Positions 1-34,008 of a DNA stretch of 34,008 bases are shown in pieces (position 1 is the first letter of the stretch; each line of letters opens with the position of its first letter). The notes beneath the pieces were generated by a model, which was given only the letters and a program-made list of their open reading frames with translations, was not told the origin of the DNA and made no database searches. The position numbers were made by a program, and so were the translations under genes. This DNA comes from Planctomycetaceae bacterium (GTDB taxonomy: Bacteria; Planctomycetota; SZUA-567), in NCBI GenBank assembly GCA_021205245.1, contig JAJPXZ010000197.1:1-34008 (forward strand). The letters run 5' to 3'.

Positions 1-53
1 CCCCCACCCACCGAACACCGCATTAGCCGTGGGGGGGGCGGCCCCCCCGCCAA

Positions 54-100
54 AACCGCCCGTTTTTTGCGCTGATGCACGTAATGAAGCTGGGGTGACG
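54..100 (-). repeat. Dispersed intergenic repeat, partial copy 1
   Basis: This is a degenerate copy of the ~64-bp element seen at 7088, 7216, 17924, 18055, 25581 and 25715. It keeps the AACCGCCCG block, a GCGCTG block and the terminal GGGGTGACG. The outer GGACCCCGGCC block is missing or beyond recognition. Bases 30-51 just upstream are a run of G then C (GGGGGGGCGGCCCCCCC) that can itself fold. It lies downstream of the thiD stop. Confidence 0.6.
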
Positions 101-156
101 TTTGAGAGAGGATGGGTTGTTTTTTATTAGAACCCGAATCATCGCAGGAGTTGCTT

Positions 157-957
157 CTAAAACTCCACTCCCGCCCGCCGGTACACCTCGCTCAAATGCC
201 CAAGAGGTCCAACCCCTTTACCCACCGACAGCGAATCACGAATAGCCTGGGTGACAAACGCCTTCGCCGCCGTTACCGCATCGTGGACATCGCGTCCCTT
301 GGCCAATCCGCACGCCACAGCCGACGACAGGGAACACCCGGCCCCGTGCAGGTTGGTCGTCGGCACCCGGTCGCAGCGGAGCCACATGCCGGAGTCGCCA
401 AGGAGCAGGTAATCGTCGGCGTCTTCCGTCAAGCCGCCGCCTTTGACCAGGACATTCTCGATTCCCTTGGCGCGCATGCGTCTCGCCGCTTCCTCCATGC
501 CGGTGTGATCAGTCACCTCCATGCCGGCGAGGAGCGATGCTTCGCGCAGGTTGGGGGTCGTCAGAACGGCGCGGGAGGCGAGGCGTATCGTTGCCTGGAC
601 CGCGTCGTCGTCGATCAGCGGGCAGCCGCTTTTCGACACCATGACCGGATCGACAACGATGTTGACCGCACCGTGTCTCGCCAGGGTGTCGCTGATAGCC
701 GTCGCGACCGGCGCGTTCATAACCATGCCCACCTTGACCGCGTCGACGCGGATGTCGTCGTAGACAGCGTCGATTTGTCCCGCGACCGTTTCCGGCGGCA
801 CCGCCATGACGCCTCGTACCTCCTGGGTGTTTTGCACCGTAATGGCGGTGATGGCGCTCATACCGAAGACGCCGAAGGCGCACATCGTTTTCAGATCGGC
901 CTGGATGCCGGCGCCTCCGCTCGAATCCGAGCCGGCGATGGTGAGGACGTGTTTCAT
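157..957 (-). CDS. thiD: Hydroxymethylpyrimidine/phosphomethylpyrimidine kinase ThiD
   Basis: ThiD phosphorylates HMP and HMP-P to give HMP-PP, the pyrimidine half of thiamine, in the cytoplasm. The 266-residue product has the normal single-domain length. It opens with the ribokinase-fold motif [19 protein letters not shown] and has DPVMVSKSG in the middle. Near the end, [10 protein letters not shown] at about residue 204 carries the anion-hole/catalytic Cys at about 208. The frame stays open upstream, but the ATG at 957 is chosen because the protein then begins exactly at the family N-terminus and an AGGA Shine-Dalgarno precedes it. It starts 7 bp after the gntR stop, so the two are one operon, and the regulator may control pyrimidine salvage. 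I see no thiE or thiC nearby. Identification is secure; whether it acts in de novo synthesis or salvage is not decided by sequence. Confidence 0.95.
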
Positions 958-964
958 ACTGTTC

Positions 965-1621
965 CTACTTTCCGTGGTTGATGTAAATTTGCCCGCATTG
1001 GAGGATATGCTCGCGCATGGACGTTTCGGCCCGGTCCTGATCGCTTCCGGCCAGGGCTTCCGCCAGTTCGGCATGGCTCGGCCGCTGGCCGCACATGACG
1101 CCGGCGTTTTCCGACCAGTTGCGTTGCAGCCGACCCTGCCACAGCCGGTGCAGGTGCATGGACAAGAGCTTGGTCCCGGAACCCTTGGCGATAAGGGCGT
1201 GGAACTCGTAATGCTTTTTATGCATTTCACCCAGCTTCGACATGTCGCCCCCGGCGATATGTTTCGCCACCTCGTCCACGGCGGCGGCGGCGTGGCGGAC
1301 CGATAGTTTGTCGTGGTCCGATGCCCGGCGGACAAACAGGCGGGCCAGTTGACACTCCAGGGCCTCGCGCAGATCCAGTTCGTCCTCCAGCGTGTCCGGG
1401 GTTACGTCGATGACAAACGAGCCGAACATCGGCGAACTTTCGACCAGACCGTCAATTTCCAAGCGCAGGCACGCCTCGGTCACCGGCGGCACGCTGACGC
1501 CGTACTTGTGCGCCAGCGCGCGTTTGACCAGATGGGTGCCGGGCGGGAAGACGCCACTGAGGATATCGGCCTTAATCTCCTCGTAGACCCGCGCGGCCAT
1601 GGTTTTCGGTTCTTGCTGCAC
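965..1621 (-). CDS. GntR-family (FadR/FCD) transcriptional regulator
   Basis: The 218-residue protein has an N-terminal winged helix-turn-helix ([20 protein letters not shown], then LAHKYGVSV, residues about 8-75). An all-helical FCD effector domain follows (about 85-215), with the typical [18 protein letters not shown] entry helix and His/Asp positions that in relatives bind a metal or organic acid. I choose the GTG at 1621 because GGAGG lies about 8 bases before it; an ATG at 1600 would give 211 residues. It is the first gene of an operon with thiD, which is an unusual partner for an FCD regulator. The ligand is unknown; autoregulation from the palindrome over its own -10 is plausible but inferred. 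Confidence 0.9.
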
Positions 1622-1664
1622 TCATCCGCCTCCACTTGACTCGGGGGGACACAGCCCTCCCATG

Positions 1665-1684
1665 ATAATTGATGCTGTATTATA
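1665..1684 (-). promoter_or_regulatory. Promoter -10 of gntR-thiD with overlapping inverted repeat
   Basis: The minus strand reads a perfect TATAAT at 1684-1679. A possible -35 TTGTGG (1709-1704) sits 19 bases upstream, so the -35 is weak. The arms ATAAT (1665-1669) and ATTAT (1679-1683) form an inverted repeat covering the -10, a reasonable place for an autoregulatory operator. The -10 is seen directly; operator function is inferred. Confidence 0.5.
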
Positions 1685-1835
1685 GTGCTGATAACCTCTT
1701 TTTCCACAATATCATGCTGGTCGGTTAGGCGCGGCGGAGGCGCTACGCGTTACACGCCGGCGCGAGGGGTTAAGCGGGCGGCGCGACAGTTTCTTACAAC
1801 GTCCGGGATATTTTGTTTAAAAAAGAGAGGAGATC

Positions 1836-1994
1836 ATGCAGAACAAATTTGCCTTTTTCATCGCATTCATGGTGGGTGATGGCGAAGACGCCAGCCGGAA
1901 TGCCGCAAGCCGGGGGAAATTCGATACTGGGTATCAGCATCGCAATTTCCTGGCCCAGATGCGAAAGGTGTCTCTCAGAAAACGCCTCCGGTAA
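1836..1994 (+). CDS. Small hypothetical ORF (52 aa)
   Basis: A 52-codon frame starts at an ATG preceded by AGAGGAG at good spacing and ends at TAA (1992-1994). The product begins MQNKFAFFIAFM, a short hydrophobic stretch, and ends in a very basic tail (QMRKVSLRKRLR). I recognise no family. In favour: the ribosome site is as good as that of any gene here, and a hairpin follows at 2042-2066. Against: the frame is short, codon use is not clearly biased, and the 5' half could be a non-coding leader. It could equally be part of the untranslated region ahead of the exported protein at 2121. Confidence 0.35.
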   Translation: MQNKFAFFIAFMVGDGEDASRNAASRGKFDTGYQHRNFLAQMRKVSLRKRLR

Positions 1995-2041
1995 CGCGTT
2001 CCCCATAACGCCATACCGAGGTGCCAATCATCACCCATACG

Positions 2042-2068
2042 ACCGCCGGCTTCCCAAGCCGGCGGTTT
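2042..2068 (+). terminator. GC hairpin, probable terminator
   Basis: A perfect 11-bp stem (2042-2052 with 2056-2066) with a CCC loop is followed by only three T. It sits between the small ORF ending at 1994 and the exported protein at 2121. The short T tract makes it a weak terminator or a leader hairpin. Confidence 0.5.
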
Positions 2069-2120
2069 CGCAATAAATGGCGACAGTTATGGATGAGGGA
2101 GTGGCACACGGGAGATAATC

Positions 2121-2357
2121 ATGTGCAGAAAATCCATTCCGTTCCTTATCGCGGCGGCGCTTGGCCTGTGGCTAGCCGCGGACGGTCTCGTCTTCGCGGG
2201 CGATAAAATGCCGGATATCAAGGGCATAACCGTCCAGGCGAACAACTATAATTCCGCCCTTATCCGTCGTGAACAGTCGCGCCGAAAGCGGGATATCAAC
2301 GAGGTCAATCCCATTCCGCCCTATCTCTACGACACACGGCCGATGCGTTTGCGGTAA
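2121..2357 (+). CDS. Small exported hypothetical protein (78 aa)
   Basis: The protein opens with a typical Sec signal: a basic n-region (MCRKS), a hydrophobic core IPFLIAAALGLWLAADG, and a likely signal peptidase I site after LVFA. The remaining ~52 residues (starting GDKMPDIKG) are polar, rich in Asn, Arg and Ile, with NNYNSALIRREQSRRKR and a proline-rich NPIPPYLYDTRP. I recognise no family. The ATG is supported by GGAGA about 8 bases upstream. It is flanked on both sides by strong hairpins, so it is probably a separate transcription unit. The mature product is predicted to be periplasmic or, if the signal is not cut, anchored in the inner membrane. Confidence 0.6.
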   Translation: MCRKSIPFLIAAALGLWLAADGLVFAGDKMPDIKGITVQANNYNSALIRREQSRRKRDINEVNPIPPYLYDTRPMRLR

Positions 2358-2379
2358 TTGCGTAGGCTCTTGCGGCAGC

Positions 2380-2414
2380 GGTGGAAGAGCGCGATAATAG
2401 CGCGTTCTTCCACC
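2380..2414. terminator. 14-bp stem hairpin between two transcription units
   Basis: Positions 2380-2393 pair with 2401-2414 over 14 bp with a single G-T wobble and a 7-base loop. There is no T run on either side, so Rho-independent termination is only presumed; it could also be an mRNA-stabilising structure. It ends 20 bases before the yhcH start and 5 bases before that gene's Shine-Dalgarno. Confidence 0.45.
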
Positions 2415-2433
2415 CTACTAAGAGGAGCCACGC

Positions 2434-2901
2434 ATGATACTCGACAATCTCGTCACCACTCGCGTCGCCTACGAAAACATGGACGCGCGCCTCGCCCGCG
2501 CCTTCGATTGGCTGCGCGCCACCGATCTCGCCTCCATCGCCCCGGACCAGAAGGTGGTGATAGACGGCGACCGCATCTACGCCCAGGGCCAGTCCTACGA
2601 GACGATCGACCCCGCCGACGGCAGGTTCGAGGCGCATCGCAGCTATATCGACATCCAGATCATGGTCTCCGGCACCGAAGTCATGTACTGGACGCCGCTG
2701 GCCGATTTGCCCGTGGTCAAAACCCCTTACAGTGACGAACGCGACGTCGTCTTTTTTGAAGAACCGTCCTTCACCGTCCCCATGACCCTGCGGGCCGGCG
2801 ACTTTGCCGTCTTCTTTCCCTCCGATGGCCATAAGCCAAAATGCCGCCACAACAATAAGGCCGAGAAGGTCCACAAGATTGTGGTCAAGATTGCCGTCTA
2901 A
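2434..2901 (+). CDS. YhcH/YjgK/YiaL family protein (NanQ/EbgC-like)
   Basis: The 155-residue cupin-like protein belongs to the YhcH/YjgK/YiaL family, whose studied members include NanQ (sialic-acid anomerase) and EbgC (beta-galactosidase accessory subunit). The family signatures are EAHRSYIDIQ (residues 66-75), FFPSDGHKP (127-135) and VHKIVVKI (146-153), with the conserved E66, H68, H133 and H147 that line the metal/sugar pocket in relatives. AGGAG lies ahead of the ATG. The pantothenate kinase starts 2 bp after the stop, so the two genes are translated together. No sugar transporter or sialic-acid gene is close, so the sugar cannot be named. Confidence 0.9.
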   Translation: MILDNLVTTRVAYENMDARLARAFDWLRATDLASIAPDQKVVIDGDRIYAQGQSYETIDPADGRFEAHRSYIDIQIMVSGTEVMYWTPLADLPVVKTPYSDERDVVFFEEPSFTVPMTLRAGDFAVFFPSDGHKPKCRHNNKAEKVHKIVVKIAV

Positions 2902-2903
2902 CC

Positions 2904-3743
2904 ATGGCAATCCGCATCGGAATAGACCTGGGCAGTTCTGTCCTCAAACTGGCGGCGCTGGGCGGGAGCGACATCGTCGCGACGGCCAAACAGGACAACG
3001 ATCCCGCCGCTAGCCCCGAGTTCCAGATAGCCACCCTTCTTTGCTCCGTGGCCCTCGATGTCGCCGACGTCGAGGGCATCGTCCTCACCGGCGTCGGTGC
3101 GCGCCGGGTTGAGGGCGGGACGCTGTACAACCGTCCCGTCGGGTTTGTCGAGGAATTCGCCGCCACCGCCAGGGGCGGGCTGGAATTGTCCGGGCGGGAC
3201 AGGGCTGTTGTTGCCAGCATGGGGACCGGCACGGCGTTCCTGTACGCTGCCGACGGCGCGGTCCGTCACCTCGGCGGCAGCGGCGTCGGCGGCGGGACGT
3301 TGATGGGGATGTGCCGTCGGCTCTACGGCCTGCAGTCGTTCGAAGACGTGGTGGCAACGGCTGGGAGAGGCGATCTCAACCGCGTCGATACCCGTATCAA
3401 GGACATCGCGTCCGACGCCTACATGAACCTGCCGCCAGACCTCACCTCAAGCAATTTCGGCAAGTCCCTAGCCGTTGCGACCGACGCCGATATGGTCCTG
3501 GGCCTTGTCAACATGGTCCTGGAGACGGCGGGGGTGATGGCGGTGCTGTCCTGCCGGGCGACAGGCGCGCCCTGCGCTGTCCTCACCGGTTCGCTGCTGA
3601 GGCTGCCGCAGGCCGAGCCGACGTATGCAACATTCACGCAGAATTTCGGGGTGGAATTTATCCTGCCGCCCCGGGCGGCTTTCGCCACCGCCATCGGTGC
3701 GGCCCTGCTTTATGGGGGGAAGGGTAATTCCGGATTGGCATAG
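2904..3743 (+). CDS. coaW: Type II pantothenate kinase
   Basis: This ASKHA-fold kinase phosphorylates pantothenate, the first step of CoA synthesis. In 279 residues it has the phosphate-1 loop IGIDLGSSVLKLA at the N-terminus. The hallmark of type II enzymes follows at about residues 108-138: MGTGTAFLYA then GGSGVGGGTLMGMCRRLYG. Further on are GDLNRVDTRIKDI, DLTSSNFGKS and the C-terminal ATAIGAALLYGG. Length and motif order match the staphylococcal CoaW type rather than BadF/BcrA activators, which carry cluster-binding cysteines absent here. It has no strong Shine-Dalgarno and begins 2 bp after yhcH, which suggests translational coupling. Its last 34 bp overlap the convergent DUF1848 gene. Confidence 0.88.
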   Translation: MAIRIGIDLGSSVLKLAALGGSDIVATAKQDNDPAASPEFQIATLLCSVALDVADVEGIVLTGVGARRVEGGTLYNRPVGFVEEFAATARGGLELSGRDRAVVASMGTGTAFLYAADGAVRHLGGSGVGGGTLMGMCRRLYGLQSFEDVVATAGRGDLNRVDTRIKDIASDAYMNLPPDLTSSNFGKSLAVATDADMVLGLVNMVLETAGVMAVLSCRATGAPCAVLTGSLLRLPQAEPTYATFTQNFGVEFILPPRAAFATAIGAALLYGGKGNSGLA

Positions 3744-4486
3744 CAATAGACGCAACGGTGGCCGCAGCGCAGCGCGTAGGAACCGATTTCGGTCGATTGC
3801 ATGCAGCCGCAACTTTTCCGCTGGCCCGCGTCCTTCGGCAGGTCTGCCAGCGGCAGCCCGTAGAGTCTGGCAAACGCATCCCCGTCGACGCAGCGCGCCA
3901 TGCCGACGCCGGGAATGGCCAGGAGATCCGGCTCGCAGCACAGCTTTACCACCGGCCCGTCGCCGGGCGGGAACGCCGCAACCATGAATTCAACCAGCCG
4001 CCGCTTTTCTGCCGGAGGCACGACCGGCCACTCCAATCCAGCCAGCCGCACCCGTTCCACCGCCTTCGGGTAGGGGTCGACGAAACTGACCGTTACCTCT
4101 TCGACGCCGCCCAGCGCGCTGTCCAGAGCGGTTTTGACGCAGACGAATCGTTCCTCCACGTCCGGCGTGGGGAGTATCGGGTCGAAGCGCCAGCGCACCG
4201 CGCCGTGCGGGAGTCGTTGCGCCAGCACCTGTACGTCGCCGAGTTGTTCCGACAATGGCCTGACGTTCGGCTCCCACCGCGTACCGGCCAGCCCGGTGAC
4301 GGTGTAATTAACCATCGACGGCACCCGTTCCACCACCTGGGCGAGGCCGGGGTGGCGGACCAGATTGCCGACATCCTTGGTCCAGAGGGTCAATGCGTCG
4401 AGTTTACGCGAGCGATTGACCTTGTCGACGATCACGTCGGGGTAAAAGGCGGGCAAATCGGTCCGTCGCGAGGCGGAATATATCAT
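3710..4486 (-). CDS. DUF1848 family protein
   Basis: The 258-residue protein matches the DUF1848 family. It begins IYSASRRTDLPAFYPDV, has FWTK-like LWTKDVGNLVRHP and TVTGLAGTRWEPNV, and carries a WRFDPILPT segment. The C-terminus is cysteine-rich: C226 and C228 (KSCGCM), then C241, C245 and C248 (LRCGHRCVYCYANP). Spacing of the last three resembles a C-x3-C-x2-C iron-sulfur site like that of radical SAM enzymes, but it sits at the C-terminal end, and no function is established for the family as far as I know. The ATG at 4486 fits the family start; its ribosome site is weak. It converges on coaW with a 34-bp overlap and diverges from metK. Confidence 0.85.
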   Translation of the reverse strand: MIYSASRRTDLPAFYPDVIVDKVNRSRKLDALTLWTKDVGNLVRHPGLAQVVERVPSMVNYTVTGLAGTRWEPNVRPLSEQLGDVQVLAQRLPHGAVRWRFDPILPTPDVEERFVCVKTALDSALGGVEEVTVSFVDPYPKAVERVRLAGLEWPVVPPAEKRRLVEFMVAAFPPGDGPVVKLCCEPDLLAIPGVGMARCVDGDAFARLYGLPLADLPKDAGQRKSCGCMQSTEIGSYALRCGHRCVYCYANPELPFPP

Positions 4487-4529
4487 CGGATTTTCTCTTC
4501 GGTTCTATCGTCCATACGCCTAAAAAAGC

Positions 4530-4558
4530 TTGCGCCCTCCGTGGGGGAGCATTATGAT
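4530..4558 (+). promoter_or_regulatory. metK promoter (sigma70-like)
   Basis: TTGCGC (4530-4535), a 17-base spacer and TATGAT (4553-4558) form a reasonable sigma70 promoter with a strong -10 and a weaker -35. A start near 4565 would give an ~85-base leader before metK. Confidence 0.55.
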
Positions 4559-4587
4559 TGTAACCCTTATGCCATTTGAATTCCAGA

Positions 4588-4611
4588 CGCCGTGATCTGT
4601 CCATCACGGCG
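4588..4611 (+). promoter_or_regulatory. metK leader hairpin
   Basis: A perfect 9-bp stem (4588-4596 with 4603-4611) with loop CTGTCC lies in the metK leader, 24 bases before the Shine-Dalgarno. No T run follows, so it is not an obvious terminator. I could not match the leader to a known SAM riboswitch class by eye. A role in metK control is a guess. Confidence 0.45.
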
Positions 4612-4648
4612 CATATGACAATCTCTATATAAGGGAGAGGAACAGACC

Positions 4649-5806
4649 ATGAGTCGACACAAGTTTTTCGCATCCGAAAGCGTTTCCAAAGGCCATCCGG
4701 ACAAGGTCTGTGACCATATCTCCGACGCCATTCTGGACGCGATGATCGCCCAGGATCCCAATTCCCGCGTGGCCTGCGAAACCATGGCTTCCACCGGCAT
4801 GGTCGTCATCGCCGGCGAAATCACCTCCAAGGCTATTGTCGATTTCCAGCAGATCGTCCGCGACACCATCAAGGAAATTGGCTACACCGACGCCGCCATG
4901 GGCTTTGATTACAAAACCTGCGCCGTCCTCGTCGGCCTGGACAAACAGTCCCCCGACATCGCCATGGGCGTGAAGGAAACGCTCTCCGACGACCAGGGCG
5001 CGGGCGACCAGGGCATGATGTTCGGCTATGCCGTCAACGAAACGCCCGAACTGATGCCCCTCCCCATCCACCTCGCCCACGAGCTGATGCGCTCGGTCAC
5101 CGCGGCGCGCGAAAGCGGCGACCTCAAGTATCTCCGCCCCGACGCCAAGAGCCAGGTGGTGGTCGAATATGACGGCCGCAAGCCGCTCCACGTCCACACC
5201 GTGCTCATCTCCACCCAGCACGACCCCGAGGTGTCCCAGGACGTCATCTACGACGACATGGTCCGCATCGCCAAGAAGACGATTCCCGAGCACCTCCTGA
5301 ACGAAAACACCATCTACCACGTCAATCCCACCGGCCGTTTCGTCGTCGGCGGACCACACGGCGACTGCGGCCTGACCGGCCGTAAGATCATCGTCGACTC
5401 CTACGGCGGACGCGGCAGCCACGGCGGCGGCGCTTTCTCCGGCAAGGATCCGTCCAAGGTCGACCGCTCCGGCGCGTATGCCGCCCGTTGGGTTGCCAAG
5501 AACATCGTCGCCGCCGGCCTGGCCGACGAATGCGAAGTCCAGCTTTCCTACGCCATCGGCATCGCCAAGCCGCTGTCGGTTCTTATCGACACCAACGGCA
5601 CCGCCAAGATTGACGAAGGCAAAATCGAGGATCTGGTCGCCAAGCATTTCGACCTCCGGCCGAGCGGCATCATCCGCGAGTTGGACCTCTTGAAGCCCCG
5701 TTATTCGAAAACCGCCTCCCTCGGTCACTTCGGCCGTCCCGAGCCGGAATTCACCTGGGAACGCACCACCAAGGCCGATGCATTGCGCAAAGACGCCGGT
5801 CTGTGA
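4649..5806 (+). CDS. metK: S-adenosylmethionine synthetase
   Basis: MetK condenses methionine and ATP to SAM and releases triphosphate, as a cytoplasmic tetramer. The 385 residues match the usual bacterial length. The three tandem domains carry the N-terminal [20 protein letters not shown], the signature [12 protein letters not shown] (about residue 116), and the P-loop-like [20 protein letters not shown] (about 253-272), plus the C-terminal [11 protein letters not shown]. The catalytic His (HPDK), metal-binding Asp and ATP-binding Lys are all present. GGGAGAGG precedes the ATG. The gene has its own promoter and a leader hairpin. The long reading frame on the opposite strand is a GC-codon shadow. 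Confidence 0.98.
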
Positions 5807-5916
5807 TACAATGGTTCGGGGTCAATCCCCGACAGTAATACAGTATTAATGTAAAGCCGCGCCCCATGGCGGGCCGGCGTTACTGAAAACCAATCGCACT
5901 CTGCGAGGAGAATATC

Positions 5917-6146
5917 ATGAAGGAAGAAGTGGAAAAGTCCATTGAGGGCATCCGCCTGCTTTTGCAGGGCCACGGCGGCGATGTGCGCCTGGTCTCGGTC
6001 GACGAAGCGAAGCGTCGGGCAAGGTCGAGGTGGAGTTGCAGGGCGCCTGCAACGGCTGCCCCCACGCCGCCCAGACCCTGAAGATGGGCGTGGAAGCGAA
6101 GCTGATGGAAGACGTGCCGGAGGTCAAGGAAGTGGTGGCTGTCTAG
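5917..6146 (+). CDS. NifU C-terminal-domain (Nfu-like) protein, frame broken near 6017
   Basis: Nfu proteins bind a [4Fe-4S] cluster through a CxxC pair and hand it to target proteins. The reading frame begins MKEEVEKSIEGIRLLLQGHGGDVRLVSVDEA (frame 1), which is the family N-terminus. It then continues one frame over from about 6018 as GKVEVELQGACNGCPHAAQT, ending EDVPEVKEVVAV at a TAG (6144-6146). The CNGC cluster motif is intact. Exactly one base is missing between the two halves, around the AAGCGTCGGGCAAG stretch. Both halves are otherwise perfect and a GAGGAG ribosome site is present, so a sequence or assembly error is likelier than a dead gene. The joined product would be about 76 residues. 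Confidence 0.8.
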
Positions 6147-6212
6147 CGCTGAAACTTCGCAGGTGATTTCGGGAGTCTTCCGTCCGAAAACGCTCTTGAC
6201 GAGAGGGAGTCC

Positions 6213-6997
6213 ATGCCGGAGCCCCAAACGCCCGTCGCAATCATATCGGATGTACACGGTAATCTTGAGGCCCTGACCGCGGTCATTGAAGACATTCGCG
6301 GTCAGGGAGTCGGAACCACATATACAACCTTGGCGACACAGTGGGCTATGGTCCCGACCCGGCCGCGTGTATCGATCTCGTCGACGCCGCCTGTACGGTC
6401 AACCTGTGCGGCAACCACGATTACGCCGTCCTCTTCGATGCCGAGGGGTTCAACCCCATCGCCAAGAAGTCGGTCGATTACCACCGCAAAGTGCTCCAGC
6501 CAACGCCGGAAAACGAAGACTCCGAAGCGGTGCGGCGTTGGGAATGGCTCGCCAATCTTGAACCGATGCACGAGGGCAAGGGCTTTGAAGCCATGCACGG
6601 ATCGCCCAGACAGCCCATTACCGAATATGTGCTGCCGTCCGACCCGGAGATGGACCCGCTGAAGATTGTCGACATTTTTTCCGCCATGAGTCAGCACATC
6701 GCCTTTGTCGGCCACACGCATTTTCCCGGCGTGCTTGAGGAAAACAACGAGTCTTTCCTTATGCTTTCCGCGGTCGCCAGCCGCTATCGCATCAACCCCG
6801 GCACCCGTGCCATCGTCAACGTCGGGTCGGTTGGCCAGCCCCGCGACCGGAATCCCCGCTCCTGCTACGCCATTTACGACGGCGAGAGCATCCTCTACCG
6901 ACGGGTTGAATACGATGTCGAAAAGACGGTCGGCAAGATTTTGAGTCAACCGGACATTCACCCCGCCAGCGGGCTTCGCCTGCGCGACGGCCGGTGA
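6213..6997 (+). CDS. Metallophosphoesterase (calcineurin-like), frame broken near 6320
   Basis: This is a phosphodiesterase-fold hydrolase of the Metallophos_2 (YfcE/MJ0936-like) type. The first part (from the ATG at 6213) gives AIISDVHGNLEAL, the first metal-binding motif. One frame over, the sequence continues IYNLGDTVGYGPDPAAC (GD motif), LCGNHDYAVL (GNHD/E motif), AMHGSP and FVGHTHFPGVL (GHTH). All metal ligands are therefore present, but split by a single missing base close to 6320 (GGAGTCGGAACC). The second part alone is open from 6341 to 6997. A GAGAGGGAG ribosome site precedes 6213, 66 bp after the Nfu gene. The substrate is unknown; relatives act on phosphodiesters or nucleotides. 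A strong terminator follows. Confidence 0.85.
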
Positions 6998-7021
6998 AAA
7001 AAAGATAACACAGTACTATTC

Positions 7022-7050
7022 GAGGCCGCCCAACCGGGCGGCCTCTTTTT
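7022..7050 (+). terminator. Rho-independent terminator
   Basis: A perfect 10-bp GC stem (7022-7031 with 7036-7045), loop AACC, then TTTTT. It closes the metK-nfu-phosphoesterase stretch. Confidence 0.9.
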
Positions 7051-7087
7051 GGTGTAACGGAGGATTGACACCAGAATCTCCCCTATA

Positions 7088-7151
7088 CGTCACCCCGGCG
7101 CGCGGACCTCCACCAGCGCGAAAAGCGGGCGGTTCGGCCGGGGTCCACGCC
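7088..7151 (+). repeat. Dispersed intergenic repeat, copy 2 (pair A, left)
   Basis: The ~64-bp unit runs from CGTCACCCCGGCG to GGCCGGGGTCCACGCC. Its ends (CCCCGGC and GCCGGGG) are inverted, so the single strand can fold; the centre holds CCACCAGCGCGAAAAGCGGG. It is the inverse of copy 3, 64 bp away. The whole non-coding stretch 6998-7351 holds only the terminator and this pair. Confidence 0.85.
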
Positions 7152-7215
7152 AAAAACCGTGATGGCACCTAACTCAGGCGGTTAACGCATGGGGTACTCT
7201 GCAATCACCGTTCGG

Positions 7216-7280
7216 GGCATGGACCCCGGCCGAATCGCCCGTTCTTACCGCTGGTGACCGTTTTTGACGCCGGGGTGACG
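7216..7280 (-). repeat. Dispersed intergenic repeat, copy 3 (pair A, right)
   Basis: Reads as the reverse complement of copy 2, from GGCATGGACCCCGGCCG to GCCGGGGTGACG, with some base changes in the centre. Together the two make a ~193-bp inverted-repeat module lying between convergent gene ends. Confidence 0.85.
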
Positions 7281-7351
7281 TGTGGGGGGAGCGAGGGGGC
7301 TTCCTGATAAAGACTGCACCTTAGTGACCGGTCCGGCAACGCCACGCGCCA

Positions 7352-8275
7352 TTACCGTTCCCGAATCACCATCTCCACCCCAAACCTCCCGGCGACATCG
7401 TCTAGCCAGCGTTTGGCATCGCCGGGATAGCCGGCGGTGGGTTTGAGATCGGCGATGCGATCGCAAAACCACGCGTTCAACTCCGCCATCGCCCGTTCGC
7501 GCGCATACTTTGCCGCCAGGCTGGCGAGGGCGGTGACGAAAGAGTCGCGGTCGGCCTTGGGCCGGAAGATGATTTCCGCATCGCCGCCGGTGCGCTTGAG
7601 GATATAGCGCGAACTCTCCGCTCCCGCCTCCATTTCCCGAACCCACAAGCCGGGAAAGAGGCCGGTGAGGAAGGGGAGGTAATCGTTGCGGCCACCCTGT
7701 TTGTCGACAACGACCAGCAGGCGATCATCGGCAAAGCGTTCGACCAGCCGGACAATGTGTCTGCCGGTCTCCATCAGGAGGGCCTGGTTCTTGTTCAGGC
7801 CGTCGGCGTAGCGCTTGTTCAAGGCCGGTTCGTATAGAAGCGCCGCCTCGAGGTGAACCGGCTCGACCCCGGCCCCGTCGCAGCAGCCCCGCACCCGCGA
7901 CTGGACAAAGGCCATGTCGTCGATGCCGACGTGGACCGGAAACGGATCGATGGCGCAGCTGTAGCACGGATGCGCGGCTTCGCCCCCGAGCACGGTCAGG
8001 ATCGGCACTGCCCGCCCCTCGGTCAGCCAGCCGAGTGCGCCGAGGGTTAATTCCATGGCGGCGAGGCCACCGGTCCGGTAGAGGATTTTACTGTCCGAGA
8101 CGACAGCTCGCCGCTCGCCTTTGAGCCAGCTCCGGTCGACGCCGGAGGCGAGGCGTTCCCACGGCGAGTCCGGCCGCCAGCCCCGAGGCACAGCCAGCGC
8201 CGCCGACGCGGTCGCCAGCGGACCCACTACCGGACCAAGGCCGGCCTCGTCGATGCCCGCGACTATAAAACCCAT
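7352..8275 (-). CDS. RNase HII-like (RNase H superfamily) protein, divergent
   Basis: The 307-residue protein resembles RNase HII, which nicks at ribonucleotides in DNA. It has the opening GIDEAGLGPVVGPL (D9, E10), SDSK at 60-63 like the DSKKL motif, an Asp at 191 (VVVDKQGGRNDY), and DSFVTALASLAAKYARERAM (244-263), the AAASILAKVxRD-like helix with D242/D244 before it. The acidic residues therefore look retained. However, the canonical GRG that reads the RNA-DNA junction is GLG (G12-L13-G14), and about 100 extra residues (100-190) separate the motifs. Activity on RNA-DNA is thus uncertain. The ATG overlaps the upstream ispH-ubiA gene by 13 bp, so the two are coupled. Confidence 0.75.
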   Translation of the reverse strand: MGFIVAGIDEAGLGPVVGPLATASAALAVPRGWRPDSPWERLASGVDRSWLKGERRAVVSDSKILYRTGGLAAMELTLGALGWLTEGRAVPILTVLGGEAAHPCYSCAIDPFPVHVGIDDMAFVQSRVRGCCDGAGVEPVHLEAALLYEPALNKRYADGLNKNQALLMETGRHIVRLVERFADDRLLVVVDKQGGRNDYLPFLTGLFPGLWVREMEAGAESSRYILKRTGGDAEIIFRPKADRDSFVTALASLAAKYARERAMAELNAWFCDRIADLKPTAGYPGDAKRWLDDVAGRFGVEMVIRER

Positions 8276-9975
8276 AGCGCCCCTCCCGCCAACACTCCCG
8301 CGCCGATGCCCAGACAGTCGACAGCCGCCTGCAGCCAAACCGCGTCCAAGACCGGCCGCAGCCGCAGCCGCCGCAGGAGCCACAGCCCCCACAGCGGAAC
8401 GGGAATCGTCGGGACAGCTCCGAAAAGCGACAAGCACAAGGCTGCGATAAACGACCCCCTCGCCAGCCGCCGTGCGGGAAGCAACCCAAGCTGGCCCGGC
8501 AGGGTGCCGATACCCATCAGCCTGTCGCTGGCCACGTCGTGCAAATCGACAAGCAACGTGCCGCCGAGGCAGACGAAGGCGGCCCACAGTCCGGCTCCGG
8601 CCACGCCGTACCACGGCGCGCCGCCGAGTCCGACCGGCACGGCGACAAGGACAGCCCAAGCCAACGCCATCACCCAGTTCCGCAGGGTGGCGGCGGCGAT
8701 GCGAAAATGGCTTCCGTCCGCCATCGCCCGGGTGACATAGGCGTAGAGGGCGGTCACGAGGACGGCGGCGGTGAAAAGAACGAAGTCGCCCGGACCAGTC
8801 AGGGCGGCGCAGGCGAGGCACAGCGCGGCGGCAGCCCAGGCCAGCCCCAGGAGCGCTCCCCGCCGTTTTTGGTAAAAAAGATCTGCCCCCGACCAGCGCC
8901 GCGCTTGGGCATAAACAGGGCTGCGTCGATTCAACGTATGGGCAAAAAAGACGTAGGCACCTACAGCCACGGCCAGCAAGGGGATGGCCGAACCGAGTAG
9001 GGCGCATTGCGCCGCCACAGCCAGCCCGGCGGCTGACAAAGCGGTCGTCACCCGCGCCCGGGCCATCTGCGCCAGGCAGCGCCGCGCCAGGTCGAGCGGC
9101 CCGGAACGGCCCCAGGGGCGGAGCCGGTTGACGACCTCCTGGGTGAGCCAGCCCGGCGTGCTGGCTCCGGATGTGACCCCGACAGTGCGGTAACCGGCAA
9201 AGTCGTCCCGGCGGAGATCGTCCGCAGTTTCCACCAGAATAGCCGGTTTGCCGCGCGCCATCACTGCCTCGGCAAGGCGGCGGGTGTTGGCGCTGTTTTT
9301 GCCGCCCACCACCACCACCGCTTCGGTGCGGTCGGCGAGGCGTTCGGCTTCGCGCTGGCGCTCGTGGGTGGCGCGGCAGATCGTGTCTTTCACCGTCGCG
9401 GTCGGAAAGCAGCGTCGAAGCGTCGACGTCATCTCCTCGAACAGGGCGACATTGAAGGTGGTTTGGGCCAACAGCAGGACGTCGCGTTCGGGCGGAATAT
9501 CGAGTTCTTCAATATCGTCCGGTCCAGCCACGACCCGGCAGTCTGCGCCGGCGCAGGCGGCAACGGCCTTGACCTCGGCGTGGTCGGCATCGCCGGCCAG
9601 CAGGACGAGCGCTCCCCGCGCCGCCGCAGCGGCGACGAGTCGCTGGTTATAGGCGACGTGAGCACAGGTGGCGTCGACCAGGGTCAGGCCACGGTCGAGC
9701 CATTCCTGCCGCTGATCGGGCGAAACGCCATGGGCGCGAACCAGCATGGGTTTTTTCGTCGTATGCGGACTGTTCGGATCAGCGGAATGGGCCCGTTCAT
9801 CATCGGCGGTGGGTGTGATGCCGTGCAGGGCGAGTAGCTCGACTGCCGCGCCATTGTGGACCAGCGGGCCGGCGCTTTGCAAGCCGCCGTGCTGTTCCGA
9901 TGCGGCCAGGGCAATCCGCATGGCGCGTTTGACCCCGTCGCAGAATCCGGATATATGGGCGATGATGACGCGCAT
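8263..9975 (-). CDS. ispH: Fusion: IspH (HMBPP reductase) + UbiA-type prenyltransferase
   Basis: Residues 1-290 are IspH, the last step of the MEP pathway (HMBPP to IPP/DMAPP). The three cluster cysteines C12 (GFCDGVKRA), C104 (DATCAHV) and C200 (DTICRATHERQ) are present. So are H40 (GPLVHNG), H132 and E134 (DHAEV), T172/T173 (AQTTF) and GVTSGASTP. Residues ~300-570 are a multi-helix UbiA-like membrane domain with LRNWVMALAW and the second aspartate motif DLHDVASDRLMGIGTLP. The first NDxxDxxxD motif is not recognisable; NRRSPVYAQARRW stands in its place. One continuous frame covers both. The gene is 11 bp after the proline-rich gene and overlaps the RNase HII-like gene. The fusion suggests prenyl units may be channelled to a membrane acceptor; the acceptor is unknown. 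Confidence 0.85.
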   Translation of the reverse strand: MRVIIAHISGFCDGVKRAMRIALAASEQHGGLQSAGPLVHNGAAVELLALHGITPTADDERAHSADPNSPHTTKKPMLVRAHGVSPDQRQEWLDRGLTLVDATCAHVAYNQRLVAAAAARGALVLLAGDADHAEVKAVAACAGADCRVVAGPDDIEELDIPPERDVLLLAQTTFNVALFEEMTSTLRRCFPTATVKDTICRATHERQREAERLADRTEAVVVVGGKNSANTRRLAEAVMARGKPAILVETADDLRRDDFAGYRTVGVTSGASTPGWLTQEVVNRLRPWGRSGPLDLARRCLAQMARARVTTALSAAGLAVAAQCALLGSAIPLLAVAVGAYVFFAHTLNRRSPVYAQARRWSGADLFYQKRRGALLGLAWAAAALCLACAALTGPGDFVLFTAAVLVTALYAYVTRAMADGSHFRIAAATLRNWVMALAWAVLVAVPVGLGGAPWYGVAGAGLWAAFVCLGGTLLVDLHDVASDRLMGIGTLPGQLGLLPARRLARGSFIAALCLSLFGAVPTIPVPLWGLWLLRRLRLRPVLDAVWLQAAVDCLGIGAGVLAGGALWVL

Positions 9976-9986
9976 GAAAGGTGGGG

Positions 9987-11138
9987 CTAGTCCTGCAATC
10001 GAATCAGCCGGTGGATAATTTCGTCCCTGGCTTCGCCGGCATTCTCGAGTTCCGGTTCGAGTTCGCGCAGCACCTCCTCCATGTCCAGCTTCCGGTTCGC
10101 CAAGAGGTACGCCCCCTTGAAGAAGGCGGAACCGCGCGCGCCCGGCAGGACGGCGGTGACGACCGGCCCGGCCTCGGCGGAGGTGATGTGGAGATAGCGT
10201 TCGGCCGCGTCGCGGTCGAGGTCGGCGAGGTCGGCCGGGATGCTTTCGGTTTTCACATGCTCAAAGCCGGTGGACTGGTGGTCCGGAAGCGGGGTCAGGA
10301 AAACCAGGGTGCCGATTTCGGGAATCGCGGCCAGTTCTTTTTCAAGATCGTATCCTGAGTCGAGCCAATACACCCCGTCCCCCAAGACTTCAAGATTGGC
10401 AATCCGGGGCAGCGGCGCGCTGGCAGGTACCGGAGCGTCCTCGCCTGTTTCGGGGGTAGCCACCACGAGCGAGCCGGACTCGTCCGGTTGGGTCGCGGCG
10501 GGTTGTTCGGTCGATTCCTCGTCTTCAGTCACGACAGGCGCGATGGTATCCTGCTCGGGTTGGGACGACGGTTCGTCAATGGCCTCAACTTCTTCCGGTA
10601 CGACGATGGCTTCAATCGCTTCCGCTTCCGGCTCGGGCAATGCCTCGGCCGGGGGCGGTACTGTTTCGTCGGCAGGTACGACTTCTTCAGGTACAGGTTC
10701 GGCCGGGGTCGGTTCTTCTGGTATCACTACCGGATCCGCTTCCACCTCCGGCTCGGCCGGGACAGGCGTTTCTTCAACCGGAACAGGTATGGTCACCGGT
10801 TCAGGCGGACGCAGTGCGCCCGTGGGGACGGACTCGCCGTCGGCGGGCGTATGAATCCTGTCCAGGGTCGCCGTCGGGTCGAGCGGCTGCGGGACAGGCA
10901 GCGGCACGACAACCGGTTCGGGCTGGACCGGCGTCTCGGGCAGCGGCGGGTCTTCAGGCGCCACTGCCTGGGCAGGCGGCGGTTCCGTCGGCGGTTCGAG
11001 TGGTATGGAAACGCTGGGTTGCAAGGGTTGGTGCGCCGGCAATTGCGGCGGCACGGCGTAGACCAGCAGAACGATAAGCAGGAACAACGCCAGTATATGA
11101 GCGGCCAAACGGCTCTTGGTCCCGATCTTGCTGCGCAT
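9987..11138 (-). CDS. Membrane-anchored Pro/Glu-rich protein with tyrosine-phosphatase-like C-terminal domain
   Basis: I choose the ATG at 11138 (383 residues) because GGAGGA lies 8 bases upstream and the longer frame adds only an implausible N-terminus. Residues 11-29 (LAAHILALFLLIVLLVYAVP) form a TM anchor. Residues ~45-244 are Pro, Glu, Val and Thr repeats, a TonB-like periplasmic stalk. The last ~139 residues (from 245) look like a dual-specificity phosphatase fold: VYWLDSGYDLEKELAAIPEI, IGTLVFLTPL, ESIPADLADLD, then PVVTAVLPGARGSAFFKGAYLL where PVLVHCxxGxxRTG would be. The Cys position is V330 and the Arg position G336, so it should be inactive. The fold call is my own alignment by eye and moderate in confidence. 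It starts a three-gene operon with a perfect TATAAT. Confidence 0.75.
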   Translation of the reverse strand: MRSKIGTKSRLAAHILALFLLIVLLVYAVPPQLPAHQPLQPSVSIPLEPPTEPPPAQAVAPEDPPLPETPVQPEPVVVPLPVPQPLDPTATLDRIHTPADGESVPTGALRPPEPVTIPVPVEETPVPAEPEVEADPVVIPEEPTPAEPVPEEVVPADETVPPPAEALPEPEAEAIEAIVVPEEVEAIDEPSSQPEQDTIAPVVTEDEESTEQPAATQPDESGSLVVATPETGEDAPVPASAPLPRIANLEVLGDGVYWLDSGYDLEKELAAIPEIGTLVFLTPLPDHQSTGFEHVKTESIPADLADLDRDAAERYLHITSAEAGPVVTAVLPGARGSAFFKGAYLLANRKLDMEEVLRELEPELENAGEARDEIIHRLIRLQD

Positions 11139-11172
11139 GTGCACATTCCTCCGGAAATCATGATCCCTCGGA

Positions 11173-11201
11173 ATTATAGGCATCTGGACGGGATTCTGAA
11201 A
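11173..11201 (-). promoter_or_regulatory. Promoter of the minus-strand operon (11138 to 7352)
   Basis: The minus strand reads TATAAT at 11178-11173, 35 bases before the ATG. The -35 region at 17-bp spacing (TTTCAG, 11201-11196) is weak. It is divergent from the gph promoter. Confidence 0.5.
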
Positions 11202-11218
11202 GAGAATTGTTTCAGAAC

Positions 11219-11247
11219 TTGACCCGCAAATCAGGCAGCGGGATAAT
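11219..11247 (+). promoter_or_regulatory. gph promoter (sigma70-like)
   Basis: TTGACC (11219-11224), 17-base spacer, GATAAT (11242-11247): each box matches consensus at five of six bases. Transcription should start near 11254, just before the hairpin at 11259. Confidence 0.6.
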
Positions 11248-11258
11248 AGGCGCTTCAC

Positions 11259-11280
11259 GCCGGCCCGAGCCGGCCTTTTT
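11259..11280 (+). terminator. Terminator-like hairpin in the gph leader
   Basis: Stem GCCGGC/GCCGGC (11259-11264 with 11269-11274), loop CCGA, followed by C and five T. It lies after the gph promoter and 29 bases before the gph Shine-Dalgarno, so it may attenuate gph or protect the 5' end. Confidence 0.55.
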
Positions 11281-11317
11281 CATGAATCGGTCCGTTTTGA
11301 CAGAGTTTGGAGATGTG

Positions 11318-11971
11318 ATGGGGTATAGAGCGGCGGTATTCGATCTCGACGGCACCCTGGCCGACACGCTGGAGGACCTGGCCGACAGCATGAACGTCAC
11401 CCTGGCATCGTTCGGTCTGCCCACTCATCCGCTCGAGCCATACCGGTATTATGTCGGTAAGGGGATGCTTAACCTGGCCCGTTCCGCCGCGCCGGAAGGG
11501 ACGGAAGAGGATATCCTGGTCAGCATCCGCGACCGCATGGTCGACCATTACCGCCACAACTGGTGCCACAAAACCCGCCCCTACGACGGCATCCCGGATC
11601 TTCTGGTTGCACTGAAAAAGAAGGGACTGCGGCTGGCGGTGCTGTCCAACAAGCCGGACGAGTTCACCAAGGACATGGTGAAAAAGTTTTTTCCCAATGT
11701 GTTCGAATTCGTCGCCGGCGCGCGGGACGGCGTGCCGATTAAGCCAGACCCCACCGCCGCCGCCTTTATCGCCCAGGTGTTCGGCCTCGAGCCGTCGGAC
11801 TGTCTCTACTTCGGCGACACCAACACCGACATGAAGACCGGCCGCGCCGCCGGCATGTTTACGATTGGCGTGTCGTGGGGATTCCGCGAGGTTCGGGAGT
11901 TGACCGAAGCCGGCGCGCAGGCCATCATCGACACCCCGGCCGAAGCGCTCCGGTATCTCGATAAGGCATAA
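11318..11971 (+). CDS. gph: HAD-family phosphoglycolate phosphatase-type hydrolase
   Basis: The 217-residue HAD phosphatase has motif I AVFDLDGTLADT (nucleophile and acid/base Asp), motif II LAVLSNKP, and motifs III/IV IKPDPTAAA and YFGDTNTDMKTGRAAG. The helical cap between (DLADSMNVTLASFGLP) is the Gph/PGMB type. Relatives hydrolyse 2-phosphoglycolate formed by DNA repair or oxygenase activity, or similar small sugar phosphates; sequence does not decide. A longer frame exists upstream (to 11207), but GGAGATGTG before the ATG at 11318 and the family start MGYRAAVFDLDGT favour the shorter form. A NuoB-like gene begins 17 bp after it in the same direction. Confidence 0.88.
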   Translation: MGYRAAVFDLDGTLADTLEDLADSMNVTLASFGLPTHPLEPYRYYVGKGMLNLARSAAPEGTEEDILVSIRDRMVDHYRHNWCHKTRPYDGIPDLLVALKKKGLRLAVLSNKPDEFTKDMVKKFFPNVFEFVAGARDGVPIKPDPTAAAFIAQVFGLEPSDCLYFGDTNTDMKTGRAAGMFTIGVSWGFREVRELTEAGAQAIIDTPAEALRYLDKA

Positions 11972-11988
11972 CGCAAAGGAATGAGGCA

Positions 11989-12735
11989 ATGGGCATTCTG
12001 CTGGAACGCATCCGCCAGAAACACCGCACCATGGCGTATCCAAACGGCCCGGCTCCGGACCTTCCCGAACGCTGGCTCGGCTACCCCGAGGTCGACGCGG
12101 CATTGCTCCGGGACGCCCCGCCCGCCGACTATTGCCCCACCGGCGCGCTCGCGACTGGCGAAGCGGCCGGCCTCGATCTCGGCCGCTGTATTTTCTGCGG
12201 CCGCTGCGCCGACGCGGCTCCGGCCGGAGCGGTACGGTTCACCCGGGGCTATGCCATGGGCAGATTTACGCGCGACGAACTTACGCTGCCCGGAGGCGCG
12301 TCGATAGTTGCCGATTCCGACCGGCTCCGGATGATTCGTTCCCTCTTCGGTAAATCGTTGAAGCTCCGCCAGGTCTCTGCCGGCGGCTGCAACGCCTGCG
12401 AAGCCGACTGCAACGTCCTCGGCACCCTGGCATGGGACATGGGCCGTTTCGGCATTTCTTTTGTCGCCTCGCCCCGCCATGCCGACGGCATCCTCGTCAC
12501 CGGCCCGGTGACCGACAACATGAAGCTGGCGTTGGAAAAGACCTATGCCGCGACGCCCAGCCCCAAGGTGGTTATCGCCGTGGGCGCGTGCGCGGTGTCT
12601 GGCGGGCTGTATGGCGACGGCAGCGGCAAGGGACGGCTCGAATCAATGCTGCCGGTGGACCTCTATGTCCCCGGCTGCCCGCCGCATCCGCTGGTCATTT
12701 TGGAAAGTTTGCTGCGGTTGTTGGGGCGGGTGTAA
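11989..12735 (+). CDS. Ferredoxin-NuoB/HycG-like [4Fe-4S] protein, orphan
   Basis: The C-terminal half (about 120-248) is the NADH-quinone oxidoreductase 20 kDa/energy-converting hydrogenase small-subunit fold. It has GGCNACEADC (C134, C137), GACAVSGGLYGD (C201) and VPGCPPHPLVI (C230), giving the four ligands of one [4Fe-4S] cluster in the HycG/EchC style. The N-terminal ~90 residues resemble a HycF/NuoI ferredoxin: C49 (YCPTGAL) plus C67, C70 and C73 (RCIFCGRC). The fourth Cys of the second motif is A77 and the first motif keeps only C49, so only one cluster is likely. Such proteins normally pair with a NuoD/HycE large subunit and membrane subunits; none is in the window. AAGGAATGAGG precedes the ATG. 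Role unknown. Confidence 0.85.
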   Translation: MGILLERIRQKHRTMAYPNGPAPDLPERWLGYPEVDAALLRDAPPADYCPTGALATGEAAGLDLGRCIFCGRCADAAPAGAVRFTRGYAMGRFTRDELTLPGGASIVADSDRLRMIRSLFGKSLKLRQVSAGGCNACEADCNVLGTLAWDMGRFGISFVASPRHADGILVTGPVTDNMKLALEKTYAATPSPKVVIAVGACAVSGGLYGDGSGKGRLESMLPVDLYVPGCPPHPLVILESLLRLLGRV

Positions 12736-12763
12736 AACCCGTTTCTTCCTCCCCCATCGTCAC

Positions 12764-14764
12764 CTACGAATCCAAAGCCATCAGCATCGACTGCAATTTC
12801 TCCATCGGCAGTCCAGCAACATTCGACAAGCTGCCCCGCACCTGTTTGACCAGGAACCCGGTCTGCACCCCGTATGCCCCCGCTTTGTCCATCGGATCCC
12901 CACTGGCGACATAGTCGGCGATTTCGCGGGCAGAAAGGTTGCGGAACTCCACCTCTGTCTCTTCCACATCCGACATGGCCTGGCCGGTCGCCGAATCCCA
13001 CACAGCCAATCCGGTCACCACCGTGTGCGACCGCCCCGACAGCCGCTCCAGCATGTCCGCCGCTTCGGCCGCGTCGGCCGGCTTGCCGAGGATTTCGCCG
13101 TCCAACGACACCACCGTGTCGGCGGCGATGACGACTTCAGACGGGCGGGCGGCGTTCGCTGCCGCCTTCGCCTTGGTCTGGGCCAAACGGAGCGCGGTAT
13201 CCAGCGGCGTTTCATCCACATTCGGTTCTTCATTCACGTCCATCGCCTCGGTGCGGACAGAGCCGACCAGGGCTGACAGCAGTTCCAGCCGCCTTGGGCT
13301 GGCGCTGGCGAGGAAGAACGGCCGCGTCGCCAGGGGCGCGTGGCGGCGCACCATTGTCGCCGCGAAGATGTCGCCGACCCGTTGCCGCTTCGGATTGAAA
13401 AAGGTCGCAATCGCCCCAAGCAACCCGGGGAAGGCGATGCCAAGCGGGTACATATCAATACCCCGGAACAGATTCCGCACCGCCGCCTGCACCATGGTGG
13501 GCGGGCCGCCAAGGACCGACCGCACCCGCAACCCGGCCAGATATTTTCCCGGCGTGCAGCCGTACAAGCCTTCGGCCAAACCCATGAACACGGTGAGGCC
13601 GAGCAGGTTTATCCAAAAGATATCCTGGATATCGCCAAGGGACATAAGGTCGGTGAGGATGAAGATGTCGCCGCTGGCGACATGGTAGACGCCCATGGCA
13701 AAGGACGCGAGCAGCCAGTCGATCCCCAAGGCAGCGCCGCGGCTGAGGAGATCCGGCGGGCGGGCCGGAAAATTACGGGATATCACCCGCGACCGGCGGC
13801 AATAAATGATGAACAAGGCAGCCAGTGCGGCAAAGGTGACGAGTCCGGTCAAACGCGACCAGTCGAATCCGGACGGCATGCCCTGCACCAGGGTTTGCGC
13901 CGGCTCATCAGAGTCGCCCCGCCACAAGGTGGCACCCGTCAGCGAGGTGGCGAGCCAAAAAGTCTGCCCATCAGCCGCCGCAGCCGCAACGCCGAGGGCG
14001 GTGGTTAGTCGCTCGGTCGTTGGCGCGGACGGTGCGGTCCGTTGCCAGTCGTCGTCGTCCCAGCGGAGCGACGCGATGCGCGGCCGTGTATCCCGGAGCG
14101 GGTCGGGGACGATGGCGGCGAGGTGGAGACCGTCGCCGTCACCGTAGACGGCAAAGCCGTCGGAGCCGCCGACCGGGATGGGCTGGAGTTCCCGCCAGAC
14201 GCCATTGTCACGGACGGCGTGGCGCATTAGCCCGTCGCCAAGGTGGTTGTCGCGGGTGCTCCACAAGAGGTGCAGTTCGTCACCGAGCGGCACGAGTTCG
14301 GCTCGGGCTACCGCGCCGGGCGCGGCGATGGGGACGGGGTGGCGCGTCCATTCCTGGTTGTCGCCGACTGTCGCTTCGTAGAAAGCCCCGTCCTCGTGGT
14401 GGAGGGCGAGGGGTTCGCCGTCCCACCACGCGAGTGCGCCCATGTTCCAGCGGGCGTCGGGCAGGGCGAGGCTGGCGGCATCGTCACCGAGGCGGTTGAG
14501 CGCGCCGTCACGGGTCAGGACCAGCGGCATACCGTTCTGGTCGAGGGCGAGGCCGGTGAGTTGTCCGTTATAGCGGCCAAACGCGCCGGCCTGGCCGGAG
14601 GCGGCGTCGATGGAAAAGAGTTGGAAAACACCGGTGCCGCCGGGTTCGACCTGCACGCCGGCGACCAGCCGGGGCGAAGCGCCGGCAGCCATATGGGGTG
14701 AATGGGGGATATCCGCCGCCAGCGCGGAGGCGGAGAGGAAAATCAGCAGGAGAAATGCAGGCAT
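12764..14764 (-). CDS. Fusion: exported propeller-like domain + RDD membrane domain + Maf nucleotide pyrophosphatase
   Basis: One frame of 666 residues joins three parts. Residues 1-16 (MPAFLLLIFLSASALA) are a signal peptide. Residues ~25-310 contain WW/DG-rich strands (LAWWDGEPLALHHEDG, LHLLWSTRDNHLGDGL), suggesting a beta-propeller outside the membrane. A helix (FAALAALFIIYC) leads into an RDD domain (~345-480) with RGAALGIDWLLASF and GCTPGKYLAGLRV. Residues 483-666 are a complete Maf: LASASPRRLELLSAL, AADTVVSLDGEILGKP, MLERLSGRSHTVVTG, DPMDKAGAYGVQ and NVAGLPMEKL. Maf hydrolyses dTTP, UTP or modified NTPs. Only ~5 residues separate RDD from Maf, with no stop. The ATG at 14764 is chosen over a TTG at 14800 because it starts the signal peptide. 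It is downstream of the RACE gene. Confidence 0.85.
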   Translation of the reverse strand: MPAFLLLIFLSASALAADIPHSPHMAAGASPRLVAGVQVEPGGTGVFQLFSIDAASGQAGAFGRYNGQLTGLALDQNGMPLVLTRDGALNRLGDDAASLALPDARWNMGALAWWDGEPLALHHEDGAFYEATVGDNQEWTRHPVPIAAPGAVARAELVPLGDELHLLWSTRDNHLGDGLMRHAVRDNGVWRELQPIPVGGSDGFAVYGDGDGLHLAAIVPDPLRDTRPRIASLRWDDDDWQRTAPSAPTTERLTTALGVAAAAADGQTFWLATSLTGATLWRGDSDEPAQTLVQGMPSGFDWSRLTGLVTFAALAALFIIYCRRSRVISRNFPARPPDLLSRGAALGIDWLLASFAMGVYHVASGDIFILTDLMSLGDIQDIFWINLLGLTVFMGLAEGLYGCTPGKYLAGLRVRSVLGGPPTMVQAAVRNLFRGIDMYPLGIAFPGLLGAIATFFNPKRQRVGDIFAATMVRRHAPLATRPFFLASASPRRLELLSALVGSVRTEAMDVNEEPNVDETPLDTALRLAQTKAKAAANAARPSEVVIAADTVVSLDGEILGKPADAAEAADMLERLSGRSHTVVTGLAVWDSATGQAMSDVEETEVEFRNLSAREIADYVASGDPMDKAGAYGVQTGFLVKQVRGSLSNVAGLPMEKLQSMLMALDS

Positions 14765-14825
14765 AGAACTTCCGTCATCAAGGTTAATGGACAAGACCAA
14801 TGGGAATGATCAATTGTTCACGAAA

Positions 14826-16676
14826 TCACCCCGATGGGAAGAGCATTTCTTCCGCGAAGGCGTGCTGGAAGTCGTCGCGGCCGGAGAGTTCGACATATTC
14901 CACCCGCCCGAGGAGGGCGTCGGCGCGCTCCCGTTCGGCGACTGACAGCAGGTACAGGCGCGTCCCGGCGAGAGAGGCATTGCCGACCGCTTCGACCCGC
15001 GTAGCGGGAATGCCTTCCGGCAGCAGTCCCACGCCGACGGCGGATTCGGGCCGGAGGTACGAGCCAAAGCCGCCGGCCAGGAACACCCGGTCGACCCCCT
15101 CGGCTGTGACACCCGCGACGCCGAGGAGGACCTTCACCCCGGCCGCCACCGCGCCCTTGGCGAGTTGGAATTCGCGCACGTCGCGTTGGGTCAGAGCCAC
15201 CCCCGCGTCGCCGTGACCGGTTGGGCGCTCGAGCCAGAAGGCCATGCCGTCCTCGCCTTCATGGAGGCGTTCCATCAGGTCGGCCGAGAGGCCGAGCTCT
15301 TCCGCCTCGTCCAGGTCCAGCATCCTGCCGCCTTCGTCAACGATGCCAATGCGAAGGAGCGCCGCAACCGCGTCCAGGAGGCCGGTGCCGCAGATGCCCT
15401 TTGCCGGGGCGGTGTCGCCGATAACTTTCACGACGAGCCGGTCGTCGATCACGTCCAGCCAATGGATGGCTCCAGGCTGGGCGCGCATGCCTTGGCTGAT
15501 ACGCGCGCCTTCGAAGGCGGGACCGGCGGCGGCGGCGCAGGCATAGACGCGGCCGTTCGCCGCCAGGACGATTTCGCCGTTGGTGCCGACGTCCAGAAAT
15601 AGGGTGACGCCGGGCAGGTCGGCGACGTCGTGGGCGGCGATGCCGGCGGTGATGTCGCCGCCGACATAAGCGGCGATGTTCGGGACAATCAGGAACAGGG
15701 GCGATTGCCCGCCCCAGCCGAGCGCCGACGCCGGAACCGGCGGCACGGCCCGGTAACAGGGGATGAACGGACTGACCGCCAGCGCACCCGGATCGATCCC
15801 GAGCAGCAGGTGGTTCATGACGGTGTTGCCGCCGACGGCGGCGAGGAGGATATCCCCATCCGCACCGCCTTCACGTTTGGCATCGTCCGCCAGGGCGCGG
15901 ATGGCGTCGAGGGCGAGGAGGCGCATTTCCTCCAGCTCGCCCGCGCCCTTTATCGCATAGTCCATGCGGCTGATGACGTCGTCGCCGTGCAGGTTCTGCG
16001 GATTGGCGCGGCTGGTCACCGCCAGCATTTCGCCACTGTCGATGTCGCACAACGCCGCCGCCATGGTGGTGGTGCCGAGGTCGACGGCGAGGCCGAGTCG
16101 ACGGCATTCTGTCTCCCGGCCCGTCACCGCCAGCACCCGATCACCCAAGCCGGTGACGCGGCAGGTAAACCCGTTCTGCCGCAGCACGCCGGGCAGGGTG
16201 GTCAGGATGCGGGTGTCGAAGACAAGCGTATCGGCCCCATCCATGCCTGCGTCGGCCAAGCCTTTTCGCAACCGGTCGAGATCGTTTTGCTGATCCTCTT
16301 TGGTCGGTTTCGCCAGGACAACGTCCACGCTCCATAGCCCGCCGCCCAAACCCTCCGCGCCGCGCCCGCCGATGTCGGTCAGGACCACTTCCGGCCGGTC
16401 CACGTCCGGGTCGGCCAGGGTAAGGTCCGCCATTACCTCCGCCATGCACGACGCCCGCCAGCCGTCGGCGAGCAGGACGGGCGACAGGCAGTTCCGCTGC
16501 CGGGTATCGGCCGGGACATCGCCGGACACGACATGGATGCGGCATTTGCCGCAGGTGCCGTTGCTGCCGCACGGGGTGGGCAGGGTAAAGCCGGCCAGGC
16601 GGCAGGCGTCGGACAGGCGCGTCCCGGCCGGGACGTCGACGGATTTGCCCGAAGGCGCAAAGGCGATGGTGGGCAC
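14826..16676 (-). CDS. Corrinoid-activation (RACE) protein: 2Fe-2S ferredoxin + ASKHA (DUF4445) domain
   Basis: The 616-residue protein has an N-terminal plant-type 2Fe-2S domain (residues 1-85) with C36, C42, C45 (CGSNGTCGKC) and C77. The long ASKHA/DUF4445 ATPase region follows from ~195: LGLAVDLGTTTMAAALCDI, AVGGNTVMNHLLLG, LFLDVGTNGEIVL, GICGTGLLDAVAALL and VFLAGGFGSYL. The architecture is that of reductive activators of corrinoid enzymes (RACE/RamA-like without extra clusters), which use ATP to reduce Co(II) of an inactivated methyl-transferring corrinoid protein. The start is GTG at 16676 with AAGGAG 9 bases upstream. The gene begins 18 bp after the decarboxylase-like gene. No corrinoid protein or methyltransferase is in the window, so its client is not known. 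Confidence 0.92.
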   Translation of the reverse strand: MPTIAFAPSGKSVDVPAGTRLSDACRLAGFTLPTPCGSNGTCGKCRIHVVSGDVPADTRQRNCLSPVLLADGWRASCMAEVMADLTLADPDVDRPEVVLTDIGGRGAEGLGGGLWSVDVVLAKPTKEDQQNDLDRLRKGLADAGMDGADTLVFDTRILTTLPGVLRQNGFTCRVTGLGDRVLAVTGRETECRRLGLAVDLGTTTMAAALCDIDSGEMLAVTSRANPQNLHGDDVISRMDYAIKGAGELEEMRLLALDAIRALADDAKREGGADGDILLAAVGGNTVMNHLLLGIDPGALAVSPFIPCYRAVPPVPASALGWGGQSPLFLIVPNIAAYVGGDITAGIAAHDVADLPGVTLFLDVGTNGEIVLAANGRVYACAAAAGPAFEGARISQGMRAQPGAIHWLDVIDDRLVVKVIGDTAPAKGICGTGLLDAVAALLRIGIVDEGGRMLDLDEAEELGLSADLMERLHEGEDGMAFWLERPTGHGDAGVALTQRDVREFQLAKGAVAAGVKVLLGVAGVTAEGVDRVFLAGGFGSYLRPESAVGVGLLPEGIPATRVEAVGNASLAGTRLYLLSVAERERADALLGRVEYVELSGRDDFQHAFAEEMLFPSG

Positions 16677-16694
16677 TGCGGCTACTCCTTGCGT

Positions 16695-17858
16695 TTATGG
16701 TTTGGTGTCGCCCCGATGCAACGGCTCGCCGCCGCTTACGAGGAAATCACGGAAATTGCAGCCCATCTCGGCAAAGGGGATTGTGGGCCGTCCCAGATCT
16801 TTACGGAAGCCCCGCTTGATTCTGACCTCGATAAACCACGGCCCCGCTTCGTCCCGGAACCGGCGGACAGCGTCCTGCAGTTCGTCCGTTTCCTCAACTC
16901 GCGTCGTCATGCGGTAGCCGCAGGCGCGGGCCATGGATTCGAGATCCACGTCAGCGCCGAGGTTGGGCTGGCCGCCGACCGAATCGTGGACGCCGTTGTT
17001 CATGAGGATATGCACCAGGTTGGACGGCTTCCGACTGGCAATAAGCGGCAACGCGCCCAGGTGCATAAACAGCGCGCCGTCGCCGTCAAGGCACACGACC
17101 TGCCGGTCCGGCTGTGCCATCGCCGCACCAAGGGCAATCATCGACGCATGGCCCATCGCGCCGGCGTTGAGGAAATCGCGCTCGTGCGGCTGGCCCGACG
17201 CTTCGCGGAGTTCGAACAGTTCGCGCGACGCCATGCCGGTCGACGCGACAACAGGGCAGGTCGGGTCGAGGTTTTTGATGATTGTCCGGATAGCGTCCTC
17301 GCGGGTGAGGCCGGGCGTCTCGTATCCGGCCGGCACGGTCGGCGACGGCGTAAAGCAGCCGTGACGGAAAAGGAGGACATGCGGCCCGGGGTTTGTCTGC
17401 ATGTGTTTGAAGGTTCGGTCGAGGGTCTGTTTCGTTTCGTCCAGGTCGGGGGTGATGACGGCGCAGGGGATGTCCAGACATTCGAACATCGTTTGCGTCA
17501 CCTCGCCCTGGCGCAAGTGTTGCGGTTCGTCCTTGCGCCCCGGTTCGCCGCGCCAGCCCACCAGCAGCAGCATCGGGACCGCGTACACGCTCGGGTCGGC
17601 CAACGACAGCATTGGGTTGAGAGCGTTGCCGATGCCGCTATTCTGCATATAGACGGCGGGGATGTGGCCGGTGCCGAAGTAATGCCCGGCCGCCAACGCC
17701 ACCGCGCCGCCTTCGTTATGGGTCAGCACATGGCCGCCTTTGGGCGGATGCTGATAGACGTAATTGCACAAGCTTTCCAAAACGGTGTCAGGCACGCCGG
17801 CGTAGAAGTCAACGCCACGGCCTTCGAGTTCGCGGCAAAAATCGGCAGGATCATACAT
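16695..17858 (-). CDS. Phosphonopyruvate (or sulfopyruvate) decarboxylase-like ThDP enzyme
   Basis: The 387-residue ThDP enzyme begins FYAGVPDTVLESLCNYV and has HNEGGAVALAAGHYFGTG with E49, the Glu that activates the thiazolium. AVYMQNSGIGNALNPMLSL and WRGEPGRKDEPQH follow. The cofactor motif is GDGALFMHLGAL, and about 28 residues after its GDG comes MNNGVHDSVGGQP. This order and length match AepY/Ppd phosphonopyruvate decarboxylase, which makes phosphonoacetaldehyde; sulfopyruvate decarboxylase is the main alternative, usually shorter or split in two. PEP mutase and an AEP transaminase, which would confirm phosphonate synthesis, are not in the window. GGAGG precedes the ATG. It is the first gene of the minus-strand operon with RACE and the Maf fusion. 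Confidence 0.88.
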   Translation of the reverse strand: MYDPADFCRELEGRGVDFYAGVPDTVLESLCNYVYQHPPKGGHVLTHNEGGAVALAAGHYFGTGHIPAVYMQNSGIGNALNPMLSLADPSVYAVPMLLLVGWRGEPGRKDEPQHLRQGEVTQTMFECLDIPCAVITPDLDETKQTLDRTFKHMQTNPGPHVLLFRHGCFTPSPTVPAGYETPGLTREDAIRTIIKNLDPTCPVVASTGMASRELFELREASGQPHERDFLNAGAMGHASMIALGAAMAQPDRQVVCLDGDGALFMHLGALPLIASRKPSNLVHILMNNGVHDSVGGQPNLGADVDLESMARACGYRMTTRVEETDELQDAVRRFRDEAGPWFIEVRIKRGFRKDLGRPTIPFAEMGCNFRDFLVSGGEPLHRGDTKP

Positions 17859-17923
17859 GCGAATTTCCTCCAGAAAACCCTCACCGTGCTACGGTTACTC
17901 ATTACGATACAACCCACCCCAAA

Positions 17924-17986
17924 CGTCACCCCGGCGTGCGGACCTCCGCCAGCGGGGTTAACAGGCGGTTCGGCCGGGGTCCACGG
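17924..17986 (+). repeat. Dispersed intergenic repeat, copy 4 (pair B, left)
   Basis: Same element as at 7088, from CGTCACCCCGGCGTGCGG to GGCCGGGGTCCACGGG. The centre reads CCGCCAGCGGGG. It lies 65 bp upstream of the decarboxylase start codon. Confidence 0.85.
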
Positions 17987-18054
17987 GGCTGAACGGTGAA
18001 TACACCTATCTTATTTGAACCGATTGTTCGAGTTTGGTGTTATCAATGTTTATT

Positions 18055-18118
18055 CCCGTGGACCCCGGCCGAACCGCCCGTTTTTCCCGCTGGTTTACGC
18101 CCGCACGCCGGGGTGACG
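18055..18118 (-). repeat. Dispersed intergenic repeat, copy 5 (pair B, right)
   Basis: Reverse-complement copy, from CCCGTGGACCCCGGCCG to GCCGGGGTGACG. The 68-bp spacer 17987-18054 is AT-rich (TTATTTGAACC, TATCAATG) and contains no gene. It ends 19 bp before the stop side of the methyltransferase gene. Confidence 0.85.
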
Positions 18119-18136
18119 TTTGGGGAAGGCGCAGCG

Positions 18137-19318
18137 TTAGCGGCTCACCCGCGCAAACAGCGCTTTGAGGTAACGCCCTTGCGGAAAATCACCCGCCACC
18201 GGATGGTCCGCCCCCGGCCCGAACGTCCCGAAGATGGTCAAGTTGATACCGGACTCGGCCGCAGCCTTGCGGACCGCCTGCCGCCAGCGCTCCTCAGGCA
18301 CCGCGCCGGAGCAACTGCAGGTCACGAACACACCGTTATGGCGCACCGCCTTGAGGGCGGCCTTGTTCATATCGTAGTAGGTCTTGAGCGCGCGTTCGAC
18401 ATCATCAATCCCGGCCGCCAGCTTCGGCGGGTCCAGCACGACGAGGTCGTGGTCGCGTTTGGCGGCGGCCCGCTCGCGCAGTTCGTCGAAGACGTCCCGG
18501 TGGAGGAGGTCGATGCCGCCCGCGTTGTTGAGGTCGCAGTTCGCCTTCGCCATCGCCAGCGCTTCTTCGTCCAGATCCACCGCTTCCACCCGCTTCGCGC
18601 CGCCTTTCCAGGCCGACAGGGCAAAGCCGCCCGAGTAGCAGCAGCAGTCGAGCACGTCCCGTCCCTTGGCCAGGAATGCCACCCGCGCGCGGTTGTCGCG
18701 TTGGTCGAGGAAAAAGCCGGTCTTGTGGCCGGTCAGGAAATCGACCCGATAACGGATGCCGTTCTCGGTAATGTCGACATGGCCGGGCGCGGGGAAGCGT
18801 TTCTCCAGTGGGGCGAAGGAGACGCCTTCTTTTTTTGCCGCATTCGCGTCGCCACGGACCACCGCCCGGCAGCCCGGGTAGAGTTCCGCCAGGGCGGTGA
18901 CCAGTTCATCCGCCATATAGAGCCAGCCCGCCACATACGGTTCGATTAAAAGCACGTCGGCAAATTTGTCGATAACCAATCCAGGCAATGCGTCCGCTTC
19001 GGCGTGGACGAGGCGGTAGCTGTCGCCCGACCGCGCCAGGTCGATGGCTGATTCGCGGAGCGCCTTGGCGTCCCGCAGCCGCCGCAGGAAAAAGGCGGTG
19101 TCGACTGATTCGTTCTTGTCCTCGGTGAGCATTCGCAGGGCGATGGTGTTTTCCGGATGGTAAAAGGCGCGGCCGACAAAGCCGCCGTCGCGGTTCCGGA
19201 CTTCAACCAGCGACCCGGCTACGAGGTCGATGCCGCGCGGGGCCTGGGTCATTTTCTTGAAAATCCACGGATGCCGCGAGTTGCGCGGCGTCTTCAGCGT
19301 TACCAGGGGGAGGAGCAT
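18137..19318 (-). CDS. Class I SAM-dependent rRNA (RlmI-type) methyltransferase
   Basis: The 393-residue protein has an N-terminal PUA domain (about 1-75: KTPRNSRHPWIFKKM, DLVAGSLVEVRNRDGGFVGRAFY). A Rossmann methyltransferase follows: GHKTGFFLDQRDNRARVA, then LDCCCYSGGFALSAWKGGA (motif I), VEAVDLDEEAL, DLVVLDPPKLA (motif IV with DPP) and VTCSCSGAVP. This is the YccW/RlmI family, which methylates a cytosine of 23S rRNA (m5C1962 in E. coli). The CSCS in the position of the catalytic Cys fits an m5C enzyme. AAAGGAAA precedes the ATG. It diverges from argB. The exact target is by homology only. Confidence 0.9.
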   Translation of the reverse strand: MLLPLVTLKTPRNSRHPWIFKKMTQAPRGIDLVAGSLVEVRNRDGGFVGRAFYHPENTIALRMLTEDKNESVDTAFFLRRLRDAKALRESAIDLARSGDSYRLVHAEADALPGLVIDKFADVLLIEPYVAGWLYMADELVTALAELYPGCRAVVRGDANAAKKEGVSFAPLEKRFPAPGHVDITENGIRYRVDFLTGHKTGFFLDQRDNRARVAFLAKGRDVLDCCCYSGGFALSAWKGGAKRVEAVDLDEEALAMAKANCDLNNAGGIDLLHRDVFDELRERAAAKRDHDLVVLDPPKLAAGIDDVERALKTYYDMNKAALKAVRHNGVFVTCSCSGAVPEERWRQAVRKAAAESGINLTIFGTFGPGADHPVAGDFPQGRYLKALFARVSR

Positions 19319-19363
19319 GCGTTTCCTTTATCGTGTAAGGCGGCCCGTCGTCGCGGCCACCCC

Positions 19364-19390
19364 TTGACACAACGGGCAATAACCTATACC
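19364..19390 (+). promoter_or_regulatory. argB promoter
   Basis: A perfect TTGACA (19364-19369) is followed after 15 bases by TATACC (19385-19390). The spacer is short; an alternative -10 TACCGT at 17-base spacing is weaker. Located 56 bases ahead of the argB start. Confidence 0.5.
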
Positions 19391-19445
19391 GTCAAAAACT
19401 AATCCCGCACCGGGAAGCCCCTATTATGACCACAGGAAGAGCCGA

Positions 19446-20354
19446 ATGGAAGACGCAGTCAAAAAAGCCCATGTCCTCACCGAAGCGCTCCCCTATATCC
19501 GGGAGTTCAAGAATCGCTTTATCGTCATCAAGTTGGGCGGTTCGGCGCAGGACGATCCGGGCATTCTCAAGAACATCTTCATCGATTGCCAGATCATGCT
19601 GGCTGTCGGCATGCGGCCGGTCATCGTCTACGGCGGCGGCAAGAAAATCTCGGCCGCGATGAAGGAAACCGGCGTCTCGGCCCGCTTCATCCACGGCCAG
19701 CGCGTCACCGACATGGCCACCATGCAGATTGTGGCGCGGGTGCTGTCGGACGAAGTCGGCGGCGACCTCCTCAGGCTCCTCGAGGAATCGGGCGGACTTG
19801 GTTTTCTCCTGAACGGCCGCGACCACGGCTTCCTCCGGGCGATCAAAAAGTCCCTCCCCAGCCATCCCGGGGCGGACCTCGGTTTTGTCGGCGAACCGGT
19901 CGCCATCGACGCGACGCCGGTGCACCACGCGTTCGAGGATTTCCATTGGCCCGACGGCAAGGAGCGGATTCCCCTGATCGCGCCGGTCGCCTGTGGCTGC
20001 GGCAGGGAGTCAGGGTATCTGTATAATGTAAACGGCGACACAGCCGCCGCCCTTATCGCCCGCGATCTCCATGCCGAGAAGCTGGTGTTTATTTCCGACA
20101 TCTCGGGGATCTATCGCGACAAAAATGACGCCGGCAGCATTTTATCCCACCTGGATCGGCGCGAAGTCGAACAGTTGATTGAAGACGAGATCATCGTGGG
20201 CGGCATGATTCCCAAGGTGGAAGCGTGCCTGTTCGCCCTCGAGGGTGGGGTCAACAAGGCCCACATCGTCGCCGGCACCCAGCCCCATGCGCTGCTGCTG
20301 GAAATTTTCACCAAGTCCGGCGTGGGCACGGAAATCGTGTTGGAGAAAAAATGA
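19446..20354 (+). CDS. argB: Acetylglutamate kinase
   Basis: ArgB phosphorylates N-acetylglutamate, the second step of arginine synthesis. The 302 residues have the amino-acid-kinase order FIVIKLGGSAQDDP (phosphate loop), VIVYGGGKKISAAM, RFIHGQRVTD (substrate-binding Arg), NVNGDTAAALIARDL, LVFISDISGIY and IIVGGMIPKVEAC (Lys of the active site). Its N-terminus (MEDAVKKAHVLTEALPYI) resembles the extended helix used for arginine-inhibited hexamers, so feedback inhibition is possible but inferred. AGGAAGAG precedes the ATG. argD follows after 130 bp. Confidence 0.96.
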   Translation: MEDAVKKAHVLTEALPYIREFKNRFIVIKLGGSAQDDPGILKNIFIDCQIMLAVGMRPVIVYGGGKKISAAMKETGVSARFIHGQRVTDMATMQIVARVLSDEVGGDLLRLLEESGGLGFLLNGRDHGFLRAIKKSLPSHPGADLGFVGEPVAIDATPVHHAFEDFHWPDGKERIPLIAPVACGCGRESGYLYNVNGDTAAALIARDLHAEKLVFISDISGIYRDKNDAGSILSHLDRREVEQLIEDEIIVGGMIPKVEACLFALEGGVNKAHIVAGTQPHALLLEIFTKSGVGTEIVLEKK

Positions 20355-20449
20355 CCATCCATTTCCCGCCCCGGCCCCGGCACGCCTTTCGACGACGACG
20401 ATAAACGGCGGTTGCTGTTTTCGTTGTTTACCCATTATTTCTAAAAAAG

Positions 20450-20466
20450 GCCTTATGAATTAAGGC
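20450..20466 (+). other. Small hairpin ahead of argD
   Basis: Stem GCCTTA/TAAGGC (6 bp) with loop TGAAT lies between argB and argD. It follows an A6 run and contains ATG-AAT-TAA, a two-codon frame. Too weak to be called a terminator with any confidence. Confidence 0.3.
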
Positions 20467-20484
20467 TCACGAAAGGCGTGCACC

Positions 20485-21699
20485 ATGAACTTCACCGACA
20501 TCCAGGATCAATTCAGCCAATACGTCATCTCCAATTACACCCGGTACCCCGTCTGCATTGTCAGGGGCGAGGGCTCGAAGCTGTGGGACACCGAAGGCCG
20601 CGAATATCTCGACCTCTTCCCCGGCTGGGGCGTGGCCGGTCTCGGTCACTGCCATCCCGCCGTCGCCGACGCGATTGCGAAGCAGGCGCATAAGCTTATC
20701 CACGTCGCCAACCATTATTATAACGAAGAGCAGGGCGAGTTCGGCGAAGTCCTCGCCACCCGGGCGGGCGGCCGCAAGGTGTTTTTCTGCAACTCCGGCG
20801 CCGAAGCCAACGAAGCCGCCATCAAGTTGTCGCGGCTGGCGCGGCAGCCCCGCTATAAAATCATCACCATGCAGCATTCGTTCCACGGCCGGACCCTTGG
20901 GGCCATCAGCGCCACCGGCCAGGCCGAATACCAGGCCGGGTTCACCCCCATCCTGCCCGGCTTCGCCTATGCGCGCATGAACGACCTCGCCTCGGTCGCC
21001 GAACTGGTCGACGCCGACACCTGCGCCATCATGGTCGAGCCGGTCCAGGGCGAAGGCGGCGTGATTCCGGCGACGCCCGAGTTCCTCCAGGGCCTCCGGA
21101 AGCTCTGCGACGACAAAAACCTTGTCCTCGTCTTTGACGAAGTCCAGACCGCGCCCTGCCGGTTGGGCGAATGGTTCGGCTACCAGTATTTCGGCGTCGA
21201 GCCGGACATCATCACGACAGCCAAGGCGATCGCGGGCGGCATGCCCATGGCGGCGTTGTTGGCGAAGCCGGACGTCGCCGCCGCGTTGAAGCCCGGCACC
21301 CACGCCTCGACCTTTGGCGGCCATTCCCTCGGCTGTGCCGCCGGCATCGCCGCCTTCAAGGCGATGGAAGACGAAAAGGTCATGGACAACGTCAAGACCC
21401 TCGGCGCGTGGCTGGACGAGCGCCTCGGCGGGTTGGTCGGGCCGGAGCGGGGCGTCAAGGCGGTGCGGCGGTGCGGGTTTATGATCGGCATCGACCTCAC
21501 CTTCCCCGGTTCCGATCTCGTCGCCGATTGCCGCAACCACGGCCTCCTCATCAATTGCACCCACGGGACGGTGCTCAGGCTGCTTCCTGCCCTGAATATC
21601 TCGAAGGCGGACTTGGACAAGGGTGTAGCTATTATCGAAGATTGCCTCGACCGCGCGGTCAAGCGTTCGGGCAGCGTGCGGCTGACGGCGAGGAAGTAG
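20485..21699 (+). CDS. argD: Acetylornithine aminotransferase
   Basis: ArgD is a class III PLP aminotransferase that turns N-acetylglutamate semialdehyde into N-acetylornithine. In 404 residues it shows LFPGWGVAGLGHCHP, FFCNSGAEANEAAIKL (~100-115), SFHGRTLGA, EPVQGEGGV, VFDEVQTAPCRLG (Asp218) and the Schiff-base Lys K247 in TTAKAIAGGMPMAALL. The usual GVGRTG after DEVQT is APCRLG here, a mild deviation. It follows argB, which supports the arginine assignment over the DapC-type reaction that some ArgD also carry out. AAGG lies about 12 bases before the ATG. The AT-rich inverted repeat begins 4 bp after the stop. Confidence 0.93.
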   Translation: MNFTDIQDQFSQYVISNYTRYPVCIVRGEGSKLWDTEGREYLDLFPGWGVAGLGHCHPAVADAIAKQAHKLIHVANHYYNEEQGEFGEVLATRAGGRKVFFCNSGAEANEAAIKLSRLARQPRYKIITMQHSFHGRTLGAISATGQAEYQAGFTPILPGFAYARMNDLASVAELVDADTCAIMVEPVQGEGGVIPATPEFLQGLRKLCDDKNLVLVFDEVQTAPCRLGEWFGYQYFGVEPDIITTAKAIAGGMPMAALLAKPDVAAALKPGTHASTFGGHSLGCAAGIAAFKAMEDEKVMDNVKTLGAWLDERLGGLVGPERGVKAVRRCGFMIGIDLTFPGSDLVADCRNHGLLINCTHGTVLRLLPALNISKADLDKGVAIIEDCLDRAVKRSGSVRLTARK

Positions 21700-21702
21700 C
21701 TG

Positions 21703-21820
21703 TACAATTCACAATTCATAATTCACAATGCACAATCATGGTACAATTATGCAATTCACAATGCGTGGGAGTATAAGGCGGTTTTAATTGTGAATTGTGA
21801 ATTGTGCATTGTGAATTGCC
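21703..21820. repeat. AT-rich inverted repeat between argD and clpC
   Basis: A ~118-bp element built from AATTCACAAT units on the left (21705-21765) and AATTGTGAATTG units on the right (21785-21820), able to fold into a long imperfect hairpin. The unpaired middle reads GTGGGAGTATAAGGCGG. Its base composition is unlike the GC-rich surroundings. It looks like a MITE-like palindromic unit. There is no open frame inside. Confidence 0.75.
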
Positions 21821-21950
21821 ATGCAAATCCATACCATATACGTTAAGTGAGGATATAACGCACCGGCCTCCCCGTCGAGGGATAGCGCGGGCGAAATGAT
21901 ATGTATATGGGAATCATCCCTCTCTTCAACGTAAATAGGAGCCAGACAAC

Positions 21951-24533
21951 ATGCTGGAGAAATTTACCGATCGCGCCCGCAAGGTGATCAACCTTGCCAG
22001 GCAGGAGGCCGAGCGCCTCGGGCACGAATTCATAGGTACGGAACATATATTGCTGGGATTGGTGAAGGAAGGATCCGGCGTCGCCGCCAACGTGTTGGAA
22101 AACCTCGGCGTCGATCTCGAAAAGATCCGTTTGGAAGTGGAAAAATACGTCTCGTCCCCGGGCGAGACCATTTCCGCCTCTTCGTCCCTTCCCTTTACCC
22201 CCAAGGCCAAGAAAGTGCTTGAGCTGGCGATGGAAGAAGCCCGCAATCTCGAGCACAACTATATCGGCACCGAGCACCTGCTGCTGGGCGTCCTCCGTGA
22301 GCAGGACGGCATGGCGGCGCAGGTTCTCCTCAACCTCGGCGTCAAGCTGGAAGACGTCAGGGCCGAACTGATGGAACTCCTCGGCGCGGACGTGAATCAG
22401 GAACAGGGCGGCACCGCCCACGGCGGCGAAACAGCCAAGCAGGACGCCGAAAACGCCACCCCGGCCCTCGACTCGTTCGGCCGCGACCTGACCCAACTCG
22501 CCCGCGAAGGTACCCTCGACCCGGTTATCGGCAGGTCGAAGGAAATTCAGCGCGTTTTGCAAATCCTCTCCCGCCGCACCAAGAACAACCCGGTGCTGCT
22601 GGGCGAAGCCGGCGTCGGCAAGACAGCCATCGTCGAAGGCTTGGCGCAGGACATCATCAACGGCAACGTGCCGGAGCTGCTCTTGGGCAAGCGTATCGTC
22701 GTCCTCGACCTCGCCATGATGGTCGCCGGGACGAAGTATCGCGGTCAGTTCGAGGAACGCATCAAGGCGGTCATGAACGAAGTCCGCCGCGCCAAGAACG
22801 TCATCCTCTTTATTGACGAACTCCACACCCTCGTCGGTGCCGGTGGAGCCGAAGGCTCTATCGACGCGTCGAATGTCCTGAAGCCCGCTCTCGCGCGCGG
22901 CGAAGTGCAGTGCGTCGGCGCGACCACGCTGGACGAATACCGCAAGTATGTCGAAAAGGACACCGCGCTCGAACGGCGCTTCCAGTCCATCATCGTCAAC
23001 CCGCCGAGCGCCCAGGAGACGATTGCCATCCTGAAGGGCCTCCGGGATCGCTACGAAGCCCACCACCGCGTCCGCATCACGGACGAGGCGTTGGAAGAAG
23101 CGGTCAAGCTGTCGGAACGTTATATCTCCGGCCGCTTCCTACCGGACAAGGCTATCGACGTCATCGACGAAGCCGGTTCCCGGGTGCGTCTCTCGTCCCT
23201 GACCCGTCCGCCGGATCTCAAGGACAAGGAAAAAGAGGTCGAAACGCTGGAGCGCGAGAAGAAGGAGGCTGTCAACGCCCAGGACTTCGAGCGCGCCGCT
23301 CGCGTCCGCGACCAGGCCGAAGCCTTGAAGAAAGAGATCAAGGAAATCAAGGAAGCGTGGAAAGAAAAGACCCACGCCGCCCGTGGCGTCGTCGGCGAAG
23401 ATGCGGTGACGGAAGTCGTCTCGTCCATGACCGGCATTCCGCTTTACAAGCTCGAAGCCAAAGAGCAGGAGCGGATGCTCAAGATTGAGGACGAGCTGCA
23501 CAAGCGGGTGGTCAGCCAGGACGACGCCATTTCGGCCATCGCCCGGGCGGTCCGCCGTTCCCGTGCCGGCCTCAAGGATCCGCGCCGTCCCATGGGGACG
23601 TTCCTCTTCCTCGGCCCCACCGGCGTCGGCAAGACGCTGCTCGCGCGGGCCTTGGCCGAGTTCATGTTCGGCGAGGAAGACGCGCTTATCCAAATCGACA
23701 TGTCCGAGTACATGGAGAAGCACGCGGTCAGCCGTTTGGTCGGCGCGCCTCCGGGATATGTCGGCTTCGAAGAAGGCGGGCAGTTGACCGAAAAGGTCCG
23801 CCGCCGTCCCTACTCGGTGCTGCTGCTGGACGAGCTCGAGAAGGCGCACCACGACATCTTCAACATCCTGTTGCAGATTATGGAAGAGGGCAAGGTCACG
23901 GACAGCTACGGCCGCAAGGTCGACTTCCGCAATACCATCCTTATCATGACCTCAAACGTCGGTGCCGACCTGATCAAGAAGCAGGGCACGCTCGGCTTCA
24001 ACAAGCGGTCGGACGAAACCGATTTCGACCGGCTGAAAAAGAGTCTCACCGAAGCAGTGGAGCGGGAATTCCGCCCCGAGTTCATCAACCGTATCGACGA
24101 GTTGATCGTCTTCAAATATCTCTCTCTGGAGGATATGGACAAGATTATCGACATCGAGATTTCGGGTCTCCGGAAACGCCTGGGCGAGCAGTTCATCGGC
24201 CTCGAACTGGACGCCGATGCCCGCAAGTTCCTGATCGAAAAGGGCTACAACCAGGACTTCGGCGCGCGTCCGTTGCGTCGTACCATCAGCCGTCAGATCG
24301 AAGACCCCATCGCCGAGGAAATACTCGGCGGCGGCGTCACCCCCGGAACGAGGGTGACGGTCAGGCTGAAGGACGACCACGTCTACTTCGATTCCGAACC
24401 GGATCCGACCCTCATGCCGGAGCGGAGCGAACGGCGGGACGAAGAGACTCCCGCCGACGACCAGTCCAGCGAGTCCGTCTCCGTAACGGAAGAAGAGAAG
24501 AAGCCGGGCGACGACGAACCGTATCGCGATTAA
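21951..24533 (+). CDS. clpC: AAA+ unfoldase ClpC
   Basis: ClpC unfolds proteins and feeds them to ClpP. The 860 residues show two Clp-N repeats ([20 protein letters not shown] and [16 protein letters not shown], residues ~1-145), and AAA-1 with GEAGVGKT and [15 protein letters not shown]-type linker ([15 protein letters not shown], ~440-460) sets ClpC apart from ClpA and ClpB. AAA-2 carries GPTGVGKT and [14 protein letters not shown] lies within [10 protein letters not shown], at the place of the ClpP-binding loop. The tail is acidic ([14 protein letters not shown]), longer than in many homologues. AGGAG precedes the ATG. No clpP, mcsA/mcsB or ctsR is next to it, so its adaptors and regulator are not visible. 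Confidence 0.97.
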
Positions 24534-24564
24534 GCATGCGAGGAAGTAATACATACAAGTAGTG

Positions 24565-24595
24565 GGGGGCGGCCGACAGGCCGCCCCCTTTTTTT
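24565..24595 (+). terminator. clpC Rho-independent terminator
   Basis: A perfect 10-bp stem (24565-24574 with 24579-24588), loop GACA, followed by seven T, 31 bases after the clpC stop. Confidence 0.92.
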
Positions 24596-24655
24596 GTTTT
24601 GGGGAGGGAGGTGCGTCCAATGTAGTACCATGAAAACCACCCCCACTCGTCACAA

Positions 24656-24671
24656 CCCCGCGAACGCGGGG
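24656..24671. repeat. Short palindromic repeat-like sequence
   Basis: CCCCGCG and CGCGGGG arms flank AA. The neighbourhood (CGTCACAACCCCGCG then GCCCAGCGGGCGG) resembles a decayed form of the dispersed element. It sits between clpC and the Nmad2 gene. The rest of 24596-24814 shows nothing I can name. Confidence 0.35.
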
Positions 24672-24814
24672 GCCCAGCGGGCGGAACAAGAGAGGAACGA
24701 CTCGATCACCACCACCACCGTCCGTCGATGGTTGATAGTGGATCCGCATTTGCGTGGCTAATCCCAAAGATCCTTGAAAAAACGGAGTGGCGACTTAAGA
24801 TCGAAGGATACAAA

Positions 24815-25495
24815 ATGAGCCGGAGACGATACATGCCAAATAAGGCCATTCTACGATCATATAAAATGACTTCGGACAGGGGTTTCGCACCGAATCCCTA
24901 TGCTGGAGTCTTGACGTTGGCCACCTGTAAACCCTACATCAGAAAGAGCTGCGCAATTAAGGGGCAATGGTTAGCAGGATTTACTTCGAAGGCACTACTA
25001 CCGGATGAAGGCGACAACGTTAAACTCATCTATCTCGCGAAAATAAGTGATATGGTGCCCATGGAAAGGTATTGGGATACATACCCAGCGAAGAGAAATT
25101 GCGCAAGTGCAGATAATATTTATCGAAGAGGACAAGACGGAAAGTGGACTATAGTTAATTGCGATATCCATAACCAGGGTAATATGGATGCCGATACAGT
25201 AGGTGAGAACGTCATTATTGCCAACGAGTATTTCTACTTTGGAATTAAGGCGCTTAGAATCAGCAAGGCCCTATCCTCAAAAATTCGAATCCCTCAAGGA
25301 ACTGCGCCCTATGGGTGGCTTAGTAAGGGCAAGGATGCCGAAGTGTTCATCGGATGGGTCAAGGGTGAAGCCGAAAGAATGCAACCGATGAAGAATCATC
25401 CCCATATGTTTGGTGAACCGCACGGGCCGGTTGCGCTGAGAAATTCTGCACCATGTAGTTTCCGCCCTTGTCGGTCTATTCAGCAAACCTGCTGA
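24815..25495 (+). CDS. Nucleotide modification associated domain 2 (Nmad2) protein
   Basis: I place the start at the ATG 24815 (226 residues), preceded by AAGGA at good spacing; the frame is open further up but without a ribosome site. The core fits Nmad2: SYKMTSDRGFAPNPYAG (15-31), LTLATCKPYIRKS (33-45), KLIYLAKISDMVPMERYW, DNIYRR, an isolated DIHNQGN, and VIIANEYFYFGIKALRI. Nmad domains were described from genomic association with hypermodified-base systems of phages and bacteria (TET/JBP-type and related), where they are thought to bind or process modified nucleotides. The gene is markedly AT-richer than its neighbours (26 of 60 bases G+C over 25081-25140), which suggests transfer. No modification enzyme is nearby. 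Its ~20-residue Cys-containing C-terminus may be extraneous. Confidence 0.8.
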   Translation: MSRRRYMPNKAILRSYKMTSDRGFAPNPYAGVLTLATCKPYIRKSCAIKGQWLAGFTSKALLPDEGDNVKLIYLAKISDMVPMERYWDTYPAKRNCASADNIYRRGQDGKWTIVNCDIHNQGNMDADTVGENVIIANEYFYFGIKALRISKALSSKIRIPQGTAPYGWLSKGKDAEVFIGWVKGEAERMQPMKNHPHMFGEPHGPVALRNSAPCSFRPCRSIQQTC

Positions 25496-25580
25496 CCTTT
25501 TTCGTACGAGGAGCCGTTCTTCCCGGTCCGGCCACACCCTCCCCGAACTTGAGCGGTTGAGTTCTGTAGCGGAGGTACGG

Positions 25581-25645
25581 GGCGTGGACCCCGGCCGAAC
25601 CGCCCGTACACTCCGCTGATGCCCGTTTACGACGCCGGGGTGACG
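25581..25645 (-). repeat. Dispersed intergenic repeat, copy 6 (pair C, left)
   Basis: Reverse-orientation copy, GGCGTGGACCCCGGCCGAAC to GCCGGGGTGACG. In this pair the order of orientations is opposite to pairs A and B. The non-coding stretch 25496-26039 holds this pair and the glnS promoter region only. Confidence 0.85.
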
Positions 25646-25714
25646 CCGAGGGTTCAGGAACGCTTCAATACGGAGTCGCGTCTTATCGACGAAAAAACCT
25701 GCAACAACCCCCAT

Positions 25715-25778
25715 CGTCACCCCGGCGTGCGGACATCCACCAGCGCGAAAAGCGGGCGGTTCGGCCGGGGTCCATGCC
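25715..25778 (+). repeat. Dispersed intergenic repeat, copy 7 (pair C, right)
   Basis: Forward copy, CGTCACCCCGGCGTGCGG to GGCCGGGGTCCATGCC, nearly identical to copy 2 including AGCGCGAAAAGCGGGCGG. Spacer to copy 6 is 69 bp. Confidence 0.85.
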
Positions 25779-25930
25779 AAAGACAACGAAGGTGCCGAAC
25801 TCGACGGGTAACGCTCGCAGCGCATGGCCACCGGCATGTGCGTCTGCTGCGGGTTAAACCCAGATGAAATCCAAACACAACAACCCCCATGAGGAACAAC
25901 CAGCCTCTTTTCTTCCTGCGAAACAAAAGA

Positions 25931-25968
25931 TATACTAGGTACCGGTCCGGCCCCACAAAAGGCCGACC
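25931..25968 (+). promoter_or_regulatory. glnS -10 element and 5' leader hairpin
   Basis: TATACT (25931-25936) is a good -10; the -35 at 17-base spacing (TTTTCT) is weak. A start near 25943 would place an imperfect GC hairpin (25944-25952 with 25961-25968, one bulged base) right at the mRNA 5' end. A second AT-rich TATAAA lies at 26002-26007, too close to the gene to judge. Confidence 0.4.
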
Positions 25969-26039
25969 CGTCCAGCGTGCCCTGTCCAACACGGCATGCC
26001 GTATAAATATTACTGTGACTCTGGAAAGAAACAGCACTT

Positions 26040-27767
26040 ATGAGCACCAAAGACGAAACATCCGCTTCCGCCGCAGCCCCCGGTTGCCCCGCACCCGCGA
26101 CGGATTTTATCCGGGAACAAATTGTGGCCGATCTGGCCTCGGGCCGCTATGACCACGTCCACACCCGTTTCCCGCCCGAGCCGAATGGCTATATGCACAT
26201 CGGCCACTGCAAGGCCGCCCTCACCAACTACGGCCTGGCGCAATCCTTCGACGGCAAGTTCAACATGCGCTTCGACGACACCAACCCGGCCAAGGAAGAC
26301 ACCGAATACGTCGACGCCATCCTGGCCGATCTCCGCTGGCTCGGCATCGATTGGGAAGACCGGCTCTTCTTTGCCTCCGACTATTTCGACAAACTCTACG
26401 AGTTCGCCGAAATGCTCATCACCGCCGGCAAGGCCTATGTCGATTCGCAGTCGGCCGAGGAGATTCGCATCAATCGTGGCACAGCCGAAGGCAAAAAGGC
26501 AGGCTCGACGCCCCCCGGCATCAACAGCCCCTACCGCGACCGCTCGGTCGAGATCAACATGGACCTGTTCCGTCGGATGAAGGCGGGCGAGTTCGCCGAA
26601 GGCGAACACGTTCTCAGGGCCAAGATAGACATGGCTCACCCCAATCTTAACATGCGGGACCCGGTCCTCTACCGCGTCTCCCATTCGCACCATATCCGCC
26701 TCGGCGACAAGTGGCACATCTACCCGATGTACGACTTCGCCCACCCGTTGTCCGACGCGCTCGAAGGCATCACCCATTCGTGCTGCTCGCTCGAGTTCGA
26801 GAACCACCGCCCGCTCTACGATTGGGTCATCGCCAACCTCCCGGTGTTCCCGTCCAGGCAGATCGAGTTCGCGCGGCTGAACCTTACGAACACCGTCTTG
26901 TCGAAGCGCTGGCTTATCCAGCTCGTGCAGGAAGGCCGAGTCACCGGCTGGGACGACCCGCGCATGCCCACCATCTCCGGGATGCGTCGCCGTGGCTACA
27001 CGCCCGAGGCGATTCGCGATTTCTGCACCCGCATCGGCCTCGCCAAGACGAATTCCCGCGTCGACATCAAGCTTCTCGAAGCCTGCCTGCGCGAAGACCT
27101 CAACCGCCGCGCGCCCCGCGCCATGGCGGTCCTTGATCCCATCAAGGTGGTGATCGAAAATTACCCCGAAGGGCAGATCGAGGAACTCGAGGCTGTCAAC
27201 AATCCGGAAGACCCCGACTCCGGCTGCCGCAAGGTGCCGTTCGGGCGCGAACTCTATATCGAGCGGGAAGACTTTATGGAAGACCCGCCGAAGAAGTTTT
27301 TCCGCCTCTCGCCCGGCCGCGAGGTTCGGCTGCGGTATGCGTACTTCATCACCTGCCGCGAGGCGGTGAAGGACGCGGAAGGCAACATTATTGAACTCCG
27401 CTGCACCTACGACCCCGCCACCCGTGGCGGAGACGCGCCAGACGGCCGCAAGGTCAAGGCGACCCTGCACTGGGTCTCGGCCGAGCGCGCCGTGGACGGC
27501 GAAGTGAGGAATTACGACCGGCTATTCCTGATGGACGACCCGTCGGTCGCGCCCGAGGGCGGCACCTGGCTCGACAACCTGAACCCCGACAGCGTCACCA
27601 TCCTGACCGGCTGCAAGCTCGAGCCTTCCCTGGCCGACGTCGCGCCGGGGAGCATTTACCAGTTCGAGCGACTTGGCTATTTTGCCGCCGATCCCGACGG
27701 CAAACCGGGAAAACCGGTCTTTAACAGGACCGTCGGATTGAAGGATTCCTACGCCAAAGCGAAGTAG
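26040..27767 (+). CDS. glnS: Glutaminyl-tRNA synthetase
   Basis: GlnRS charges tRNA-Gln directly. The 575-residue protein (E. coli: 554) has the class I HIGH motif [18 protein letters not shown] (H53-H56), [28 protein letters not shown], and the KMSKS-type VLSKR. The C-terminal anticodon-binding barrels include [12 protein letters not shown] and [27 protein letters not shown] follows the GlnRS pattern rather than GluRS. GGAAAG lies upstream of the ATG. Presence of GlnRS means this organism need not make Gln-tRNA by transamidation. A CPBP protease gene starts 28 bp after the stop, so glnS probably heads an operon of four. Confidence 0.97.
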
Positions 27768-27795
27768 CTTGATAAAGAGATGAGGGGAGCGTGGC

Positions 27796-28611
27796 ATGGA
27801 AGTCCTTGACCTGGAGGATACACGCGGCCCGGGGGCGTATCAAAGTTACATGGAGGCGAGTTCCGCCCCGCTGACGGGTTTTTTGTTCGCACTGCCGCTG
27901 TTTATCGTCTACCACGCCGGGCTGTGGTGGTTGAACACCTTTGCCGGCCTGCGCTGGGCCAACGCCATCGACATCGCCATCGCCGATACGCTCGGGCTGC
28001 TCGGGATGGCCGGGCCGTTGTTGTCGTTTCTTCTGGTGATTATCATCTTCCTGGTCATGCATGCCATGACCGGGCGGCCGTGGCACTGGCCCCCCGCCTA
28101 CACCTGGCTCCTGATGGTGCTGGAGAGTCTGGTCATGGCGCTGCCGGTGTTTCTCCTGTCGCGGCTGGTGGTGCGGCTCCTCACCTATCTGCCGCTGTCG
28201 GCCATCAACGGCGGCGGTACCGGGGGCGACATTTCCTGGCGCGCCAACCTGGTTCTGAGTTGCGGCGCTGGCGTGTATGAAGAGTTTTTCTTTCGCCTGC
28301 TGATCATGGGCATTTTCACCGCCATCCTGGGTGGTTTGGGCATACGGAGCGGCTGGAAATTTGTGGTGGCGGCGATTCTGCAAGCCATTCTTTTTGCCGC
28401 GTCCCACCACCTGCCGGGCGGTCCGGAGGAGATCCTCTCCTTCGCCCATGCGCGGGAGACGATCCCGGTGTTCGCGTTCCGCTTTATGGCGGGGATTTAC
28501 TTCGCCTTCCTCTATATAGAGCGCGGCTTCGGCATTGCCGCCGGAGCCCATGCCGGGTACGATCTCATGGTGGTGTTGTTGGAGGTCTTTGCGCCGCTGG
28601 ACGCTGCATAG
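27796..28611 (+). CDS. CPBP-family intramembrane metalloprotease
   Basis: The 271-residue, multi-helix membrane protein has the glutamic-type intramembrane protease motifs. These are EE with spaced Arg (YEEFFFRLL, E162, E163, R167), the second-helix His (LFAASHH, H204/H205), and the last motif HAGYDL (H252, D256). It has about seven hydrophobic helices (ALPLFIVYHAGLWWL, LSFLLVIIIFLVM, WLLMVLESLVMALPVFLL and others). The family includes CAAX endoproteases and bacterial Abi/CPBP proteins of mostly unknown substrate, some acting in bacteriocin immunity. GAGGGGAG precedes the ATG; the Ppx/GppA gene begins 12 bp after its stop. Substrate unknown. Confidence 0.9.
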   Translation: MEVLDLEDTRGPGAYQSYMEASSAPLTGFLFALPLFIVYHAGLWWLNTFAGLRWANAIDIAIADTLGLLGMAGPLLSFLLVIIIFLVMHAMTGRPWHWPPAYTWLLMVLESLVMALPVFLLSRLVVRLLTYLPLSAINGGGTGGDISWRANLVLSCGAGVYEEFFFRLLIMGIFTAILGGLGIRSGWKFVVAAILQAILFAASHHLPGGPEEILSFAHARETIPVFAFRFMAGIYFAFLYIERGFGIAAGAHAGYDLMVVLLEVFAPLDAA

Positions 28612-28623
28612 GGGAATTCCGCT

Positions 28624-30246
28624 ATGGACAACCCGAAAAATCCGGACAATCCGGAAAAGACGCCTCCCGAAGTGGGAGCGCGGCCCAAGACGAGGCGTCG
28701 TCGTCGCGCCGCTCCGAAGCCGGAACTGCTGGGAGCCATCGACATCGGCTCCGGCACCATGCGGATGAAGATTGCCGAGACTCTCCCCGACGGACCCGTC
28801 CGGGTGCTTGAGGAACTGACCTATCCCGTCTCCACCGGGGCCGATTCATTCCGCCACGGCCGGATTCTCCCAGACACCCTGTTTTCCATCGTCACGGTTA
28901 TGGAGAATTTCCTCCGCGTTCTGGACGATTACAACGTCCTGCATCGCCGCGCCGTCGCCTCGTCCGCCGTCCGCGAAGCCTCGAACCGCGCCATACTGGT
29001 CGACCGCATCCGCCACTTCTCCGGCATGGACCTGGAGGTCCTCGACGCCATTGAGGAAAGCCGCATCATCTATCAAGCGCTGCTGCCGTGGCTCCGTCAG
29101 CGCCAGGGCAGTTATTCGATGGCGTTGAATCTTGGCGGCGGCTCGACCGAAATCATGATTCTCCGGGGCGAGGATTTGCAAACCGGCGGATCGCGCCGCC
29201 TCGGCACGTCGCGGCTGTTCCATACCACCGCCTCCGGCGGGGCGCAGAGCCGGGCCGAACGGCTCCAGGCCCTCGCCGCCAATATCGTCCGCTCCACCCA
29301 GGACGCCTACCAGGAATACAACATCGCCCACTTTTTCCTGGTCAACCGCACCCTCTACCGCGCCTTCCGGAACGACCCCGCCGCCGAGCGCCACGACCGC
29401 GACTTTGTCCTGGGGTCGGACATCCTCCGCGAGCGCATTCACACGGCAACCACCCTCAGCCCGCTCGAACTCGGGGCCGAGTACAATGTCGGGCTGGCGG
29501 AGGTGGAGGTGCTGATTCCCGCCATGATGATTCTCGAAAACTTCATCACCGCCGCCGAGGTAGAGCGGGTCACCTTCACCGACACCGAGATGCTGACCGG
29601 CCTCCTGGCCGAGATGGCGATGCAACTGCGGGGCGAAAACCCGCTGATCTCGTTCCGTCGGCAGATGGTGCGTTCCGCCCGGGCGGTGGGCGAGCAGTAC
29701 AATTACGACCGCACCCACGCGCGGCTGGTGACCGAGTTTTCCCTGGTGCTGTTCGACGCGCTGGCGGAGTTCCTGGACCTGGACGACAAGGACCGCCTCC
29801 TGCTCGAACTCGCCGCCGTTCTCCACGACATCGGCATGTATGTGAACGAGCACCACCACCAGCGCCACAGTGCTTATCTGGTCAAGTATTCCGACATTGT
29901 CGGCCTGAACGAAAGCGATCGGCTCCTTACGTCGCAAATTGTCTATTTCCACCGCCGCGATCTGCCCTCCCGCGATCACCCCGAATTCATGGCGCTCACG
30001 CGCGAGGAACGGCTCCGCGTCAGCAAGTTGGCCGGTCTGCTCCGTCTCGCCGACGTGCTTGACCGTGGCCACCAGCAGAGCGTCCGCGATTTACGGGCGG
30101 AGATTTCCGGCAAGCGTCTCATTCTCTACCTGGAAATTATCGGCGACATGGGCATTATCATGGACGAACTGCCGAAAAAGGCGGATTTACTTGAGCAGGT
30201 GACAGGGTTACAGGTGGTCTTGCGGCGCGAAATGCCAACCTCGTAG
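28624..30246 (+). CDS. Ppx/GppA family phosphatase (exopolyphosphatase / pppGpp phosphohydrolase)
   Basis: The 540-residue protein has a basic, disordered N-terminal stretch (PKTRRRRRAAPKP). The ASKHA Ppx/GppA domain follows with GAIDIGSGTMRMKIAE (phosphate loop), VASSAVREASN, LDAIEESRIIYQALL and SMALNLGGGSTEIMIL (second phosphate loop, DxGGGSTE-like with Asn for Asp). An HD-like C-terminal domain (~350-540) has LAAVLHDIGMYVNEHHHQRHSAYL and IVYFHRRDLPSRDH. The family hydrolyses polyphosphate or pppGpp; sequence does not separate the two. Two features differ from the textbook enzyme: DIGSGTMRM at the first loop and N for D in the second. Coupled to the CPBP gene and followed 27 bp later by the Rrf2 gene. 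Confidence 0.92.
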   Translation: MDNPKNPDNPEKTPPEVGARPKTRRRRRAAPKPELLGAIDIGSGTMRMKIAETLPDGPVRVLEELTYPVSTGADSFRHGRILPDTLFSIVTVMENFLRVLDDYNVLHRRAVASSAVREASNRAILVDRIRHFSGMDLEVLDAIEESRIIYQALLPWLRQRQGSYSMALNLGGGSTEIMILRGEDLQTGGSRRLGTSRLFHTTASGGAQSRAERLQALAANIVRSTQDAYQEYNIAHFFLVNRTLYRAFRNDPAAERHDRDFVLGSDILRERIHTATTLSPLELGAEYNVGLAEVEVLIPAMMILENFITAAEVERVTFTDTEMLTGLLAEMAMQLRGENPLISFRRQMVRSARAVGEQYNYDRTHARLVTEFSLVLFDALAEFLDLDDKDRLLLELAAVLHDIGMYVNEHHHQRHSAYLVKYSDIVGLNESDRLLTSQIVYFHRRDLPSRDHPEFMALTREERLRVSKLAGLLRLADVLDRGHQQSVRDLRAEISGKRLILYLEIIGDMGIIMDELPKKADLLEQVTGLQVVLRREMPTS

Positions 30247-30273
30247 TGTGAACAATCGCGAAAATGGTGACTC

Positions 30274-30729
30274 ATGAGTTTATCGTTAAAATGCCAATAT
30301 GCGGTCCGCGCCCTGTTTGAATTGGCCCGGCGCGAGGGAGCCGGCCTGGTGCGGCTTCGCGAAATCGCCGACGCCCAGCACATTCCGCACCGCTATCTCG
30401 AGAACATCCTGAACGAACTCCGCCGGGGCGGATTCGTCGCGTCCAAGCGGGGCAAGGACGGCGGCTTTGTCCTGAACCGTGCCGCCACCGACATCAGCGT
30501 CGGCGACGTCGTCCGTTTTGTCGAGGACTCGGTCCACCCGGTCGAGTGCGTGGCGGATAATCTCTGTCCCCTGACGGGCAAATGCGTGTTCCTCAGCCTT
30601 TGGGACGAAGCCAAGCGCGCGGTCGAAAAGGTCTATGACGAAAAAACCCTAGCCGACCTCGTCCGGGAAGAAGCCGAGACCGCAGCCTGCCTGCACCTCC
30701 CCATGGTCCTGGCGATAGCGGATCCCTAA
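30274..30729 (+). CDS. Rrf2-family regulator with IscR-like Cys triad
   Basis: The 151-residue protein begins with the Rrf2 winged helix-turn-helix (SLSLKCQYAVRALFELARRE, IADAQHIPHRYLENILNELRRGGFV, GKDGGFVL). Its cluster loop ECVADNLCPLTGKC has C92, C98 and C104, the same spacing and numbering as the [2Fe-2S] ligands of E. coli IscR. The fourth IscR ligand, His107, is Leu here, so cluster binding would need another ligand. It probably senses iron-sulfur status, redox or nitric oxide. The ribosome site is weak, so it may be coupled to the upstream ppx gene. No isc/suf genes are next to it, though an Nfu-like gene sits at 5917. Confidence 0.9.
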   Translation: MSLSLKCQYAVRALFELARREGAGLVRLREIADAQHIPHRYLENILNELRRGGFVASKRGKDGGFVLNRAATDISVGDVVRFVEDSVHPVECVADNLCPLTGKCVFLSLWDEAKRAVEKVYDEKTLADLVREEAETAACLHLPMVLAIADP

Positions 30730-30765
30730 GCATCTTATATATGGCTTAATGCATTCTAAAAAGCC

Positions 30766-30805
30766 CTGAACAAAAACAAAGCCGCCGCCCGGAGTGGACG
30801 GCGGC
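30766..30805 (-). terminator. Terminator of the small basic protein gene
   Basis: On the minus strand a 7-bp stem (GCCGCCG/CGGCGGC, 30805-30799 with 30787-30781) is followed by TTTGTTTTTGTTC. It ends the 30827-31138 gene. It could also serve the convergent Rrf2 transcript, but there is no T run on that side. Confidence 0.7.
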
Positions 30806-30826
30806 GTGTTCGGTGATTGGTAAGAA

Positions 30827-31138
30827 TTACGGCCTCGGCCGTTCGCCCACCCGCCGCGTTTTCTCCGACTTCACCGCGACCTTGGCACGGCGGACCAGTT
30901 TGGCCATATCTTCCGGCGTGTCGATGTCGGTCCGTTTCGCGCGCGAGACAACCTTTTCCTCGACGCGTTTTCCCGCCGATTTCTTCACGCGCGGATCGAC
31001 CTTCCTCGCCGCCGCCCGCGCGGCGCGCGCCGCCACCGCCCGTGCCTTGCCTTCGGGATTTTCCATTTCGGGCGCCATATCCCTTTCGGGCGGCTGCCAA
31101 TCCGACCGTTTTACCTGATAGCGTACGGCTTTCGCCAT
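30827..31138 (-). CDS. Small basic (histone H1-like) protein
   Basis: The 103-residue protein is rich in Lys, Arg, Ala and Glu. It has KARAVAARAARAAARKVDP in the middle and KRTDIDTPEDMAKLVRRAKV near the end. I recognise no defined family; the composition suggests nucleic-acid binding. AGGAGGG lies at ideal distance from the ATG at 31138 and a hairpin with a T-rich tract follows, so it is very likely expressed. It is convergent with the Rrf2 gene and divergent from the CoA-transferase. A second Lys/Ala-rich protein lies 2.7 kb on at the window edge. Confidence 0.75.
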   Translation of the reverse strand: MAKAVRYQVKRSDWQPPERDMAPEMENPEGKARAVAARAARAAARKVDPRVKKSAGKRVEEKVVSRAKRTDIDTPEDMAKLVRRAKVAVKSEKTRRVGERPRP

Positions 31139-31282
31139 AGTTCGACCCTCCTACTTGTGGGACCGGCCCCCCGCTGGTCGCCAAAAGCTGTCGGCCAGGG
31201 CAGGGCAATCCCCTCGACGAGCGCCGGCATTTCGCATCTATATCTTTTTCAGTCGGGATGTTATAAAATAGGGAAAATTTTA

Positions 31283-31310
31283 TTGAATAATGGCAGGCAG
31301 GCGGTATAAT
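31283..31310 (+). promoter_or_regulatory. CoA-transferase promoter (sigma70-like)
   Basis: TTGAAT (31283-31288), 16-base spacer and perfect TATAAT (31305-31310) in a locally AT-rich stretch. Start expected near 31317. Confidence 0.65.
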
Positions 31311-31322
31311 AGGAAAATATAA

Positions 31323-32924
<1,602 letters not shown>

Positions 32925-32958
32925 GAGCGATTGTGCAAGTGGAATGAAGGTCACATCG

Positions 32959-32991
32959 CGGGGGGCTGGGGACGACCAGCCCCCCGATTTT
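32959..32991 (+). terminator. CoA-transferase Rho-independent terminator
   Basis: An 11-bp perfect stem (32959-32969 with 32976-32986), loop GGACGA, then ATTTT, 34 bases after the stop codon. Confidence 0.85.
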
Positions 32992-33045
32992 ATAGCCATT
33001 TGAATCCGCTTGGCGGAGTAATGCATTCAAAAGAGGGGAAATACA

Positions 33046-33633
33046 ATGAGGGGATGGATTGTGGCGGCGTGTCTTTTCTGGTGCGTTGCGGCGAACGCGG
33101 CCGAGGTTGTTCGCGTGCCGCTGATGGACGGGGTCTATTCGGTGGCGTCGCCTGATGACTGGTGGCTGGAGGAGGAAGCGGACGGCAGCGCCGTCACCTT
33201 TGCGCCTACGGCCAATTCGCCCACCCAGGTCATCTTTTCCGCGCCCAACACCAAGGTCGACGGCGATCACGCCGACTACGCGAATTTGCAGATGGGGATG
33301 ATTTTCGCCATGCTTGACGGCGGCGAGATCACGTCGGAGGAAGACACCACCTTTTCGGGACGCCCCTGTCAAACCTTCGCCTTTACCGTGCCGTTCGGGC
33401 CGGGGCATATCGAAGGCATTGGCCGCGCCATCGATGTAGGCGGTGCGGTCGCCATGATGCTGGCCTTGTCGCCGGACGATCTGGCGGAAGAATTCCTGCC
33501 TCGCGCCCGCGAGATTATGGACACGTTCGAACTGGATCAGGAGGCGTTCGAGAATAACCGCGCCCGCCTGGACGAGCTTTCCGAACGCGTCAACGCCGAG
33601 CTGGAATCAGCGCGGGCGATGCTGGCTCAGTAG
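33046..33633 (+). CDS. Exported hypothetical protein (195 aa), DcrB/PsbP-like in appearance
   Basis: A signal peptide (MRGWIVAACLFWCVAANA, cut before AEVV) is followed by a ~175-residue acidic domain. Strand patterns (YSVASPDDWWLEEE, VTFAPTANSPTQVIFSAP, GRPCQTFAFTVPFGPGHIEG) and the closing helix LPRAREIMDTFEL recall the DcrB/PsbP-like fold (DUF1795 and relatives), which is a guess from shape, not a motif match. The C-terminal ~30 residues (ENNRARLDELSERVNAELESARAM) are a probable coiled coil. The mature protein has a single Cys (GRPCQT). AGAGGGGAAA precedes the ATG. It follows the CoA-transferase terminator, so it is a separate unit. Predicted periplasmic, function unknown. Confidence 0.75.
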   Translation: MRGWIVAACLFWCVAANAAEVVRVPLMDGVYSVASPDDWWLEEEADGSAVTFAPTANSPTQVIFSAPNTKVDGDHADYANLQMGMIFAMLDGGEITSEEDTTFSGRPCQTFAFTVPFGPGHIEGIGRAIDVGGAVAMMLALSPDDLAEEFLPRAREIMDTFELDQEAFENNRARLDELSERVNAELESARAMLAQ

Positions 33634-33797
33634 ACGGCGAGAAAAAGCCGACGGAACATGCGTTTACTACGGAAACAACGTATAAGCGCTTACGCTCAGA
33701 CGACACAGCAGCGCAACCCATCGCGTCAGGATGACGGGGGCGTCAGCACGGGGTATATACGCAGGATGTGTGGGTAACCCCAAATTCTGTGCCGCTC

Positions 33798-33829
33798 CCC
33801 GGCGACGACATTATGATGTCGTCGCCGGG
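33798..33829. terminator. 14-bp perfect stem hairpin without T run
   Basis: Positions 33798-33811 pair perfectly with 33816-33829 around a TATG loop, downstream of the exported protein and of the histone-like gene on the opposite strand. Neither strand has a T run. The surrounding 33634-33859 otherwise holds only the palindrome TAAGCGCTTA at 33683-33692. Confidence 0.5.
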
Positions 33830-33859
33830 TGATGCAGAAATACGTGGGCACTGAGTGGG

Positions 33860-34008
33860 TTATTTGCCGGAACGGGCGGACGGCTTGCGGGCGGGCGCTT
33901 TTTTGGCGGCGGGCTTGCGGGCGGCCGGCTTCCGTGTCGCCGTTTTCTTTGCGGCCGGCTTTGCGGCTGCACACCGTGTCGCGGCAGGCTGTTTCGCGGC
34001 TGTGTTGG
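33860..34008 (-). CDS. Ala/Lys/Pro-rich histone H1-like protein, C-terminal part (runs off window)
   Basis: The minus strand encodes a tail rich in A, K, P and R with repeats of the KPAAxK type (AAAKPAAKKTATRKPAARKP, then AAKKAPARKPSARSGK) ending at TAA (33862-33860). Such tails occur in bacterial histone H1-like (Hc1/BpH1, AlgP-like) proteins that bind DNA through charge. The start and any N-terminal domain lie outside the window, so family membership is by composition only. The other frames in this stretch are shadows. The 14-bp hairpin at 33798-33829 lies just downstream of the stop. Confidence 0.65.
   Translation of the reverse strand, partial: NTAAKQPAATRCAAAKPAAKKTATRKPAARKPAAKKAPARKPSARSGK

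Follow-up and report, generated by a model that had tools for sequence, protein, structure and literature searches.

Planctomycete IspH–UbiA fusion proteins carry a conserved UbiA-superfamily membrane domain that lacks the first Asp motif

Why would an enzyme of isoprenoid precursor synthesis be joined to a UbiA-type membrane domain, and is such a joint genuine? The question is raised by a single open reading frame of 570 amino acids (8263–9975, minus strand) in the stretch of DNA analysed here, a 34,008-nucleotide window comprising positions 1–34,008 of contig JAJPXZ010000197.1 from a Planctomycetaceae bacterium (assembly GCA_021205245.1; genome G000). Its N-terminal IspH (LytB, HMBPP reductase) domain spans residues 1–286 (9118–9975, minus strand) and continues, with no stop codon between the two, into a UbiA-superfamily membrane domain at residues 290–570 (8266–9108, minus strand). 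A sequence-only reading of the window had described this architecture, had suggested either channelling of the product to a prenyltransferase or a non-catalytic membrane anchor, and had taken the fusion to be undescribed.

On the last point it was mistaken. Rao, O'Dowd, Li, Wang and Oldfield (2015, Chem Sci 6:6813, PMC4746011) reported 47 IspH–UbiA "Rosetta stone" fusions, primarily from Desulfobacterales, and assigned the UbiA part to PT_UbiA_5, with a function unknown to them. They noted separate UbiA/MenA genes and stated, as an observation rather than as a requirement for membership, that the fused UbiA part has two DXXXD motifs. The full-length protein could not be expressed; membrane localisation and a local supply of IPP/DMAPP were proposed, and prenyltransferase activity was favoured (PMC4746011). 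Since that paper reported the fusion together with localisation and local supply, the architecture and both ideas of the sequence-only reading were already in print. Our literature search returned no further IspH–UbiA paper except a citation of this one. The window protein, with a UbiA-like domain in frame at the C-terminus of IspH, is a planctomycete member of this known family. It shares with the published fusions the order of the two domains, a setting in anaerobes and a UbiA part distinct from the menaquinone enzyme, which quinone makers carry separately. By contrast, the paper covers Desulfobacterales and other sulfate reducers, with planctomycetes unmentioned; going by its description, two DXXXD motifs are present there, whereas planctomycete members have only the second; and the lineage of the window is one in which neither a second UbiA nor a quinone pathway was detected.

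The N-terminal half has the features of a working IspH. It matched Pfam LYTB (PF02401) over residues 3–285 (250 bits, E = 3e-74), TIGR00216 at 225 bits (cut-off 188) and solved IspH structures, 3dnf and 3ke8 among others, with E values of about 1e-38 to 1e-41. All of the residues named in the earlier reading were present: the three cluster cysteines (C12, C104 and C200) and, within the active-site set, H40, H132 and E134, which are accompanied by H82 (in RAHG) and T172/T173 (in QTTF). The further motifs KNSAN (226–230) and SGAST (269–273) complete the His, Glu, Thr, Ser and Asn residues of the active site, within a match to the whole domain. Among NCBIfam models, the best score came from that of the IspH–RPS1 fusion of clostridia (NF000907), likewise an IspH with a C-terminal partner in anaerobes; its partner, however, is a soluble set of ribosomal protein S1 repeats that has no relation to UbiA. 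The genome also encodes IspG, placing the protein in the MEP pathway, and one polyprenyl synthase was found. Because the catalytic residues are complete, the fused copy is the sole IspH detected and IspG is present, the IspH half should be active and would, judging from sequence and pathway, almost certainly make IPP and DMAPP.

Could the fusion instead reflect an assembly error or frameshift that joined two neighbouring genes? The assembly of the window does carry a frameshift in a nearby gene, and the genome is fragmented (203 contigs). Against this, about 60 other planctomycete genomes, which represent at least 20 family-level groups, have the same single open reading frame, and some of these genomes are assembled as a single contig (G113, G233, G261 and G270). 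Carriers include congeners, other members of the family, order and class, and distant planctomycete families; in the phylum as a whole, the domain profile matched 97 of 392 genomes drawn from it (E 1e-8), and about 60 of these matches were fused to IspH in one frame. In unfused relatives, IspH ends at about residue 288 and is adjoined by no separate or split UbiA gene at the locus. The sequence-only reading had held that relatives with separate genes and a stop codon at the junction would mark an artefact; most relatives proved to be fused, and the unfused ones are not evidence of an artefact, since their ispH locus lacks the UbiA part altogether instead of carrying it as a separate gene, and the tree described below reads them as losses. 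With single-frame relatives on this scale, a joining artefact was ruled out, its chance being negligible. A scan of genome contigs returned just one match, to an 85%-identical relative (JAJQBO010000038.1), and a plasmid search for further full-length relatives, sulfate reducers included, returned matches to the IspH half only.

In a tree of 86 IspH domains, all 61 fused sequences clustered together with nine unfused sequences of the short type (SH-aLRT 93). On this tree the fused or unfused state changed seven times, versus a mean of 21.8 after shuffling. The simplest reading is that a single ancient fusion in Planctomycetota was followed by about six losses of the UbiA part, a number that is approximate, as the tree came from a quick search and has several open forks. 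One apparent loss lies within the genus of the window (G003); a second genome, G001, is likewise unfused at this locus, but its sequence was too short for the tree. Given these repeated losses, IspH does not need the UbiA domain. Two further cases were irregular. In G253 there were three IspH–UbiA matches (L090, L108 and a third locus), which may be paralogues or come from mixed strains, and in L125 (G297:C135) a frameshift falls inside the UbiA part, the remainder of which continues in another frame.

The C-terminal half is hydrophobic, with about 7–9 predicted membrane helices by hydropathy. In the window protein alone, the match to Pfam UbiA (PF01040; residues 374–532) scored 20 bits against a curated cut-off of 34.2, whereas the matches of its relatives were clear (51–71 bits). 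A profile of 15 related domains matched the C-terminal half of DGGGP synthase 6m31 (E = 8e-5), and profile–profile comparison with canonical planctomycete UbiA gave E = 3e-5 over 172 columns, with the second Asp motifs superposed. This homology over the membrane domain assigns it to the UbiA superfamily, in keeping with what had been proposed from sequence alone. A structure prediction made with AlphaFold from a two-sequence input (the window protein and relative A2) had a mean pLDDT of 44, too poor a model to support a bound ligand.

Like UbiA, MenA, DGGGP synthase 6m31 and chlorophyll synthase, the fused domain has the second Asp motif and a GxxTLPxxLG stretch. In the window protein this region (residues 477–497, DLHDVASDRLMGIGTLPGQLG; 8485–8547, minus strand) reads D477-x-x-D480-x-x-x-D484 followed by GIGTLPGQLG, and supplies the DxxxD of catalytic UbiA enzymes in the form of D480 and D484. 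Among 60 fused domains (L125 was left out because of its frameshift), D477 was conserved in 85%, D480 in 87% and D484 in all 60. The first Asp motif, which in prenyltransferases of the superfamily takes the form NDxxDxxxD or NRxxDxxxD, is gone. At its degenerate site (residues 349–363, NRRSPVYAQARRWSG; 8887–8931, minus strand), the leading N349, within FFAHTLNRRSPVYAQ, is the sole remnant in the window protein. The motif was absent from all 60 aligned fused domains; only this Asn is kept (92%), although one Asp is retained in some members as LNRFVD (for example, L112 and L117). The loss of the first motif and retention of the second had thus been read correctly. A second difference from prenyltransferases of the superfamily lies in the last helix, where Asp553 (8317–8319, minus strand) was conserved in 57 of the 60 domains (95%) as a signature of the clade.

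Standalone UbiA-like proteins of the phylum (L127, L128, L129, L130 and L133) are unfused and located away from ispH. With the fused domains they share an altered first motif (for example, LDRLVD within YNLDRLVD, or YILDRGID) and a Lys in the loop leading to the fifth helix; several also have DG in the last helix. Since standalone relatives show related alterations, the change in the first motif looks like a trait of the clade rather than a quirk of the window protein. Neighbouring genes offered no hint of function, either for two of these standalone genes (L127 and L128) or for L132, a typical fused gene.

The loss of the first motif, and the fact that the domain can be removed, are what would be expected if the UbiA half were a pure membrane anchor, holding IspH at the membrane with no ligand. 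An invariant Asp cluster and a polar signature kept across at least 20 families are, however, unexpected for such an anchor, and we regard it as quite improbable.

We then considered whether the domain might serve a quinone pathway. In the family and order of the window, neither MqnA nor MqnD was found, and no MenD match exceeded the curated cut-off; all matches fell far below it and probably represent different thiamine-diphosphate enzymes, acetolactate synthase for instance. Checking for further copies, as the sequence-only reading had advised, we detected neither a second ispH nor a second ubiA in G000. As this genome is about 85% complete, such absences are not proof, but they gain credibility from agreement among relatives: in G000, G002, G004, G006, G009, G018 and G036, no UbiA match other than the fused domain was obtained. 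Conversely, 11 near-complete genomes with the fusion, from other families, all had MqnA/D-type genes, and in 10 of these 11 a strong UbiA was also encoded separately (E 1e-46 to 1e-54). MenA, MqnP and UbiA serve a quinone pathway in the same genome; the fused domain does not share this trait. Because it is kept whether or not a quinone pathway is present, and because a separate UbiA is present in 10 of the 11 genomes with one, we conclude that it is not a quinone prenyltransferase; for the lineage of the window that role was rejected, and channelling to a quinone prenyltransferase is likewise unsupported there.

A different possibility is that the UbiA half is an active prenyltransferase of altered chemistry, using the second motif together with, for example, Asp553, receiving DMAPP, or prenyl diphosphates from further down the pathway, directly from IspH and transferring to a non-quinone acceptor. 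The invariant D484 and the near-invariant T491, G497, D553 and Y411 are typical of a kept active site, and the C-terminal half is similar at the profile level to DGGGP and chlorophyll synthases. Selection points the same way: between the window protein and that of G006, dN/dS was about 0.14 for each half (in other pairs dS was near saturation, making them less reliable), so that the membrane half is as constrained as IspH. Activity was also the view favoured by the 2015 authors (PMC4746011). However, the motif that is absent from every fused domain holds the diphosphate via Mg in known UbiA enzymes, the whole domain has repeatedly been lost, and no acceptor pathway was identified, with no quinone pathway detected in the window's own lineage. 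We therefore treat catalysis of this type as possible but unlikely. Its most far-reaching form, a new UbiA enzyme that works without the first motif, through the second motif and the last-helix Asp, and turns the IspH product, received directly, into a non-quinone prenylated lipid in planctomycetes without a detected quinone pathway, seems rather doubtful to us.

The reading that we prefer, with a probability of roughly 60%, is that a working IspH is joined to a ligand-binding membrane domain of UbiA type, the ligand being an isoprenoid (di)phosphate or lipid, and that this domain does not act as a classical two-metal prenyltransferase. The N-terminal half would be the cell's working HMBPP reductase, carrying out the last MEP step to yield IPP and DMAPP, and the divergent C-terminal domain would fix it to the cytoplasmic membrane. 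With the motif that holds the Mg-prenyl-diphosphate in classical UbiA enzymes lost, and the second motif and last-helix Asp kept under selection, a ligand of this kind is most likely bound at the remaining site, where it might help to place the enzyme, or provide feedback, close to the polyprenyl synthesis that lies downstream. That IspH is active, that the protein is attached to the membrane, that a ligand is bound and that classical catalysis is lacking are each inferred from the comparisons made here. Three observations weigh against this reading: an active site of altered type would explain the strong conservation of the second motif and Asp553 just as well; the domain has repeatedly been lost, so that IspH can do without it; and two DXXXD motifs in the sulfate-reducer members, as described by Rao et al., would favour catalysis there.

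Downstream of the fusion lies a divergent RNase HII-like gene (7352–8272, minus strand; PF01351, 38.6 bits), the ATG of which overlaps the fusion stop codon. The same gene follows ispH in fused and unfused relatives alike, and in several relatives of both kinds, as in the window, the ispH stop overlaps or abuts its start. Elsewhere in the window, a metallophosphoesterase gene (6213–6997, plus strand) is split by a frameshift and is one intact frame in the 85%-identical L033; the split is due either to misassembly or to recent pseudogene formation. On the other side of the fusion, a Pro/Glu-rich protein of 423 amino acids (9987–11258, minus strand) had no Pfam or NCBIfam match, and a similar protein is encoded upstream of ispH in unfused congeners and family members (L013, L020 and L022). 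Two consecutive open reading frames of 488 and 317 amino acids (16533–18949, plus strand) had no Pfam match; they may not be genes, since long open reading frames overlap them on the opposite strand.

What is new is the distribution of the fusion in planctomycetes, its history of gain and loss, the absence of the first motif, the Asp553 signature, the equal purifying selection acting on the two halves and the case against a role with quinones. These results carry a little-studied 2015 observation beyond sulfate reducers, into a second phylum in which the fusion has a deep history of gain and loss. They also narrow the function of the UbiA half, which is not the quinone enzyme and is under selection, although it can be dispensed with. 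Fused and unfused species that are close relatives thereby offer a natural comparison for the role of the domain.
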